A DNA stretch of 64,000 nucleotides, taken from Kocuria subflava. Lineage in GTDB: Bacteria; Actinomycetota; Actinomycetes; Actinomycetales; Micrococcaceae. The stretch is from NCBI RefSeq assembly GCF_012163155.1, contig NZ_JAAVUN010000016.1, forward strand, positions 1-64,000, read 5' to 3'. Below the pieces are notes generated by a model. It saw only the letters and a list, made by a program, of their open reading frames with translations, did not search any database and was not told where the DNA came from. The position numbers and the translations under genes were made by a program. Positions 1-64,000 of this stretch are shown piece after piece (positions within the stretch are counted from its first letter, which is position 1; every line of letters begins with the position of its first letter).

Positions 1-74
1 CCCAGACCTCACAACACACCCCTCGAGACGCCCACGCGCACACCGCTACCCATGCTCATCTGTGAAGGGCCGCT

Positions 75-539
75 TTGGTGTCAATTGTGATTGTGATTGA
101 TGATCTCTTCCATATTCACGAGAAAGGCGGGGAATACCTGGCAGTGGCTTGGGAACTGCAGCCGGCCTTTCGACTCCGGAACGTGGACTTCGGCGAATTG
201 ATCGTGTGGGCTGCGATCGGCACGGTCCTGTTGATTCCACTGGTCACCGGCCATCTGCGGGCCAACAAGTGGGCCAGGCGCCAGTCGTGGACTCTGCTGG
301 GCCTCCTGGCGCTGCTTGCGGTCTTTGCGGTGGGCGTGGACATGCTCATCATCATGATTTATTGGGATGTTCCCCGATTTGTGATCCGTCTGCTGGCATT
401 GACTGAGACCGCAGGTGAGATCGTGCCCATGGCGTTGTATCTGACCTTTGTCATCAAGCTCGCCCTCATGCCCGACCAGCCCATATTCAAACGCCGTTCC
501 CCGGCTGGAGAGCGGGGCAGTGTGGGTGCACAGACCTAA
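75..539 (+). CDS. Membrane protein, probably N-terminally truncated
   Basis: A 154-residue reading frame from a TTG. It opens with a hydrophobic stretch and a DDLFHIHEK motif, followed by three predicted membrane segments at about residues 39-58, 71-95 and 105-130. I do not recognise a named family. The DDLF-x-IHE motif with helices after it resembles the C-terminal part of larger actinobacterial membrane proteins that have further helices before the motif. Here the frame is closed by a TGA at 63-65, so a 5' truncation or decay is likely. No clear ribosome binding site precedes the TTG. It converges on mgtE, and the stop codons overlap. Confidence 0.45.
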   Translation: MVSIVIVIDDLFHIHEKGGEYLAVAWELQPAFRLRNVDFGELIVWAAIGTVLLIPLVTGHLRANKWARRQSWTLLGLLALLAVFAVGVDMLIIMIYWDVPRFVIRLLALTETAGEIVPMALYLTFVIKLALMPDQPIFKRRSPAGERGSVGAQT

Positions 540-1876
540 AGTCCCAGCAGCGCAATGGCCACCGTGAAGTACACCAACAAGCCGGTGGCGTCACAGAACG
601 TGGAGATGAACGGTGTGGAGCACACCGCCGGATCCACCTTGCAAGCGCGTGCCACCAGGGGAATGACCCCGCCCACAGTTGCAGCAATGGGGCAGTTGAG
701 CATCAGGGTCACAGCTATCACTGCGCCGATGTCCATGCCGTAAACGGCGGAGGTGATGGCAAAAGCCAGAACCGCCAGAATGGCGCCCAGCAGAATGCCT
801 GCCCGAACTTCCTTGAGCGCGACCTTCCACACGTCGCCTGTTCCGACGTCACCCACGGCAACGGCGCGGGTGACCGTGGTGGCCGCCTGGGCGCCCGTGT
901 TGCCACCGATACCGATCAACAACGGAATAAACAAGGCCAGGGCGACCCGCTGGGAGAGGGTGTCCTCAAAGAGTTCAAGGACCTGCACCGTCAGTGCCGC
1001 TGAGATGGCCAGGACCAGCAGCCACACCACGCGGGCACGGGCGATGGTGCGCACGGAGGTCAGCAGGTAGGGGCGGCGCAGAGGCTCGCTGGCTCCCGCA
1101 CGAGCTTGGTCCTCGGCCACGGCATTGCGGTCGATTCGGGCGGCATCGGCAATGGGCAGCACGCCCACCAGGCGTTGCTCACTGTCCACCACAGGCAGCA
1201 GGAGGTCGCCGTCGTCGAGCTGCCGCCGGGCCACGTGCTCGGCGTCCTGATCGGTGAAGGCGAAATCGGGATGGTCGTCCATGACGGTCTCGACCAAGGC
1301 CTCTGGCTGCGCGGAGAGGAGGTCGGCCAGTTCCACCACACCCACCAGTTTGCGATCCGATGCGATCACCGGCAGCCGGCAGGCCATCTCCGTGTCCGTG
1401 GCACCTGGACGGATCTTCTCAAGAATGCCGGCCGCACTTTCACCCGGGGAGCAACGCACGGGGGCTGGGGACATGCGCCGCCCCACGGACTGCGGGGTGT
1501 ACCCCAGCAGCGTGTTGGCGGCCTCCATGTCCTCGGCTTCAAAGGCATCCACCAAGCGCTTGGCCACCTTGGCGGGAACCTCGTCCAGCAACCACGCTTT
1601 GTCCTCGGGGTCCAGGGCACCGAACACATTGGCGATCTGGGACTGCCCGAATTCAGCAACCAGTTCGGTCTGCGCACCGGAGTCGAGTTCATCGAACACG
1701 GCCACTGATTCGTTCTTGTCCAGCAGCCGGAACACAATCGCCGCCTCCGGTGTTGGCAGCGCCTCCAACAGATCGACGACGGCGCCCGTCTCCATGGGGC
1801 GCACGGTCTGGGCGAGTTCTTTGAGGTCGCGGTCTTGAATCAGGGCATGGACGTTCGCGGGAGCTACGGCAGGCAC
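536..1876 (-). CDS. mgtE: Magnesium transporter MgtE
   Basis: Mg2+ channel/transporter of the cytoplasmic membrane. The N-terminal MgtE superhelical domain covers about residues 10-110, a CBS pair about 115-240, and five membrane helices the C-terminal half, including the pore signature GIGGNTGAQAATTV. I start it at the GTG at 1876: on the minus strand a TAGACT box lies exactly 7 nt upstream, the spacing of a leaderless transcript. The result is 446 residues, normal for the family. The frame stays open upstream to 1972, but that extension would run through an intergenic palindrome and has no MgtE similarity. There is no obvious operon partner. Confidence 0.92.
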   Translation of the reverse strand: MPAVAPANVHALIQDRDLKELAQTVRPMETGAVVDLLEALPTPEAAIVFRLLDKNESVAVFDELDSGAQTELVAEFGQSQIANVFGALDPEDKAWLLDEVPAKVAKRLVDAFEAEDMEAANTLLGYTPQSVGRRMSPAPVRCSPGESAAGILEKIRPGATDTEMACRLPVIASDRKLVGVVELADLLSAQPEALVETVMDDHPDFAFTDQDAEHVARRQLDDGDLLLPVVDSEQRLVGVLPIADAARIDRNAVAEDQARAGASEPLRRPYLLTSVRTIARARVVWLLVLAISAALTVQVLELFEDTLSQRVALALFIPLLIGIGGNTGAQAATTVTRAVAVGDVGTGDVWKVALKEVRAGILLGAILAVLAFAITSAVYGMDIGAVIAVTLMLNCPIAATVGGVIPLVARACKVDPAVCSTPFISTFCDATGLLVYFTVAIALLGL

Positions 1877-1883
1877 GGCCCCG

Positions 1884-1889
1884 AGTCTA
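1884..1889 (-). promoter_or_regulatory. -10 box for leaderless mgtE
   Basis: TAGACT on the minus strand, 7 nt before the GTG at 1876. Transcription starting about 7 nt after the box would begin at the start codon. No good -35 hexamer is visible. The same arrangement precedes argS, guaB1, prfB and the internal sigR start. Confidence 0.5.
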
Positions 1890-1948
1890 GGGGACCGGCG
1901 AACTGGCGCAGAGAGGGAAAGGTTGAGAGTGCCCCCTCCGATTGGGTG

Positions 1949-2005
1949 CGAACCCTCACGGCACCACGTCATCAGGCGCTGATGACGTAGTGCCGTGAGG
2001 GTTCG
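1949..2005. repeat. Palindromic repeat, copy 1
   Basis: Near-perfect inverted repeat: arm CGAACCCTCACGGCAC continuing to ATCAG, a GCG loop, then CTGAT and the complementary arm ending in GTGAGGGTTCG. The stem is about 25 bp with one mismatch. It shares its outer AACCCTCAC and inner ATCAG/CTGAT blocks with the repeats near 11.31 and 11.92 kb, while the middle of the stem differs on both arms together. It lies just after the hydroxylase stop codon and before mgtE, so it may end the hydroxylase transcript. Confidence 0.8.
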
Positions 2006-2019
2006 TACTGTCGTGGAAC

Positions 2020-4059
2020 TCAGCGTTCGACTGTGAAGATCGCGCGGTAGAACTCCGCCAACCCATCATGGACACTCAGTGGCAGGACCGCGGCCACGTA
2101 CTGATCCGGGCGGACCACCACCACCGCACCCTCCGCTCTGATGCCTGGAGCCTGGAAGATGCTCTCGTGGGGGTGCTCGGCGTAAACCTTCTCCCAGGTG
2201 TGCAGACCGAACGGCCCGACCTTGGGCTTGAAGATCTGCGGCACCTGGTTGATGTCGATGTCGTGATGCGACCTAGGGTAGATCACGCGGAGGTCGAACA
2301 GGGCGTCCTCGTCGGCGGTGCGGCCGAAGCCTGCGGTGTGGGCCACCACCGGGGAATCGGGAGAGGTGCCCAACCAGTCACCCAGCGCGTGGGCGGCCGG
2401 GGCTGCTGCTGCCAGGTCACGGGATGCCGGATCGGGGGCTTGCGTGGTTGGCGTTGCCGGGTCACCGCCGGCCACGGCACCCTCCGGAGCGGCAACGTTG
2501 GCGGCATCAACCACGGTGGCCCCGGCGTCCAAGGGCTGCTGAGCGGCGTCGGCGAACACGTAGATCCGCCACCGTCCATCGGCCACCGCTTGGTGCCCCA
2601 GGTGTAACGGGTTGCCGTCACTCACGCGGGAAACTTGAGCGGACTTGAAGCGTTTGCCCACCGGGAATCCCGTGGCCAGGCACTGGTGTTCGGTACCGCC
2701 GGTGATCATTGAGGGCTGGTACTCGGTCATGAAGCCGGCCGGGAACTCGGCGGTTTTCACGTAGAAGTCTTCCAAGTAGGACGGGTCCTCCAAGTCCTCG
2801 GGCTTGGTGGCCATCAAGGTGGACCATTCCTTGTCAAAGTCGATCAGGTTCTTGGCGATCACCTGACGCTCACCGGAATAGGTGCGCAACAGGGATTCCG
2901 GGGAGCGGCCCACCACCACGTGCCCCAACTTCCACGCCAGGTTCCAGCCATCTTGCATGGACACGTTCATGCCCTGCCCGGCCTTGGCCGAGTGCGTGTG
3001 ACAGGCATCGCCGGTGATGAAAACCCGTGGTGTCCGGGCATCCGATCCGGAGGGGGTGTCGCCCACGTCGTCGAAAGCGTCGGTGAGCCGGTGACCCACC
3101 TCGTAGACGCTCTTCCACGCCACGCCCTTCACATCCACGGTGTAGGGGGCCATGATCTGGTTGGCGCGCTCGATGATCTGCTCAATGGTGGTGGCCCGAA
3201 CCGCGGCACTGCCTTCCAGCGGCACTTCACCCAGGTCCACGTACATGCGGAACAGGTGACCGCCTTCGCGGGGGATCAGCAGGATGGAACCGCCGGATCG
3301 GGACTGGATGGCGCACTTGGTGCGGATGTCCGGGAAGTCGGTCACGGCCAGCACGTCCATCACGTCCCAGGCGTGGTTGGCCTGATCACCGCTCAGGGTT
3401 CGGCCGATGGATGAGCGCACGCCCGATCGAGCGCCGTTGGCGCCCACCACGTACTTTGCGCGGACCGTGCGTTCCTCGCCGGTGTGGGGGCCGGCCGTGT
3501 GGCGGACGGTCACCTCAACGGGGTGTTCGCCGCGGTTGTGAACCGTCAGGTCCACGAATTCGATGCCGTAGTCCGGAGCCACACGCCCGGGGGAGAGCAT
3601 GGCGAATTCCGCAAAGTAGTCCAAGATGCGGGCCTGATTGACAATCAGATGAGGTAACTCGCTGACACCGTCCGGATCGTCCAGCGTGCGCGCCGCGTGC
3701 ACGATGTGCTCCGGGTCGGTGGGATCCGGCTTCCAAAAGTTCATTTCGGTGATGTGATAGGCCTCGTCAATCAGGCGATTGGCGAATCCAAAGGCCTGAA
3801 AGGTCTCCACGCTGCGGGCCTGAATCCCATCGGCCTGACCGATTTCCAGACGGTGCGGCCGCTTTTCGATGATGCGGGTGTTCACGCCCGGGAACTGGGC
3901 CAGCTGAGCGGCCGTCATCATTCCCGCAGGGCCGGTACCCACGATCAGCACGTCCATGACCTCCGGCAGGTCAGCCGGACGGTCGATCCCGTGGCCGGCG
4001 GCGGGCTGGATCCTGGGATCCGTGGAGACGTAGCCGTGATGGTGGAACTGCATGGTCAT
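2020..4059 (-). CDS. MobA-type FAD-dependent aromatic hydroxylase (3-hydroxybenzoate 4-monooxygenase-like)
   Basis: Class A flavoprotein monooxygenase of the phenol hydroxylase/MobA group, using NAD(P)H and O2 to hydroxylate a phenolic ring. The start at MTMQFHHHGY follows AAGGGGCG and gives 679 residues. Visible motifs are the FAD loop VLIVGTGPAGMM, LGQADGIQARSVE, and the GD motif FITGDACHTHSAKAGQGMN. The C-terminal thioredoxin-like domain ends with VVRPDQYVAAVLPL. The family DG motif is GANGARS here (codon 3436-3438), so the usual Asp is Asn. An Ala/Pro/Thr-rich insert lies at about residues 500-550. Divergence from iclR and linkage to hpa genes suggest it supplies 3,4-dihydroxyphenylacetate from a hydroxyphenylacetate, but 3-hydroxybenzoate is the family's known substrate. 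Activity is unproven. Confidence 0.82.
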   Translation of the reverse strand: MTMQFHHHGYVSTDPRIQPAAGHGIDRPADLPEVMDVLIVGTGPAGMMTAAQLAQFPGVNTRIIEKRPHRLEIGQADGIQARSVETFQAFGFANRLIDEAYHITEMNFWKPDPTDPEHIVHAARTLDDPDGVSELPHLIVNQARILDYFAEFAMLSPGRVAPDYGIEFVDLTVHNRGEHPVEVTVRHTAGPHTGEERTVRAKYVVGANGARSGVRSSIGRTLSGDQANHAWDVMDVLAVTDFPDIRTKCAIQSRSGGSILLIPREGGHLFRMYVDLGEVPLEGSAAVRATTIEQIIERANQIMAPYTVDVKGVAWKSVYEVGHRLTDAFDDVGDTPSGSDARTPRVFITGDACHTHSAKAGQGMNVSMQDGWNLAWKLGHVVVGRSPESLLRTYSGERQVIAKNLIDFDKEWSTLMATKPEDLEDPSYLEDFYVKTAEFPAGFMTEYQPSMITGGTEHQCLATGFPVGKRFKSAQVSRVSDGNPLHLGHQAVADGRWRIYVFADAAQQPLDAGATVVDAANVAAPEGAVAGGDPATPTTQAPDPASRDLAAAAPAAHALGDWLGTSPDSPVVAHTAGFGRTADEDALFDLRVIYPRSHHDIDINQVPQIFKPKVGPFGLHTWEKVYAEHPHESIFQAPGIRAEGAVVVVRPDQYVAAVLPLSVHDGLAEFYRAIFTVER

Positions 4060-4084
4060 TGCGGACGCCCCTTGCCAAAGGGTG

Positions 4085-4138
4085 TTCGATAATAGAATAT
4101 CGTTGTTGAATATCGAATTGTGAACTGGATCATATACG
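4085..4138. promoter_or_regulatory. Divergent hydroxylase/iclR control region
   Basis: This AT-rich island stands out from its GC-rich surroundings. It holds two direct copies of GAATATCG (4095-4102, 4108-4115), an inverted pair TTCGATA/TATCGAA (4085-4091, 4111-4117) and, at 4128-4138, GATCATATACG. The last 11-mer recurs at 4954-4964 before hpaG. A TTCACA...TATTCT promoter-like pair can be read on the minus strand toward the hydroxylase. These are likely binding sites for the adjacent IclR protein. Confidence 0.6.
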
Positions 4139-4195
4139 GCCCGCGTTGAAGCAACAAGGGTCTGGTCCGCGCGTGATGCGCATCGGGAGGATGTT

Positions 4196-4927
4196 GTGGA
4201 CGGCATGAAGGCAGGCGGAGGCAAGGCGGTTGTGGGGTCGCAGACACTGAGCCGCGGGATCCAGATTCTGGAGACTCTGGCCACTGCGGGTGGCCCACTG
4301 CGGACCGACGACGTCGCCGCTCACCTTGGCGTTCATCGCTCCGTTGCGTATCGGTTGATTCGTACGCTCGAAGCTCACGGCCTGGTGCAGCGCACGCCCG
4401 CCGGTGGACTGTCATTGGGCTTGGGCCTGGCTGCACTTGCGGCAGGTGTGGAGGTCGATCTGCGGGCCCTGGCAATTCCTGTCCTGCGCTCCAGTGCTGA
4501 GACTCTGGGATTGACGTGCTTCATGGCCATGCAGGACGGCGATGAAGCGGTGACCCTGGCCAGTGTTGAACCCCCGCGTGCCGTGGCGGTTGTGGCGCAG
4601 CGGCCCGGCACTCGGCATTCCCTCACTCGTGGCACCACGGGTCGGGCGATTCTTTCGCTGCTGCAGGACCGTGCGGGGGTTCAGTCCCTTGCGATCCCTG
4701 ATGAGCTAGCCACTCAAATCCAGCAGGTCCGCAGCCGGGGCTGGGCAGAAACCGCCGATGAAGTGATCCCGGGACTGCATGCCGTGGCGGTTCCGATTCA
4801 GCTGCCGGATGGTCGGGCGGCAGCGGTGGCATCACTGTCCGTGGGGGCCGATCAGCGCACTGAACTGCGGGTTCAGGTGTTGCGGGAGGCGGTTATCAAG
4901 CTCCAAGGATCCCTGCAAAAAATGTGA
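4196..4927 (+). CDS. IclR-family transcriptional regulator
   Basis: DNA-binding regulator of about 243 residues. The N-terminal winged helix (about 14-75) contains TDDVAAHLGVHRSVAYRLI, and the C-terminal effector domain (about 85-240) contains the typical RGTTGRAIL segment. The GTG start has GGGAGG five bases upstream; an ATG three codons later is possible. It sits between the divergent hydroxylase and hpaG, so it is probably the specific regulator of this catabolic cluster. Its own upstream region and the hpaG leader share GATCATATACG, a candidate operator. Whether it activates or represses cannot be told from sequence. Confidence 0.88.
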   Translation: MDGMKAGGGKAVVGSQTLSRGIQILETLATAGGPLRTDDVAAHLGVHRSVAYRLIRTLEAHGLVQRTPAGGLSLGLGLAALAAGVEVDLRALAIPVLRSSAETLGLTCFMAMQDGDEAVTLASVEPPRAVAVVAQRPGTRHSLTRGTTGRAILSLLQDRAGVQSLAIPDELATQIQQVRSRGWAETADEVIPGLHAVAVPIQLPDGRAAAVASLSVGADQRTELRVQVLREAVIKLQGSLQKM

Positions 4928-4953
4928 GGCACGCTACTTGTTGGCCGGAATCC

Positions 4954-4967
4954 GATCATATACGATC
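4954..4967. promoter_or_regulatory. Candidate operator before hpaG
   Basis: GATCATATACGATC is an imperfect dyad (GATC-N-TATA-N-GATC) located about 50 bp before the hpaG start. Its first 11 bases are identical to 4128-4138 in the hydroxylase/iclR intergenic region. The shared word flanking both ends of iclR makes it the best operator candidate in the cluster. Confidence 0.6.
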
Positions 4968-5018
4968 CGATTTCAGAAGCTGACTCAAGCCTCATCCGTC
5001 AATCAGAAGAGGCGCATC

Positions 5019-6554
5019 ATGGCTGAGACACCGGCACCCGTGACCCCCGGCAAGGTGATTGCGGTTCATGTGGCCTATGAATCCCGCGCCGCACAGCGCG
5101 GCCGCCGTCCTTCCCAGCCGTCCTACTTCTTGAAGACCACCAGCTCCGTGACCGGCTCCCGTTCCGGCGTGGTACGCCCGGAGGGAACCGAGCTGTTGGC
5201 GTTTGAAGGGGAGATTGCCCTGGTGATCGGCACGCCGGCACGTCGCGTCAGCGTGGATCAGGCCTGGAGCCACGTGTCCCACGTGACGGGATCCAATGAC
5301 CTTGGTATTTACGCCTACCGCGCACCGGACAAGGGCTCCAACCTCCGGTCCAAGGGCAGGGACGGCTACACGCCGATTGGCCCGGAACTCATTGACGCTC
5401 GCGCGGTGGAGCCCGAGCAGCTGCGTATCCGCACCTGGGTCAACGGAAGCCTGGTCCAAGAGGACACCACGGGACCGGACCGCCTGATCTTCCCGCTGGC
5501 GCAGTTTGTTGCAGATCTCTCTCAGCACATGACCCTGGAGACCGGTGACGTGATCCTTACGGGGACACCTGCAGGATCCTCGGTGATCGCCCCGGGCGAC
5601 GTCGTGGAGGTGGAAGGGGACGCCCCCGCAGCCAAGGGTGCTCCGAGTTCGGGGCGGCTGGTGACCACTGTTGTGGAAGGTCCCGGCGATTTCGATCCAG
5701 ACATGGGCACGCTTCCGCACGTGGATGACGCCCAGCGGGAGGATGCCTGGGGGTCCCGGCAGGCAGCAGGTCTGGCGGAAGACCCCAACGCGTTGCCGGA
5801 GATCTTGCGTGCCCAGCTCATGGCCGCACCCACCGCGGGGATTTCGGCTCAGTTGCGCAAACGCGGACTCAACCAGGTGGTCATTGAAGGCGTCCACCCA
5901 GCCCTGCCCGGCACCAAGATGGTGGGTGTGGCCAAGACCCTGCGGTTCCTGCCCGGCCGCGAGGACCTGTTCACAACTCACGGCGGTGGCTACAACGCTC
6001 AGAAACGGGCGTTTGAAGCCGTGCGCCCCGGAGAAGTCCTGGTGATCGAGGCCCGCAATGAGCCGGGTTCCGGAACCCTGGGGGACATCTTGGCCCTGCG
6101 TGCCCACCACAACGGTGCTGCCGGGGTGGTCACGGACGGTGGCGTGCGGGACAGCGCGGCCGTCACGGAGATCGGCCTGCCCGTATTTTCTCGGACCAGC
6201 CACCCAGCCGTGCTGGGCCGCAACCACGTCCCGTGGGAGTCGGACATCGCCATTGGCTGCGGCAATACCACCGTGATCCCGGGGGACGTGATCGTGGGCG
6301 ACGACGACGACGGCGTCGTCGTGATTCCGCGGGCACTGGCCCAAGAAGTGGCCGAGGAGGCGTTGACCAAGGATCACGAGGACTCGTGGGTGTTCGACCG
6401 CGTTGCCGAAGGCCACCCGGTGGACAACCTGTTCCCGCCGGCGGGTCAGTGGAAGCAGAAGTTCCAGGAGTGGTTGGCCCAGAACCCGGTACCTGAGCCC
6501 TCAGCGCAGGGAACTCAGGGAGCACAGGGAACACAGTCGGAAGGGCAGGACTGA
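5019..6554 (+). CDS. hpaG: HpaG-like FAH-family decarboxylase/isomerase fused to an RraA-like domain
   Basis: Two-domain enzyme, 511 residues from the ATG after AGAAGAGGCG. Residues about 60-235 form a fumarylacetoacetate-hydrolase fold with metal-binding EGEIALVIG and the NDLGIYAYR...KGRDGYTPIGP segment, as in the 5-oxopent-3-ene-1,2,5-tricarboxylate decarboxylase/HHDD isomerase HpaG. Residues about 275-475 form an RraA/HMG-aldolase-like domain with LGDILALRAHHNGAAGVV and DGGVRDS. The classical enterobacterial HpaG has two FAH domains, so one half is replaced here by a different fold that in other proteins performs retro-aldol or decarboxylation chemistry. The C-terminus is a short Gln/Gly-rich tail. 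It is first in the hpaG-gntR-hpaE-hpaD-hpaH-hpaI series, with one base between its stop and gntR. Confidence 0.85.
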   Translation: MAETPAPVTPGKVIAVHVAYESRAAQRGRRPSQPSYFLKTTSSVTGSRSGVVRPEGTELLAFEGEIALVIGTPARRVSVDQAWSHVSHVTGSNDLGIYAYRAPDKGSNLRSKGRDGYTPIGPELIDARAVEPEQLRIRTWVNGSLVQEDTTGPDRLIFPLAQFVADLSQHMTLETGDVILTGTPAGSSVIAPGDVVEVEGDAPAAKGAPSSGRLVTTVVEGPGDFDPDMGTLPHVDDAQREDAWGSRQAAGLAEDPNALPEILRAQLMAAPTAGISAQLRKRGLNQVVIEGVHPALPGTKMVGVAKTLRFLPGREDLFTTHGGGYNAQKRAFEAVRPGEVLVIEARNEPGSGTLGDILALRAHHNGAAGVVTDGGVRDSAAVTEIGLPVFSRTSHPAVLGRNHVPWESDIAIGCGNTTVIPGDVIVGDDDDGVVVIPRALAQEVAEEALTKDHEDSWVFDRVAEGHPVDNLFPPAGQWKQKFQEWLAQNPVPEPSAQGTQGAQGTQSEGQD

Positions 6555-6555
6555 G

Positions 6556-7251
6556 ATGACCACCGCTGTCTCTGCCTCCGGCACACCTGTACCCGCCGCC
6601 AACCTGAGCAAGGCCCAGACCGCCTATCACTGGATCAAGGAGCGGATCTCCACGCAGGAGTACGCCCCGGGATACCGGCTGGTGTTGAGCACTATCGCCA
6701 CGGATCTTGAGATGAGCGTGGTTCCGGTCCGGGAGGCCATCCGCCAGCTGGAAGCCGAGGGTCTTGTGACGTTCACCCGCAACGTGGGCGCGCACGTGTC
6801 CATGGTGGACGGTTCCCGGTACCGCGCCTCCATGGAAACTCTGGGTGTGCTGGAAGGGGCTGCCACGGCCATGGCCGCGCCGCACATCGATCCTGAAGAT
6901 CTGGAGAAGGCCAGGGAGCTCAATGCACGGATGGAGGCATCCCTGACGGATTTTGATCCCCACACCTTCACGGAAACCAATCACCAGTTCCACCGCGTGC
7001 TCTTCGACCGTTGCCCCAATGAACGCCTCAATGAACTGGTCAACGCCGAGTGGGAACGCCTGGGTCATCTGCGGGACTCCACGTTCACGTTTGTCCCGGA
7101 CCGCGCCCGCGAATCAGTCCAGGAGCACACCCGAATTCTGGAGCTGATCGAATCCGGAGCACCCGCGCACCAGATCGAACAAGCCGCCCGGGAACACCGC
7201 ACCAGCACTTTGCGCAGCTACCTGCAAGCACAGGAGGACAGCCATGACTGA
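6556..7251 (+). CDS. GntR-family (FadR/FCD) regulator
   Basis: 231-residue regulator. It has an N-terminal winged helix (about 20-85: ERISTQEYAPGYRL, then MSVVPVREAIRQLEAEGLV) and a C-terminal all-helical FCD ligand domain (about 95-220) with ETNHQFHRVLF and the EHRTSTLRSYL end helix. The frame is open far upstream into hpaG. The ATG directly after the hpaG stop, preceded by GGAAGGGCAGGA, is the natural start. Its 3' end overlaps hpaE by 8 nt, so the genes are translationally coupled. A second regulator inside the catabolic operon implies feedback control; its ligand is unknown. Confidence 0.9.
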   Translation: MTTAVSASGTPVPAANLSKAQTAYHWIKERISTQEYAPGYRLVLSTIATDLEMSVVPVREAIRQLEAEGLVTFTRNVGAHVSMVDGSRYRASMETLGVLEGAATAMAAPHIDPEDLEKARELNARMEASLTDFDPHTFTETNHQFHRVLFDRCPNERLNELVNAEWERLGHLRDSTFTFVPDRARESVQEHTRILELIESGAPAHQIEQAAREHRTSTLRSYLQAQEDSHD

Positions 7252-8766
7252 GAACAACCGCAGGCCCACCAACGCTCACGCCCGTCCGGACGGTTTGCCG
7301 GAGCGTATCCAGCACTACATCAACGGCCAATTCGTGGATTCCGCCGGTGGCGCCACCTTTGACGTGATCGACCCCGTGACCAATGAGCCCTACATCAAGG
7401 CTGCGGCCGGCCAGAAGGAAGACATCGACGACGCGGTGGCCACGGCCCAACTGGCATTCCAGGAAGGGCCCTGGCCCAAATGCTGCCGCGGGAGCGCTCC
7501 CGTGTGCTGAACAAGATCGCGGACATCGTGGAGTCCAGGGAGCAGCGCTTGGCGGAGATGGAGTCCTACGACTCCGGGCTGCCCATCAAGCAGGCCCTGG
7601 GCCAGGCTCGCCGTGCTGCGGAGAACTTCCGGTTCTTTGCAGATTTGATCGTGGCTCAGATCGACGAGGCTTACAAGGTGCCCGGCCGTCAGGCCAACTA
7701 CGTCAACCGCAAGCCGATCGGTGTGGCCGGGCTGATCACGCCTTGGAACACCCCGTTCATGCTGGAGTCCTGGAAGTTGGCACCGGCCATTGCCACGGGC
7801 AACACCGTGGTACTCAAACCGGCCGAGTTCACACCGCTCTCCGCCTCCCTGTGGGCCGGGATCTTTGAGGAGGCCGGGCTGCCCCAAGGTGTGTTCAACC
7901 TGGTCAACGGCTTTGGCGAGGAGGCAGGGGATGCCTTGGTCAAGCACCCGGACGTCCCCCTGATCTCCTTCACAGGAGAGTCCGGGACCAGGCAGCTCAT
8001 TTTCGGCAATGCAGCACCCTTCCTCAAGGGGCTGTCCATGGAGTTGGGTGGCAAGTCGCCCGCCGTCGTTTTTGCCGATGCCGATCTGGAAGCAGCCATT
8101 GATGCCACCATCTTTGGTGTGTTCTCCCTCAACGGCGAACGCTTCACGGCCGGGTCCCGCATCCTGGTCCAGCGAGAGATCCATGACGAGTTCGTGCAGC
8201 GTTATGCGGCCCAGGCCCAGCGGGTCAAGGTTGGTCTGCCCTCGGATCCCACCACGGAGGTCGGTGCGCTGGTGCACCCGGAGCACTTCCAGAAGGTGAT
8301 GTCTTACGTGGAACTCGGCAAGTCGGAGGGACGCCTGGTGGCTGGTGGCGGACGTCCTGAAGGGTTCCCTGAAGGCAATTTTGTCCAGCCCACGGTGTTC
8401 GTGGACGTGGCAGCCGATGCCCGGATCTTCCAGGAGGAGACCTTTGGTCCGGTGGTGGCCATCACCCCGTTCGACACGGAGGACGAGGCCCTGGAGCTGG
8501 CCAACAACACCAAGTACGGTCTGGCCGACTACATCTGGACCAATGACCTGAAGCGAGCCCACAACTTTGCCCAGAACGTGGAGGCCGGCATGGTCTGGCT
8601 GAACTCCAACAACGTTCGTGACCTCCGCACCCCCTTCGGCGGCGTGAAGGCCTCCGGTCTGGGCCATGAAGGCGGTTACCGGTCCATCGACTTCTACACG
8701 GACCAACAAGCCGTGCACATCAATCTGGGTGAGGGCCACAACCCCGTGTTCGGGCGCCAGGCCTGA
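7244..8766 (+). pseudogene. hpaE: hpaE, 5-carboxymethyl-2-hydroxymuconate semialdehyde dehydrogenase, frameshifted and lacking the catalytic Cys
   Basis: NAD-dependent aldehyde dehydrogenase of the homoprotocatechuate pathway. Translation starts after AGGAGG with MTENNRRPTNAHARP. It stays in frame to GPWPK, then shifts at an A run (7478-7480): one missing A would restore PKMLPRERSRVLNKI in the downstream frame, which runs to 8766. Family motifs are present downstream (SPW/TPWNTPFM, MELGGKSPAVVF, FGPVVAITPF, TPFGGVKASGLG). The active-site motif reads FSLNGERFTAGSR, where the family has Cys (GERCTAGSR). The Phe codon is TTC at 8143-8145. The order of residues in SFTGESGTRQ also differs from the usual NAD-site wording. 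The frameshift alone could be a sequencing error, but with loss of the nucleophile a dead gene is more likely. Confidence 0.85.
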
Positions 8767-8813
8767 ACAGCACCAGCACCCACCCCACCGTCAACACAGC
8801 AAGGACGCTTGAG

Positions 8814-9938
8814 ATGACTGGGAACACCGCACCCCATCAGAGCCACAACACCATTCCCACGCCCACAGTGGCCCCGCCGGACATTCTGCGCTGTGCCTAC
8901 ATGGAGCTGGTGGTCACGGATCTGGCGCGCTCGCGTGACTTCTACGTGAATGTTCTGGACCTGGTGGTCACGGAGGAGGACGACCATGCCGTCTACCTGC
9001 GTTCCATGGAGGAGTTCATCCACCACAACTTGGTGCTGCGCCAGGGGGAGCAGGCCGCGGTGGCCGCGTTCTCTTACCGGGTCCGCAGCCCAGAGGAACT
9101 GGACCGCGCCGTGGAGTTCTACCAAGAGCTCGGGTGCCGCGTGGAACGCCGAACCGAAGGCTTCACCAAAGGCATCGGGTATTCGGTGCGGGTCCAGGAT
9201 CCGTTAGGATTCCCGTACGAATTCTTCTACGACGTCCAACACGTTGACCGCCTGGCCTGGCGTTATGACCTATACACCCCGGGTTCCCTGGTGCGCCTGG
9301 ATCACTTCAATCAGGTCACCCCGGACGTGCCCAAGGCCGTGAAGTACATGGAGGATTTAGGCTTCCGGGTCACGGAGGACATCCAGGATGAGGCCGGTAC
9401 CACCTACGCCGCGTGGATGCGTCGCAAGCCCACCGTTCACGACACCGCAATGACCGGCGGCGATGGTCCCCGGATGCATCACGTGGCTTTTGCCACGCAC
9501 GAAAAGCACAAGATCTTGGCCATCTGCGACAAACTCGGTGCCCTGCGGATGTCAGACAGGATCGAGCGCGGGCCGGGCCGCCACGGTGTCTCCAACGCTT
9601 TTTATCTCGACCTGCGTGATCCTGACGGACACCGTGTGGAGATCTACACTCAGGACTACTACACCTGGGATCCGGACAACCCCGTGGTGACCTGGGACGT
9701 TCGTGACAACCAGCGCCGGGACTGGTGGGGCAACCCCGTGGTTCCGTCCTGGTACACGGAGGCCTCCACCGTCCTTAACCTGGACGGCAATCCGTTTCCG
9801 TTGGTCTCCCGCACCGATGACTCGGAGATGGAGGTGACCATCGGCGCCGATGGTTCCTCCTACACCCGCCCCGAGGAGGGGCAGGACTCCATGCCCGAGT
9901 GGAAACAGGGGGAGTACAAGCTGGGTCACCAGCTCTGA
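8814..9938 (+). CDS. hpaD: 3,4-Dihydroxyphenylacetate 2,3-dioxygenase
   Basis: Extradiol ring-cleavage dioxygenase that opens homoprotocatechuate. It consists of two glyoxalase-like repeats (about residues 25-150 and 160-300). The three metal ligands expected from the Brevibacterium/Arthrobacter HPCD/MndD enzymes are all visible: His in VRLDHFNQVTPDV, His in RMHHVAFAT, and Glu in HRVEIYTQDY. The C-terminal WWGNPVVPSWYTEAS segment is also typical. At 374 residues it is full length with a slightly longer N-terminus. AAGGACGC precedes the ATG. Whether it uses Mn or Fe cannot be told. It appears intact although the flanking hpaE and hpaH are broken. Confidence 0.95.
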   Translation: MTGNTAPHQSHNTIPTPTVAPPDILRCAYMELVVTDLARSRDFYVNVLDLVVTEEDDHAVYLRSMEEFIHHNLVLRQGEQAAVAAFSYRVRSPEELDRAVEFYQELGCRVERRTEGFTKGIGYSVRVQDPLGFPYEFFYDVQHVDRLAWRYDLYTPGSLVRLDHFNQVTPDVPKAVKYMEDLGFRVTEDIQDEAGTTYAAWMRRKPTVHDTAMTGGDGPRMHHVAFATHEKHKILAICDKLGALRMSDRIERGPGRHGVSNAFYLDLRDPDGHRVEIYTQDYYTWDPDNPVVTWDVRDNQRRDWWGNPVVPSWYTEASTVLNLDGNPFPLVSRTDDSEMEVTIGADGSSYTRPEEGQDSMPEWKQGEYKLGHQL

Positions 9939-9966
9939 GACTCACCGGTCACCGTCCGGATCTTTC

Positions 9967-10000
9967 ACGACGACGGCGCCGCGGCCACCGGCGTCGTCGT
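9967..10000. other. Hairpin before hpaH
   Basis: ACGACGACGG pairs with GCGTCGTCGT (9 of 10 bp) around a GC-rich loop, ending 16 bp before the hpaH start. GACGACG/CGTCGTC stems also occur in the terminator after the DUF4190 gene. It may trim or attenuate the transcript between hpaD and hpaH. Confidence 0.4.
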
Positions 10001-10016
10001 CACACCAGGAGCGCAC

Positions 10017-10522
10017 ATGCTTGAGACCAGCACCATCAGAACGTGCGAATCGAGGTGGCGCTGGCCTTTGTGCTGAGTCAGGACCTCAAAGGCCCAGACG
10101 TGCCGGTCTTTGACGTCCTCAAGGCCACTGAGCACGTGGTGCCGGCGCTGGAGGTGGTCTCCTCCCGGATTGAGATGAAGGGGCGGACCATCGTGAACAC
10201 CATCGCTGACAATGCGGCTCTGGGTGCCATGGTGCTGGGTGGCCGGCCGGTGGCTGTTGATGCCCTTGATCTGCGGTGGGTCTCGGCCTTGTTGTACCGC
10301 AACCAGACCATCGAGGAATCCGGGGTGGCTGCCGCAGTGCTGAACCACCCGGCCGCCGGTGTGGTGTGGTTGGCCAACAAGCTGGCTGCCCACGGGGATC
10401 ACCTCAAGGCGGGGGAGATCATCCTGGCCGGCTTCTTCACCCGACCCATGTGGGTTGACCCCGGGGACACCGTGCACGCCGATTACAGAGAGCTGGGGTC
10501 CATCACATGCCGGTTCGTTTAG
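10017..10522 (+). pseudogene. hpaH: hpaH, 2-oxo-hept-3-ene-1,7-dioate hydratase, internal deletion
   Basis: The start region survives: CCAGGAGCGCAC then ATG, encoding MLETSTI, a typical HpaH N-terminus. After about 7 codons the sequence jumps, out of frame, to RIEVALAFVLSQDLKGPD, which corresponds to about residue 104 of the 267-residue E. coli HpaH. About 280 bp are therefore missing, and translation from the ATG would stop after 19 codons. The remaining C-terminal part (open from a GTG at 10043) is well conserved to the CRFV end. The family RIEVEL metal-ligand pair reads RIEVAL, so the second Glu (Glu108 in E. coli numbering) is Ala. The stop overlaps the hpaI start by 16 nt. This break cannot be explained by a single base error. 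Confidence 0.88.
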
Positions 10523-11301
10523 AACTCCCTCCCACGTTCGCCGATCGCCTGGCACGTGCTCAGCGCCCCTTGGTGGGTTCCTGGGTGTGCTCCGGCTCGC
10601 CCGTGGCTGCGGAGATCGCGGCTGGTTCCGGGATGGACTGGCTGCTGATCGATGGCGAACACTCACCGATCGGACTGGAAACCACGGCCTCGTTGTTGCG
10701 AGCGGCAGCGGCCTATCCTGCCACGGCCGTGGTGCGGGTACCGTCCGTGGACACCGTGCTGATTAAACAGGTCTTGGATGCGGGTGCCCAGAACATCATG
10801 GTTTCCATGGTGGACACCCCCGAACTGGCGGAGCAGGCGGCGGCAGCCATGTTCTGTCCCCCGCGTGGAGGGCGCGGGATCGGTAGTGCCCTGGCACGCT
10901 CGGCCCGGTGGAACGGGGTTCCCGACTACCTACACCGTGCCCACGAGCTGGTCCGCTTGACCGTACAGATTGAGTCCGCCACCGCCGTCGAACATGCTGC
11001 TGACATCGCAGCCGTGGAGGGTGTGGACGCAGTGTTCGTGGGGCCCTCTGACCGTGCCGCGTCCATGGGGTTGATCGGGCAGCAAACTCACCCGGATCTT
11101 CTGGAGGCCGTGGCCCACGTGTACCGGGAGGTGCATCCCACCGGCACCAAGATATGCGTCAATGCATTCGACTCCACCCAAGCCCAGCAGTACGTGGACG
11201 ACGGATTCGACTACCTTGCTGTGACCTCCGACGTCACGCTCATGGCCCAGGGCACCCGCGCGCTCGCGGACCAGTGGTCAACCCAGCTCCGGGAGGGCTG
11301 A
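10507..11301 (+). CDS. hpaI: 4-Hydroxy-2-oxoheptanedioate aldolase
   Basis: Class II pyruvate aldolase (HpcH/HpaI family) that splits 4-hydroxy-2-oxoheptanedioate into pyruvate and succinate semialdehyde. Visible sites: catalytic His in LLIDGEHSP, Arg in VVRVP, metal Glu in VQIESATA, metal Asp in VGPSD, and PPRGGRGIGSALARSARWN. Full length at 264 residues, starting inside the 3' end of hpaH. Three positions depart from the usual family wording: NIMVSMVDT (usually LVPMV), VGPSDRAASMG (usually an L after the Asp), and VTSDVTLMA (usually VG-x-D). This fits relaxed selection, but all catalytic residues remain, so it may still work. Confidence 0.88.
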   Translation: MPVRLELPPTFADRLARAQRPLVGSWVCSGSPVAAEIAAGSGMDWLLIDGEHSPIGLETTASLLRAAAAYPATAVVRVPSVDTVLIKQVLDAGAQNIMVSMVDTPELAEQAAAAMFCPPRGGRGIGSALARSARWNGVPDYLHRAHELVRLTVQIESATAVEHAADIAAVEGVDAVFVGPSDRAASMGLIGQQTHPDLLEAVAHVYREVHPTGTKICVNAFDSTQAQQYVDDGFDYLAVTSDVTLMAQGTRALADQWSTQLREG

Positions 11302-11308
11302 CGCCGCG

Positions 11309-11365
11309 CGAACCCTCAGGCCACTCGCCCATCAGGGCCTGATACCCGAGTGGCGTGAGGGTTCG
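11309..11365. repeat. Palindromic repeat, copy 2
   Basis: AACCCTCAGGCCACTCG with its near-complement CGAGTGGCGTGAGGGTT encloses an inner hairpin ATCAGG-G-CCTGAT. It sits between the convergent hpaI and acetyltransferase genes, where it could serve both as a terminator. From CCACTCG to GGCGTGA it is identical to copy 3. Confidence 0.8.
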
Positions 11366-11376
11366 GCGCTGGTGGG

Positions 11377-11805
11377 TCACCGGTCTGTGCGGTGACCCAC
11401 CAGGCGGGCGGGGTTGCCGGCCCAGATCTCGTTCTCACCGGTCGAGTTCAACAGCACGGCATTGGCGCCAACAATGGTGCCGCTTCCGACCCGGGTGACT
11501 CCTGCGCCACCCAGGACTTTGCAGCCGGGGAACAGCACGACGTCGTCGCCGATTTTCACGTGCTCGAAAGGTGACTGGTCGCGGGGAACATGAGCGTCTT
11601 TCCGGCCAATGGTGACCTGGTGGTAAATCCGCACGCGGTCCCCAATGGTCACCTCCGGATAGATCACCGTGCCGAAGCCGTAGTGCACCAGTGTCAGGTC
11701 CGATCCCACCTGCACACCGGCGGGGACGGAGAGGTTCAGAGGCATCGCGGCCAGGCGGGCAAGTTTGAACCTGCGCAGGGCAACGAGTCGTTCGGGTAGT
11801 CCCAC
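11377..11805 (-). CDS. Hexapeptide-repeat acetyltransferase, serine O-acetyltransferase-like
   Basis: 142 residues forming a left-handed beta-helix: GVQVGSDLTLVH, TVIYPEVTIGDRVRIYHQVTIG, FEHVKIGDDVVLFPGCKVLGG, VGSGTIVGANAVLLNS, with the closing AGNPARLVG typical of CysE/capsule O-acetyltransferases. It is much shorter than CysE (about 270 residues) and lacks its N-terminal helical domain, so the acceptor may be a sugar or small metabolite. The start is a GTG preceded by AGGACC. It stands alone, flanked on both sides by copies of the palindromic repeat with an identical 38-nt core, like a cassette. Confidence 0.75.
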   Translation of the reverse strand: MGLPERLVALRRFKLARLAAMPLNLSVPAGVQVGSDLTLVHYGFGTVIYPEVTIGDRVRIYHQVTIGRKDAHVPRDQSPFEHVKIGDDVVLFPGCKVLGGAGVTRVGSGTIVGANAVLLNSTGENEIWAGNPARLVGHRTDR

Positions 11806-11920
11806 AATACGGTCCTGTTCATCCGGTGAGAGGTGGGCAGAGCAGTGCGTTCAGCCCATCACGTCGCACGCCGGGGGCGCATCCCCTAAACGGCGGGTCT
11901 GATGAACCTCAGCCGCACCG

Positions 11921-11973
11921 AACCTTCACGCCACTCGCCCATCAGGGCCTGATACCCGAGTGGCGTGAAGGTT
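11921..11973. repeat. Palindromic repeat, copy 3
   Basis: AACCTTCACGCCACTCG and CGAGTGGCGTGAAGGTT form a perfect 17-bp outer stem around the inner hairpin ATCAGG-G-CCTGAT. Relative to copy 2, the C-to-T change in the left arm is matched by G-to-A in the right. It lies between the divergent acetyltransferase and prfB genes, which is not a terminator position. Confidence 0.82.
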
Positions 11974-12022
11974 GGGGCCTGCTCAGGGTGGGCGTCGTCG
12001 TCGTCAGTTTGCGGTCATGAAC

Positions 12023-12028
12023 TAAGCT
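12023..12028 (+). promoter_or_regulatory. Possible -10 box for prfB
   Basis: TAAGCT lies 8 nt before the prfB ATG and no Shine-Dalgarno sequence is visible between them, which fits a leaderless or nearly leaderless transcript. Confidence 0.4.
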
Positions 12029-12036
12029 GTACAGCT

Positions 12037-13158
12037 ATGGCCTCCATCGACTTTCCCGCGGAAATCCGTGACCTGCGCGCGACCTACGATTCGATCGCGG
12101 AGGTCTCCGACATCGATCAGCTGCGCACGGACGTCGCTGAACTCAACGAGCAAGCCGCCGCCCCGGACCTCTGGGACGATCCCGAAGCTGCCCAGAAGGT
12201 GACTTCCAAGCTCTCCCACAAGCAGGCTGAGCTCAAGCGCCTCAATGAACTGTCCACGCGGATCGAGGACATTGAGGTCATGGTCCAACTGGCCGAGGAA
12301 GAGGACGACGCCGACACCCTGGAGATGGCAGGGGAGGAGTTGGAGTCCGTCAAGGAAGCCCTGGCCGAGCTGGAAATCACCACGCTGCTCTCCGGTGAGT
12401 ACGACGAACGCGACGCCGTGGTCACCATCCGCTCCGGGGCCGGTGGCGTGGATGCCGCAGATTTCGCGGAGATCCTGATGCGCATGTACCTGCGCTGGGC
12501 TGAGCGCCACGGCTACAACACCAAGGTACTGGACACGTCCTACGCGGAAGAAGCCGGGCTGAAGTCCGCGACCTTTGAGGTCAAGGCCCCCTATGCTTTC
12601 GGCACCCTGTCCGTGGAGGCCGGGACACACCGTTTGGTGCGCATTTCCCCGTTCGACAACCAGGGCCGGCGGCAGACCTCCTTTGCAGCCGTGGAAGTCA
12701 TCCCGTTGATCGAGTCCGACGACACCGTGGACATCCCCGAATCAGAGTTGAAGATTGACGTCTTCCGCTCCTCCGGGCCCGGTGGCCAGTCCGTGAACAC
12801 CACCGACTCCGCAGTGCGCATGACCCACATCCCCTCCGGAATTGTGGTCTCCATGCAGAACGAGAAGTCCCAGATCCAGAACCGTGCTGCTGCCCTGCGT
12901 GTGCTGCAGTCCCGTCTGTTGCTGCTGCGCAAGCAGGAGGAAGAGGCCAAGAAGAAGGAACTTGCCGGGGACGTCAAGGCCTCCTGGGGTGACCAGATGC
13001 GCTCCTACGTGCTGAACCCCTACCAGATGGTCAAGGACCTGCGCACCAATCACGAAGAAGGCAACCCCCAGTCCGTGTTCGACGGCGCCATCGACGCCTT
13101 TGTGGACGCCGGCATCCGGTGGCGTGCGGGAGCCTTGAACAACAGCTCAAACGACTGA
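12037..13158 (+). CDS. prfB: Peptide chain release factor 2
   Basis: 373-residue class I release factor reading UGA/UAA. It has an N-terminal coiled coil (about 1-100), the RF2 codon-recognition tripeptide SPF in [15 protein letters not shown], and the peptidyl-hydrolysis GGQ loop [16 protein letters not shown]. The frame is continuous, so there is no RF2-type programmed frameshift, as usual in Actinobacteria. The frame is open upstream to 11965 but that part runs into the palindromic repeat; [14 protein letters not shown] is the conserved start. smpB follows after only 37 nt, where many relatives carry ftsE and ftsX. Confidence 0.96.
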
Positions 13159-13159
13159 G

Positions 13160-13178
13160 CCCGCGCTGCCGGCGCGGG
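13160..13178. other. Hairpin between prfB and smpB
   Basis: CCCGCGC-TGCCG-GCGCGGG, a perfect 7-bp GC stem 1 nt after the prfB stop, followed by AGAAGG and the smpB start. It may be a weak terminator or processing site. Confidence 0.4.
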
Positions 13179-13195
13179 TCGAGAAGGCCTGGAGA

Positions 13196-13681
13196 ATGGC
13201 AAAGAAGCAGAACGACGACGGTCGCAAGATCGTGGCCAACAACAAAAAAGCGCGGCACGACTACGAGGTCCTGGACACGTTCGAAGCCGGTCTTGCCCTG
13301 ATGGGCACTGAGGTCAAGTCCCTGCGCATGGGGCGGGCTTCCCTGGTGGATGGATACTGCGGTTTTGACCGCCGGGGGGAACTGTGGTTGGAGAACGTCC
13401 ACATTCCCGAGTACCTCCAGGGCTCCTGGACCAACCACTCGGCCAAACGACGTCGTAAACTGCTGCTGCACCGCACGGAACTGGACCGGATCGAGCAGAA
13501 GACCCGGGAAGCGGGCTTCACCATCGTGCCGCTGAGCCTCTACTTTGTGGACGGCAAGCGCGTGAAGTGCGAGATCGCCATTGCCCGCGGCAAGCGCGAG
13601 TACGACAAACGTCAGGCCCTACGCGAAGCTCAGGACAACCGTGAGGCCCAGCGGGCCATGCGCTACCGGAACATGCGCTGA
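13196..13681 (+). CDS. smpB: SsrA-binding protein SmpB
   Basis: 161-residue partner of tmRNA in ribosome rescue. OB-fold motifs include KIVANNKKARHDYEVLDTFE, GTEVKSLRMGRASL and the C-terminal tail YDKRQALREAQDNREAQRAM, which occupies the empty mRNA channel. The ATG follows GAGAAGGCCTGGAGA. It is directly upstream of the tmRNA gene, so both parts of the rescue system are together. Confidence 0.97.
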   Translation: MAKKQNDDGRKIVANNKKARHDYEVLDTFEAGLALMGTEVKSLRMGRASLVDGYCGFDRRGELWLENVHIPEYLQGSWTNHSAKRRRKLLLHRTELDRIEQKTREAGFTIVPLSLYFVDGKRVKCEIAIARGKREYDKRQALREAQDNREAQRAMRYRNMR

Positions 13682-13697
13682 GGTGAGGACCTGGCCC

Positions 13698-13727
13698 TTG
13701 TACCCGACGTGGGTGCGGGGCTAGACT
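13698..13727 (+). promoter_or_regulatory. ssrA promoter
   Basis: TTGTAC (13698-13703) and TAGACT (13722-13727) with an 18-nt spacer, about 60 nt before the mature tmRNA 5' end. A short precursor leader would then be removed, presumably by RNase P. Confidence 0.6.
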
Positions 13728-13785
13728 GTGATGTCCGGTTCGCCGCAGTTTGCGGTGCAGCCGGTGTTGGTTGACAACCACATAT

Positions 13786-14151
13786 GGGGATGATCGGTTT
13801 CGACGGTGTGAGTTGAATCGAGAGAAGCGGGTCGAGAATGCGCAGTCATCTCGTAAACGTTCTGTGCAAACCAATAAGTGCCAATTCCAAGCGCACTGAC
13901 TTCGCTCTCGCTGCCTGATACAGCGACAGCAGTCTGTCAGCCCGGGTTCGCCTTCGCCCCGGTGTCTGGCATCAGCTAGAGGGCCACTGCTTCAGCAGCA
14001 CGTCGCGGGCTGCTGAGGGACTCTTACGTGACTGAGCCCGTTGGCCACTTGTGTGCATGATGGCCAGGGCTGAGAAAATCACACGCACACTGCACCCGGA
14101 GAAGTCTTGATGACACTGCACCGGACGGGGGTTCAATTCCCCCCATCTCCA
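13786..14151 (+). ncRNA. ssrA: tmRNA
   Basis: Transfer-messenger RNA of about 366 nt. The 5' GGGGATG pairs with CATCTCC near the 3' end; 3' CCA is not encoded. The T arm GGGGGTTCAATTCCCCCC is clear. The resume codon GCC at 13880 starts the tag ANSKRTDFALAA, ended by TGA at 13916-13918, a typical actinobacterial tag ending in ALAA. A strong terminator follows. Its 3' end is a known type of integration site for mobile DNA, and accessory genes begin right after it here. Confidence 0.96.
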
Positions 14152-14160
14152 CTCCTGTGG

Positions 14161-14189
14161 CCCCTGTCAGCTCGCTGACAGGGGCTTTT
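14161..14189 (+). terminator. ssrA terminator
   Basis: Perfect 10-bp stem CCCCTGTCAG-CTCG-CTGACAGGGG followed by CTTTTCT, a classical intrinsic terminator. Confidence 0.9.
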
Positions 14190-14426
14190 CTCTTGCCGCC
14201 TCAATAACCCTGGGGAAGGGACCTGATGGCTTCGCCGGCCACCTGCCTGTCGTGCTCGCATCTGCCGATGGGTGGGCCTTCCGACTGAAGGATCCTCTGG
14301 CGTCATGCCGCCCACTATGATCCGACGGCCCCCCCACCGGGCTCCGGGGCCGGGGCCGTTCCTTGGCTCCCGAGGCTTGAATGTTCCTTTGTGGGCCGTC
14401 GTCGGGACCATACCCGTGCCTGTGAC
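14190..14426. other. Gene-free stretch between ssrA and the AIPR gene
   Basis: No gene, tRNA-like repeat or copy of the ssrA 3' end is seen here. It is probably the junction of the accessory island. Confidence 0.5.
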
Positions 14427-14432
14427 TAGAAT
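14427..14432 (+). promoter_or_regulatory. -10 box of the AIPR gene
   Basis: TAGAAT, giving a leader of about 30 nt that carries GAGAGGAC before the GTG start. No convincing -35 is visible. Confidence 0.45.
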
Positions 14433-14468
14433 GGGTCGGTCCGTACCCGACCTTCGAGAGGACTTCAA

Positions 14469-16166
14469 GTGGAGCTGCAGGAGCGTCAGGTTCGTAGGCG
14501 GCTGGAGGAAGACTTCGAGCCTCACATCGACCTTTCCGACTATCAGCACCATCCGGAGGACGAACAGGCCAAGGCGCGCACGACCCGCGCCCTGGCGGCA
14601 TTGACCGTGGCGGCTCACGCGATGGTCTCCGTTGAGGATGCATGTGCCTCCGTGGTTGACGAAAGCAGTGACCAAGGAATCGATGCGATCGGAATTTCAG
14701 CGGCGCGTCGTGAGGTTTACGTCGTGCAGACCAAGACGTCCTCTGGTGGTCCCAGCCCGACTGAGGTCATGAAGTTCGCGCACGGCATTCGCCGCCTTCT
14801 CGACTGGGATTGGGATGCGCTCGGCCCAAAGGCGCGCCGCCGTCGCGGTGAAATTGAGGAGGCGCTGACGGACGCTCGAGTCATCGCCATCTTTAGTTAC
14901 CTAGGTACGCAAGGGCCGAATAAAGATGCATCTCGCCTGAGCACTCAGTTGACACATGAAGTGAATTCGGCCGGCGATATTCTTGAGTTTCACTACGAAG
15001 GTCTGCGCGAAAACTACGAGCGTCGGAATATCGCAAGCGGTTTGTCGTCCCCTGACTCTGAACTGACCTTTGACAGGTGGGTCACGATGAGCGACTACAG
15101 GTCGGAGATTATGGGCATTGTTCCTGGAGAACAGTTGGCAACGATAACGGACCAGTTCAGCGAACGACTGTTCGACAAGAACATCCGAGCGATCCTTCGT
15201 TCAACCGAAACAAATGAAGTCCTCGACGAGACTCTTCGCAACTCTCCGTCAGACTTCTGGTACTACAACAACGGCATCACGATTGTCGCAAACTCGATCG
15301 GCTGCTCTCGCACCAACCCGAGGTCCTCTAACGAGACCTTCTCATTGAAGGGCTTGAGTGTGGTCAATGGAGCTCAGACTTGTGGCGCCCTTTCGCGAGC
15401 ACTTCGTAGCAACTTACCCCTAGACGACGTTCACGTCACCGTCCGTGTCATCTCGACCGCAGGTCACCCTGAGGATTTCGAGAAGCAGGTCACTCGATAC
15501 ACCAATACCCAGAATCAAGTTAGCAACCGCGAGTTTGTAGCCCTGGATCCTTATCAGCAGGAGTTGAGCGACATTCTCTTGGCTGAGGCTATTCAGTACT
15601 CATTCCGCACCGGGCAAGCACTTGATGACGAGGAGTACGACTTCGCATTCGACCTCGAGGAGGCCACGCGTGCGCTCAGTTGTTGGTCCGGCGTGGACAA
15701 CGCGACGCGAGCCAAGCGCGAAATCGGTCGCATGTGGGCAGACTTGAACGCTAGTCCGTACCTCGAACTCTTTCCGCGGGATCTAAATGCGGCCACAATG
15801 TATAACGCGGTGCGCTTCTGGCGATATTTCCGAGACTCCTATAATGCGTACGGTCGAGAGCGCGAGCATCGCGTGAAGAATATTGTCAAGAACTCTGAGT
15901 TCATGGCTACCGCGCTTTTCATGCAGTGGGCCCGGGCCAATGGTGCCGAATTCACGAATATCGATTGGGACGTGGCGACGTTCATCGATGGGTGCGCGGA
16001 GCAAGTTCGCGTCTTGTCAGAGTGCGTAGTCGACCGGCATGAACGCGAGAATCCAGGTGGCTTTGCTATGTCATTCTTCAAGAACCAGCAAAAGGTCGAG
16101 CATTTTGCTCGTACAGTTCGCACTGATTTTCAGAGCCAACTCGGGGTGTCAGCGAGCAGCGCATAG
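14469..16166 (+). CDS. AIPR-family (abortive infection/phage resistance) protein
   Basis: 565-residue protein from a GTG with GAGAGGAC upstream. The N-terminal part has a restriction-nuclease-like core: Asp72 in DQGIDAIGIS and Gln87/Lys89 in EVYVVQTKTS, a PD-(D/E)XK variant with QxK. The middle matches the AIPR domain, with FWYYNNGITIVANS at about residue 262, SVVNGAQTCGAL, and RYTNTQNQVSNREFVALDP. AIPR proteins are implicated in phage abortive infection; a nuclease role is inference. It uses visibly more A/T-rich codons than its neighbours and lies immediately behind ssrA, so it was probably acquired horizontally. No partner gene sits in the same operon. Confidence 0.85.
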   Translation: MELQERQVRRRLEEDFEPHIDLSDYQHHPEDEQAKARTTRALAALTVAAHAMVSVEDACASVVDESSDQGIDAIGISAARREVYVVQTKTSSGGPSPTEVMKFAHGIRRLLDWDWDALGPKARRRRGEIEEALTDARVIAIFSYLGTQGPNKDASRLSTQLTHEVNSAGDILEFHYEGLRENYERRNIASGLSSPDSELTFDRWVTMSDYRSEIMGIVPGEQLATITDQFSERLFDKNIRAILRSTETNEVLDETLRNSPSDFWYYNNGITIVANSIGCSRTNPRSSNETFSLKGLSVVNGAQTCGALSRALRSNLPLDDVHVTVRVISTAGHPEDFEKQVTRYTNTQNQVSNREFVALDPYQQELSDILLAEAIQYSFRTGQALDDEEYDFAFDLEEATRALSCWSGVDNATRAKREIGRMWADLNASPYLELFPRDLNAATMYNAVRFWRYFRDSYNAYGREREHRVKNIVKNSEFMATALFMQWARANGAEFTNIDWDVATFIDGCAEQVRVLSECVVDRHERENPGGFAMSFFKNQQKVEHFARTVRTDFQSQLGVSASSA

Positions 16167-16392
16167 GCCCGCTGTCGAGCCGACTGGCGTGTGCGGCATG
16201 TCCAGCTGCGGACTTGCACTCGTTCGCGCTATGCGTCAGTAGGACTTCCCTCTACGAGGATGGAGCGCGGAAACCGCTGAGAGCGGCCTTTGGCGCAATT
16301 CACTCACTCCGTGAGCACCTTTGGTTTGGTGCACGAGTAGCCACGCGCGTGCCCCATTCCGCCGCGAGTGACGTACTCTCATGCCGCGAGGT

Positions 16393-16749
16393 TCAAGCGC
16401 GTATGGAAACCGACCAGTCGTGCCCAACAACGTAGAGGTCGATGCTCAACTCCCTGCGAACCCCCGCGGGCACCCCTTCCGCCGCAGCCGATGCATGCGT
16501 GGGCACGACAACGGCCAAGCGAGTGTCGGGGCCGGGACACTCGTCACGCATACGGCGGGGCAGTTGCCCGAACATCGTGTCCTCGTCCAAGCCGATCGCG
16601 ACCGTACGTCCCTTCGCTTCTGCGAAAGTTCGTTGACCGTCCTTCTGCGCAACCGCGTCAACGAAGCCGATCTCGCGCTCGGTGACCCACTCCTGTTCGT
16701 CTAGGAACGCGCAGAAGGCTTGGATGACCCGCTCCTCGTTGCCCCTCAT
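16393..16749 (-). CDS. Small PD-(D/E)XK-like nuclease-fold protein
   Basis: 118 residues. EREIGFVDAVAQKDGQRTFAEAKGRT resembles a restriction-endonuclease-like core (Glu, Asp, then E-x-K as AEAKG), followed by a strand RLAVVVPTHAS and DLYVVGHDWSV. I recognise similar stand-alone actinobacterial proteins of unknown function. It is convergent to the AIPR gene with a 226-bp gap that holds nothing else I can identify. Membership in the same acquired island suggests defence or DNA-repair function, but this is a guess. Confidence 0.6.
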   Translation of the reverse strand: MRGNEERVIQAFCAFLDEQEWVTEREIGFVDAVAQKDGQRTFAEAKGRTVAIGLDEDTMFGQLPRRMRDECPGPDTRLAVVVPTHASAAAEGVPAGVRRELSIDLYVVGHDWSVSIRA

Positions 16750-16849
16750 TGGAACAACCTAGGGACGTTGAACGTACGGATCTGCCGCGATGAGGGTAAG
16801 ACCTGACTTAGGCCATTTTGCTCGGATTCGGACCTTGATAGGGGTTTGG

Positions 16850-17530
16850 CTAGGGAGTCTGTTGATTGGGGTGTGCACTAAGCGGGTCTGGTTCTAGCCT
16901 GTGGGTGTGTCTCCCTATGTACGGACGGTCAAGACGGCGAGCGGTGCGACCGCGGTTCAGGTGGTGTGGTCCAACCGGCTCGGGTCGAAGCGGATGGACC
17001 ACATCGGCTCGGCCCACACCCCAGAGGATGTCGAGATCCTCAAGGCCGTGGCGCAGCAGCGGATGGCTGAGGGGCAGGACGAGTTGGACTTCGGCGGCGG
17101 TCAACCCAGGGGGCGGGCCTTGACGATCCGTGGCTCCCGCGCCGAGCATCTGTGGGAGGCGTTGTCTGCCGGTTATCGGGCGGTGGGTTTGGACGGCACC
17201 AGTGGCGCCGACGCAGTGTTCAAGCAGTTGGTGCTGGCCCGCATCATCGAACCGACCAGCAAGCTCGAATCGATCCGTGTCCTCGATGAGGTGGGGATCA
17301 AGCCACCCAGCTACCGCACTATCGAGCGTCGGCTACCGGTCTATGCCAAGGACCCGTGGCGACGCCAGCTCGCGGCCGGGTTCGCCGGTCATGTGGGGCT
17401 GGGGCCGGCGACGCTGGTGCTCTACGACGTGACCACCCTGTATTTCGAAACTGACGAGGGTGACGGGTTCCGCGAGTCGGGGTTCTCGAAGGAACGCCGC
17501 CTGGAGCCGCAGATCACCGTCGGCCTCCCG
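16850..17530 (+). mobile_element. Truncated IS1634/IS4-type insertion sequence
   Basis: It holds the left part of an IS element: the transposase N-terminal half and about 50 bp of upstream DNA (GGGGTGTGCACTAAGCG). The homology stops near 17526-17530, and the next bases already belong to the 3' end of the minus-strand rhomboid-like gene. The right half of the element and its terminal repeat are missing, so a deletion joined the IS to the neighbouring gene. I could not identify the exact left inverted repeat. Confidence 0.7.
16901..17530 (+). pseudogene. IS1634-family transposase, 3'-truncated
   Basis: About 210 residues of a transposase that is normally over 500. Recognisable parts are VRTVKTASGATAVQVVW at the N-terminus and the first catalytic region LVLYDVTTLYFETDEGDGF, with the first Asp, then GFSKERRLEPQITVGL. 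After ITVGL the frame continues for about 40 unrelated residues (to 17656) through the opposite-strand gene. The other catalytic residues of the DDE triad are gone, so it cannot be active. It starts at GTG. Confidence 0.85.
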
Positions 17531-17540
17531 GCACTAACGA

Positions 17541-18106
17541 TCAGTTGTCACCGATCCGTTCCTCACGCCCCACCCAGGACCACGCCACAATCACCAGCAG
17601 CACATAGCCCACACGGCGCCATCTACCGGCGATGGTGCAGGCCAACAAACCAGTGACGGCTGCCAGTCCGTAACTGAATCCCACGTTCGTCACGTGGACG
17701 ATCGACTGCGGCAGGAAGCCCTCAGTGATGCCGTGAACCAGCAGCGGGCCACAAAGAGTGTGGCCAGCAGGTGACCCACCGTGATGGTCACCAACAAGGG
17801 GAGTCGCCCCAGTCTGTGCTGGGCCACGGCAAAGGCGATCACCAGAACAGGCAAGAGCAACAACCCGGTGGCTTTCTCCACCACAAAGGCGCTGTAGAGC
17901 AGCACCGTGAACGTGTCTACCTGCAGATTGTCCAGATTGGTGCTGGCCGCGGCAATCACGGAGTCGCGCAGCGCGCCGCCGTCGTAAACCCGGATGAAAA
18001 CAAAAACTCCCAGAACCACGGCTGCGTAGCCCAAGGCAATGTCACTGGTCAGAGCGTCTCGGAGGAGGCGTTCGGCACCGGACCGAAATCGTGTTGATGC
18101 GCTCAC
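17541..18106 (-). pseudogene. Rhomboid-like membrane protein, frameshifted
   Basis: Reading from the GTG, the protein has helices GYAAVVLGVFVFIRV, LLLLPVLVIAFAVA and LPLLVTITVGHLLATLFVA, then leaves frame near 17745-17750. In another minus frame the coding continues at once with LLVHGITEGFLPQSIV, VTNVGFSYGLAAVTGLL and a last helix, ending at a TGA at 17541-17543. The order TM, GH motif, VTNVG-x-SYG is that of the actinobacterial rhomboid-like family. The total length of 566 nt is one base short of a whole number of codons, so a single-base deletion accounts for the break. Either a real lesion next to the IS scar or a sequencing error is possible. Confidence 0.75.
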
Positions 18107-18305
18107 ATGATGATTGAACCACCGTTGGAGTGAGTCGCGGCCCGGTATCAGCTGTGAGAACGCTTGCTGTGAACGTCGTGAAGTTCGCTGGGCCTTGCCG
18201 GGCCAACGTGTCAGCGTGCTGTGGGACCATGGGAGCAGAAACCTGCTAGCGCTGTGCGACCTTGCACCGTTACTGAGAATCGACGAGTCCGGGAGGGCCC
18301 ACCAG

Positions 18306-19133
18306 GTGAGCTACGAACGTCCCCAGAACACCAACGATCCCAACGCGCCGTGGTCATCGGATCAGGGCGGGCAGGGGGCCGATCCCAACGTGGGCGGACA
18401 ACAGCCGGTTCGCGATGGCGGCCCCAAGGGCAACGTGTACGACCCCACCTCTGAGCCGCCCCGATACGGTGTGCGGGTCCCGGAGGGGCAGGGCAACGGC
18501 CAGCCCGCCCAGGACGGTCAGCAGCAGCCCTGGAACTCCGGCCAAAACAACTCCGGCCAGAACAACTACGGCCCGGGCCAGCAGGGACAGAACCAGTACG
18601 GCCAGAACAACTACGGCCAGAACCAGCAGGCGGCGCAGCCGTACAACCCAAACCCCTACGGGCAGGGCTCCTACAACCAGAACGGCGGTCAGGACTTCTA
18701 CACCGCCCAGGGTGGGTCGAACCAGAACCCCTACGATCAGCCCTACGCAGCCCCGCCCGTCACTCCCGGCCGCGGTCTGGCCGTTGCCGCCGTTGTCCTG
18801 GGTGCCTTGAGCATTGTCCTGTTCTTCTTGGGCCTCACGGTGCTCCTGGCGGTCCTGGGCCTGATCTTTGCCATCGTTGCCCTGGTCAAGGCGCGCAAGG
18901 TGCCGGGCGCCCGCAGGGGCATGGGCATCACGGGTTTGGTGCTCAACATCATCGGTCTGATTCTTAGTGGCATCGCCCTGGTCTTCTGGATTCTGGTGGG
19001 CGGCGTGGCCTGGCAGATGTTCCAGGACCCGGCGGTCCAGCAGTGCGTCTCCCAGTACATGGATGACCAGAACCAGGCCGCCTACGAGCAGTGCCTGGAA
19101 GACAACTTGCAGGTCCCCGGTCAGAACAGCTGA
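18306..19133 (+). CDS. DUF4190-type membrane protein with a Gln/Asn/Gly/Tyr-rich N-terminus
   Basis: 275 residues from the GTG after GGGAGGGC. The first 150 residues are low complexity, with repeats around GQNNYGQNQYGQN (18541-18640 at DNA level). Then come two membrane helices, LAVAAVVLGALSIVLFFLG / VLLAVLGLIFAIVALVKARK, and RRGMGITGLVLNIIGLILSGI, which match the DUF4190 domain, and a short extracellular C-terminus with two Cys. Function is unknown. The Tyr/Gln/Asn/Gly tract is of the phase-separating type. The frame is open upstream, but that part is intergenic. Confidence 0.8.
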   Translation: MSYERPQNTNDPNAPWSSDQGGQGADPNVGGQQPVRDGGPKGNVYDPTSEPPRYGVRVPEGQGNGQPAQDGQQQPWNSGQNNSGQNNYGPGQQGQNQYGQNNYGQNQQAAQPYNPNPYGQGSYNQNGGQDFYTAQGGSNQNPYDQPYAAPPVTPGRGLAVAAVVLGALSIVLFFLGLTVLLAVLGLIFAIVALVKARKVPGARRGMGITGLVLNIIGLILSGIALVFWILVGGVAWQMFQDPAVQQCVSQYMDDQNQAAYEQCLEDNLQVPGQNS

Positions 19134-19170
19134 TCTTTCCGCGTTTCAGGTGATCTGACGGACCCCCTTG

Positions 19171-19219
19171 CACGACGACGGCGCCCCACCTCCCAGGAGG
19201 ATGGGGCGCCGTCGTCGTG
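19171..19219. terminator. Bidirectional terminator
   Basis: CACGACGACGGCGCCCCACC and its complement GGGGCGCCGTCGTCGTG form a stem of about 20 bp with a small loop, between the convergent DUF4190 gene and hisN. Confidence 0.85.
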
Positions 19220-19272
19220 GGAACCGGGGTGTGGTTCCAGGCCGCGTTGTTGCGGGAAGTCGGGATGAAGGC

Positions 19273-20064
19273 TCAGTCGCCGATCAGGTCCAGGACCTGT
19301 TCGTGGAGCAGGCCGTTGGTGGCGGCCGCGTTGCCGCCGAAGGGGCCGGGGGAGCCGTCCAGGGCCGTGAAGCGGCCGCCGGCTTCCTCCACAATGGGCA
19401 CCAGGGCGGCCATGTCATGCAGGCTCAGTTCCGGCTCGGCGGCAATGTCCACTGAGCCTTCGGCCAGAAGGCAGTAGGACCAGAAGTCGCCGTAGGCGCG
19501 GGTGCGCCAGACCTGGTCCGTGAGTTCCAGGAACTCGTTGCGCCGCCCCAGTTCCTTCCATCCGGACAGGGAGGAATAGGACAGGGAAGCGTCCTCCAGA
19601 CGGTCCACCTGAGAGACGGAGATTTGCTCCGCCTTGGCCAGGGACCGCCCGGTCCAGGCACCGGATCCGCTGGCAGCCCACCAACGGCGGGACAACGCAG
19701 GGGCAGAGACCAGACCCACCACGGGCTGGCCGTTGTCGATCAGCGCAATCAGCGTGGCCCACACGGGCACACCGCGGACAAAGTTCTTGGTGCCGTCGAT
19801 CGGGTCAATCACCCATTGGCGGGCACCTGCGCCCGTGGTGCCGAACTCCTCACCCAGCACACTGTCCCTGTTGCGCGCCCGCCCCAACTGGGCGCGGATG
19901 ATCTGCTCGGCCTCCCGGTCAGCATCCGTGACCGGAGTCAGGTCCGGCTTGGTCTCCACCTGCAGGTCCTGGGCCTTGAAACGGCGCATGGTCAGGGCGT
20001 CAACGGCATCCGCCAGCACGTGGGCCAGGCGCATGTCATCGGTGTAGGTGCTGGGAGATCGCAT
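19273..20064 (-). CDS. hisN: Histidinol-phosphatase, inositol-monophosphatase fold
   Basis: 263-residue Mg-dependent phosphatase for L-histidinol phosphate. Motifs: DLTPVTDADREAEQII, GEEFG, the metal site WVIDPIDGTKNFVRGVPVWA, and AAEPELSLHDMAALVPIVEEAGG near the C-terminus. GTKNFVRG and the final motif are typical of the actinobacterial HisN rather than general IMPases. The ATG follows CTGAAGGCC. It lies 23 nt after rsgA, so aroA-rsgA-hisN is probably one unit. Confidence 0.9.
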   Translation of the reverse strand: MRSPSTYTDDMRLAHVLADAVDALTMRRFKAQDLQVETKPDLTPVTDADREAEQIIRAQLGRARNRDSVLGEEFGTTGAGARQWVIDPIDGTKNFVRGVPVWATLIALIDNGQPVVGLVSAPALSRRWWAASGSGAWTGRSLAKAEQISVSQVDRLEDASLSYSSLSGWKELGRRNEFLELTDQVWRTRAYGDFWSYCLLAEGSVDIAAEPELSLHDMAALVPIVEEAGGRFTALDGSPGPFGGNAAATNGLLHEQVLDLIGD

Positions 20065-20087
20065 GGCCTTCAGACTAGTCGATTCGC

Positions 20088-21227
20088 TCAGGAGCCCAGG
20101 AGTTTTTCGGACAGCTCATCGTCACGGCCGGAGCCCAACAGGCGCCGCAGCGACTCCAACCGGGCGGCCCCAGCAGCTCCGGCCTTGCCCTGTTCAACCC
20201 ATGCATCCAGCGCACAGCCGGGGGCATCTGCCCCATGCGTGCAACCCTTGGGGCACTGCGCAATCGCCTCGCCGAGATCATCAAAGGACTCCACAATCCG
20301 GTCCGGGTCCACATGGGCCAGACCGAAAGACCGCACGCCGGGGGTGTCGATGATCCACGTTCCCGGCCCGGTGTCCGGCACCCGCAGCGCCAGGGCAGAG
20401 GAGGAGGTGTGCCGTCCCCGGCCCGTCACCGCGTTCACCCCACCGGTGGCGCGGTCAGCTCCGGTCAAAGCGTTGACCAGGGTGGATTTCCCGACGCCGG
20501 AATGGCCCAGCATGGTGGAGACCTTGCCGTCCAGGTGTTCGCGCAGTGTCTCCACCATGCCCGGTTCCAAGGGCAGGGAATCATCTGTTTGCGCTGATTC
20601 AGGAGTCGGTGAATCCTGTGCCGTATGAACTCCACCTGCCGCTTGGACTTGCCCTGCCGAGGTCAGAACCGTCAGATCCAACTCCCGGTAGTGCTCGATC
20701 AACCACGTGGGATCAGACAGGTCAGTTTTGGTGATGCACAACAGGGGTTCAATGCCGGCGTCGTAGGCGGCAGCCAAGGAGCGGTCGATGAACCCGGTGC
20801 GTGGCGTGGGGTCTGCAGCAGCCACCACAATCACCAGTTGGTCGGCATTGGCCACCACCACCCGTTCCACGGGATCGGTGTCATCGGCGCTGCGGCGCAG
20901 CAACGTGGAACGTTCCTGCAGCATCACCAAACGAGCCAAGGTGTCCGGGGCACCAGAGGTGTCACCCACCAACCCCACCATGTCACCGGCAACAATCGGT
21001 GTACGGCGCAAGGACTTGGCCCGCACCGCTGTGACCAGACGTTCGTCCTGGGTGTCCTCAGCCACCACGGCGGTGTAGCGTCCGCGGTCCACGGTGACCA
21101 CGCGGCCAGTGACGGCGTCGTCGTAATCCGGGCGTTGCCGGGTGCGCGGGCGGGAGCCCTTCTTGTTGGCGCGGACTCGGACGTCGGATTCATCCCAGTC
21201 GTAGTCCACGGAGGTGCGTCGACTCAT
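20088..21227 (-). CDS. rsgA: Ribosome small-subunit-dependent GTPase A
   Basis: 379-residue circularly permuted GTPase in 30S maturation. Order of motifs: OB fold (about 40-110), G4 TKTDL, G1 LGHSGVGKSTLVNAL, G3 DTPGVRSFGL, then a zinc finger with CPKGCTHGADAPGC. The ATG overlaps the aroA stop as ATGA. An extra acidic/Ser stretch around TAQDSPTPESAQTDDS is an insertion within the G domain. Confidence 0.95.
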   Translation of the reverse strand: MSRRTSVDYDWDESDVRVRANKKGSRPRTRQRPDYDDAVTGRVVTVDRGRYTAVVAEDTQDERLVTAVRAKSLRRTPIVAGDMVGLVGDTSGAPDTLARLVMLQERSTLLRRSADDTDPVERVVVANADQLVIVVAAADPTPRTGFIDRSLAAAYDAGIEPLLCITKTDLSDPTWLIEHYRELDLTVLTSAGQVQAAGGVHTAQDSPTPESAQTDDSLPLEPGMVETLREHLDGKVSTMLGHSGVGKSTLVNALTGADRATGGVNAVTGRGRHTSSSALALRVPDTGPGTWIIDTPGVRSFGLAHVDPDRIVESFDDLGEAIAQCPKGCTHGADAPGCALDAWVEQGKAGAAGAARLESLRRLLGSGRDDELSEKLLGS

Positions 21228-22639
21228 GCAGTCTCACCGGTGGTGCGGGTGGATGAGCCGCTGACCAGGTCTTGCCACATGGTGGGGAACTGCGGCAGGG
21301 TCTTGGCGGTGGTTTCCACGTTCTCCACCTGGATGCCGTCCACCACCAGTCCGATCACGGCACCGGCAGTGGCCATGCGGTGATCGTCGTAGGAGAAGAA
21401 CGTGGCGGCGTGCAGGGAGGCAGGCTCAATGACCAGCCCGTCCTCGGTTTCCGTGGCCCGGCCACCCAACCGGTTGATCTCCGTGGTCAGGGCGGCCAGC
21501 CGGTCAGTTTCATGTCCGCGCAGATGGGCAATTCCCCGCAAGCGGGACGGCGTGGTGGCCACAGTACAGATGGCAGCCACCGTGGGCGCCAGCTCACCGG
21601 CCAAGGACAAATCTAGGTCAACGCCGCGTACGTGGCGCGGTCCCGTCACGGTGAACACTCCGTCCACCAGCTCAACCTGGGCCCCGAACTGCGGCAGGAT
21701 CTCCCGCCAGTGGGCACCACCCTGGGTGGTTTCCAGGGGCCAGTGGGGGACTGAGACCTGACCGCCCGTGACCACGGCCGCTGCCAAGAACGGGCCCGCA
21801 TTGGACAGGTCCTGTTCCACACGAATGTCAAAAGCCGCAACGGGACCAGGGGAAACCACCCACCGGGCCGGCTGGGAGTCATCCACCACCACGCCCACGT
21901 GACGCAGCGTCTCCACGGTCATGTCCACGTGCGGCATGGACGGCACACCACCACCGTCAGGGGAGTGGTGGACCAGTGTCAGCCCGTTGCGGAACTGGGA
22001 TCCCACCAACAGCATGGCGGAGACGAACTGGGAGGAGGCGGAGGCGTCAATGCGCAACTCGCCGCCCACCAGGGATTCACCGGCAGACGGGCCGTGAACA
22101 GTGAACGGAAGCGCTGCATCGCGGTTGTCACCGTTCAGTTCAACAGTGACCCCGAGAGCCTGCAGGGCCTCCACCACCGGGCCCATGGGGCGTTTGCGGG
22201 CGTGGGGGTCGCCGTCGAACTGCGTGCTGCCGGCAAGGAGTGCCGCCAGCGGCGGAACAAAGCGCATGACGGTTCCGGCCAGCCCACAATCCACGCTCCG
22301 ATCTCCGGAGCCGGATCCGGCATCGAATGGCCGGGGTATGGGAGTGATCACCAGATCAGGGCCGAAGGGAGAATCGCCGTCCACCTCCTGAACGTGGGCA
22401 CCAAGTTCCTGCAGAGCCTGGATCATGAGCCGACTGTCACGTGAATGCAGCGGCGCACGCAAGCGGCATGGGCCATCGGCCAAGGCCGCCAGGACCAGCC
22501 ACCGGTTGGTCAGCGACTTGGAACCGGGCACGGTCAGGGAAGATACAACGGGGCTGGCACCGACGAACGGAGCCGACCACAGGGAATTCCCCGTGGTCGG
22601 CTCCGTTGCCTGAGTGCCCCCGGAATCCGGGTGGGTCAC
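21224..22639 (-). CDS. aroA: 3-Phosphoshikimate 1-carboxyvinyltransferase (EPSP synthase)
   Basis: Sixth step of the shikimate pathway. It has LTVPGSKSLTNRWLVLAALADGP for substrate binding, CGLAGTVMRF, and the C-terminal DDHRMATAGAVIGLV. The frame is open to 22828. The best start is the GTG at 22639, with GGAG 7 nt upstream, giving 471 residues; related proteins begin close to the LW-x-AP motif that follows. A 42-nt palindrome lies inside the first codons. It overlaps rsgA by 4 nt. Confidence 0.9.
   Translation of the reverse strand: MTHPDSGGTQATEPTTGNSLWSAPFVGASPVVSSLTVPGSKSLTNRWLVLAALADGPCRLRAPLHSRDSRLMIQALQELGAHVQEVDGDSPFGPDLVITPIPRPFDAGSGSGDRSVDCGLAGTVMRFVPPLAALLAGSTQFDGDPHARKRPMGPVVEALQALGVTVELNGDNRDAALPFTVHGPSAGESLVGGELRIDASASSQFVSAMLLVGSQFRNGLTLVHHSPDGGGVPSMPHVDMTVETLRHVGVVVDDSQPARWVVSPGPVAAFDIRVEQDLSNAGPFLAAAVVTGGQVSVPHWPLETTQGGAHWREILPQFGAQVELVDGVFTVTGPRHVRGVDLDLSLAGELAPTVAAICTVATTPSRLRGIAHLRGHETDRLAALTTEINRLGGRATETEDGLVIEPASLHAATFFSYDDHRMATAGAVIGLVVDGIQVENVETTAKTLPQFPTMWQDLVSGSSTRTTGETA
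22566..22607. repeat. 42-nt palindrome at the aroA 5' end
   Basis: AACGGAGCCGACCAC, then GGGAATTCCC at the centre, then GTGGTCGGCTCCGTT: the whole is self-complementary except for one A/C pair (22581/22592). It sits 33 nt after the proposed aroA start and 87 nt after the DoxX-family stop on the same strand. It could terminate the upstream transcript or control aroA translation. It has no U tract. Confidence 0.75.
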
Positions 22640-22694
22640 GAACACTCCAAAGGATCTGAGGAGACAACCTGGCGGCGGCTGCACCCCGTGCAAA

Positions 22695-23252
22695 TCAGGA
22701 AGAAACGGACTTCTTGGTCTTCTTGGCCTTCTTGGCAGCAGCCTTCTGTGTCTTGTCCCAGCGCTTGGAGGCGTCCTTGCTGAGATCCTGTGCCTGCCTC
22801 TGGACGTCGCTGACAAAGTGCTCGGCACGCCACATCAGGGACGGGCTGCCATCGGTGTCCACGGCGGCCAGCATGGTGGCACCCACCAGGGAGACGTTCT
22901 TCAAACCGGAGTTACGGCGGGCTGCGCGCTCCTCCTTGGTGCCGTTGTCAGCTGCCCGGAAGTCCAGGTAGGCGTTGACGGCGGTGGTGGAGATCAGCAC
23001 GGTGGAGGCCAGACGCGGTGCCTTGCCCAGTGCAAACAGGGCAGCAGCGCCAACCTGCGCAGCAGCGAGACCCTGTGCCACCACGGCGGAGTTCTGCAGA
23101 GCCGGTGCAGCCTGCGGAACCGCACGGCGCACGGTCTTCAGTGCGGGGTCCAGGTGCTCAGCGGCAGTGGATGAATTACGGAAGCTGTCGATGCCGTTGA
23201 CGATGTAGCCGGTGGCCAGCAGCGGACGGGCAATGCGGCGAACGATGCTCAT
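22695..23252 (-). CDS. DoxX-family membrane protein
   Basis: 185 residues from the ATG after a full AGGAGG. Four hydrophobic segments begin with MSIVRRIARPLLATGYIVNG. The DoxX pattern is seen in LGKAPRLASTVLISTTAVNAY and LKNVSLVGATMLAAVDT. It ends with a Lys/Ala-rich cytoplasmic tail (KKAKKTKKS). DoxX proteins are linked to redox and thiol stress, and the divergent neighbour is the sigR thiol-stress operon. Direct function is unknown. Confidence 0.82.
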   Translation of the reverse strand: MSIVRRIARPLLATGYIVNGIDSFRNSSTAAEHLDPALKTVRRAVPQAAPALQNSAVVAQGLAAAQVGAAALFALGKAPRLASTVLISTTAVNAYLDFRAADNGTKEERAARRNSGLKNVSLVGATMLAAVDTDGSPSLMWRAEHFVSDVQRQAQDLSKDASKRWDKTQKAAAKKAKKTKKSVSS

Positions 23253-23473
23253 GTGGGTCCTCCTAGACGTTTGAGTGGGCCACTCGGGACCTATACGCAC
23301 GTTCACGGTGCGGATGTGCCCCGGGTTACGGGCCTGTTCCATCCTAACCAGGTGAGGGCGGCTTGCGGTGCCTGCGCCCACAGTTGGTGCTCAGGGCACT
23401 GATTTTTGTGGCCGCATCCTGCCCAGTGCGGTCTCCGGTGAAGCTCTGTCTGCCCAGAAGTTGCCGCGGCACC
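23253..23473. other. Divergent DoxX/sigR intergenic region, proximal part
   Basis: Apart from the DoxX ribosome binding site, I see no gene or clear repeat here. It must contain the DoxX promoter on the minus strand. Confidence 0.4.
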
Positions 23474-23499
23474 GGAACAATCCCGGTACCTGGCCTGTT
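23474..23499 (+). promoter_or_regulatory. SigR-dependent promoter of sigR
   Basis: GGAAC, exactly 18 nt, then GTTG. This matches the Streptomyces SigR / mycobacterial SigH consensus (GGAAT/C-N18-GTT), so the operon is probably autoregulated under thiol oxidation. The next start codon is the ATG at 23563 with a strong ribosome binding site. Confidence 0.75.
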
Positions 23500-23562
23500 G
23501 CAGCCCCGTAGACAACCGCCCGGCACCCCGGGCCCTGGACCGCCCCGCTTTCAGGAGGTGAC

Positions 23563-24519
23563 ATGCAGGTTCTGGACCGTGTTCCGCCCTCGGAACTGCC
23601 CGTACCATCCGGGCCTGTGGCCCTAGAATTGACCACGATGAACGACGACGACGCCACACGCCAGCCCTCCACTCCGCAACCTTCTGGGCGCCCGACCGAC
23701 CATCAGGAAACAGCGCTCGGTACACATGATCCGGCGGATCAGGACGACCACGTCCTGGACACAGAAATGGACGAGGATGCCGCGGAGGACTCCGGCGAGG
23801 AGTTCGTGGACGTGGCCAATGAGACCCCTGCGCAACGGGCGGTGCGCTTTGAGCGTGAAGCCATGGTCTACATCGATCAGCTCTACGCCGCAGCGCTGCG
23901 GATGGCACGCAACCCGGCTGACGCCGAGGACTTGGTGCAGGAGGCTTACACCAAGGCGTTCTCCTCCTATCACCAGTACCGGCCGGGGACCAACCTCAAA
24001 GCCTGGCTGTACCGCATCCTGACCAACACATACATCAACCTGTACCGCAAGCGTCAGCGTGAACCACAGCAGTCCAACACGGACACGGTGGAGGACTGGC
24101 AGCTGCACCGTGCGGAGCAGCATTCCTCCACCGGATTGCGCTCCGCCGAGGTGGAGGCACTGGACCACCTGCCGGACTCTGACGTCAAGCGGGCACTCCA
24201 GGACTTGCCGGAGGAGTTCCGGCTGGCCATCTACCTCTCCGACGTCGAAGGCTTTGCCTACAAGGAGATCGCGGAGATCATGGCCACCCCCATCGGCACG
24301 GTCATGTCCCGGCTGCACCGCGGCCGCAAACTGCTGCGCGAAAAACTTGCCGACTACGCCACCGACCGTGGGATCGACACCACGGGTACCGGACGCCGCA
24401 AAACATCCACCACACAGAGCGCCACCACGGACGCCAAGGCCGCTGCCACCGCAGCCGCCGCGGGGGAGACCCCCAATCGTTCGTCACGCGCCACACACTC
24501 AACACACCAGGAAGGGTGA
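23563..24519 (+). CDS. sigR: ECF sigma factor SigR/SigH family
   Basis: Group 4 sigma factor for thiol-oxidative stress. Region 2 (about residues 105-175) contains [13 protein letters not shown] and [19 protein letters not shown]. Region 4 (about 205-265) contains [23 protein letters not shown] and [18 protein letters not shown]. Two starts are plausible: the ATG here after AGGAGGTGAC gives 318 residues, and the ATG at 23638, 8 nt after a TAGAAT box, gives 293. The N-terminal 100 residues are acidic and disordered, recalling the unstable extension of Streptomyces SigR'. The C-terminal 50 residues are an extra Ala/Thr-rich tail. It is followed after 9 nt by its anti-sigma factor. Confidence 0.92.
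23624..23629 (+). promoter_or_regulatory. Internal -10 box for the short SigR form
   Basis: TAGAAT, 8 nt before the internal ATG at 23638, in the position expected for a leaderless transcript that would yield the shorter sigma factor. No good -35 is present. Confidence 0.45.
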
Positions 24520-24528
24520 GGATCCGGC

Positions 24529-24894
24529 ATGACTGATCACGCCACTCGTACCGATTCCACGTCACCGACCACACCACAGAGCCAGACGCCGAATGCACAG
24601 CAGCCTCAGGACGCACCGCAGAGCACAGACGCGTCAGAGGCACCCTGTGGTTGCAGCGGGGAGCAGGTGGAGCGCATTTACGAATACCTGGATGGTGCCC
24701 TGACGGTGGAGGATCTCAAGAAGATCGCAGCGCATCTGGAAACCTGCGAGGACTGCACCCACGAAAGTGAACTGGAGCAGGTGATTCGCACCGTGGTCAA
24801 ACGCTCCTGCAGTGAAACCGCTCCGGAGACCTTGCGCGCCAACATCATGGGCCGCATCCACGAGCAGTGTGGGGAGTCCGCCACCAAGCGCTGA
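24529..24894 (+). CDS. rsrA: Zinc-binding anti-sigma factor RsrA-like
   Basis: 121-residue redox-sensing anti-sigma factor. The ZAS motif is His-x3-Cys-x2-Cys in HLETCEDC, with an upstream Cys pair in PCGCSGEQ supplying the remaining ligand. Another Cys (RSCSETAP) follows, as in RsrA. Oxidation is expected to form a disulfide, expel zinc and release SigR. The first 38 residues are a Thr/Ser/Gln-rich extension absent from short RsrA proteins. The ATG is 9 nt after sigR and preceded by GTGAGGATCC. Confidence 0.92.
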   Translation: MTDHATRTDSTSPTTPQSQTPNAQQPQDAPQSTDASEAPCGCSGEQVERIYEYLDGALTVEDLKKIAAHLETCEDCTHESELEQVIRTVVKRSCSETAPETLRANIMGRIHEQCGESATKR

Positions 24895-24945
24895 GCCGCT
24901 GGCGCTGGCCGGATCCGGGAACACAAGAAGTCCGAAGACAAGAGA

Positions 24946-24982
24946 ACGGGCCGCATTCCTTGAATCAAGGAATGCGGCCCGT
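24946..24982. terminator. Terminator between rsrA and bL37
   Basis: Perfect 16-bp stem ACGGGCCGCATTCCTT / AAGGAATGCGGCCCGT with loop GAATC, then ACTTTCT. It can serve both convergent genes. Confidence 0.92.
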
Positions 24983-25031
24983 ACTTTCTAAGTTCCTCAA
25001 CGAGTGAGCAACCACGCCGTGGCGTGAGAAC

Positions 25032-25106
25032 TCATGCGTTGGGGCGCTTGCCGTGGTTCGCCTTGTTCTTACGGCGATCCTTACGCTTACGTCCGCGCTT
25101 GCTCAT
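25032..25106 (-). CDS. Small ribosomal-subunit-interface protein bL37
   Basis: 24 residues, starting MSKRGRKRKDRRKN and ending ANHGKRPNA, extremely basic. The sequence matches the tiny actinobacterial 50S protein bL37 (COX24/AURKAIP1-like), which sits at the subunit interface near the decoding centre. AGGAGG lies 5 nt before the ATG. The gene is often missed because of its size. It faces rsrA across a shared terminator. Confidence 0.9.
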   Translation of the reverse strand: MSKRGRKRKDRRKNKANHGKRPNA

Positions 25107-25145
25107 GCGAACCTCCTGTATGACTTCAGATCGTGGATGACGTTT

Positions 25146-25172
25146 CTTGACTCGGGTTCACCCCGGGTCAAG
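25146..25172. terminator. Hairpin between the GDSL-like gene and bL37
   Basis: CTTGACTCGGG-TTCAC-CCCGGGTCAAG, an 11-bp stem with one G-U-type mismatch. It is probably the terminator of the upstream minus-strand gene, and it also overlaps the likely bL37 promoter area (minus-strand TTGACC). Confidence 0.55.
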
Positions 25173-25291
25173 GCACTGCCTACCATTCTCGCACACTTGC
25201 TGCGTGAACCGTGCCGTGCCTGGTGGTGAGCGTGCTCGCTCGGGGGGCTACGGGCAGACCTGTCATCACTGCTGCTCGGGCAGAGCCATCA

Positions 25292-25891
25292 TCACTGGGG
25301 CTCGGGCAGGTCCAGCCACGAGTACCAGCCACGGTGCAGCACCAACCAGGCAATCAGGCCATAGCCTGCCTGACCCGGCTGACCGTCGTTGGCGGAGAGA
25401 TCTTTGCGCCACTGCTCGTGATGCTGCAGGGGGTTGAATGTGTCCACGTAGATGTGGTTACGCCGGGTGACCACGTCAGCGTAGGCCGCGGAGAGATCGG
25501 CGATCTTGCGGTTGCGGTCCGCATCCAACGTGGGGGGCGGGCCCACCACCAACACCTTGATGTTGTTCTGTGAAGCCGTGTCCACAATGTTGGCCATGTT
25601 CAACCGGGACCGCGCCGTGGTGATCCCCAGATCCACGTCTGCGGTGGAGGGGGCAATGACCACGCGGTTGTCCGCACCGTTGGCAAACCGCCGTGCGGCC
25701 TCGCCGAACCAACGTTCGTTGAGGGTTTCGCTGCCTTCACCGGGGGCTGCCAACACGTAGGAGGAGATGGGAACGACGTCGTGCGGGGTGCGGGCCAGTA
25801 CGCGCCCGTACCAGCCGAGGGCGCGGGGGTCGCCCGTTCCGGCCAGCAGTTCGTCACCAACGGCAACAATTCTGATCCTGCGTTGATCCAC
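25292..25891 (-). CDS. SGNH/GDSL-like protein with Glu in place of the catalytic Ser
   Basis: 199 residues from a GTG after AAGGAAAG. Block I reads IVAVGDELLAGTGDPRALGW, where active GDSL hydrolases have Ser (GDSL). Block III-like VVVGPPPT and block V-like YVDTFNPLQHH are recognisable, so the fold is SGNH. The GDEL form appears to be usual in this actinobacterial subgroup, which may not be ordinary esterases. The frame is open upstream, but the GTG fits the ribosome binding site. No signal peptide is seen, so it is cytoplasmic. Confidence 0.75.
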   Translation of the reverse strand: MDQRRIRIVAVGDELLAGTGDPRALGWYGRVLARTPHDVVPISSYVLAAPGEGSETLNERWFGEAARRFANGADNRVVIAPSTADVDLGITTARSRLNMANIVDTASQNNIKVLVVGPPPTLDADRNRKIADLSAAYADVVTRRNHIYVDTFNPLQHHEQWRKDLSANDGQPGQAGYGLIAWLVLHRGWYSWLDLPEPQ

Positions 25892-26020
25892 AGCTTTCCT
25901 TCTTTGACATGTTCTGAACGGTGGTGCGGGTGCGGTGGTGGCACCCGCTGAGTAGCGCGTGGGCGGCCCCGCAGGACGGGGCTGGGGGAGCACGCGGCCA
26001 GTTGGTTCACCTCAACGGTA

Positions 26021-26056
26021 CACGGCGCCGCGCACGGGTTTGTGCGCGGCGCCGTG
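26021..26056. terminator. kgd terminator
   Basis: Perfect 15-bp stem CACGGCGCCGCGCAC / GTGCGCGGCGCCGTG with a 6-nt loop, 15 nt after the kgd stop. Confidence 0.9.
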
Positions 26057-26070
26057 GGGAGCTCATCGGC

Positions 26071-29000
26071 TCATCGGTTCTCGAACAGTTCCTCCAGGAG
26101 GGTTTCGTTCTCCAACGCGTGGCGCTTGGCCGATCCGTTGGCCGGCGAGGCGGAAGCCGGCCGGGAGATCAACCGGATGCGGCGGTCCACCTCGGGCGCC
26201 AGGTTGACCGCCATGAACGGCCAGGGGCCTTGGTTGGCGGGTTCATCCTGTGCCCAGTGCACGTTGGCCTCCGGGTAGCGGGCAAGCTCTGCCTTGATCT
26301 CCTCCAGGGGCAGCGGGTAGAGCTGCTCGACCCGGATGATGGCCGTGGTCTTGTCCTCACGCTTGGTGCGCTCGGCCACAAGGTCGTAGTACGGGCGACC
26401 CGAAACCAGAACGACGTCGGTCACGCCCTTGGGGTCCAATCCACCCTGGTCCTCGATCACCGGACGGAATGCACCGGAGGTGAACTCCTCGATCGGGGAG
26501 CTGGCTGCCTTCAGGCGCAACAACTGCTTGGGCGAAGCCACGATCAGCGGCTTGCGCGGACGGGAGTAGGCCTGACGGCGCAGCAGGTGGAAGTGATTGG
26601 CCGGTGTGGAGGGCTGAGCCACGATCATGTTCTTCTCTGCGCACAGCGTCAGGAAACGCTCAATGCGTGCGGAGGAGTGATCCGGGCCCTGGCCCTCAAA
26701 GCCGTGGGGCAACAACATGACCAAGGAGGAACGCTGGCCCCACTTCTGCTCGGCGGAGGAGACGAACTCGTCCACAATGGTCTGGGCGCCGTTGATGAAG
26801 TCACCGAACTGCGCCTCCCACACGGTCAACGCGTCCGGGCGCTCCACGGAGTAGCCGTACTCAAAGCCCAGTACACCGTATTCGGAGAGCAGGGAGTTGT
26901 AGATGGCCAACGGAGCCTGGTCATCCATCAGGTGGTTCAGCGGTGTCCACTCGTCCCCGTTGACGTAGTCAAAGAACACGGCGTGGCGCTGGGTGAACGT
27001 GCCGCGGCGGACGTCCTGGCCGGTCATGCGGACCGGGATGCCCTCCATCATCAGGGAGGCAAAGGCCATGATCTCGCCCATGCCCCAGTCCACGCCTCCG
27101 TCAACGGTCATCTTGGCGCGGCGTTCCAACAGCTTGGTGAGCTTGCGGTGGACCGTGAAGCCCTCCGGGACGTCCATGTGGGCTTCGCCGATGCGGCGAG
27201 CGTTCTCCGGGGAGATGCCCGTGGAACGCGGCACGGAAACACCGGAGTCGGTCTGCTGGGCAGAAGGACGTTCGATGTTGGAGATCGCAGCGGCGTCGCC
27301 GGTGACCAACGGAACGTCAGAGGTCTGGGCCTCGTGCGTTTCCGTGAACACCCGCTCCAGACGCTCCTGGTAGTCCTTCAGGGCGCGGTCCGCCTCTTCC
27401 TGGCTGATGTCACCACGGCCCACCAGGTTGGCGGTGTAGACCTTACGGGTGGAGCGCTTCTGCTCGATCGTGTGGTACATCAACGGCTGGGTCATCGACG
27501 GGTCATCCCCCTCGTTGTGACCACGACGCCGGTAGCACACCAGGTCGATCACCACGTCCTTGTTGAACCGCTGACGGTAGGCGAAGGCCAGCTGGCCCAC
27601 GTGGGTCACGGCCTCCGGGTCATCGGCATTGACGTGGAAGATCGGGGCCTGGATGGTGCGGGCAACATCTGTTGCGTAGGTGGAGGTGCGTCCGGCCTCG
27701 GGTGCGGTGGTGAAACCGATCTGGTTGTTGACCACCACGTGCACGGTGCCACCGGTCTTGTAGGCCGGCAGCTGAGACATCTGCATGACCTCGAACACGA
27801 TGCCCTGACCGGCCATGGCGGCATCGCCGTGGACCTGAATGGGCAGCACGGGGTAGGAGCCATCGCCTTCCGGTCCGGCGCCCAGCACATCGGTCTTGGC
27901 CCGGGCCACACCCTCGATGACCGGGTCAACGGCCTCCAGGTGGGACGGGTTGGCGCCCAGGTAGACCTGAGTCTGGTTGCCGGCATCCGAGGTGAAGGTG
28001 CCTTCCGTGCCCAGGTGGTACTTGACGTCGCCGGAGCCCTCGGTGCCACGGGCGTCCTGGCTGCCTTCGAACTCACGGAAGACCTGCGCGTAGGACTTCC
28101 CGGCAATGTTGGTCAGCACGTTGAGGCGACCACGGTGAGCCATGCCGATGACCACACCTGCCAGGCTGTCATCGGCGGCGTCCGAGATCACGGCATCCAG
28201 CAGCGGGATCAGGGATTCGCCACCCTCAAGGGAAAAGCGCTTCTGACCCACGTACTTGGTCTGCAGGAAGGTTTCAAAGGCCTCTGCCGCGTTGAGTCGG
28301 CTGAGGATGCGGAACTGTTCGTCCCGGGAGGGCTTGGTGTAGCCCTTCTCGAGTTCGTTCTGGAACCATTCGCGCTCGGCGGGGGTCTCCAGGTGCATGT
28401 ATTCCACACCCACGGTGCGGCAGTAGGCATCACGCAGCAGCCCCAGGATGGTGCGCAGGGTCAGGCGGGGGGAGCCACCGAAGCCACCGGTGGGCCATTC
28501 GCGGTCCAGATCCCACAGGGACAGCCCGTAGGTGCGGATGTCCAGGTCCGGGTGGGTGCGCATGGTGTAACCCACCGGGTTCGTGTCAGCCATCATGTGG
28601 CCGCGCACGCGGTAGGCGTGGATCAACTGCTGGATCCGGGCAACCTTGTTGACCTCGGTCTCCGGGTTGACCTGGTTGTCCATGGCCCAACGAACGGGCT
28701 CGTAGGGGACCTTCAGGCCCTGGAAGATCTCATCCCAGAAGTCATCACCCAACAGGTAGGAGTCCACCAGCTTGAGGAACTCACCGGAACCGGCACCCTG
28801 GATCACGCGGTGATCGTAGGTGGAGGTCAGGGTGATGATCTTGGAGATGGCGTTCTGGGAGAGCGTGCGCGGTGAGGAACCGCGGTACTCGGCGGGGTAA
28901 TCCAGCGCGCCCACACCAATGATGGCGGCCTGGCCTTTGGACAGGCGCGGCACGGAGTGAACGGTGCCGATACCGCCCGGGTTGGTCAGGGAGACCGTGG

Positions 29001-29949
29001 TGCCGGCGTAGTCCTCCATGGTCAGCTCACCCTTGCGGGCGCGGCGCACCATGTCCTCGTAGGCATCCCAGAACTGCCGGAAGTTCAGTTCCTCGGAACC
29101 CTTGATGTTGGGCACCACCAGGTTGCGGGAACCATCCTTGTTGGGCAGGTCAATGGCCAGACCAAAGTTCACGTGGACCGGGTGAATGACCACGGGCTTG
29201 CCGTCCTGGACGTCATAGGTGACGTTCATGGAGGGGAAGTTCTTCAGCGCCTTGACCACGGCGTAGCCGATCAAGTGTGTGAAGGAGACCTTGCCACCAC
29301 GGTTACGGGCCAGGTGGGAGTTGATCACAATGCGGTTGTCGATCAGCAGCTTGGCGGGAACCGCACGCACGGTGGTGGCGGTGGGCACGGTCAGGGAGGC
29401 ATCCATGTTGGCAGCCACTGCCTTGGCCGGACCACGCAGCTTCACGATCTGGTCCTGGGCTTCCTCAGCCTTGTCCTCACCCTTGGTGGAATCGGTCTCA
29501 GGTGCCTTGGGCTCTGCTGCCTTCTTCTGAGCCGCAGGCTTGGGCTGCGTCTTGGCCGCGGCCTGCTGGGCTTCCTTGGGCGGGCCCGGCTTGGCCGTGG
29601 AGGCCTCGTCCGTGCGGCGAGTGGTCTGGGACGGGGAGCCGGGTTCCGCAATGGAACGGTCGTCCTTGGAGGCCCCGCCGTCCGAGTGAGCAGCGTTGCG
29701 CGTGGAGGTGTCCGCCTTGGCGGAGTCCTTGCCGGAATCCGCTGCGGAGTCGGGGCTCTTGCCGCCCGCCGAATCACCGCCACCCTCTGAGGCATCGTCC
29801 ATGGCCTCGAAAATGGGCCACCAGTCCTTGTCCACCGTGTTCTTGTCAGCTCGGTACCTCTTGTAGAGGTCCTCGACGAGCCATTCGTTGCCCGCGAATT
29901 CGTCGGGGATCAGGTCTCGTGGTGTGCTCGGCACGTGCCTACGCCTCAT
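26071..29949 (-). CDS. kgd: Multifunctional 2-oxoglutarate metabolism enzyme KGD/OdhA
   Basis: Fused E2-like plus E1 component of the 2-oxoglutarate dehydrogenase complex, about 1292 residues. Order: N-terminal docking segment (FAGNEWLVEDLYKRY); an Ala/Pro/Lys/Ser-rich linker (about 60-180); an acyltransferase-type catalytic domain (about 190-420) with GYAVVKALKNFPSMN, SLTNPGGIGTVHSVPRL and DHRVIQGA; then the thiamine-diphosphate E1 domain with GMAHRGRLNVLTNI, HGDAAMAGQGIVFEVMQMS and RRRGHNEGDDPSMTQPLMY. This fusion is characteristic of Actinobacteria, where GarA/OdhI-type FHA proteins control it. The start is uncertain: ATG 29949, GTG 29934 or TTG 29970. Confidence 0.95.
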   Translation of the reverse strand: MRRRHVPSTPRDLIPDEFAGNEWLVEDLYKRYRADKNTVDKDWWPIFEAMDDASEGGGDSAGGKSPDSAADSGKDSAKADTSTRNAAHSDGGASKDDRSIAEPGSPSQTTRRTDEASTAKPGPPKEAQQAAAKTQPKPAAQKKAAEPKAPETDSTKGEDKAEEAQDQIVKLRGPAKAVAANMDASLTVPTATTVRAVPAKLLIDNRIVINSHLARNRGGKVSFTHLIGYAVVKALKNFPSMNVTYDVQDGKPVVIHPVHVNFGLAIDLPNKDGSRNLVVPNIKGSEELNFRQFWDAYEDMVRRARKGELTMEDYAGTTVSLTNPGGIGTVHSVPRLSKGQAAIIGVGALDYPAEYRGSSPRTLSQNAISKIITLTSTYDHRVIQGAGSGEFLKLVDSYLLGDDFWDEIFQGLKVPYEPVRWAMDNQVNPETEVNKVARIQQLIHAYRVRGHMMADTNPVGYTMRTHPDLDIRTYGLSLWDLDREWPTGGFGGSPRLTLRTILGLLRDAYCRTVGVEYMHLETPAEREWFQNELEKGYTKPSRDEQFRILSRLNAAEAFETFLQTKYVGQKRFSLEGGESLIPLLDAVISDAADDSLAGVVIGMAHRGRLNVLTNIAGKSYAQVFREFEGSQDARGTEGSGDVKYHLGTEGTFTSDAGNQTQVYLGANPSHLEAVDPVIEGVARAKTDVLGAGPEGDGSYPVLPIQVHGDAAMAGQGIVFEVMQMSQLPAYKTGGTVHVVVNNQIGFTTAPEAGRTSTYATDVARTIQAPIFHVNADDPEAVTHVGQLAFAYRQRFNKDVVIDLVCYRRRGHNEGDDPSMTQPLMYHTIEQKRSTRKVYTANLVGRGDISQEEADRALKDYQERLERVFTETHEAQTSDVPLVTGDAAAISNIERPSAQQTDSGVSVPRSTGISPENARRIGEAHMDVPEGFTVHRKLTKLLERRAKMTVDGGVDWGMGEIMAFASLMMEGIPVRMTGQDVRRGTFTQRHAVFFDYVNGDEWTPLNHLMDDQAPLAIYNSLLSEYGVLGFEYGYSVERPDALTVWEAQFGDFINGAQTIVDEFVSSAEQKWGQRSSLVMLLPHGFEGQGPDHSSARIERFLTLCAEKNMIVAQPSTPANHFHLLRRQAYSRPRKPLIVASPKQLLRLKAASSPIEEFTSGAFRPVIEDQGGLDPKGVTDVVLVSGRPYYDLVAERTKREDKTTAIIRVEQLYPLPLEEIKAELARYPEANVHWAQDEPANQGPWPFMAVNLAPEVDRRIRLISRPASASPANGSAKRHALENETLLEELFENR

Positions 29950-30329
29950 TCTCTCGTCTAGATCCGGCAACCGTCATTGGTTGCCCTCAAGCAGCTGCGC
30001 GGCCCACCGACTTCTCGGCCTGCGGTCTCACGGCGAGCCCCTTGACCTTCGGCTTCTCCCGCCCCATGAACTGGGACGGAGCAGTCAGGTGGGCTCGGCC
30101 GAGGTGGTCACGGCCTGGCTCCAAGGGTTCGCAGCAGATACCGGCTGCCGGCGGTCAGCGCATGGTCGCACTTCGCGTCAGTCTAGTGTTCCAGGCAACA
30201 GACGGCCAACAGGTGCGGCCCTCACACTTCATGATTGTCTGCCACCAGCGGGCTCCGTTGATCTCGACCGCCTACGGATTGACGACGAGGGCGTCAGGGC
30301 CAGGTGTCCGCGAGCAGATGCCGAGCATT
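29950..30329. other. Divergent kgd/guaB1 intergenic region
   Basis: About 380 bp with no gene I can support. It must hold the kgd promoter. No riboswitch-like or repeated structure was recognised. Confidence 0.4.
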
Positions 30330-30335
30330 TAGAGT
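30330..30335 (+). promoter_or_regulatory. -10 box for leaderless guaB1
   Basis: TAGAGT, 7 nt before the GTG at 30343. Confidence 0.45.
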
Positions 30336-30342
30336 GGGGCGT

Positions 30343-31890
30343 GTGCGTTTTCTGAACACCCCCGTGACTGATTTGACCTACAACGACGTCTTCCTGGTGC
30401 CATCCTCCTCCAGGATCACCAGCCGGTTCGACGTCGATCTGAGCACCAGCGACCCCACCGGTTCCACCACTCCGCTGGTGGCGGCCAACATGACGGCGGT
30501 CACGGGCAAGCGCATGGTGGAGGCCATGGCCCGGCGCGGTGGTTTGGGGGTGCTCCCGCAGGACATTCCGGCGGATGTGGCGGCGCGGGAAACCGCATGG
30601 GTCAAGAGCCGCTCGCCACAGTTCGAGTCGGTGCGCACCATGAAGCCCACGGAGACCGTTCATGACGCCCTGGCCAAGATGCGCCGTCACTCTCACGCCT
30701 CGGTGGTTGTCACAGGCGACGACGGTCGGTTCCTGGGGCTGGTGCTGGAAATCGACTGCCGTGAGGTGGACCGCTTCACACAGCTGCACGTGGTCATGCG
30801 CCCTGAGGTCCCGGTGTTCACTGTTGAGGAGCTCAACGGTCTGCAACTCCACGGCCAGGAATCAGATGGCCGAAACTCTCACGGTGCGAGCGCAGACGGC
30901 AATGACGCCGCCGGTGCCGCATCCGGGCCGGCGGCGCTGCGGGAATCCATGGCTCACGTCAGTGCTCGCATGGAACGGGCACGCGTGCACGTGGCTCCCG
31001 TGGTGGACGGTGAACGTGTGGTGGGTGTGATCAGCCGCCAGGGTGCTGTGCGCTCCACCATTTACGTACCCAACGTGGACGCCAACGGTGCGCTGAAGGT
31101 GGGGGCCGCCGTCGGAATCAACGGAGACGTGGCAGGCAAGACCCAGCAGCTGATTGATGCCGGGGTGGACGTCTTGGTGGTGGACACCGCGCACGGGCAC
31201 CAGCGCAAAATGTTTGAGGCGCTCTCCACGGTCCGCAAGGTGGCACCCAACCATCCGATCGTGGTAGGCAACGTGGTCACGGCCGACGGTGTGCGGGACC
31301 TGGTGGATGCAGGGGCCGATGTGATCAAGGTGGGTGTAGGTCCCGGGGCCATGTGCACCACCCGCATGATGACCGCAGTGGGCCGCCCGCAGTTCTCCGC
31401 CGTGCTCGAATGCGCGGCAGCAGCTGCCGAACTCGGGGCGCACGTGTGGGCCGATGGCGGTGTGAAGTACCCCCGTGACGTCGCTCTGGCACTGGCGGCC
31501 GGGGCCAGCCAGGTGATGGTCGGATCCTGGTTCGCCGGCACCTGGGAAGGTCCGGGGGAACTGAACCAGGACGCCAATGGCCGTTACTACAAGGAGAGCT
31601 TTGGCATGGCCTCCACCCGTGCGGTGCTCAACCGCACGCAGGGGCAGGAAGCCTTTGAGCGGGCCCGCAAGGCGATCTTTGAAGAGGGGATCTCCAGCTC
31701 CAAGATGTACCTGGACCCCAGGCGGCCTGGTGTGGAGGACCTGATTGACCACATCACCGCAGGTGTTCGCAGCTCCATGACCTATGCCGGTGCCACCAAC
31801 ACCCGCCAGTTCGCGGACCGTGCCGTGGTGGGTGTGCAGAACACCTCAGGATATGAGGAAGGTCGCGCTCGCGGAGAGAGTTGGGCCTGA
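30343..31890 (+). CDS. guaB1: GuaB1-family GMP reductase (CBS-containing)
   Basis: IMPDH/GMPR-family barrel of 515 residues. The GTG start gives VRFLNTPVTDLTYNDVFLVP, which aligns with the start of mycobacterial GuaB1. CBS domains lie at about 95-220. The catalytic loop GVGPGAMCTTRMMTAVGRP holds the Cys, and the barrel motifs are VVDTAHGHQRKM, WADGGVKYPRDVALALAAGA and MVGSWFAGTWEGPGE. Mycobacterial GuaB1 has been shown to be a GMP reductase rather than an IMP dehydrogenase. A roughly 30-residue Gly/Ser/Ala/Asn-rich insertion (about 168-200) splits the CBS region and would be worth testing for an effect on nucleotide control. Confidence 0.9.
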   Translation: MRFLNTPVTDLTYNDVFLVPSSSRITSRFDVDLSTSDPTGSTTPLVAANMTAVTGKRMVEAMARRGGLGVLPQDIPADVAARETAWVKSRSPQFESVRTMKPTETVHDALAKMRRHSHASVVVTGDDGRFLGLVLEIDCREVDRFTQLHVVMRPEVPVFTVEELNGLQLHGQESDGRNSHGASADGNDAAGAASGPAALRESMAHVSARMERARVHVAPVVDGERVVGVISRQGAVRSTIYVPNVDANGALKVGAAVGINGDVAGKTQQLIDAGVDVLVVDTAHGHQRKMFEALSTVRKVAPNHPIVVGNVVTADGVRDLVDAGADVIKVGVGPGAMCTTRMMTAVGRPQFSAVLECAAAAAELGAHVWADGGVKYPRDVALALAAGASQVMVGSWFAGTWEGPGELNQDANGRYYKESFGMASTRAVLNRTQGQEAFERARKAIFEEGISSSKMYLDPRRPGVEDLIDHITAGVRSSMTYAGATNTRQFADRAVVGVQNTSGYEEGRARGESWA

Positions 31891-31928
31891 TGATTTGCGC
31901 GGGAGCTCTGCTAAGCTCCCAACGCACA

Positions 31929-31943
31929 TGAAAATCATTATCA
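31929..31943. promoter_or_regulatory. Zur box before znuACB
   Basis: TGAAAATCATTATCA, an imperfect dyad closely resembling actinobacterial Zur operators. It lies about 60 bp before znuA in an AT-rich patch, which predicts zinc repression. Confidence 0.75.
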
Positions 31944-31963
31944 AGAACAGTTGTGGTTCTTGA
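31941..31963. promoter_or_regulatory. Inverted repeat overlapping the Zur box
   Basis: TCAAGAAC-N7-GTTCTTGA, perfect 8-bp arms, sharing three bases with the Zur box. It may be a second operator or a leader hairpin. Confidence 0.5.
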
Positions 31964-32002
31964 TGCTTCTGCGGCGCTGGCCGCTTAGATCGGATTCTTG
32001 AC

Positions 32003-33064
32003 GTGAACCCACGTTTTGCGCGCTTCCGCCCTGCTGCCGGGGCTGCCGGCTCCTGTGCTTCCGGGGTGGCCACCATGGCTGTGGCCGGTGTGGCTGCCCT
32101 GGTCCTGGCCGGATGCACCGGAGGGTCGAATGACTCCGGTGCTGATGACGGCCACCTCACCGTGGTCACCACCACCTCCGTGTACGCAGATGTTGTCCAG
32201 CAGGTGACCGGGGATTCCGGCGGTGCCGGGGACGTTTCCGTTGAGGCTTTGATTGATTCCGCGGCTCAGGACCCGCATTCCTATGAGGCCACACCCACGG
32301 ACCGCCTGATGGTTCAGGACGCGGACCTGGTGGTGCTCAACGGCGGCGGCTATGACGTCTTCATGGAGGAACTGGCACAGGATGCCGGCGTGCCCGTGGT
32401 CAACGCCGTGGAGGTCTCCGGGCTGGAAGGTGCTGCGGATGCCGGCCACGATCACGGCTCGCAAGATTCAGCCACCCAGGATTCATCGGCTGAGGCCGGC
32501 GATCATGACGGCCACGATCACGGATCCTTCAACGAGCACATCTGGTACAACCCGGCCAGCATGGGAGCGGTGGGGCAGGCCGTGGCCCAGGAGCTGGGCT
32601 CTTTGGATGAAGCAAATGCCTCCACGTACTCGCAGAACGCCGCACAGTTCGCTCGTGAGACCCAGGACATTCAGGACCGGGCAGAGCAGTTGCACCTGCA
32701 CGGGGACTACGTGGCCACGGAGCCCGTGGCTGACCACCTGCTGGAAGCTGCCGGGTTGCACAACGTGACCCCCACGGCATTCACCGTGGCGGTGGAAGAC
32801 GGAACCGACGCCGCACCGCTGGTCTATGACCAGGTCAGATCCACGCTGGAAGATGATGCAGCGTTGTTGGTCTACAACGAGCAGACCTCGACCGGGCAGA
32901 GCCAGGACCTGCGAACGGTGGCCGAAGCTGCTGATCTACCCGTGTTGGCGGTCTCTGAAACGTTGCCGGAGGAGATGAACTACCTGCAGTGGATGGATCA
33001 GAACATCCAGGACCTGCAGGCGGTTGACGGTCTGGAACGCACCACGGAAAGCCACGATCATTGA
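32003..33064 (+). CDS. znuA: Zinc ABC transporter substrate-binding lipoprotein
   Basis: 353 residues. The signal peptide ends in the lipobox VLAGCTGG, so it is a membrane-anchored lipoprotein. The SBP fold of cluster A-I is shown by VVTTTSVYADVVQQVTG, DPHSYEATPTD and LVVLNGGGYD. A His/Asp-rich loop (GHDHG at about 150, GDHDGHDHG at about 170) is the zinc-handling loop of ZnuA proteins, and the C-terminus also ends HDH. Metal ligands include His in DPHSYE and His in FNEHIWYNP. The start is GTG. The Zur box upstream supports zinc as the substrate. Confidence 0.9.
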   Translation: MNPRFARFRPAAGAAGSCASGVATMAVAGVAALVLAGCTGGSNDSGADDGHLTVVTTTSVYADVVQQVTGDSGGAGDVSVEALIDSAAQDPHSYEATPTDRLMVQDADLVVLNGGGYDVFMEELAQDAGVPVVNAVEVSGLEGAADAGHDHGSQDSATQDSSAEAGDHDGHDHGSFNEHIWYNPASMGAVGQAVAQELGSLDEANASTYSQNAAQFARETQDIQDRAEQLHLHGDYVATEPVADHLLEAAGLHNVTPTAFTVAVEDGTDAAPLVYDQVRSTLEDDAALLVYNEQTSTGQSQDLRTVAEAADLPVLAVSETLPEEMNYLQWMDQNIQDLQAVDGLERTTESHDH

Positions 33065-33879
33065 GTGCTGTACCGGCTGCGTCCTTCCGCGATGCCGAGC
33101 TTGCTTTTGGCCACCGCACGTTGTGGTCCGGGCTGAACCTGGAGATTGAACCCGGGGAGTACGTGGCTGTGCTCGGCGGCAACGGCACCGGCAAGACCTC
33201 CTTGCTGCGAGTGCTGTTGGGTCTACAGCCTCTGAGCTCCGGAACGGTCCATGTGGCAGGCCAAGCCGTGCGCCGCGGTTCTGCTGAAATCGGGTACGTA
33301 CCCCAGCAGCGGGCCTTTGATGACCGCACGCCATTGCGTGGCCGAGACCTGGTGGGACTGGGAATCGACGGTCACCGGTGGGGCCCACGCATCCTGGGGC
33401 GCAAAGCGCACAGGGAGCGGGTGAACACGCTGGTGGAACGGGTGGGTGCCCTGGAATACGCGGATGCACCCATCGGCCAGCTCTCCGGGGGCGAGCAGCA
33501 ACGGCTGCGTGTGGCACAGGCACTGGCCATGGACCCCAGTCTGCTGCTCTTTGACGAGGCACTTCTGTCCCTGGACCTGCACCGCCAGTCACAACTGGCA
33601 CAGTTGGTGGCCGAACAACGGGATCGCACGGGGGCCGCTGTGTTTTTTGTGACCCATGACGTCAACCCGATCATCGACGACGTCGACCGCGTGCTCTACC
33701 TGGCCAACGGCTCCTTCCGGGTGGGTACACCCGCCGAGGTGTTGCGCTCGGATGTGCTCTCCGAGCTCTACGGGGCGCGCGTGGAAGTCATGAACGTGGC
33801 AGGCCGGGTGCTGGTGGTGGGCGCGGAAATCGTGGACCACTGTCACCCACCCACAACTCCGGAGGAGGTGACCCGATGA
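33061..33879 (+). CDS. znuC: Zinc ABC transporter ATP-binding protein
   Basis: 272-residue ATPase. Walker A GGNGTGKTSLL, Q-loop in YVPQQRAF, signature LSGGEQQRLRVAQAL, Walker B LLLFDEALLSLDLH, and switch His in FFVTHDVNP. The family Walker B is usually DEP; here it is DEA. It starts at TTG, overlapping the znuA stop as TTGA, and overlaps znuB by 4 nt, so the three genes are translationally coupled. Confidence 0.92.
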   Translation: MSAVPAASFRDAELAFGHRTLWSGLNLEIEPGEYVAVLGGNGTGKTSLLRVLLGLQPLSSGTVHVAGQAVRRGSAEIGYVPQQRAFDDRTPLRGRDLVGLGIDGHRWGPRILGRKAHRERVNTLVERVGALEYADAPIGQLSGGEQQRLRVAQALAMDPSLLLFDEALLSLDLHRQSQLAQLVAEQRDRTGAAVFFVTHDVNPIIDDVDRVLYLANGSFRVGTPAEVLRSDVLSELYGARVEVMNVAGRVLVVGAEIVDHCHPPTTPEEVTR

Positions 33880-34808
33880 GCTGGGAGATGGTCATCGACG
33901 AAGTCTTCGTGTTCGAGCGCTATGGAGATCTGCTGGTCCTGCTGCAGAACTCGATCTGGGCCGGTGCTCTGATCGGTCTGGTGGGTGGATTGATCGGCAC
34001 GTTCGTGATGATGCGGGACATGGCCTTCTCCGTGCACGGCATTGCAGAGCTCTCCTTTGCAGGCGGTGCCATTGCCCTGCTGATCGGATCTGACCTGGTC
34101 ACAGGTTCCCTCATGGGCTCCATCATTGCCGCCGTGATCATCGGAATCGTGGGCGCCCAGTCACGGGAGTCCAACTCCGTGGTGGGGGTGCTCATGCCCT
34201 TCGGCCTGGGTGTCGGCATCCTGGCCTTGGCGCTCTACCAGGGGCGCAGCTCCAACCGCTTTGCCCTGTTGACCGGTCAGATCGTCTCCGTCAATGACGT
34301 CCAGTTGGTGTCCATGGCTGTGCTTTCCGCGGTGGTGATGGCCGGGCTGTTGATCATCTGGCGGCCGCTGAGTTTTGCCAGCACGGACCCCTTTGTGGCA
34401 CAGGCCCGGGGACTCCCGGTGCGCACCCTCTCCATTGTGTTCATGCTGCTGTTGGGTGTGGCGGTGGCGCTGTCCGTTCAGATCATCGGCGCTCTGCTGG
34501 TCCTGGCACTGCTGATTTCACCGGCCGCAGCGGCCATGAACTTCAGCGCATCACCGGTGAAGATTGTGGTGCTCTCCGTGGTGTTCGCAGAAACCGCCAT
34601 GGTGGGCGGAATCCTGTTGGCCCTGGGCGGTGCACTTCCCATCAGCCCCTACGTGACCACCATTTCTTTTCTGATCTGGGTGGTGTCCTGGGTGGCCCGG
34701 CGTCGTCGTCGCTCGCGGGGAAGGGCAGTGGTCTCTGAGAGTGGGTCAGGCGATCACAGCACCACGGGCAGTGCCCCTGGACGCACGGTGACCGTGGCCG
34801 GCAACTGA
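33876..34808 (+). CDS. znuB: Zinc ABC transporter permease
   Basis: 310-residue ABC-3 family permease with eight to nine membrane helices, including GGLIGTFVMMRDMAFSVHGI near the N-terminus and QIIGALLVLALLISPAAAA, the ATPase-contact loop region. It ends in a basic/Ser-rich cytoplasmic tail. The last 55 bp overlap the convergent diacylglycerol-kinase-like gene, with no room for a terminator. Confidence 0.92.
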   Translation: MSWEMVIDEVFVFERYGDLLVLLQNSIWAGALIGLVGGLIGTFVMMRDMAFSVHGIAELSFAGGAIALLIGSDLVTGSLMGSIIAAVIIGIVGAQSRESNSVVGVLMPFGLGVGILALALYQGRSSNRFALLTGQIVSVNDVQLVSMAVLSAVVMAGLLIIWRPLSFASTDPFVAQARGLPVRTLSIVFMLLLGVAVALSVQIIGALLVLALLISPAAAAMNFSASPVKIVVLSVVFAETAMVGGILLALGGALPISPYVTTISFLIWVVSWVARRRRRSRGRAVVSESGSGDHSTTGSAPGRTVTVAGN

Positions 34809-35740
34809 CCCAGCGGTTCGCCATCGGCAAAGACCACGTGGCTACCCCTGATCCGGACCCTGGTGACCGGCTGGATCTGCACGGCCTCCAACCGGACGTG
34901 AGCGCCGGTGTAGATGGAGGGGAACAGGCGCAGGAACCGCAAGCGGGTCAGCGGAGCCACCACAAACAGCTCCATGGCGGCATCTGTGGCATCGGCCCAC
35001 GGGACAATGCCCAGCCCGCCACCGATGGAGGACGAGTTGGCCACGTTGACCATCAGCGCCTGCAGCTCACGCCGAGTCGAGAGCCGCGAACCGGGTTCTG
35101 TGATCTCCAGGTGGTAGGTCTGAGCGCGGTGCCGCAGCAGTTCCACACCCAATGCAACTACGTATTTGGCCGAGCCACGCGGCCACCGGTACCGGTTGGC
35201 ACGCTGGTTCACGGCGGCGTCGATTCCAGCACACAGGGCGGTGGCGAACCAGGCGGTGGAACCGTCCTCAAAATCCACCTGACCCACGTCCATCACGGTG
35301 GGACCGGTGTCCAGGCACCGGAGAATCCGCCCGGCACTGCGTTCCGGATCATCCCGCGGGCTGGCCCAATGCCGGGCCAGGTCATTGCCCGAACCGCTGG
35401 CGATCAACCCGAAAGCTGTGTCCTGCGCCGGGTCTTGCCCCTGCGCCTGATATTGGCGGTGTTGGAGCAGCACGTTGAGCACAACGTGGGCGGTACCGTC
35501 CCCACCCACGGCCACCACGGCGACCGGGGGAGCTGCCACCGTGGAGGTCAGATGGCGGCGTAGGGATTCGCCCCAGCCTGCGGGGTCGGAGGGGTCATGA
35601 TCCGGTGAGTCCGTGGAGAGCAGCACGGTGGTGTGCCCGTTGGCCTGGAACACAGCCGATGCAGCTGTTGCGGCCCGCTTGATCCGCCCGCCCGGTGCGC
35701 TGAGGTGGCCCACCAGGACCACGCTGCCGCGCGTGGTCAT
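34754..35740 (-). CDS. Diacylglycerol/lipid kinase family protein
   Basis: 328-residue DAGK-catalytic-domain protein. It has VVAVGGDGTAHVVLNVL (nucleotide loop) and FGLIASGSGNDLARHW (the GSGNDLAR signature), then a beta-rich C-terminal half ending VFADGEPLGQLPATVTVRPGAL. It probably phosphorylates diacylglycerol or a related lipid. The ATG at 35740 overlaps the stop of the upstream fur-type gene (ATGA), so the two are cotranscribed. The 3' end lies within znuB on the other strand. Confidence 0.88.
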   Translation of the reverse strand: MTTRGSVVLVGHLSAPGGRIKRAATAASAVFQANGHTTVLLSTDSPDHDPSDPAGWGESLRRHLTSTVAAPPVAVVAVGGDGTAHVVLNVLLQHRQYQAQGQDPAQDTAFGLIASGSGNDLARHWASPRDDPERSAGRILRCLDTGPTVMDVGQVDFEDGSTAWFATALCAGIDAAVNQRANRYRWPRGSAKYVVALGVELLRHRAQTYHLEITEPGSRLSTRRELQALMVNVANSSSIGGGLGIVPWADATDAAMELFVVAPLTRLRFLRLFPSIYTGAHVRLEAVQIQPVTRVRIRGSHVVFADGEPLGQLPATVTVRPGALPVVL

Positions 35741-36186
35741 GCTGTGCTCTCCTGGCGGCATCGTGGGCACAACCCCACGATTTCAATGGTGTGGTCCAGA
35801 TCCGAGTAGCCGTACGCGCTGGCGGTCTGTTCCGCCCAGGCCTCCACCGTGGGGGCCTCCAACTCGACTGTGGCGCCGCAGCGGCGGCAGACCAGATGGT
35901 GGTGATGGTGCTCGGCTTCGCATTGACGGTAGATGGCCTCGCCGTCGTCGTTGCGCAGGGTGTCCACCTCACCGATCTCAGCCATGGACTGAAGGACCCG
36001 GTAGGTGGTGGCCAGGGAAACCTTTTGGCCGTCATCTTGGAGGCGAGCGTGCAGTTCCTGGGTGGTCACAAAGTCGGACTGCGAGCGCAGGGCTGCTCGC
36101 ACGGCACGCCGCTGTTTGGTGTTGCGGACCTCAGCCCTGGGCCCCGGGTCGGGGGCCGGATCTGCGGGGGATCCTGCGGAACTCAC
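35737..36186 (-). CDS. zur: Fur-family metalloregulator, probably Zur
   Basis: 149-residue Fur-fold repressor. The winged helix contains TTQELHARLQDDGQKVSLATTYRVLQ; the dimerisation/metal domain has EAEHHHHHLVCRRCGATVEL and the second CxxC, LCPRCRQ. The start GTG at 36186 has AGGAG nine bases upstream; the frame is open to 36474, but that region is a tandem-repeat array. The neighbouring znuACB operon with a Zur box makes zinc sensing the best guess, while iron (Fur) is not excluded. It is coupled to the lipid kinase gene. Confidence 0.8.
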   Translation of the reverse strand: MSSAGSPADPAPDPGPRAEVRNTKQRRAVRAALRSQSDFVTTQELHARLQDDGQKVSLATTYRVLQSMAEIGEVDTLRNDDGEAIYRQCEAEHHHHHLVCRRCGATVELEAPTVEAWAEQTASAYGYSDLDHTIEIVGLCPRCRQESTA

Positions 36187-36239
36187 GGACGTCACTCCTG
36201 AAACTGTGGCGGGCTTGAGCACACCCGGTGAGGTGCCGG

Positions 36240-36332
36240 GCTGAGACCTCCCAGCCTGCTGGGGCTTGCCAGGGTGCTGAGATCTCCCCAGAGTGCTGGA
36301 ACTTCCCCGAATTGCTGGGACGTCCCCAGAGT
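36240..36332. repeat. Degenerate 18-19 bp tandem array upstream of the Fur-family gene
   Basis: Five consecutive units, each beginning GCTG: GCTGAGACCTCCCAGCCT, GCTGGGGCTTGCCAGGGT, GCTGAGATCTCCCCAGAGT, GCTGGAACTTCCCCGAATT, GCTGGGACGTCCCCAGAGT. Most units are small dyads (GCTGR...YCCCAG). The array occupies the region between the regulator gene and the divergent MBL-fold gene, a typical operator position. Confidence 0.75.
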
Positions 36333-36450
36333 ATCGGCAATCAGCGGCCCGGCGGGTGCAGTCTCGGTAGGGTGGGCAGTGTTGCAGGTCGGCCGGGGCG
36401 CTTCCGTTCCCGGTGCCCGGCCTGAGGTTTGCAACCGGCAGGAGGAGCAC

Positions 36451-37125
36451 GTGCAGCTGACCAAGTTCACCCACTCATGTGTACGGGTTGAATCTCAGGA
36501 CGTCGTGATTGTGATTGACCCCGGAAACTTCTCTGAGGTGGAGACCGCCATGCAGGGTGCGGATCATGTCCTGATCACCCACACCCACCCCGATCACCTG
36601 GACCCGGAGCGGGTTCCGCAGCAGCTGCGTTCCCAGCCGGACACCCAGGTGTGGGCCCCTGCCAGTGTGGCCCGGGACCTGCGTGAAACCCTGGGGGAGG
36701 CCGCCCAGGACTCGAAAGGTCAGCAGCGAATTCACGACGTCGAACCCGACTCCCAGCTGGACCTGGACGGTGTCCCGGTGCAGACCTTTGGCGGTCAGCA
36801 CGCCCTGATTCATCCCTTGATCCGTACCGTGGAGAACGTGGGATACCTGCTGGAGGGCAAACTGTTCCACCCCGGTGACTCCTTTGTGGTGCCCCACGGG
36901 ATTTCACCCACCACGGTTCTGGTTCCGCTGCATGCACCCTGGTCCAAGATGTCCGAGGTGATCGACTTCTTGATCGCCGTGGGAGCACCCACCGCGTACC
37001 AGATTCACGATGCCCTGCTGTCCCAGAACGGATTCGGGATTGTGGAGAAGCAGGTGAAGAACTTTGCCGGGAAGTACGGCACGGACTACATCCACCTGGA
37101 GCCCGGCACCACCGTCCAGGTGTGA
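36451..37125 (+). CDS. MBL-fold metal-dependent hydrolase (UlaG-like)
   Basis: 224 residues from the GTG after AGGAGGAGCAC. The metallo-beta-lactamase signature is THTHPDHLD; further metal residues lie in GGQHALIHP, FHPGDSF and LHAPWSKMSE. This short single-domain form resembles UlaG/L-ascorbate-6-phosphate-lactonase-like hydrolases of unknown substrate. The HIT gene follows after 84 nt. Confidence 0.88.
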   Translation: MQLTKFTHSCVRVESQDVVIVIDPGNFSEVETAMQGADHVLITHTHPDHLDPERVPQQLRSQPDTQVWAPASVARDLRETLGEAAQDSKGQQRIHDVEPDSQLDLDGVPVQTFGGQHALIHPLIRTVENVGYLLEGKLFHPGDSFVVPHGISPTTVLVPLHAPWSKMSEVIDFLIAVGAPTAYQIHDALLSQNGFGIVEKQVKNFAGKYGTDYIHLEPGTTVQV

Positions 37126-37209
37126 GTTCACAGCCGCCCAGAATTGCGGGCCCACACCGCCCACAAGAGTGGCGCTGAGATCGCGGCGCAGATTCGAGAA
37201 GGAGCACCC

Positions 37210-37638
37210 ATGGACACGATTTTCACCAAGATCATTGACGGCCAGATCCCGGCCCGGTTCCTGTGGAAGGACGAACACTGCGTGGTGTTCCTCTCCATTG
37301 CACCCCTGTCCCAGGGCCACGCGTTGGTGGTTCCGCGGGTGGAAGTGGACCACTGGCTGGATGTGGACCCGGATCTGGCAGCCCATCTGATGAAGGTCTC
37401 CCAGATCATCGGACAGGCGCAGAACACCGTGTGGCAGCCCAAGCGCGTGGGGCAGATGATTCAGGGCTTTGAGGTCCCGCACTGCCACATCCACGTGTGG
37501 CCCACCAATTCCATCGATGAGTTCGATTTCGACAAGGTGGACCAGAACCCGGATCCGGATCTCATGGACCGTTCAGCGGCCAACATCCGTGAACAGTTGG
37601 TGGCAGCAGGTCACGGGGAGTTCGTGCCGGAGAGCTGA
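37210..37638 (+). CDS. HIT-family nucleotide hydrolase
   Basis: 142-residue histidine-triad protein. It has IFTKIIDGQIPARFLW at the start and the catalytic triad as HCHIHVWP (H-x-H-x-H-x-x form, with the first position in PHCHIHV). It probably hydrolyses AMP- or GMP-linked compounds. The C-terminus extends about 35 residues beyond the triad. GAGAAGGAGC precedes the ATG. Confidence 0.92.
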   Translation: MDTIFTKIIDGQIPARFLWKDEHCVVFLSIAPLSQGHALVVPRVEVDHWLDVDPDLAAHLMKVSQIIGQAQNTVWQPKRVGQMIQGFEVPHCHIHVWPTNSIDEFDFDKVDQNPDPDLMDRSAANIREQLVAAGHGEFVPES

Positions 37639-37689
37639 AATCGCTCTCTTGCCGTGGCACGGGATTGCCGCAGTAGGGGGTGGAGGAAT

Positions 37690-37719
37690 GGGCGGCGCCA
37701 ACACGATCTGGCGCCGCCC
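37690..37719. terminator. Bidirectional terminator between HIT gene and hrpA
   Basis: GGGCGGCGCCA / TGGCGCCGCCC, a perfect 11-bp stem with an 8-nt loop, followed by CTTCTC on the plus strand. Confidence 0.88.
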
Positions 37720-37723
37720 CTTC

Positions 37724-40700
37724 TCATCCCCGGGCCTCTCGCAGGGCCTTGCGGATGCGTTTGGCTGACACGGTGTGGGAAGTTCCCAGCTCCTGGGCGA
37801 AGAAGGAGACCCGCAACTCCTGGATCTCCCACTCGATCCGATTCAGAGCCGCAGGGACGGGCAGGCCCACGGGAACCGCATTGACCGCCGCATCCAGCTC
37901 ATCCTCCAGCGCTTGAATCTCCAGCATGTGGGTGGTGTCGCGCTGGATGGCGGCCGTGCCCACCAGCTTGTCCACCCTGACCTGCATGGCCTTGACGTAG
38001 CGGGGGAGGTGCTGCAAGTTCTCCCACCCGGTGCGGGTGACAAAGTTGGGGCTGACCAGTCTGTCCAGCTGATCCCGAACATCGGCAAAGGCATTGACCG
38101 CTGCCATGGAGCCAGGCTTCTTGACCAGTTTGCGCACCGTGTTGGCATCTGTGAGCACCTGGGCCACCAGGGAGGTCACCCCAAAAACGGTGTCGATCAG
38201 GTCCGCCCTGACGGAGTCAAAGACCTGGTTGTAGTCCTGGCGGGTCCACGGTGGCTCCGTGGGCACCAACTTGTCCACGGCGGCCAACGTACAGTCCTGG
38301 ATCAAGGAGTCCACAGAACCGTGTGGGTTCTGCGTGAACACGATCTTTTCCCGGTTCTCCAGGTGATCGGAGATGTAGCGATGCGTTGACGGCAGCCGAG
38401 TCTGCAACAGTGCGATGGTTCCTCGCCGTTGGGCCGCGCGCTGGTCCTCGGCATTGGAGAACACGCGAACGCTGGCCGTGGAGGCGGCCGTTGAAAGACC
38501 ACCCGCAGCTTTTCCGGTCCTGGAGGCAACCGATCCGGCGTCGAGTGCAGGCCAACCCGTGATCCGCTGGCCGGCCACCACCGTCTCCACCTTGCGTGGC
38601 AGATCGGCCTCCGGCCAATCAGTCAGTCCGTCACGTTCCAGCACAGAAGTGGTGCCGGATCCCCCCGCACCGGTGCCCTGACCAGGCGCCGCTCTGGACT
38701 GCGGGCCAGGTTTGCCGCTGGTGGCATGGGCACGGGTGGCATTGGCGTCTGTGTTGCCTGCGGCACCCTTCCGGTCGCCCTGGCGTGATGAAGCACCGGG
38801 GACGGATGCGGCACTCACAGCCGAACCAGTGGCGCCCAGAGCATCTGCTGTGGTCCCCAAGGACTCGGCCAGCGCTTGGCGTACGTGATCACGCAGCTGG
38901 ACCTGCAGGACCTCAAGATCCTCACCTTCGGCCAGGACTCGGTTGCGGGAATCGCGGACCTGGAAGTGCATCCGCAGATGCTCGGGCACCTTGGTCCAGT
39001 CCCAGGAGCCCGGTTCGATGATCACGGAACGCAATTGCCGCAGCGCACGTTCCACGGCTGTCTCCAGGCTGTCCCGGGAGGGATCGGCCTGTTGGTCAAG
39101 AATGGCCACCGCTTGGCGGGCAACATCCGGTGCCGGCACCACGTTCTTGCGTACGGCCTTGGGCAGGGATTTGATCAGTGCCGTGACCAGTTCCGTGCGC
39201 AGGCCGGGGATCTGCCACTGGAAGGGCTCGGGGGAGAGCTGGTGCAGGAACAGCACGGGTACTCGCACCGTCACCCCGTCCGCGGGATGGGCACGGCCAG
39301 AAACACCACGCGTGCCACCCCCACGGGCACCGGCACCCTGATGACCACCGGGTTGGCTGCCCGGGGCAAAGGTGTACTCCAGATCCAACGTCAGCTCGCC
39401 GCCGTCGGTGCTCTGGACCCACTGGCGGGGGAAGGCGTCGTCGTCCCAGTCCTGGGTGTCCGAGTCCAGGAGATGCTCCGGGTCAAAGTCCAACAGGTGT
39501 TCGTCACGTTGCCGGGCCTTCTTCCACCAGGAGTCGAAGTGACGTTGGGAGACCACCTCAGCAGGGATCCTGGCGTCAAAGAACTCGAACAGGGCTTGGT
39601 CATCGGCGCGCAGGTCCTTGCGCCGCAACCGGTTCTCCAGTTCCTCGACCTGCGCGATCTTGGCGCGGTTGCGGGCCACAAACCGGTGGCGGGTCTGCCA
39701 GTCACCCTCCACCAGGGCATGCCGGATGAACAACTCGCGGGCACCGGCAGGATCCACCCGCCAGTAACCCACCGGACGGTCCACCACCAAGGGCACACCG
39801 TAAAGCGTCACCCGCTCCTTGGCCATCACGGCACCCCGGGAGCGGGACCAATGGGGTTCGGCGTACGTGCGCTTGAGGAGGTCTCCGGCCACTTCCTCCA
39901 CCCAGGTGGGGTCCACGGCCGCATTGGTGCGCGCCCACAGGCGGGAGGTTTCCACCAGTTCTGCCGAGACCACAAAGTCAGGGCGATTCTTGAACAGATC
40001 GGATCCGGGGAAGATGGCAAACCGGGTTCCGCGGGCGCCCTGGTAGTCGCGGGTTTTCTCCTGGTGCACGCCAATGTTGCTCAGCAACCCCGTCAAAAGG
40101 GCCTTGTGAACGTCATCCGAGGCCGAGGCCGGATCAATCTCCCGGGACCTGCCCACAGTGATGTCCACTGACTGACCCATCTGGCGCAACTGCGCGTAGA
40201 GGTCCTGCCATTCCCGGATCCGTAGGTAATTCAGGTATTCCCGCCTGCACATCCTGCGAAATGCCGAGCCAGAGAGCTGGCTCTGCTGCTGCTGGAGGTA
40301 CTGCCACAGCAGCAGGTAGCCCAGGAAATCGGAGGTCTTGTCCTTGAACCGTGCGTGGAACTCGTCAGCCACCTGCCGCTTTTCCAACGGGCGCTCGCGG
40401 GGGTCCTGCACGGTCAGGGCGGCAGCCAGCACCATGACCTCCCGTGCACAGCCCCGTCGTTGGCCCTCCACGATCATCCGCCCCAGGCGCGGATCCACGG
40501 GCAGCGCTGCAAGAGAGCGTCCCGTGGGTGTCAACGGTGACGACGACGCCCGTCCCCGACCCCGTTTCTTGCCGTTGCGGTGGCGCTGGGCTCCGGTGCG
40601 CGTGTCCGGCCCGGTCTTCAGGGCACCAAGTTCGCGCAGCAGTGCCACACCGTCCTTGACGGCACGGGTTTCCGGTGGTTCCACAAAGGGGAACTGGCTG

Positions 40701-42019
40701 ATCTCCTCAGGGCTGTGGACCACCCCTGCTGCGGTCATCTGCAGGATCACTGAGGCCAGGTTGGTGCGTAGAATCTCCGGATCCGTGAACTCGGGCCGGG
40801 CCTGGAAATCCTCTGCGGAGTAGAGGCGGATGCAGATTCCGTCCGAAACACGCCCGCACCGGCCAGAACGTTGGTTGGCGGAGGCCTGGGAGATGCGTTC
40901 AATCGGCAGCCGCTGCACCTTGGTGCGGGTTGAATAACGTGAGATGCGCGCCGTCCCGGTGTCGATCACGTACTTGATGCCCGGCACGGTCAGGGAGGTT
41001 TCCGCCACGTTCGTGGCCAGCACGATCCTGCGCTGCCCACCGCGGGACGGGGCGAACACCCGGTGCTGTTCGGCCATGCTGAGCCGCCCGAACAGAGGGC
41101 GGATCTGGGTGCCTGCCAGCCCGGGGCGCGTGGTGATCAGCGCCTCCAACGCCTCCTGGGCATCGCGGATCTCCCGCTCGCCGGCAAAAAACACCAGGAT
41201 GTCCCCGGGGGACTCCCGGGAGAGCTCGTCCACCGCGTCCAGAACACCGTCAATGGGGTCCCGGTCCTCCTCCTGGGTGTTCTCCTTGGGGCTCGGGTGG
41301 GCAGCGGGGGAGTCGTCGTCGTAGTCCTGGTCATCGGCAAAGGTGACCGCTTCGGTGCTCAGCGGCCGGTAGCGGATCTCCACCGGGTAGGTGCGCCCGG
41401 AGACCTCGATGATCGGCGCAGGCTCCGGGGTGGCTTCTGGATCCGCACCTTCTGGCAGCGCCTGGTGGAAGTGTGCTGCGAAGCGTTCGGGGTCAATGGT
41501 GGCGGAAGTGATGATGACCTTGAGGTCCGGGCGCTGCGGCAGGATGTTTCTGAGGTAGCCCAGCAGGAAGTCGATGTTGAGGGAGCGTTCGTGAGCCTCG
41601 TCCACAATGATCGTGGAGTACTTCTTGAGCAGGCGGTCATGCTGGATCTCAGCCAGCAGGATGCCGTCAGTCATCAATTTGATCCGGGAATCGGCGCCCA
41701 CCTCTGAGGTGAAACGGACCTGGTAGCCCACCGTCTGGCCGATCTTCTCTCCCAACTCCTCCGCAATGCGCTCGGCCACGGAACGGGCAGCGATGCGCCG
41801 CGGTTGGGTGTGCCCGATCAAACCGTGCTCCGCCAGGCCCATCTCCAGGCACATCTTGGGGATCTGCGTGGTTTTGCCTGAGCCCGTTTCCCCGGCGATC
41901 ACCACCACCTGATGATCCTGAATGGCAGCCTGAATGTCCTCCCGGCGGGCAGAGACCGGCAACTGGGAGGGATAAGTGATGGTGGGGGTGGTGTCGGCGG
42001 TGTTCTGGGCACTGGTCAT
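37724..42019 (-). CDS. hrpA: ATP-dependent RNA helicase HrpA
   Basis: 1431-residue DEAH-box helicase. Motif I GETGSGKTTQIP, II DEAH in IIVDEAHERSL, III ITSATID, V VLATNVAETSLTVPGI and VI QRSGRCGRVSDG are all present, followed by the winged-helix/OB region and the long C-terminal DUF3418-type extension. An acidic insertion (DDQDYDDDSPAAHP) lies between the RecA-like domains, and a Gly/Ala/Thr-rich linker interrupts the C-terminal part (about residues 1068-1140). Length is normal for HrpA. It is last before the convergent HIT gene. Confidence 0.95.
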   Translation of the reverse strand: MTSAQNTADTTPTITYPSQLPVSARREDIQAAIQDHQVVVIAGETGSGKTTQIPKMCLEMGLAEHGLIGHTQPRRIAARSVAERIAEELGEKIGQTVGYQVRFTSEVGADSRIKLMTDGILLAEIQHDRLLKKYSTIIVDEAHERSLNIDFLLGYLRNILPQRPDLKVIITSATIDPERFAAHFHQALPEGADPEATPEPAPIIEVSGRTYPVEIRYRPLSTEAVTFADDQDYDDDSPAAHPSPKENTQEEDRDPIDGVLDAVDELSRESPGDILVFFAGEREIRDAQEALEALITTRPGLAGTQIRPLFGRLSMAEQHRVFAPSRGGQRRIVLATNVAETSLTVPGIKYVIDTGTARISRYSTRTKVQRLPIERISQASANQRSGRCGRVSDGICIRLYSAEDFQARPEFTDPEILRTNLASVILQMTAAGVVHSPEEISQFPFVEPPETRAVKDGVALLRELGALKTGPDTRTGAQRHRNGKKRGRGRASSSPLTPTGRSLAALPVDPRLGRMIVEGQRRGCAREVMVLAAALTVQDPRERPLEKRQVADEFHARFKDKTSDFLGYLLLWQYLQQQQSQLSGSAFRRMCRREYLNYLRIREWQDLYAQLRQMGQSVDITVGRSREIDPASASDDVHKALLTGLLSNIGVHQEKTRDYQGARGTRFAIFPGSDLFKNRPDFVVSAELVETSRLWARTNAAVDPTWVEEVAGDLLKRTYAEPHWSRSRGAVMAKERVTLYGVPLVVDRPVGYWRVDPAGARELFIRHALVEGDWQTRHRFVARNRAKIAQVEELENRLRRKDLRADDQALFEFFDARIPAEVVSQRHFDSWWKKARQRDEHLLDFDPEHLLDSDTQDWDDDAFPRQWVQSTDGGELTLDLEYTFAPGSQPGGHQGAGARGGGTRGVSGRAHPADGVTVRVPVLFLHQLSPEPFQWQIPGLRTELVTALIKSLPKAVRKNVVPAPDVARQAVAILDQQADPSRDSLETAVERALRQLRSVIIEPGSWDWTKVPEHLRMHFQVRDSRNRVLAEGEDLEVLQVQLRDHVRQALAESLGTTADALGATGSAVSAASVPGASSRQGDRKGAAGNTDANATRAHATSGKPGPQSRAAPGQGTGAGGSGTTSVLERDGLTDWPEADLPRKVETVVAGQRITGWPALDAGSVASRTGKAAGGLSTAASTASVRVFSNAEDQRAAQRRGTIALLQTRLPSTHRYISDHLENREKIVFTQNPHGSVDSLIQDCTLAAVDKLVPTEPPWTRQDYNQVFDSVRADLIDTVFGVTSLVAQVLTDANTVRKLVKKPGSMAAVNAFADVRDQLDRLVSPNFVTRTGWENLQHLPRYVKAMQVRVDKLVGTAAIQRDTTHMLEIQALEDELDAAVNAVPVGLPVPAALNRIEWEIQELRVSFFAQELGTSHTVSAKRIRKALREARG

Positions 42020-42056
42020 GACCGGCCCAGTCTACGAAACCGCCGCATGGCCAGGC

Positions 42057-42245
42057 TCAGGCACTCCAGAGGTTCAGCGCTGAGCGTGCCGCCGGCACCG
42101 GGCCGTCGGCCAGTCGCAGCAGCTCGGCAGCTTGCAGAGCGAGGGGGCTCGGACGGGGCTGGGCGTAGCTCTTGAGGAATGCGTGGGGGGCGATTCGGGC
42201 ACCTGGAGGAATCGGGTCATGTGGAGCCTCTGGTGCGTCCTGCAT
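42057..42245 (-). CDS. Possible small protein upstream of hrpA
   Basis: 62 codons starting MQDAPEAPHDPIPPGARIA and ending in ALNLWSA, with GC-rich third positions as expected of a real gene, 37 nt before hrpA on the same strand. I do not recognise it and see no strong ribosome binding site. It overlaps the leader of the divergent membrane-protein gene. Confidence 0.3.
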   Translation of the reverse strand: MQDAPEAPHDPIPPGARIAPHAFLKSYAQPRPSPLALQAAELLRLADGPVPAARSALNLWSA

Positions 42246-42329
42246 GGCTGCCCGTCCTGCAGCTGCGTCACGGCCCGTAGAATCGGGGTTCCCACCGCGC
42301 TGCGCCCAGATTGGATGATCACCCACCTC

Positions 42330-42740
42330 ATGTCCGCCTCACCATCGAATGACTCCCACTCCGTTTCCGCGGGCCACCTATCGGACCCGGACACCGTGGA
42401 ACCTGAGCGGGAGCACAAACGCGCCCGGCGCCACCGCCTGGCCGGAGCCATGTTCGGTGTGGGAATCGTGCTGTTGTTCGTGGCCTCCTGGGCTTTCCCG
42501 GAGGGGCTGATTCATGTGGCCCGCGCCACGGCCGGGGAGTATGCCACCCCCATGAGCACGCGTGGTTGGGTGACTGCCATCTTGGGGCCCATCGCCCTGG
42601 TGGTCAGTGGTGCACTGCTGGTGGTCGGGTTCTGGATGCGTCAGCGCAACAAGGAAGCGGTCTCCTATGAGGACCGAGCGTTGGACCATGCCTGGGGTGA
42701 TGAAACTTTCACCGACTACAACCCGCAGGACTACCGCTGA
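42330..42740 (+). CDS. Small two-helix membrane protein
   Basis: 136 residues from an ATG (an ATG five codons earlier is also possible). A basic stretch (KRARRHR) precedes helix 1 (LAGAMFGVGIVLLFVASWAF), then comes a loop, helix 2 (AILGPIALVVSGALLVVGFW), and an acidic tail ending TDYNPQDYR. No family recognised. A TAGAAT box lies at 42278-42283. Confidence 0.65.
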   Translation: MSASPSNDSHSVSAGHLSDPDTVEPEREHKRARRHRLAGAMFGVGIVLLFVASWAFPEGLIHVARATAGEYATPMSTRGWVTAILGPIALVVSGALLVVGFWMRQRNKEAVSYEDRALDHAWGDETFTDYNPQDYR

Positions 42741-43166
42741 GCTGTGATCGTGGGCCACTGTGGTGGTGTCCGTGGGCGCCTGTGGCGGGTGGCTCCGCCA
42801 TCACTTTCCGGTGAGAACGCCTTTTACCACGTGCTCAGCGACGTGCACCGGTGATGTCCGGCCTGAAGTGGACTTCCCCAGTATCGTCGTCTTCATCAAG
42901 ACCATGGCCCAGTGCCACGTAGGCGGTGCGAACAAGGCCAGGGCCTTCCTGCGCGACCCTCTGCATCCCCGGGGAGTGGTCACAGCCCCTGACCTGGACC
43001 AGGGGTTCCTGGGTCCGGGCGAACTCGCGCTCCTTGGCCAGTCTGAGCAACCGTGATTCCAGCGATTTCCACATCATTCGACAGGCGATTGATGAAACTC
43101 CACACCCTACGGTGCCGATGAATTTCCGGGGCCAGGTGATGTACACCACCCAGAGGACGTAAGAAG
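42741..43166. other. Intergenic region before tRNA-Arg
   Basis: About 425 bp without a gene I can defend. On the minus strand, downstream of the tRNA, an open frame reads MMWKSLESRLLRLAKEREF and on to about 42835, with no ribosome binding site and no recognisable domain. It may be a remnant inserted at the tRNA or mere chance. Confidence 0.35.
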
Positions 43167-43239
43167 TGCCCGAGATAGGATTCGAACCTACGACTTCTTG
43201 CTCCGGAGGCAAGCGCTCTATCCACTGAGCTACTCGGGC
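43167..43239 (-). tRNA. tRNA-Arg (CCG)
   Basis: 73 nt; acceptor GCCCGAG/CTCGGGC, D arm GCTCAGTGGATAGAGC, anticodon loop CTCCGGA with CCG, T arm AGGTTCGAATCCT, discriminator A. CCA is not encoded. It is divergent from argS, whose product charges it. Confidence 0.97.
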
Positions 43240-43358
43240 ATGACCGCCCCGGGATCGCCGCGACGGACCCCAAGACTGTACCACCGCGGCGAGCATGGTC
43301 ATGACATCCATGACCTCCCACCGAGATCGATCGGACCGGCTGGAACGCATACAACCGC

Positions 43359-43364
43359 TAGACT
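43359..43364 (+). promoter_or_regulatory. -10 box for leaderless argS
   Basis: TAGACT, 6 nt before the GTG start, with no ribosome binding site between. This is the clearest leaderless arrangement in the window. Confidence 0.6.
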
Positions 43365-43370
43365 GTCCCG

Positions 43371-45023
43371 GTGACTCCCGAAGAATTGACTGCCGTTGTA
43401 TCCGCATGTCTGCGTGAGGCCGTGACTCAGGGGGAGTTGTCCCTCCTGGAAGGTACAGAGCTGCCTGACGTCAAGGTTGAGCGTCCCAAGAACCGTGACC
43501 ACGGGGATTGGGCCACCAACATCGCCATGCAGCTGACCAACAAGGTCGGCAAGCCGCCGCGTGAGGTTGCCGCTGTGCTGCAGCGGCGGTTGCAGGCGCA
43601 TGACGGCGTCGCTTCCGTTGACATCGCAGGTCCGGGTTTCTTGAACATCACTCTCGACACGGCTGCTGCGGGTGAGCTGGCGCGCACTGTTGTTGAGGCC
43701 GGCCGTGACTACGGCCGCAGTTATTCATTGGCTGGGACCACCATCAACTTGGAGTTCGTCTCCGCCAACCCCACGGGTCCCATTCATCTGGGCGGTACCC
43801 GGTGGGCCGCCGTCGGCGATTCTCTGGCGCGGGTGTTCCAGGCGCAGGGTGCTGAGGTGACCCGCGAGTACTATTTCAACGATCACGGTGCGCAGATCGA
43901 CCGTTTTGCAAGCTCTCTGCTGGCCGCGGCTCGCCATGAGCCGACTCCTGAGGATGGCTACGGCGGTGCGTACATCGCGGAGATCGCTGACCGGGTGCTG
44001 GCCGCCAACCCTGACGCGCTGCAGGCAGAGGACCCGCAGGAGGCCTTCAGGGCAGCGGGTGTGGACTTCATGTTCGGCGACATCAAGGAGTCCCTGCGCG
44101 AATTCGGCGTGGAGTTCGATGTCTGGTTCCACGAGAATTCGCTGTTCGAGGACGGCGCCGTGGAGACCCTGTTGGAGCAGCTGAAGTCCCAGGACTCCCT
44201 GTACTTCAACGACGGCGCCTGGTGGCTGCGCTCCACTGACCACGGGGATGACAAGGACCGCGTGGTCATCAAGTCCGATGGCAACGCCGCCTACATTGCC
44301 GGAGACATCGCCTACTTCAAGAACAAGCGCGACCGCGGCGCTGATCTGTGCATCTACATGCTGGGTGCGGATCACCACGGTTACGTGGCCCGTCTGAAGG
44401 CCGTGGCGGCCAGCTTGGGGGATGACCCCGCCAAGGTGGAGGTCATGATCGGCCAGATGGTGAATCTGGTGAAGGACGGCGTGGCGGTGCGCATGTCCAA
44501 GCGGGCTGGAACCGTGGTCACCATGGAGGACTTGGTGGGTGCCGTGGGCGTGGATGCCGCACGGTACTCTCTGACTCGGTATTCGGTGGACTCCAACATC
44601 GACATCGACCTTGACCTGTTGGTCAAGCGCTCCAATGAGAACCCCGTGTTCTACGTCCAGTACGCCCATGCGCGGACCTGCGCGGTGGACCGCAACGCGG
44701 AGGCCGCCGGTGTCACTCGGGACGGTTTTGACGCATCTCTGCTCTCGCATGAGACGGAGGGCGAGTTGCTGGCCGCACTGGGCGCCTACCCCTCCGTGGT
44801 GGCTGAGGCCGCGCAGCTGCGCGAGCCCCACCGTGTGGCCCGCCACCTGGAGGTACTGGCCGGGGCCTATCACCGGTGGTATGCCGCATGCCGTGTGACC
44901 CCGCTGGCTGACGAGGAAGTCTCTGACACCCACCGCACGCGCCTGTGGCTCAATGACGCCACACGTCAGGTGCTGGCCAACGGCCTGGAGTTGCTGGGCG
45001 TTTCCGCACCCGAAAGGATGTGA
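43371..45023 (+). CDS. argS: Arginyl-tRNA synthetase
   Basis: 550-residue class I synthetase. It has the N-terminal Add-1 domain, HIGH-type [19 protein letters not shown]-type [16 protein letters not shown], and the DALR anticodon-binding C-terminus ending [15 protein letters not shown] start. It is followed directly by lysA, with only 2 nt between the stop and the proposed lysA start. Confidence 0.97.
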
Positions 45024-45025
45024 CC

Positions 45026-46684
45026 GTGAGCAAGTTCGAGCAGTTCGACGCCTACGACGACGCCGACGACGTCGTCACCACCGGCTTCCGCCTCCGCCCC
45101 GTTCCTGTGGTTGAACCGCAGCAGGAGGACACCTGGCAGACGGGGCCCAGCACCTTGGCGCCGTCATGGTTGAGCGTGCCGAGTGACTGGCAGGAGTTGG
45201 ACCGCAAGATCTGGCCGGATGCCTTTGGGCGGGGGACCAACGGGCAGCTGACGGTCTGCGGGATCAGCATGGCCAAGCTGGCCGAAACCTACGGAACCCC
45301 GCTGTACGTGATCTCGGAAGACACCTTCCGTGATCGCGCCCGCGGCTTCCGGGAGGCTTTCGAGTCGGCCTTTTCCCGGGTGGGCACGGAGGTTTCCGTG
45401 TACTTTGCCGGTAAGTCCTTCCTGACCCCGGAGGTGGTGCGCTGGGTCCGTGAGGAAGGACTGAATCTGGACACCGCATCCGGTGGGGAAATGGCCTGTG
45501 GTCTGCGCGGTGGCATGGACCCGGCCCGCATGGCCCTGCACGGCAACAACAAATCGGCTGCTGAAATCACTCGGGCACTGGATGCCGGTGTGGGGCGCAT
45601 TGTGGTGGATTCCCTGCCGGAGATCGAACTGGTGGGGCGTCTGGCCCGCACCTTGGGCGTGACGGCTCCGGTGATGCTGCGGGTGACCCCCGGTGTGCAC
45701 GCCGAAACCCATGACTTCATTGCCACCGCCCATGAGGACCAGAAGTTCGGAATGTCCCTGGCCCCGGCACGTGCCACGGATGCCCAGGCAGCGGACGCAT
45801 TGGCTGACGACTCCAGTGTGAGCACCCAGGATGTTGCAGATGGGTCCGCAGCTGCTGAACTTCCGTCGGCGGCCATGCGTGCTGTGAGTGCTTGTGTGGC
45901 TCACCCCAACATTGATCTGCAGGGCATTCATTGTCACATCGGATCCCAGATTTTTGCGGCCGAAGGCTTTGCCCAGGCCGCCGAGCGAGTCCTGACGTTC
46001 ATGGCTGAGGTCAGGGAGAAGTTCGGTGTTCAGCTGCCCCAACTGGACCTGGGCGGCGGTTACGGGATCGCCTACACGGAGGCGGACACACCGCGGCCTG
46101 CCCAGGAGATTGCCGATGCCCTGGCACAAGCCGTGCAGGGTACGTGCCGGCTGCTGGACTTCCCCGTCCCACACCTGTCCTTTGAACCCGGGCGAGCCAT
46201 TGTGGGCCCAGCCGGAATCACCCTCTACACGGTGGGCACGCTCAAGGCCGTCACGGTGGAACCGGGCCAGGCCCGCCGTTACGTCTCCGTGGACGGTGGT
46301 ATGTCTGACAACCCACGCCCGGTGCTCTACGGCGCGGACTATTCCGTGGTGGTGGCTGATGCCAAGGGTGGGCTCAGTACCGGGGACCCGGTGTTTTCCC
46401 GCGTGGTGGGCAAACATTGCGAATCCGGGGACATCGTGGTCAACACCACCTACTTGCCCTCCGACCTGACCGCAGGTGATCTGCTGGCCGTGCCGGCAAC
46501 GGGCGCTTACTGCTGGGCGCTGTCCAGCAACTACAACTGGTTGCCGCGCCCCACGGTGGTGGCTGTGCGCACCGTGGACGGGGAAGGACAGTCCCGCGTG
46601 ATTGTCCGGGGGGAAACCGAGGACGACCTTTTTGCCCGCATGTCCGTGGAGCCTGCAGATTCCCCTGATGTTCCAGGTTCCTGA
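45026..46684 (+). CDS. lysA: Diaminopimelate decarboxylase
   Basis: Last step of lysine synthesis; PLP enzyme of the alanine racemase-like fold. The PLP lysine is in VYFAGKSFL, followed by NLDTASGGEMACGLRGG, HGNNKS, GIHCHIGSQIF, DLGGGYGIAY and EPGRAIVG. I prefer the GTG at 45026, 8 nt after AAAGG, giving 552 residues. That is about 80 longer than usual: an N-terminal extension of about 60 residues and a 40-residue Ala/Asp/Ser-rich insertion (ATDAQAADALADD onward, about 250-290) explain the difference. Confidence 0.94.
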   Translation: MSKFEQFDAYDDADDVVTTGFRLRPVPVVEPQQEDTWQTGPSTLAPSWLSVPSDWQELDRKIWPDAFGRGTNGQLTVCGISMAKLAETYGTPLYVISEDTFRDRARGFREAFESAFSRVGTEVSVYFAGKSFLTPEVVRWVREEGLNLDTASGGEMACGLRGGMDPARMALHGNNKSAAEITRALDAGVGRIVVDSLPEIELVGRLARTLGVTAPVMLRVTPGVHAETHDFIATAHEDQKFGMSLAPARATDAQAADALADDSSVSTQDVADGSAAAELPSAAMRAVSACVAHPNIDLQGIHCHIGSQIFAAEGFAQAAERVLTFMAEVREKFGVQLPQLDLGGGYGIAYTEADTPRPAQEIADALAQAVQGTCRLLDFPVPHLSFEPGRAIVGPAGITLYTVGTLKAVTVEPGQARRYVSVDGGMSDNPRPVLYGADYSVVVADAKGGLSTGDPVFSRVVGKHCESGDIVVNTTYLPSDLTAGDLLAVPATGAYCWALSSNYNWLPRPTVVAVRTVDGEGQSRVIVRGETEDDLFARMSVEPADSPDVPGS

Positions 46685-46765
46685 CCACCAGCATCCGTTT
46701 GACCACGGGCAGATCACATCCGCCCTGACCCATTGCCTTTCACGCACTACGTCTTGGAGCACCCT

Positions 46766-48145
46766 GTGACCAATTCTTCCCAGAGCCAGAGGCCGGCAAG
46801 CTCTGCTTCTGAATCATCCGTTCCCACCGTGCGCGTGGCCCTGTTGGGTGCCGGCAACGTGGGCGCGGAGGTGGCCCGGATTCTGCTCACGGACGCCGTT
46901 GAGCTGGGGGAGCGGATCGGCGCCCGCCCTAAGTTGATCGGCATTGCTGTTCGCGACGTCGATTCTCCGCGCACCGTCACGCTGCCCCTGGAATTGTTCA
47001 CCACGGATGCCGACGCCCTGATCGATGACGCCGATGTGGTGGTTGAACTCACCGGTGGCATTGAGCCGGCCAAGACTCGGATCCTGCGTGCACTGAATGC
47101 AGGCAAGCCCGTGATCTCCGGTAACAAGGCACTGCTGGCCCAGCACGGTGAGCAGTTGCATGCCGCCGCTGAGGCCGCTGGGACCAGCATTTCCTACGAG
47201 GCCGCTGTGGCAGGTGCCATTCCGATTGTGCGCCCCATGTTGGACTCGCTGTCCGGGGACAAGGTCAAACGGGTGCTGGGCATCATGAACGGCACCACCA
47301 ACTACATCCTGGACCAGATGGACACCACGGGTGCCAGCTTCGATGACGCCCTGGCTGAAGCACAGCGGTTGGGGTACGCAGAGGCTGACCCCACGGCCGA
47401 CGTCGAAGGTCATGACGCCGCATCCAAGGTAGCCATTCTGGGTGGGATCGCGTTCCACTCGTCCTACACGTTCGACGACGTCTACTGCCGCGGGATCACC
47501 GGGGTCACGGCAGAGGACGTTGAAGCTGCACGCCGGTCCGGTTTTGTGATCAAGCTCTTGGGTGTGGCCGAGCGGGTCACCGAGGGTGAGGGTGATCAGG
47601 CGCAGGAAAAGGTGAATCTGCGCGTGGTGCCCACCATGCTGCCGCGCAAACATCCCTTGGCCGGTGTGCACGGCGCCTTCAACGCCGTGTTCGTGGAGGC
47701 GGAAAACGCCGGTGAACTGATGTTCTACGGACCTGGCGCCGGTGGCGCGCCCACAGCTTCCGCCGTCATGGGGGACCTGGTGGCAGCACTACGCCGCTCC
47801 GTGGCAGGTGGTCCCGGCGTGGGTCCCACCTTCCACGCAGGCTTGCCTGCCACAGGCATGGACGGGGTCAAGACCAGTTTTGCTCTGACCCTGCTGTGTC
47901 CGGACCGTACCGGTGTTCTGGCGGAGATCTCTTCCGTGTTCGCCGAGCACGGGGTGTCCATCTCCACCATGCAGCAGCGCGACCTTCCGGAAGACCCCGC
48001 CCATCCGGGCCAGGGTCAGGCCGAACTGAGGTTTGTGACCCACCGGGCGCGCAATGCCGACCTGGTCCGGACTGTGGAGGCCATCCGCCAGATGGACGTG
48101 GTCCTGGACATGCGCGGGCTGATCCGCGTGGAGAACGACAACTGA
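46766..48145 (+). CDS. hom: Homoserine dehydrogenase
   Basis: 459 residues from the GTG with GGAG upstream. It has an NAD(P)-binding Rossmann motif [17 protein letters not shown], catalytic region [14 protein letters not shown] and [19 protein letters not shown], and a C-terminal ACT domain (about 375-455: [20 protein letters not shown]) for feedback inhibition, probably by threonine. It begins the hom-thrC-thrB unit of threonine biosynthesis. Confidence 0.95.
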
Positions 48146-48218
48146 ATCAGCCCCATCAGAGCAACGGAGCCCGGAAACGGAGCTCCACACCGATGTTGAA
48201 CAGACTCAGGAGAGAACC

Positions 48219-49328
48219 ATGGCGCACTTGTGGCAAGGCGTGATCAACGAGTACCGAGACCGCCTGCCGGTCACCGATTCCACCCCTGTGGTGACCATGG
48301 GGGAGGGTGGCACACCGCTGATCAAGGCCCACGCCCTGTCCGAACTGACGGGCAATCATGTCTGGGTCAAGTTCGAGGGCATGAACCCCACGGGTTCCTT
48401 CAAGGACCGTGGCATGACCATGGCCATCACCCGCGCCAAGGAAGAAGGTGCCAAGGCCGTGGTGTGTGCCTCCACGGGCAACACCTCCGCTTCAGCTGCC
48501 GCCTACGCCAAGCAGGCCGGCATGCGCTGCGCGGTCCTGGTGCCGGAGGGCAAGATCTCCATGGGCAAAATGGCTCAGGCCGTGGCGCACGGGGCGGACA
48601 TCATCCAGATCGACGGCAACTTTGACAACTGCTTGGAGGTGGCCCGCAAGCTCTCCGATTCCTACCCGGTGTTCCTGGTCAACTCCGTGAACCCGTACCG
48701 TATCCAGGGCCAGAAGACCGCTGCCTTTGAGGTGGTGGACGCCTTGGGCGATGCCCCGGATTACCACATCCTGCCGGTGGGCAACGCCGGGAACATCACC
48801 GGTTACTGGAAGGGCTACACGGAGTACGCGTCCACCTTCACCAATGACGCCGGGACAGACCTGCCCGCTGTGGCCACCAAGACCCCCGTCATGTGGGGTT
48901 TCCAGGCCGAAGGTGCAGCACCTCTGGTGGCGGGGCACCCGATCGATCAGCCGGAGACCATTGCCACGGCCATCCGGATCGGCAACCCGGCCTCCTGGGA
49001 CACCGCCATTGCCGCCCGGGACGAGTCCGATGGGTTGATCGAATCCGTCACGGATGAGGAGATCATCGAGGCCCAGCGTTTCCTGTCCTCCCGTGACGGG
49101 GTGTTTGTGGAGCCTGGTTCGGCTGCAGGTGTGGCCGGTCTGCTGAAGAAATTCCGTGCAGGGGCTGCACCGTCCGAGGCCACCATTGTGATCACGGTGA
49201 CCGGCCACGGGCTCAAGGATCCTCAGTGGGCCATCAAGGGTGCTGAAGCAGAGGACCCCACGGCAGCTGAGCCCCGGCGGGTGGACTTTGACGTCGTCTC
49301 CGTGGCGGCGGCTCTGGGACTGGAGTGA
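48219..49328 (+). CDS. thrC: Threonine synthase
   Basis: 369-residue PLP enzyme converting O-phosphohomoserine to threonine. The PLP lysine is in [15 protein letters not shown]; the phosphate-binding loop is [13 protein letters not shown]. This is the short (class II) type. AGGAGAGAACC precedes the ATG. It lies between hom and thrB. Confidence 0.96.
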
Positions 49329-49371
49329 TTCCTGTGGTGTCTGCACGGATCAACCAGGAACGGGGCATGTG

Positions 49372-50337
49372 ATGCAGTGGCGTGAGGTCTTGACGCCGGA
49401 CCGAGCGGTCACGGTGGAGGTTCCTGCCTCCAGCGGCAACGTGGGACCTGGTTTTGACAGCTTGGGCCTAGCTCTGAGCCATGACGACACCGTGCGGGTG
49501 GAGATCCGGGAAGCGGGACTGGAGTTCGATCTCAACGGGGAAGGCAGCGAATCCGTGCCCCGCACGGAGGACCACCTCTTGGTGCGCGCCATCCGCGCAG
49601 CCTGGACCGCAGCCGGGCTTGAGGATCAACCGGGTCTGCACCTGACCACCAGAAACCGGATCCCTCACGGCCGCGGCATGGGGTCATCAGCCACATGTGC
49701 CGTGGCGGGGGTGGTGGCGGCCAACGCTTTGCTGCCGGAATCCGCGCAGTTGGATGATGACCAACTCCTTCAGGTCAGCGCTGCCATGGAGGGTCACCCG
49801 GACAACGTGGCGCCCTCGCTCAACGGTGGCCTGACCATTTCCTGGGGGGAGCCGGGAACCTGGCGTTGCGCACCGGTGGAGGTCCACCACGACGTCGTCC
49901 CCGTGGTGGCCATTCCCAATTACGAGGTCTCCACAGCACTTGCGCGCTCCCTGCTGCCCGGTGAAGTTGATCACCGCACGGCAGCCGTCAACGCTGGACG
50001 CGCAGCCCTTCTGGTGGAGGCTCTGACCCGCCGCCCCGAGCTGCTTCTGCCGGCCACCCATGACGGTCTGCACCAGCCGTTCCGGGCACCGGCCATGCCT
50101 CCCAGCGCTGCCCTGGTGGCTCACCTGCGGGAGCACGGCCATGCGGCCCTGATCTCCGGGGCGGGTCCCACTGTCCTCACTGTGGCGCCGTCCACCGCGG
50201 CTGCCGATGAGGCGGAGGCTGAGATCGCGCGGTTCGTGGCTGATCCGGAAGCTGACCGTGAACACGTCACCTGGCGTGTTCTGCGGCTGACCGTACCCAA
50301 GCAGGGTGCTAGGGTGGTCGAGTACCTCAACATGTGA
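49372..50337 (+). CDS. thrB: Homoserine kinase
   Basis: 321-residue GHMP kinase. Substrate motif VPASSGNVGPGFDSLGLAL, ATP loop PHGRGMGSSATCAVAGVVAANAL, C-terminal SGAGPTVLTV. The frame is open upstream inside thrC. The ATG here follows AGGAACGGGGC and gives the family length. Confidence 0.95.
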   Translation: MQWREVLTPDRAVTVEVPASSGNVGPGFDSLGLALSHDDTVRVEIREAGLEFDLNGEGSESVPRTEDHLLVRAIRAAWTAAGLEDQPGLHLTTRNRIPHGRGMGSSATCAVAGVVAANALLPESAQLDDDQLLQVSAAMEGHPDNVAPSLNGGLTISWGEPGTWRCAPVEVHHDVVPVVAIPNYEVSTALARSLLPGEVDHRTAAVNAGRAALLVEALTRRPELLLPATHDGLHQPFRAPAMPPSAALVAHLREHGHAALISGAGPTVLTVAPSTAAADEAEAEIARFVADPEADREHVTWRVLRLTVPKQGARVVEYLNM

Positions 50338-50675
50338 TCTGATCCAGGTCACTCAGGTACATCCCGACTCCGTGAACAATCACCGGGCGGTGCGGCATTG
50401 CATCGTCTCAGTGGTGAACAGTTCAGGGGTTAGGCGGTTCAACGACCATCGGAACCCTGTTGTGGGTCTCCGGTATCACGGTCAACCGTGACGTTCATCA
50501 GCTTCAGCCAACGGTGCGGTGTGCCCGTACCACTGCTGGGCTGACCCACGAACCGCCGCTGACCACACCCCGTCTGATCGGGTGTGGGCGGCCCGCTGTG
50601 TGCGGCCCGCACCAACAGTCAAGGCAACCGGCGTCTGAGTGCCGATTGCCCCAATCGAGGGAAAAGGAAACCTTC
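50338..50675. other. Long leader of rho
   Basis: About 340 bp between thrB and rho with no gene. It holds a direct repeat of GCGGCCCGC separated by 5 nt, and no obvious intrinsic terminator. Long leaders before rho in other bacteria carry autoregulatory Rho-dependent attenuation, which would fit here. Confidence 0.4.
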
Positions 50676-52874
50676 GTGACCGAAACCACCGACCTGAACA
50701 CCGGGACGGACCAGGACACTTCATCAACCAAGGGCACCGGTCTCTCCGGTCTGAAGCTTGCACAGTTGCAGGCTCTGGCTGCCCAGCTGGGGATCACCGG
50801 GGCGCGCCGCATGCGCAAGTCCCTGCTGGTGGACGCCATTGAGGCCCACCAGCGCGGTGGCAGCGTGGCCGCCCGCGACCGCAAGGTCACCGAGCAGATC
50901 GAACAGACTGCCCAGCGTGCCTCCGCCAAGGCAGGCATCAACGATGCCCAGGGTTCAGCCGGATCTGAAACCGGTACCGACGACGACGCCCCCGTGGTGG
51001 CTGCTCGTACCGGACGCGGCCGGACGCGTCGTGCCTCCAGCGCTGACACCAACGCTGCAAACAATGGGCCTGATGCTGAGGGCAACAGCTCCAACGCCGC
51101 GCCTGCTGCAGACTCCGGTGCCTCCGCGCAGACCGGCGAGCAGCAGGAGAACAACTCCCAGGGTGCCGCCACCGCAGGCGACTCCGAGCGCAACGGCGAA
51201 AACTCCAACCGCGAGCGTCCTTCTCGCTCCCAGCGTCGCGGCCGCAACCGCGATCAGAACAAAAATGACAACGCCGGGGAGAACACCGGTCAGGCCGGCA
51301 ACGACGACTCCTCCGACTCCGAATCCTCCTCTGGCTCGGAGGAGAACCAGAACGAGTCCGGAAACCGTCGCAACCGTCAGGGTCGCAATCAGGACGGCCA
51401 GAAGAACGACCGGAACAACCGCAACGGCGGTCGAGACGGCAACAATGGCCGAGACGGTAACAACGGCCGGGACAGCAACAACGACGACTCCGGCAACAAG
51501 AACAAGCAGAACAAGAACAAGCAGGGCGGCCGCAACGACAACCAGGGCGGCGGCCAAGGCAACAGCGGCAATCAGGGTAATAACGGCCCCGATGACGACG
51601 GCGGATCGCGCCGCAACCGCCGTAACCGCAACCGCAACGACCGCAATGACCGCCGCAACCGGCGCAATCGCAACAACGGCCCCGAGGTGGATGACACGGA
51701 GCCCACGGAGGACGATGTCCTGCTGCCCGTGGCCGGTATCCTGGACGTGCTGGACAACTACGCCTTCGTCCGTACCTCCGGTTACCTGCCCGGTCCCAAC
51801 GACGTCTACGTCTCCTTGGCCCAGGTCAAGAAGCACAACCTGCGCAAGGGCGACGCCGTCGTCGGTGCCATCCGAGCACCCCGTGACGGTGAGGACAACA
51901 GCCGCAACCAGCGCCAGAAGTTCAACGCGCTGGTCCAGCTGACCAGCGTCAACGGCAAGAAGCCGGAAGAACTCACGGACCGCGTGGACTTCTCCAAGCT
52001 GGTTCCCCTCTACCCGCAGGAGCGCCTGCGCCTGGAGAACGAGCCCAAGAAGATCGGTCCGCGCGTGGTGGATCTTGTGGCTCCCATCGGCAAGGGCCAG
52101 CGTGGCCTGATCGTCTCCCCGCCCAAGGCAGGCAAGACGCTCATGCTGCAGTCCATTGCCAACGCGATCACCACCAACAACCCTGAGGTGCACCTGATGA
52201 TGGTGCTGGTGGACGAGCGTCCGGAAGAAGTCACGGACATGCAGCGCACCGTCAAGGGTGAGGTCATCGCCTCCACCTTCGACCGCCCCGCCGATGACCA
52301 CACCACCGTTGCCGAGCTGGCCATCGAGCGTGCCAAGCGCCTGGTGGAACTGGGGATGGACGTGGTGGTCCTGCTGGACTCCATGACCCGCCTGGGACGC
52401 GCCTACAACTTGGCTGCACCTGCTTCCGGGCGCATCCTCTCCGGTGGTGTGGATTCCGCTGCTCTGTACCCGCCCAAGCGGTTCTTCGGCGCAGCCCGCA
52501 ACATTGAAGGTGGCGGTTCGTTGACCATCCTGGCCACCGCCCTGGTGGAGACCGGATCCAAGATGGACGAGGTCATCTTTGAGGAGTTCAAGGGCACCGG
52601 CAACATGGAACTGCGTCTGTCCCGTCAGCTGGCTGACAAGCGCATCTTCCCGGCCGTGGACGTCAATTCCTCCGGTACCCGCCGTGAAGAGTCCCTCATG
52701 TCCGGTGAGGAACTCAAGATCATGTGGAAGCTGCGCCGAGTGCTATCCAGCCTGGACCAGCAGCAGGCACTGGAACTGCTCACCAACCGTCTGCGGGACA
52801 CCCAGTCCAACGCGGAGTTCATGATGCAGGTCCAGAAAACCACGCTCAACGTCAAGGCGGACGACGACCGCTAG
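50676..52874 (+). CDS. rho: Transcription termination factor Rho with large Asn/Arg/Gly-rich insertion
   Basis: 732 residues from the GTG after AAAAGGAAA. The N-terminal helix bundle ([18 protein letters not shown], about 20-70) is followed by a disordered insertion of about 250 residues rich in Asn, Arg, Asp and Gly ([17 protein letters not shown]). The core starts at about residue 345: RNA-binding OB fold ([20 protein letters not shown]), Walker [11 protein letters not shown], Walker [17 protein letters not shown], and the Q/R loops. Such insertions are known in high-GC Gram-positive Rho (for example Micrococcus) and widen target range. Confidence 0.97.
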
Positions 52875-53036
52875 CCCACACGACCCGGCCCCGGTGGATC
52901 CCGGGCGTCCTGACCACAGCACCCCGGTGCACGGTCACGACGCCGGACCCCGGGGCCGTCGTCGTCGTCGGTTCTTGTTTCACACCGGCGCACCGGAAAG
53001 ATCCCAGGGTGCGCATCTGAAAGGACTCTGCCTTCC

Positions 53037-54122
53037 GTGGCTGACCCCATCCAGGCTCTGCTTGATGAGCACGCCCAGCTGCAGACGCAGCTGGCCGATC
53101 CGGCTGTGCACGCCGACCCCCTGCTGTCCAAGCGGCTGAACCGCCGGTACTCCGAGCTGAACAAGGTGGTTGAGGCTCGCAACATCCTGACCAGCCTGCG
53201 GGAGGACCAGGAGACTGCCCAGGAACTGGCCGGGGAGGACCCCGAATTCGCCCGTGAGGCCGAAGCCCTGGGCCCCCGGATCGAGGCGGCTGAGGAGAAG
53301 TTGCGGGTGCTGCTGATCCCGCGCGATCCCGACGACGCCCGCGATGCCATCCTGGAAATCAAGGCCGGTGAAGGCGGGGCGGAATCGGCGTTGTTCGCCG
53401 GAGACCTTCTGCGCATGTACTTGCGATTTGCCGAGTCCAAGGGCTGGCGCACTGAGGTCCTGAGCGACACCCCTGCTGATCTGGGTGGCTACAAGGATGT
53501 CCAAATCGCGGTTAAGGGACGCTCCGATGACCCCGCAGAAGGGGTCTGGGCGCATCTGAAGTACGAGGGCGGTGTGCACCGCGTGCAGCGTGTCCCGGCC
53601 ACGGAGTCACAGGGCCGCATTCACACCTCGGCGGCCGGGGTCCTGGCCTTTCCTGAGGTGGAGGCCCCGGAGGAGATCGAGATCCAGGGCAATGACCTCA
53701 ACATCGACGTCTACCGCTCTTCTGGGCCCGGCGGACAGTCGGTCAACACCACGGACTCTGCCGTGCGGATCACCCACCTGCCCACCGGGATCGTGGTGGC
53801 CATGCAGAACGAGAAATCGCAGTTGCAGAACAAGGAAGCCGCCATGCGTGTTCTGCGTGCGCGCCTGTTGGCCCATCAGGCTGAGCAGCAGGCAGCTGAG
53901 GCCTCGGCAGCGCGCAAGTCCCAGGTGCGCACCGTGGATCGTTCGGAACGCATCCGCACGTACAACTTCCCGGAGAACCGGGTGGCGGATCACCGCACGG
54001 GGTACAAGGCGTACAACTTGGATCAGGTCATGGACGGGGATCTTGGGGCCGTGGTGGCATCGGCCATCCAGATGGATGAACAAGTGCGACTGGCTGCCCT
54101 GGGGCAGCGCGGGCAGAGCTGA
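53037..54122 (+). CDS. prfA: Peptide chain release factor 1
   Basis: 361-residue release factor reading UAG/UAA: codon-recognition tripeptide PAT in [17 protein letters not shown] and GGQ in [16 protein letters not shown]. It starts at GTG ([15 protein letters not shown]), with AAAGGA about 12 nt upstream. In mycobacteria rpmE lies between rho and prfA; the 162-bp gap here has no room for it. prmC follows after 6 nt. Confidence 0.96.
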
Positions 54123-54128
54123 GAGACC

Positions 54129-55094
54129 ATGACTGAAGCCTCCGACCAGAACCAGGGGTCCATGGACTCGGCCGTCAGGATGACCTCGCTGTCCCAGGCA
54201 TTGCGATGGGCCACCGGTGAACTCACGGCTGCCGGCGTGGAGACTCCTGAGAACGATGCCGTCCTGATGGCCGGCCACCTCATGGGCCTGGACCGCGGTG
54301 AGGTGCAGGCCAAGGCCATCATCGGGGCTGATGTTCCCCAAGGATTCGAGCCGATGGTTCAGCAACGAACACAGCGTGTTCCCTTGCAGCATCTGACCGG
54401 GACGGCACCGTTCAGGGGGATCGAGCTGGCCGTGGGGCCGGGGGTCTTCATCCCACGGCCGGAAACCGAGCTCTTGGTGGAGCTGGCCACACAGCGCCTG
54501 CGTGCCGACCTGGCAGAAGGCATTGGTCGGCCCGTGGTCATGGATCTGTGCACCGGTTCCGGCGCCATTGCAGCGGCTGTGGCTCACGAGGTCCCGCAGG
54601 CTCGCATCCACGCCGTGGAACTCTCAGATGAGGCCTTGGTCTGGGCACAACGCAACCTTGCCCCGTACAAACGTGTGGAGCTACGTCAGGCGGATGCCAC
54701 GGAGGTCCCCGGTGACCTGGTGGGCCGCGTGGACGTGGTGGTCACCAATCCGCCGTACGTCCCGGACAGTGAGCCGCCCGTGAGCCCCGAGGTGACGGAT
54801 CACGATCCCGCCATGGCGCTGTGGGGTGGCGGAGCAGACGGGATGCGGCTGCCCGTGGCCATCATCCGAGCCGCAGCCCAGGTGTTGCGCACCGGGGGAT
54901 ACATGGTCATGGAACATGCAGAATCTCAGGCCGATGCCGTGCATCAAGCCTATGAGGGCAACGGCTTCACCTCCGTGGAACTGCACCACGATCTCACCGG
55001 CCGCCCGCGAGCCACCTCTGCAGTTCTTGCCGCAGGGGAACCTGAATCAGACGGTCCGGATGTGAACCACCACCAGCATGGAGTGCAACAATGA
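54129..55094 (+). CDS. prmC: Release factor glutamine methyltransferase PrmC/HemK
   Basis: 321-residue SAM-dependent methyltransferase modifying the GGQ Gln of release factors. SAM motif VMDLCTGSGAIAAAVAHEV and active-site VVVTNPPYVPDSEPP are present. The N-terminal helical domain starts at about residue 20. The position behind prfA fits its function. It overlaps sua5 by 4 nt. Confidence 0.95.
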   Translation: MTEASDQNQGSMDSAVRMTSLSQALRWATGELTAAGVETPENDAVLMAGHLMGLDRGEVQAKAIIGADVPQGFEPMVQQRTQRVPLQHLTGTAPFRGIELAVGPGVFIPRPETELLVELATQRLRADLAEGIGRPVVMDLCTGSGAIAAAVAHEVPQARIHAVELSDEALVWAQRNLAPYKRVELRQADATEVPGDLVGRVDVVVTNPPYVPDSEPPVSPEVTDHDPAMALWGGGADGMRLPVAIIRAAAQVLRTGGYMVMEHAESQADAVHQAYEGNGFTSVELHHDLTGRPRATSAVLAAGEPESDGPDVNHHQHGVQQ

Positions 55095-56548
55095 CCGGCG
55101 TGAACCAGACACCCCAGGAGAACTCCCAGCAGGATCTGCAGGCACAAGACGCGCAGACCCAAGAGATCGGCGCCGTCGTCTACCAGTGCACGCAGGAGAA
55201 TCAGCGGGCGGTGGCCATCAAGCATGCACAGCAGGCTGTGGCCTCGGACGAGTGCGTGGTCATGCCCACGGACACCGTGTACGGAATTGCAGCCAACGCT
55301 TTCTCCGCCGCGGCCGTCCAACGACTCCTGGAGGCCAAGGGCCGCAACCGCACCATGCCACCGCCCGTGTTGATTGCGCATTCCGGGGTCCTGGACGGCT
55401 TGGCGGATCAGGTTTCGGACGAGGCCCGTGCACTGGCCCAAGCGTTCTGGCCCGGCGGCCTCACCCTGATCTGCCACTCCCAGCCCTCCTTGCAGTGGGA
55501 TCTGGGGGAGACCCAGGGGACGGTGGCGCTGAGGGTGCCCGACGACGACGTCGCCCGGGAACTGCTGACCCAAACCGGTCCGTTGGCGGTGTCTTCCGCC
55601 AACCGGACAGGCCTGCCGGCTGCCACCACCGTGGAGCAGGCACGGGAGATGCTGCAGGACAAGGTCTCCGTGTACCTGGATGCAGGTGCGCGTGGGAAGG
55701 TCAGTTCCAGTGGCTCGTCTGCTCACCCCGTTCTCACGCGAGCACCACAGGCCTCCACCATCGTGGACTGCACCGGCGCCACACCGTTGGTGGTCCGTGA
55801 CGGAGCCATCACGTTGGCCCAACTGCGTGAGGTGGTGCCCAGTGTCATCGGTACCGGTGGCGGTTCTGAAACTGTCGCCCAGAACTCCGACCCTGCCGAC
55901 CCGAACACCGCATCTGCGGCCCAGCAAACCACTGAATCTGCCGCCAAGGACACGCTCCAAGCTGGAGGGCAGGGTGAGCCGGTGGATCAAGGAGCCGGTG
56001 AATCTGTGGGCGATGGCCGCAGCGAGTCCGGGGCGGCCCAGAACCTTCACGCACCGTCTCAGGCCGACGGCACGGAAGAACACCTAGAAGCGTCGGGGGA
56101 CTCTGCGACAACGTCCGCACACTCTGACCCTGCCGCGGCCCATCCTGGTACGCATGGCGCATCGACTGAAGGGGTGACCGACTCACCCGAGGGCGATCGC
56201 ATCAGCACAGACCGTGTGCCTGCGGACCAAGGCGGTCTCGACCACGGCCTTGGCGCCCGTGCCGGTGTGAGCGGTGTCAGTGTGGATCGTCGTCAGGCGG
56301 AGGTCCTGGTGGCCAGCGGGGCGGGCTTGGCGGTCAGCACCACTGCAGAACAGACGGATGCCGCGCAGGCAAGACCCCGAACGCAGCATCACCCGGGACC
56401 GGACCAGAACCGGCGCCGGACCGGTCGAAGCCCAGCGGCGGGGCAGCCGCAGCCTGTTGACCGGCTCACGGCAGCAGCCCTGGTGGCCCGCGGCAGTGAC
56501 GACGGATATGACTCCGGGCCGGGAGCCGGCGACCAGAGCCGCAGCTGA
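55091..56548 (+). CDS. L-threonylcarbamoyladenylate synthase (Sua5/YrdC) with long disordered tail
   Basis: Makes threonylcarbamoyl-AMP for the t6A modification of ANN-decoding tRNAs. The YrdC domain occupies about residues 25-250: VVMPTDTVYGIAANAF, the FWPGGLTLI segment and PLAVSSANRTGLPA. The last 230 or so residues (to 485) are low-complexity Ser/Ala/Gly/Asp/Glu-rich, with no domain I recognise, whereas actinobacterial homologues usually end near 220-260 residues. The tail stays open without a stop and ends at a strong terminator. It could be a true extension or neutral read-through sequence. Confidence 0.9.
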   Translation: MTGVNQTPQENSQQDLQAQDAQTQEIGAVVYQCTQENQRAVAIKHAQQAVASDECVVMPTDTVYGIAANAFSAAAVQRLLEAKGRNRTMPPPVLIAHSGVLDGLADQVSDEARALAQAFWPGGLTLICHSQPSLQWDLGETQGTVALRVPDDDVARELLTQTGPLAVSSANRTGLPAATTVEQAREMLQDKVSVYLDAGARGKVSSSGSSAHPVLTRAPQASTIVDCTGATPLVVRDGAITLAQLREVVPSVIGTGGGSETVAQNSDPADPNTASAAQQTTESAAKDTLQAGGQGEPVDQGAGESVGDGRSESGAAQNLHAPSQADGTEEHLEASGDSATTSAHSDPAAAHPGTHGASTEGVTDSPEGDRISTDRVPADQGGLDHGLGARAGVSGVSVDRRQAEVLVASGAGLAVSTTAEQTDAAQARPRTQHHPGPDQNRRRTGRSPAAGQPQPVDRLTAAALVARGSDDGYDSGPGAGDQSRS

Positions 56549-56554
56549 ACAGAG

Positions 56555-56602
56555 GAACTGCCCCTCACCGCGCCGCGACCTGCGGTGGGTGAGGGGCAGT
56601 TC
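56555..56602. terminator. Bidirectional terminator
   Basis: GAACTGCCCCTCAC / GTGAGGGGCAGTTC, a perfect 14-bp stem with a 20-nt loop, followed by TTGT, between the convergent sua5 and epimerase genes. Confidence 0.88.
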
Positions 56603-56665
56603 TTGTATGAGGCTCAAAGGATGTGCAGCGGATGACAGACGCCCACGGCGCTGCCCATCAGGAGC

Positions 56666-57628
56666 TCACGCGCGCTTGGCATGCACTGCGCGCAGCAGCT
56701 CACCAATCTTGGGTGTGGGCAAAAGGCCCTGCTCACGGCCCCATCCCGGGACCTGGTTCTGACCGAACCATGTGACCTCAATGCGCCGCACCGCCCCGTG
56801 CCACCGGTTCGCGGCCATGCCTGAGAGAAAGTATCCGGTGGCCACAGCAGCTTTGCACAACGCAGTGGGGAGTTTGACGGGGTGGCGGCGGCCGGCGTCG
56901 CGCAGAATGGAAGCTGCCGTGGCACCTTCCCAGGGCAGCAGCACGATCTGGGGCACGGAATCCTTGTGGGTACCCACGGTCACCGTGAACTCAGCCAAGG
57001 CATCAATGGAGGTCACCGGCGTGTGAGCGCTGCCATCGCCGGCCACCGAACACAGCGGGGAAGATGCAAAGGCAGCCAAGCGCTTGGTGGTGCCGCGGGT
57101 CGGACCCTGGACGGATGTGGCACGCAGAATCACCAGTTCGGGGCGTGCAGGTCGGTCCTCGCGAGCGGCCATGCGCTGCAGCGCGGATTCGCCCAAGGCC
57201 TTGGAGAACGAATACGGGGAGAAGGGAGAAGTCCGCGCAGACTCGTCCAGATACGGGGTCTTGCCTTGAACCGCGGCCGAGCTGATGTGCACCACACGTT
57301 TGACTCCGGTGCGCTCAGCTGCCGCCAGGATCAACACGGGAAGCATGGCGTTGGCGCCCACCAGGGCATCCTGATCGGTGCCGTCAGGTGTGGCGATACC
57401 CGCGGCGTTGACCACAACATCTGCTCCGGCAAAGGAGTCGGCCAGATAGTCGATCACGGACTCCAGGTCCTTGGCCCGGCCCAGCAGATGATGTACGGTT
57501 CGGGCGCCGCTGGAGAGCCTGGGAGCCGATACAGCTTGGACGGTGTGACCCTGCGCTCGCAGTTGCCGGGTCACCGCGGAACCCACGAACCCCGTGGATC
57601 CCACCACACGCCATGCTCTGGACGTCAC
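56666..57628 (-). CDS. NAD-dependent epimerase/dehydratase (extended SDR)
   Basis: 320 residues from the GTG after AGGAGAAGG. The Rossmann motif VVGSTGFVGSAVTRQL, VVNAAGIATPDG, and the active-site YSFSKALGE (Tyr-x3-Lys) are visible. The substrate is likely a nucleotide sugar or sugar lipid, given the divergent glycosyltransferase and the CapD-like gene. The start codon is close to the divergent promoter region (57629-57840). Confidence 0.85.
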   Translation of the reverse strand: MTSRAWRVVGSTGFVGSAVTRQLRAQGHTVQAVSAPRLSSGARTVHHLLGRAKDLESVIDYLADSFAGADVVVNAAGIATPDGTDQDALVGANAMLPVLILAAAERTGVKRVVHISSAAVQGKTPYLDESARTSPFSPYSFSKALGESALQRMAAREDRPARPELVILRATSVQGPTRGTTKRLAAFASSPLCSVAGDGSAHTPVTSIDALAEFTVTVGTHKDSVPQIVLLPWEGATAASILRDAGRRHPVKLPTALCKAAVATGYFLSGMAANRWHGAVRRIEVTWFGQNQVPGWGREQGLLPTPKIGELLRAVHAKRA

Positions 57629-57840
57629 AGACCTTCTCCTCTCGGTCGGGCTGGGCAAATGCAGATGCCCACCGCAACATCGTACAGAGAACCAGATGAC
57701 GTGAACCTCAAGAAGGCGCCCATGACCGGGTGCTAATCTCAGCAGTTCCGACTCTGCATGACGCATCAGGTACCCGTGTGCCCGTTGCAGGGCCGATCGG
57801 AGGATGATCTTCTCAAGGGACAACTGGATGGGGCGTGGTC

Positions 57841-59706
57841 GTGAGGCCTGAACCGCGGGTGACTGCCGTTGTGGTCAGTTACAACCGACGAACATTGTTG
57901 GAATCCACCTTGCGCGGAATCCTGGCAGGTTCCATGGTGCCACAGACCGTTGTTGTGGTGGACAACGCCTCCACGGACGATTCGGTGCCCTTCATCAAGG
58001 CATTCGCTGCAGAGCACGCCGCCACAGGATCTGAAACCACCATTGAACTGGTGGAGTTGAACCGCAACGTGGGCGGGGCCGGCGGGTTCACCGTGGGTAT
58101 CGACCGGGCCGCCAACCAGTTGCAGGCTGATCTGATCTGGGTCATGGATGACGACACCGAACCCTTGAGAGAAACCCTGAGTGCTGCTGTCCACGCCTGG
58201 CGGTCGTATGACCCCGAGGGGGCACGCCGCCCGGCTTTTGTGGCCAGCACCGTGTTGTGGACCGATGGCTCGGAACACCCCATGAACTCCATGATCGAAC
58301 GCATTGGAGCGGGTCCGGGACGCAAGCAGCGTGCGGCGGCTGTGGGTGGGCGCAGCATCCGATCGGGATCATTTGTTTCCTTGCTCATGGACGGGGATGC
58401 CGTCCGGGCTTCGGGTCTGCCCATTGCCGATTACTTCATCTGGAATGACGACTTCGAGTTCTCCACGCGCCTTGCCCGCTGGTCTGATGCCATCCAGGTA
58501 CCGGCTTCCACCGTCATGCACCACACCAAGCAGCCGGGCAACACGGATGCCGACCCCGGTCCCCGGTTCTACAACGACGTCCGCAACAAGCTGTGGGTCT
58601 TCACCCGTTCCGCATCCCTGGCTCCTTGGGAGAAGGTGCTCTATGGGGGTGCCACTGCACGGCTGTGGCTGCGCACCCTCAAGTCTTCACAGGACCGTCG
58701 CACTCTTGCGGGGCGTTTCTTGACCGGCGTCCGTGACGCTCTGCGCCCGCCGCGCAGCAATGCCGAGGTGCTGGACCAGCTGTGGACTCTCACCCGGGAC
58801 CAGCAGAGCGCGGATCCCGTGCCTGCCGTGTTGCCGGAAGGCACCGCGTTCTCGCTGTTGATGCCGGTCTATCACGGGGACACTCCGGAGAGGTTTTACC
58901 GGGCCTTGATCTCCTCCACCTTGGAACAGGCCAGGCCCCCGGCCCAGGTGGTGATTGTGCGTGACGGGCCGGTTGCCCCGGAGCTACAGCAGGAACTGGA
59001 GACACTCACCCGGCGACTGGAACAGGCCAACCCGCCGATCGCCGTCGTCCGACTGGATCTGGAGACCAATGCAGGCCTCACCCATGCGCTGCGGCTGGGT
59101 TTGAGGCAATGCCGTCACAACATCGTGGCGCGCGCCGATGCCGATGACGTCTCCTACCCGCATCGCTTTGCCCGTCAGCTGCCGCTGATCGAGGCCGGTG
59201 CCGATGTGGTGGGTGCTGGCATGAATGAAATCGGCGACGACGAATCCCGGGTCCTGGCACGCCGTGAGGCACCTGTTGGCGCGCATGAGATCCGGTGTAT
59301 TGCCAAACTGCGTAATCCGGTGTCACATCCCACCGTTGTGATGCGCAGGGATGCAGTCAACGGCGTGGGCGGTTACGAGTACGTGCCGTTGGCGGAGGAC
59401 TACTGGTTGTGGGTCCGACTGCTCAAAGCCGGGGCGGACATCAGAAACATCGCCGAGCCCCTGGTGGGTTACCGGGTTTCCGGTGGGGCCTATCAGCGCC
59501 GCGGGGGACTGGCGGTTTTCCAGGCAGAGATGCAGTTGCAGGCCCGGTTGCGGGGCAGCGGCTACCTGAATTTCCTAGAATGGGCACGCAATGTGGTGGT
59601 CCGTGGCGGGTATCGCTTTGTCCCACGGGCTGCGCGCACACGTGCTTACCGCAACATGGTCAGTGGCTACCCCAACTCCGTCGGCGGCGATTCAACAACC
59701 GCTTGA
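57841..59706 (+). CDS. Fusion of two GT2 glycosyltransferases
   Basis: 621 residues. First GT-A domain at about 5-300: TAVVVSYNRRTLLESTL, VDNASTDDSV, NVGGAGGFTVGI, WVMDDDTEP (the DxD), a GlfT2/rhamnosyl-like type. Second domain at about 335-600: FSLLMPVYHGDTPERFYRALIS, RDGP, NAGLTHALRLGL, ARADADDVSYPHRF (DxD) and the acceptor motif LAEDYWLWVRLL. Two complete active sites suggest it adds two successive sugars to one glycan. The start is the GTG after GGATGGGG; a GTG two codons earlier is possible. Confidence 0.88.
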   Translation: MRPEPRVTAVVVSYNRRTLLESTLRGILAGSMVPQTVVVVDNASTDDSVPFIKAFAAEHAATGSETTIELVELNRNVGGAGGFTVGIDRAANQLQADLIWVMDDDTEPLRETLSAAVHAWRSYDPEGARRPAFVASTVLWTDGSEHPMNSMIERIGAGPGRKQRAAAVGGRSIRSGSFVSLLMDGDAVRASGLPIADYFIWNDDFEFSTRLARWSDAIQVPASTVMHHTKQPGNTDADPGPRFYNDVRNKLWVFTRSASLAPWEKVLYGGATARLWLRTLKSSQDRRTLAGRFLTGVRDALRPPRSNAEVLDQLWTLTRDQQSADPVPAVLPEGTAFSLLMPVYHGDTPERFYRALISSTLEQARPPAQVVIVRDGPVAPELQQELETLTRRLEQANPPIAVVRLDLETNAGLTHALRLGLRQCRHNIVARADADDVSYPHRFARQLPLIEAGADVVGAGMNEIGDDESRVLARREAPVGAHEIRCIAKLRNPVSHPTVVMRRDAVNGVGGYEYVPLAEDYWLWVRLLKAGADIRNIAEPLVGYRVSGGAYQRRGGLAVFQAEMQLQARLRGSGYLNFLEWARNVVVRGGYRFVPRAARTRAYRNMVSGYPNSVGGDSTTA

Positions 59707-59855
59707 GGGCATACCCGCCCCGGAGAGCAGCCACTGACCTGCGTTCGGACGGCAGGCATCTGAACCGCTTGGATCTGCAAGATCCACATCTTGGCCCACA
59801 CGGGTGACATGATTTGTGATCATGTCTGAACCCCTGTTCACGGAAGGACCCCCGC

Positions 59856-61943
59856 ATGACGACTCCGCACGGACGTGACTCTGCGGGTCCTGCCACCGGG
59901 TCCCAACCGCAGGTGAGATCCGGCACCACCTCGGCTCGTGGTGGTTCGGAGTCCGAACGTCCCACCGCCTGGTTGTGGATCCAGATGATGCTGGACTCCG
60001 TGGCCTGGATCGCGGCCATGGGCGTTGCCTTGGTGCTGCGTTATGAACTGAGCATCCAGTTCATCAACGTTTCCAGCCTCCTGGCAGCGTGCCTGATTGC
60101 CGTGGTGGCTCAGATTGCCGTGGGCTATTCATTTGCCCTGTATCGCGGGCGTTATTCCTACGGCAGTTTTGATGAAGGCAAGCTGTTGATCGTGGTCACC
60201 TTGATCGTGACCGCCATTTTGCAGATCGTGCTGTTGGTGGCCGGCAGCACCATCGGCATTCCACGGTCCGTGGCCCTGATCGCCTTCCCGTTCGCAGCAC
60301 TGTTCATGGCGGCCTTCCGCTACCTCAAGCGGATGTACCAGGAGTCCACCTCCAAACCACAGGCCAACGCGCAGCATGTGGTCATCTACGGCGCAGGTCA
60401 GTCCGGGACCTTCATTGTGCAGCGCATGATGCAGGACCCGGATTCGGAGTACCTGCCGGTGGCCCTGCTGGACGATGACCCCTCCAAGAAGCACCTACGA
60501 GTCTCCTCGGTCCCGGTCCTGGGCACCATTGCAGATGCTCCCGCAGTCCTTGCGCAGACCCGTTCCAGCATCTTGCTGGTGGCGCAGTCCAATGCCTCCT
60601 CCAAACTGATGCAGCGGGTGTCCGACGTCGTTGCCGGCACCAACACCCGCGTGATGACTGTGCCTCCGGTGCGGGACATGCTGACGGGATCGGGCACCAG
60701 CGTGGACATCCGGGACATCAGCCTGGAGGATCTGATCGGCCGGATACCGGTCGACATCGACGCCGCCGGCATTGCCGACTACATCACGGGCAAACGCGTG
60801 TTGGTGACCGGTGCCGGCGGTTCGATCGGGTCCGAACTGTGCAGGCAGCTGCTGGCCTTCGACCCGGCCGAGCTGATGATGTTGGACCGGGACGAAACCA
60901 ATCTGCAGGCCACCCAGATCTCCATCACGGGCCGGGGACTGTTGGACGGCCAGGACACTGTGCTGGCAGACATCCGCGACGCCCAGAACCTGGCCACCAT
61001 TTTTGAACGACGACGCCCCCAGGTGGTCTTCCACGCAGCCGCCCTCAAGCACGTCTCCCTGCTGGAGACCTACCCGGACGAGGCTTGGAAGACCAATGTC
61101 CTGGGAACGTTGAACGTCTTGGCGGCAGCCCGCGCAGCCGACGTCGATGTTTTTGTGAACGTGTCCACGGACAAGGCCGCCAATCCCACCACTGCGCTGG
61201 GGCATTCCAAGCGGGTGGCGGAGAAGCTGACGGCGTGGATGGCGCGCGAAACCGGCAAGCGTTACGCCTCGGTCCGGTTCGGCAATGTCTTTGGTTCCCG
61301 TGGCTCCATGCTGCCGCTGTTCACGGAGCAGATCCGCCAGGGCGGCCCCATCACGGTCACGCACGAGGACGCCACCCGATACTTCATGACCATCCCGGAG
61401 GCCTGTCAGCTGGTGGTGCAGGCAGGGGCCATTGCCAGTGGTGGTGAGGTGCTGATCCTGGACATGGGGGAGCCGGTTCGCATTCTGGATGTGGCCAAGC
61501 GGCTGCGTTCGCTCTCCGGTCAGGAAGGGATCGAGATCGTGATCACCGGGCTTCGGCCGGGGGAGAAGCTGCACGAGGACCTGATCGGCATGGACGAGTC
61601 CGATGCCCGGCCGTTCCACCCCAAGATCTCCCACGCCCAGGTGCGAGCCTTGAGCCCGTCCAACCTTGATCGCCACGTCTGGAAAGAACGCGGTGGGATG
61701 ACCCTGACGGGCGCCATTCCCGTGGTGGGACCCTCCACGCAGCCCGCCCTGACCCAGTTCCATGGTGCGCGGGAGATTCCCAAGCGGCAGCAGGGCGGCG
61801 GATCAACCGCGAGCAAGGGGCAGGGGCCAGGGGAGCACCGCGCGGTTCAGCGGCCTGATGACCAAGAGGCTACGGACCAGGGGACCAGCGGCCACGGTAC
61901 CTCGAGGCACCGGGCCGAGAATGCGGAGGGCCAGGCGTCATGA
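59856..61943 (+). CDS. CapD/WbpM-type polysaccharide biosynthesis protein (UDP-GlcNAc 4,6-dehydratase-like)
   Basis: 695 residues. Four N-terminal membrane helices (about 40-150) are followed by a CoA-binding-like Rossmann domain (VVIYGAGQSGTFIVQRM) and a catalytic SDR domain (VTGAGGSIGSELCRQLL at about 316, STDKAANPTTALGHSKRVAE). The usual active-site Tyr of SDR enzymes is replaced in this family by Met or similar; here the S-T-D-K and G-H-S-K elements fit the long membrane-bound class. A 60-residue Gln/Gly-rich tail ends the protein. It makes a deoxy-sugar nucleotide for surface glycans. GGAAGGACCC precedes the ATG. Confidence 0.92.
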   Translation: MTTPHGRDSAGPATGSQPQVRSGTTSARGGSESERPTAWLWIQMMLDSVAWIAAMGVALVLRYELSIQFINVSSLLAACLIAVVAQIAVGYSFALYRGRYSYGSFDEGKLLIVVTLIVTAILQIVLLVAGSTIGIPRSVALIAFPFAALFMAAFRYLKRMYQESTSKPQANAQHVVIYGAGQSGTFIVQRMMQDPDSEYLPVALLDDDPSKKHLRVSSVPVLGTIADAPAVLAQTRSSILLVAQSNASSKLMQRVSDVVAGTNTRVMTVPPVRDMLTGSGTSVDIRDISLEDLIGRIPVDIDAAGIADYITGKRVLVTGAGGSIGSELCRQLLAFDPAELMMLDRDETNLQATQISITGRGLLDGQDTVLADIRDAQNLATIFERRRPQVVFHAAALKHVSLLETYPDEAWKTNVLGTLNVLAAARAADVDVFVNVSTDKAANPTTALGHSKRVAEKLTAWMARETGKRYASVRFGNVFGSRGSMLPLFTEQIRQGGPITVTHEDATRYFMTIPEACQLVVQAGAIASGGEVLILDMGEPVRILDVAKRLRSLSGQEGIEIVITGLRPGEKLHEDLIGMDESDARPFHPKISHAQVRALSPSNLDRHVWKERGGMTLTGAIPVVGPSTQPALTQFHGAREIPKRQQGGGSTASKGQGPGEHRAVQRPDDQEATDQGTSGHGTSRHRAENAEGQAS

Positions 61944-63049
61944 CAGACGGACCCAGCGTTCTTTCCGTGGACCCGGGATCCATCCCCACAGTGGAGGAGC
62001 TCCAGCACCTGCTGGTCTTGGCAGTGACTTTCGGGGCCGCCGCCCTGGTGCTCAGCGTTGCGCTGCCTTTTGTGGTCAAGCCGCTGCTGACGCGTTGGGG
62101 GGTGGTGGACATCCCCAACGAACGTTCCTCACACACCCGCACCGTGATCCGCGGCATGGGTCTGGCGGTGGCCGGTTCGGTCATCACGGTCCAGGCCGCG
62201 GGACTGGCCACGGGTGCGGTCTACACGGACCGGTCCGTTGCTCTGATCGTGCTGGCCGGAACAGCGGCTTGCGCTGCACTGGGGTGGGCCGAAGACTTCA
62301 AGGGTGTCTCCGTACGTGTCCGACTCCTGATTCAGGCTCTGGTGGGTGGGGTGTGCTCAGCCCTCCTGATCTGGACCCTGGAGACCAGCCTGCTGTGGTG
62401 GGTGGTGTGCACCGGGGCCGTGGTGGTTTACGTCAACGTGGCCAACTTCATGGACGGCATCAACGGGATTTCCGGGCTGCACGGACTGGTGGTCGGTCTG
62501 CTCTACGCCTGGGCCGGAGCCTCCAATGACCTGACCTGGATGATAATTGCCGGTCTGGTGGTGGCCTTTGCCTTTGCCGGGTTCCTGCCCTGGAACCTCA
62601 GCCGCGGGGCAGTGTTTCTGGGGGATGTTGGGTCCTATCTGTTGGGCGGATCCATCATCTTGATAGCGGTGGCGGCATTTCTGTCCGGGGTGTACGTGGA
62701 GTACCTTCTGCCGCCGCTCTCCGTCTACCTGGCGGACACCTCTTGGACCCTGCTGCGACGATACCGAGCGGGGGAGGCCTGGTGGCGGCCGCATCGCCAG
62801 CACGCCTATCAGCGTCTGACAGACGTGGGTCTGACCCACGTCCAGTCCTCGGCGGTGGTGGCACTGACCACGGTGTTGGTCTCCGTGGTTTCCCTTCTGG
62901 GCCTGCAGCTCACGGGTGTGGCCGTGCTGTTGGCTGGGATCCTGGTCATCCTGATTCTGGTGCTGTACCTGGCACTGCCATGGCTGCTGGGCCGTGCACG
63001 ACGCCGCACCGTGGTCTCCGGTGACAACCCCCAGGCATCCGCGGCATGA
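61940..63049 (+). CDS. Undecaprenyl-phosphate sugar-1-phosphate transferase (WecA/Rfe-like)
   Basis: 369-residue polytopic enzyme of the MraY/WecA family. It transfers GlcNAc-1-P (or a similar sugar) to undecaprenyl phosphate, the first step of a surface glycan. Catalytic Asp pair in WAEDFKGVSVR, NFMDGINGISGLHG, VFLGDVGSYLLGG, and HRQHAYQRL are visible, with about 10 membrane helices. ATGA overlap with the CapD-like gene. In actinobacteria this gene normally follows sua5 and precedes atpI/atpB. Confidence 0.92.
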   Translation: MTDGPSVLSVDPGSIPTVEELQHLLVLAVTFGAAALVLSVALPFVVKPLLTRWGVVDIPNERSSHTRTVIRGMGLAVAGSVITVQAAGLATGAVYTDRSVALIVLAGTAACAALGWAEDFKGVSVRVRLLIQALVGGVCSALLIWTLETSLLWWVVCTGAVVVYVNVANFMDGINGISGLHGLVVGLLYAWAGASNDLTWMIIAGLVVAFAFAGFLPWNLSRGAVFLGDVGSYLLGGSIILIAVAAFLSGVYVEYLLPPLSVYLADTSWTLLRRYRAGEAWWRPHRQHAYQRLTDVGLTHVQSSAVVALTTVLVSVVSLLGLQLTGVAVLLAGILVILILVLYLALPWLLGRARRRTVVSGDNPQASAA

Positions 63050-63528
63050 GCCGGTCGCACACCGGGCGAAAAATGTTGCCGGGCAATGTTTGGGCCAGGA
63101 TGCTGCGGGTGTCCCTGCTGCTGGGGGTGACCGTGGCAGCTGTAGTGCTCGGCACTGCGTGGTTGGTGGACGGATCGGCCGCTGCAGCAAGCGTGGCGGT
63201 GGGTACCGCGGTGGTGGTGTTTGTTTTTGCGGTGTCCCTGGTGGCTCTGTGGTGGGCCTCCCGGTACCCACCGGCACTGGCGGCCATGGTCATGTTGATT
63301 CTTTACGTGGGTCTGGTGTTCGCTGGGGCCATCATCCTGTTCGCCGCGCCTGCGCCGCAGGGCCTTGAAGCTCCCTGGGTGGGTGCTGCCACGGTGGGGC
63401 AGCTGTGCGCTTGGCTCACCGGTGTGGCCTACGCGGCACGCCGCACTCGTCTCCCCATTTTCGACGTCCAGGCCACAGCCAGGGCGTCCAAGAGCACATC
63501 CGAGACAGCAAAGGATCAGATGTCATGA
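63046..63528 (+). CDS. AtpI-like small membrane protein
   Basis: 160 residues with four membrane helices (LLLGVTVAAVVLGTAWLV; VGTAVVVFVFAVSLVAL; AMVMLILYVGLVFAGAIIL; GQLCAWLTGVAYAA). It occupies the position of the AtpI assembly/cation protein before atpB. It overlaps both neighbours by 4 nt. Confidence 0.7.
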   Translation: MSRSHTGRKMLPGNVWARMLRVSLLLGVTVAAVVLGTAWLVDGSAAAASVAVGTAVVVFVFAVSLVALWWASRYPPALAAMVMLILYVGLVFAGAIILFAAPAPQGLEAPWVGAATVGQLCAWLTGVAYAARRTRLPIFDVQATARASKSTSETAKDQMS

Positions 63529-63887
63529 GTTCTGCCCACAACCCGCAACCCAGGTCATCCGAAACTGATGCGATCCCCACGGGTGAGAACCCGCAGACTG
63601 GGCGGCGCAGACGCAGTTTGAGCACTGTGGGAGAGCTGGTGGAAGCCGGTGGAAACCGCGGCGCGCTGGGGATCTTGGCCTACCTGGTGATTGGGACGGC
63701 CTTCTGGAGTCTGGTAGGGTTCCTGCTGGATTACCTGGTGGGGACGCAGTGGCTTGTCCTGCTCGGAGCGGGCGTCGGCCTTGCAGCCGGGGTGACCCTC
63801 GCCTACCTCCACCTGCAAGCCGGACTGGGAACCAATGATGGTTCAGCAGCCGGTGATGACGCCCGAAACCGCCCCGCAGACAAATGA
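63525..63887 (+). CDS. AtpZ/AtpI-family protein
   Basis: 120 residues. A basic, disordered N-terminus is followed by two helices (LAYLVIGTAFWSLVGFLLD and LLGAGVGLAAGVTLAY) with the YLVGTQW linker typical of AtpZ-like proteins (PF09527 type). AAAGGATC precedes the ATG, which overlaps the previous stop. Probably an ATP synthase assembly accessory or Mg/Ca channel subunit. Confidence 0.8.
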   Translation: MSSAHNPQPRSSETDAIPTGENPQTGRRRRSLSTVGELVEAGGNRGALGILAYLVIGTAFWSLVGFLLDYLVGTQWLVLLGAGVGLAAGVTLAYLHLQAGLGTNDGSAAGDDARNRPADK

Positions 63888-63936
63888 TCATGGCCTTGAG
63901 TCGTGACTGCGCGGATGGAAGCAGAAAGGACCGCCA

Positions 63937-64000
63937 TTGATCGTCGCCCCAGTTCTTGAGGGACAAGGCTTCCAGGCTCCCAGCGTTTCGGACATGCACC
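63937..64000 (+). CDS. atpB: ATP synthase F0 subunit a, partial
   Basis: A TTG after AGAAAGGACC begins MIVAPVLEGQGFQAPSVSD, resembling the N-terminus of actinobacterial AtpB. The gene runs out of the window. Its place after the AtpI/AtpZ-like genes is the standard order. Confidence 0.75.
   Translation, partial: MIVAPVLEGQGFQAPSVSDMH

Follow-up and report, generated by a model that had tools for sequence, protein, structure and literature searches.

The window analysed here, a 64,000-nucleotide stretch of a Kocuria subflava contig, carries at positions 5019 to 6554 of the forward strand a gene that joins a fumarylacetoacetate hydrolase (FAH) domain to an RraA-like domain in one protein of 511 amino acids. 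The frame is intact, with no stop across the 511 residues, and the enclosing open frame starts further 5′, with an ATG at 4779. The FAH domain spans residues 13 to 218 (5055 to 5672, forward strand; Pfam FAA_hydrolase, E = 7.1e-46) and the RraA-like domain residues 272 to 435 (5832 to 6323, forward strand; Pfam, E = 1.2e-30). These were the only families that matched the protein at E 0.001; PF02962, the HpaF (CHMI) family, was not found in it. The RraA half passed both the gathering score of PF03737 (107.2 bits, cut-off 24.5) and the RraA-like subfamily model NF006093 (216.9 bits, cut-off 208), and the whole length passed NF009399 (PRK12764), an equivalog model named 'fumarylacetoacetate hydrolase family protein', scoring 787.7 bits where the cut-off is 444. 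The fusion is a real and conserved protein that is already catalogued under NF009399 but has no functional name. Within the open-licence PMC literature we found no paper on PRK12764, which does not imply its absence from print, and none that treats RraA together with HpaG or fumarylacetoacetate hydrolase.

Upstream of the fusion gene lie a phenol 2-monooxygenase-like FAD hydroxylase that is a candidate for the first pathway step (2020 to 4053, reverse strand; NF006144, 965.1 bits, cut-off 560) and an IclR-type regulator (4196 to 4927, forward strand) whose best matches, to the BhcR and PcaR/PcaU models, fell below cut-off. Directly 3′ of the fusion gene, and on the same strand as all the genes that follow, is a GntR-type regulator (6556 to 7251, forward strand; start chosen by eye). 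It is followed by hpaE, encoding a CHMS dehydrogenase (7244 to 8766; TIGR02299, 578.3 bits, below the cut-off of 638.35), which is split over two frames (7271 to 7486 and 7474 to 8760) with a break near 7474 to 7486 that may reflect either a decaying operon or an assembly error. The hpaD gene, for a 3,4-dihydroxyphenylacetate 2,3-dioxygenase, is intact (8814 to 9938; TIGR02295, 421.5 bits, cut-off 321.4). What remains of hpaH (10037 to 10522) covers residues 101 to 261 of 261; the first 100 residues had no match at this locus, the start-like ATG that remains at 10017 does not share the reading frame of what follows, and the gene looks like the product of an internal deletion. The run ends with an hpaI gene of the 4-hydroxy-2-oxoheptanedioate aldolase type (10507 to 11301; TIGR02311, 246.9 bits, below the cut-off of 368.8). 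Given the frame break in hpaE and the missing start of HpaH, the pathway is probably incomplete in this genome, or else the assembly is wrong at two places.

No second fusion was found in the Kocuria subflava genome, where another match (L002) is 40% identical to the FAH part and was placed in another FAH clade. In both of our quick trees the Kocuria fusion groups with two Corynebacterium copies (support 99), and L025, the sole other copy from the family of Kocuria in the RraA tree, is placed elsewhere. From this grouping, the Kocuria gene may have been acquired by transfer.

Distribution and operon context of the fusion

A survey across actinobacteria, which the earlier note had proposed, found NF009399 above cut-off in 80 of the 297 genomes of the order Actinomycetales and in 8 of the 396 genomes of a phylum sample, counts that rule out a chance or assembly artefact. 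Some NF009399 match at E 1e-60 was present in 94 of the 297 order genomes, and at E 1e-80 the phylum sample yielded 9, one of them a match to RraA only. A scan of named genomes, limited to the 80 best out of at least 589 relatives, gave 45 fusion loci; 44 of the 45 are actinobacterial by name, and the carriers include Corynebacterium, Microbacterium, Arthrobacter, Rhodococcus and Amycolatopsis. Two genome collections were used, and the loci may include the same species in both. According to PMC3534580, Arthrobacter sp. Rue61a grows on 4-hydroxyphenylacetate and homoprotocatechuate. Four plasmid records contained the fusion at E 1e-60, among them one (H3) from the environmental strain Paenarthrobacter aurescens TC1. 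One plasmid copy, annotated 'putative Dimethylmenaquinone methyltransferase', has hpaE, a hydratase and an HpaI-like aldolase as neighbours; another, annotated 'fumarylacetoacetate hydrolase family protein', lies next to hpaE, hpaD and hpaH. The one named locus without an actinobacterial name (L077) comes from a 5.4-kb contig under the label Stenotrophomonas maltophilia; the RraA row of this copy falls among the actinobacteria, which points to contamination or transfer. At L133 (9169 to 10652; genome G679) the two halves of the fusion are in different open frames of an otherwise full hpa operon.

We took a census of the operon genes at the 45 named loci, using bit thresholds of our own setting. 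GntR was present at 44 of these loci drawn from the best 80 matches, HpaD at 43, HpaE at 41, HpaH at 29, HpaI and a monooxygenase each at 26, a DapA-type aldolase at 10 and HpaF at none. Either HpaH together with HpaI or a DapA-type aldolase occurred at 36 of the 45, and neither at 9, of which L058, L064, L073 and L074 cover 10 kb on each side and the other five are shorter. The full order fusion-GntR-HpaE-HpaD-HpaH-HpaI was found at 22 loci, where the gaps between homology matches did not exceed 177 nt (exceptions: 241 nt in L054 and 357 nt in L082; short HpaH frame). Gaps that small leave no room in full-order loci for a separate hpaF, which takes about 375 nt, and four small open reading frames from the operon clusters gave no family match. 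The fusion occupies the place of HpaG in a conserved homoprotocatechuate (hpa) operon.

HpaF was also sought beyond the operons. PF02962 matched none of 45 carrier genomes (Kocuria and those of 44 of the 45 named loci, the genome of L042 being left out), a search in which the controls were silent too and for which the positive control was a separate search of 24 genomes. In that control 9 of the 24 genomes matched, at 104 to 176 bits, and all 9 hold a two-FAH HpaG locus; none of the three other comparison genomes and none of the 12 related actinobacterial genomes did so. The control covered the genomes of 9 of the 13 two-FAH HpaG loci, leaving out L099, L102, L105 and L108, and HpaF was present within the loci L099, L105 and L108 themselves and absent from the 9-kb locus L102. 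Weak PF02962 matches (34 to 50 bits) occurred in 2 of the 297 order genomes, both of them fusion carriers, on contigs other than that of the fusion; the phylum sample gave 8 of 396, none above 43.6 bits. Since the contrast in HpaF follows phylogeny, we read it to mean that the actinobacterial pathway runs without PF02962, not that the fusion caused a loss.

Published accounts bear on this point. In the main text of PMC2830990 the Corynebacterium aurimucosum cluster is given as hpaGLEDHI-gabD2, HpaG is taken as the OPET decarboxylase, the hpaF function is placed elsewhere (cauri_0890), and RraA does not appear. CHM also isomerises spontaneously, according to PMC12718150; PMC7356986 concerns another pathway. 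A non-homologous tautomerase elsewhere in the carrier genomes may serve as the isomerase.

Relatives of the two domains

We compared each half of the fusion with its relatives. An AlphaFold2 model built with 22 fusion sequences reached a mean pLDDT of 83.1 and a pTM of 0.65, and Foldseek matched its FAH part to the HpcE-type structures 1wzo and 1i7o and its RraA part to 5x15 (Streptomyces coelicolor RraAS2), 3k4i and 3noj (an HMG/CHA aldolase), 5x15 being the closest solved sequence to the RraA half.

The earlier note had described the gene as HpaG with one FAH half exchanged for RraA. The FAH-plus-RraA architecture stands, on the Pfam matches, but the FAH domain could not be placed as either HpaG half. 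It missed the cut-offs of the HpaG/HpcE models (TIGR02303, 144.5 against 276.4 bits; TIGR02305, 94.7 against 228.65; NF011750, 127.1 against 811), and in a quick FAH tree of 75 rows, with SH-aLRT support only, the fusion FAHs fell outside both the clade of HpaG C-halves (99) and that of N-halves (96). Identity was 32 to 40% to the C-halves and 28 to 33% to the N-halves. We therefore rejected the idea of a surviving HpaG half on this quick, not final, tree. A position in neither clade gives the fusion the look of a non-orthologous replacement of the whole enzyme.

The FAH domain nevertheless keeps the Glu-Glu-Asp site of one HpaG half. Alignment to the C-terminal half of HpcE and a triad census marked Glu63, Glu65 and Asp94 as putative metal ligands: the triad is present in 82 of 83 fusion rows (the remaining row is gapped, and the 83 rows count one locus twice, L010 being L145, and hold 82 distinct FAH sequences), in 13 of 13 C-halves and in 0 of 12 N-halves. 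In PMC12718150 the C-half of HpcE, with its Glu/Asp metal triad, is the OPET decarboxylase and the N-half the HHDD isomerase, an assignment based on structure alone. With the triad in place, a decarboxylase site is not obviously lost from the fusion FAH.

FAHs without RraA branch as sister to those of the fusion in this quick tree. At 14 sister loci (12 tree rows plus L141 and L143, close relatives from outside the tree) an HpaE-like dehydrogenase, 37 to 47% identical to HpaE, lay within 2 kb of the FAH in 10, and RraA was found in none, though L086, L087 and L093 are short or cut. One row, L085, falls among the fusion FAHs with no RraA seen, and its locus stops at the contig end. Another locus, L090 (5958 to 12265), has a single FAH of the sister group in a row with HpaE-like, HpaI-like and HpaH-like genes and no RraA, together with genes that we read by eye as a flavin hydroxylase and a dioxygenase. 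In a Pseudomonas locus (L095, 6685 to 13991) RraA and FAH are separate genes by Pfam, beside a weakly HpaE-like gene (27%) and neighbours read by eye as a flavin hydroxylase, a dioxygenase and a cupin.

The RraA domain is also conserved at its own site. The DGGVRDS and GD motifs named in the earlier note are present and together form D356-X20-R377-D378, whose three residues are found in 83 of 83 fusion rows. D-X20-R-D also occurs in all 8 solo RraA rows (one locus counted twice), the spacing of 20 holds in 94 of 94 rows when solo and outgroup rows are included, and alignment makes the pattern readable in 3noj and 5x15. We take it to be the site of the class II pyruvate aldolases. Models with a defined function did not claim the domain: it missed the HMG/CHA aldolase cut-offs (NF006731, 90.6 against 179 bits; TIGR02798, 83.7 against 304.5) and that of the RNase E regulator RraA (NF006875, 46 against 136). 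That decarboxylases exist within the RraA fold, as the earlier note had stated, is borne out by two papers: HMG/CHA aldolase acts on oxaloacetate as a decarboxylase and also promotes proton exchange in pyruvate, i.e., enolises it (PMC5065237), and FlDet, of the RraA family, is a dehydratase/decarboxylase of a 2-keto-3-deoxy-hexarate (PMC8563752), a chemistry that would resemble OPET decarboxylation. Proton exchange and decarboxylation by the aldolase, together with FlDet, keep both an isomerase and a decarboxylase reading of RraA chemically open. The phrase 'unrelated chemistry' in the earlier note was too strong, since pyruvate is bound together with a metal in solved structures of either fold (3noj, as described in PMC5065237, and the FAH-fold entry 6j5y, by its title); metal-bound pyruvate in both suggests an unrelated fold with similar chemistry.

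RraA relatives 51 to 63% identical to that of Kocuria, with no fusion-type FAH, occur at seven loci (L132, L134 to L138 and L146). HpaD is present at 6 of the 7, HpaI at 6, HpaH at 5 and a DapA-type aldolase at 1. Four of them (L134, L135, L136 and L146) are short HpaD-RraA-HpaH-HpaI operons with divergent GntR and LysR-like genes; in these and in L137 we found neither a linked dehydrogenase nor a fusion-type FAH, and in L137 no HpaH. Operons of the L134 type could possibly serve a meta-cleavage route of their own. In L132 (4445 to 7891) a dienelactone-hydrolase-family gene, RraA, a DapA-type aldolase and HpaD stand in a row without FAH, and a dehydrogenase-like gene 2.9 kb beyond HpaD reaches 529.8 bits where TIGR02299 requires 638.35. 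L138 includes a generic FAH at a distance of 5 kb, and the genome from which it comes (G562) carries a fusion as well, with HpaE beside it. An apparent RraA-FAH gene pair in reverse order at L011 was rejected, the neighbour being a DapA-type aldolase. In a quick RraA tree, where long outgroup branches meet and on which the nesting of the solo RraAs rests, 6 of the 7 loci fall inside the fusion clade (fork 99) and one at its base.

HpaE above cut-off was found in none of the seven genomes that have an RraA match only (six f82 genomes, including G628, and G109; G628 is not among the loci, and G615, at 38%, served as outgroup) and in 4 of the 5 other genomes searched, the exception being the broken copy of Kocuria. 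Seen by locus, the genomes of six of the seven RraA-only loci are without HpaE above cut-off. FAH and HpaE thus seem to go together while RraA stays.

Proposed assignment of steps to the two domains

HpaE creates the carboxylate that later leaves as CO2. Many actinobacteria appear to digest the aromatic acid 4-hydroxyphenylacetate through the FAH-RraA fusion, in place of the different two-part enzyme and separate isomerase on which other bacteria rely. Judged by its sequence and operon place, the fusion looks like a stand-in, not orthologous to HpaG, that fills the place of HpaG when actinobacteria degrade homoprotocatechuate by meta-cleavage, and it probably stands in for HpaF too. We infer that the fusion would take the CHM formed by HpaE on to the C7 diacid hydrated by HpaH, with release of CO2. 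The FAH domain, with a metal at Glu63, Glu65 and Asp94, would decarboxylate the tri-acid and so remove the HpaE-made carboxylate; the RraA domain would bind the pyruvyl or enol end at D356, R377 and D378 and move protons, from CHM to OPET, from HHDD to OHED, or both. To this assignment, FAH as decarboxylase and RraA as isomerase, we give a probability of roughly 0.42.

The same evidence has to be weighed against a close rival, in which RraA decarboxylates OPET at a metal-bound pyruvyl site and FAH isomerises. This is in essence what the earlier note proposed for RraA, and we regard it as plausible without holding it likely. The invariant D-X20-R-D of fusion and solo rows fits it, as do the oxaloacetate decarboxylation by class II RraA-fold aldolases and the existence of FlDet, a decarboxylase from the RraA family itself; moreover, the literature that we examined reports no isomerase or tautomerase function for any RraA-family protein, which counts against RraA as isomerase. 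Six of the seven RraA-only loci form one run with HpaD and no fusion-type FAH, and in runs of the form HpaD-RraA-HpaH-HpaI the RraA protein is the natural candidate for a decarboxylase, if decarboxylation is needed there; it would take that role if these operons cleave vicinal triols, where the acid is formed directly. Both sites are kept in the fusion, which stands in the HpaG place of the operon. Against this reading, the FAH domain retains the triad of the very HpaG half to which decarboxylation is assigned, it is FAH that is missing where no HpaE was found, and the sister FAHs lie near dehydrogenases at loci where no RraA was seen. That FAH tracks HpaE, the maker of the lost carboxylate, favours FAH as the decarboxylase. 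In addition, the functions not found in the carriers, HpaF and an FAH of the HpaG N-half type, are isomerases, which makes RraA as isomerase at least as likely as RraA as decarboxylase.

Two other explanations leave RraA with a smaller share. FAH might carry out all steps, with RraA lending it structural or regulatory support, in part the role that the N-half of HpaG has towards the C-half. PMC12718150 offers a precedent: Acinetobacter OPETD and HHDDI must form a complex for efficient decarboxylation, neither decarboxylating well alone (in A. baumannii OPETD works well only when complexed with HHDDI), and CHMI speeds the process. FAH relatives do occur without RraA in dehydrogenase loci, and 5x15, by its title, belongs to a family of RNase ES inhibitors. 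Yet a domain with a purely structural role would not be expected to keep D356, R377 and D378 in every fusion row, and RraA relatives occur in HpaD runs that have no fusion-type FAH to pair with; we consider this explanation unlikely. Slighter still are the chances that RraA has a side job, such as splitting the final intermediate by a retro-aldol reaction or decarboxylating oxaloacetate, and that co-expression is the sole reason for the fusion. The fold includes aldolases (PMC5065237), and nine named loci show neither HpaH plus HpaI nor a DapA-type aldolase, but the other 36 already possess such genes and the aldolase models score far below cut-off.

Returning to our favoured assignment, we tentatively suggest, at odds below even, that the fusion leads from CHM to the substrate of the hydratase within a single protein and dispenses with HpaF, RraA being an isomerase or tautomerase of hydroxymuconate-type acids. 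If so, a reaction that needs the cooperation of CHMI, OPETD and HHDDI in Acinetobacter would be carried by a single chain with two unrelated folds, and the known functions of the RraA fold could widen. Breakdown of 4-hydroxyphenylacetate is a textbook case of meta-cleavage, yet in many actinobacteria its middle steps would use a non-homologous two-fold enzyme, which makes the fusion a clean test of whether one decarboxylation is served by unrelated folds. Pathway calls that seek HpaF and a two-FAH HpaG report the route as incomplete; the fusion would correct them.

Comparison with known systems

Several known proteins resemble the fusion in part. NF009399/PRK12764 is like it in full-length architecture, with no difference seen. 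The HMG/CHA aldolases (LigK/PcmE type, 3noj) share the fold of its RraA half and D-X20-R-D, yet the fusion scores far below their models; RraA (NF006875) and RraAS2 (5x15) also share the fold, and the fusion differs from them by its NF006875 score and its catabolic gene context. FlDet is likened to it by the description in PMC8563752, not by sequence. Carrier genomes differ from those with a two-FAH HpaG in HpaF, which was found in all 9 of the latter that were searched and in none of the 45 former. With the bilobed HpaG/HpcE (1gtt) the fusion has in common its operon place and an FAH fold with the C-half Glu-Glu-Asp site, but where HpaG/HpcE has two FAH domains the fusion has one, with RraA in the place of the second. 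On this comparison the fusion looks like a known enzyme of a known pathway in a non-orthologous form.
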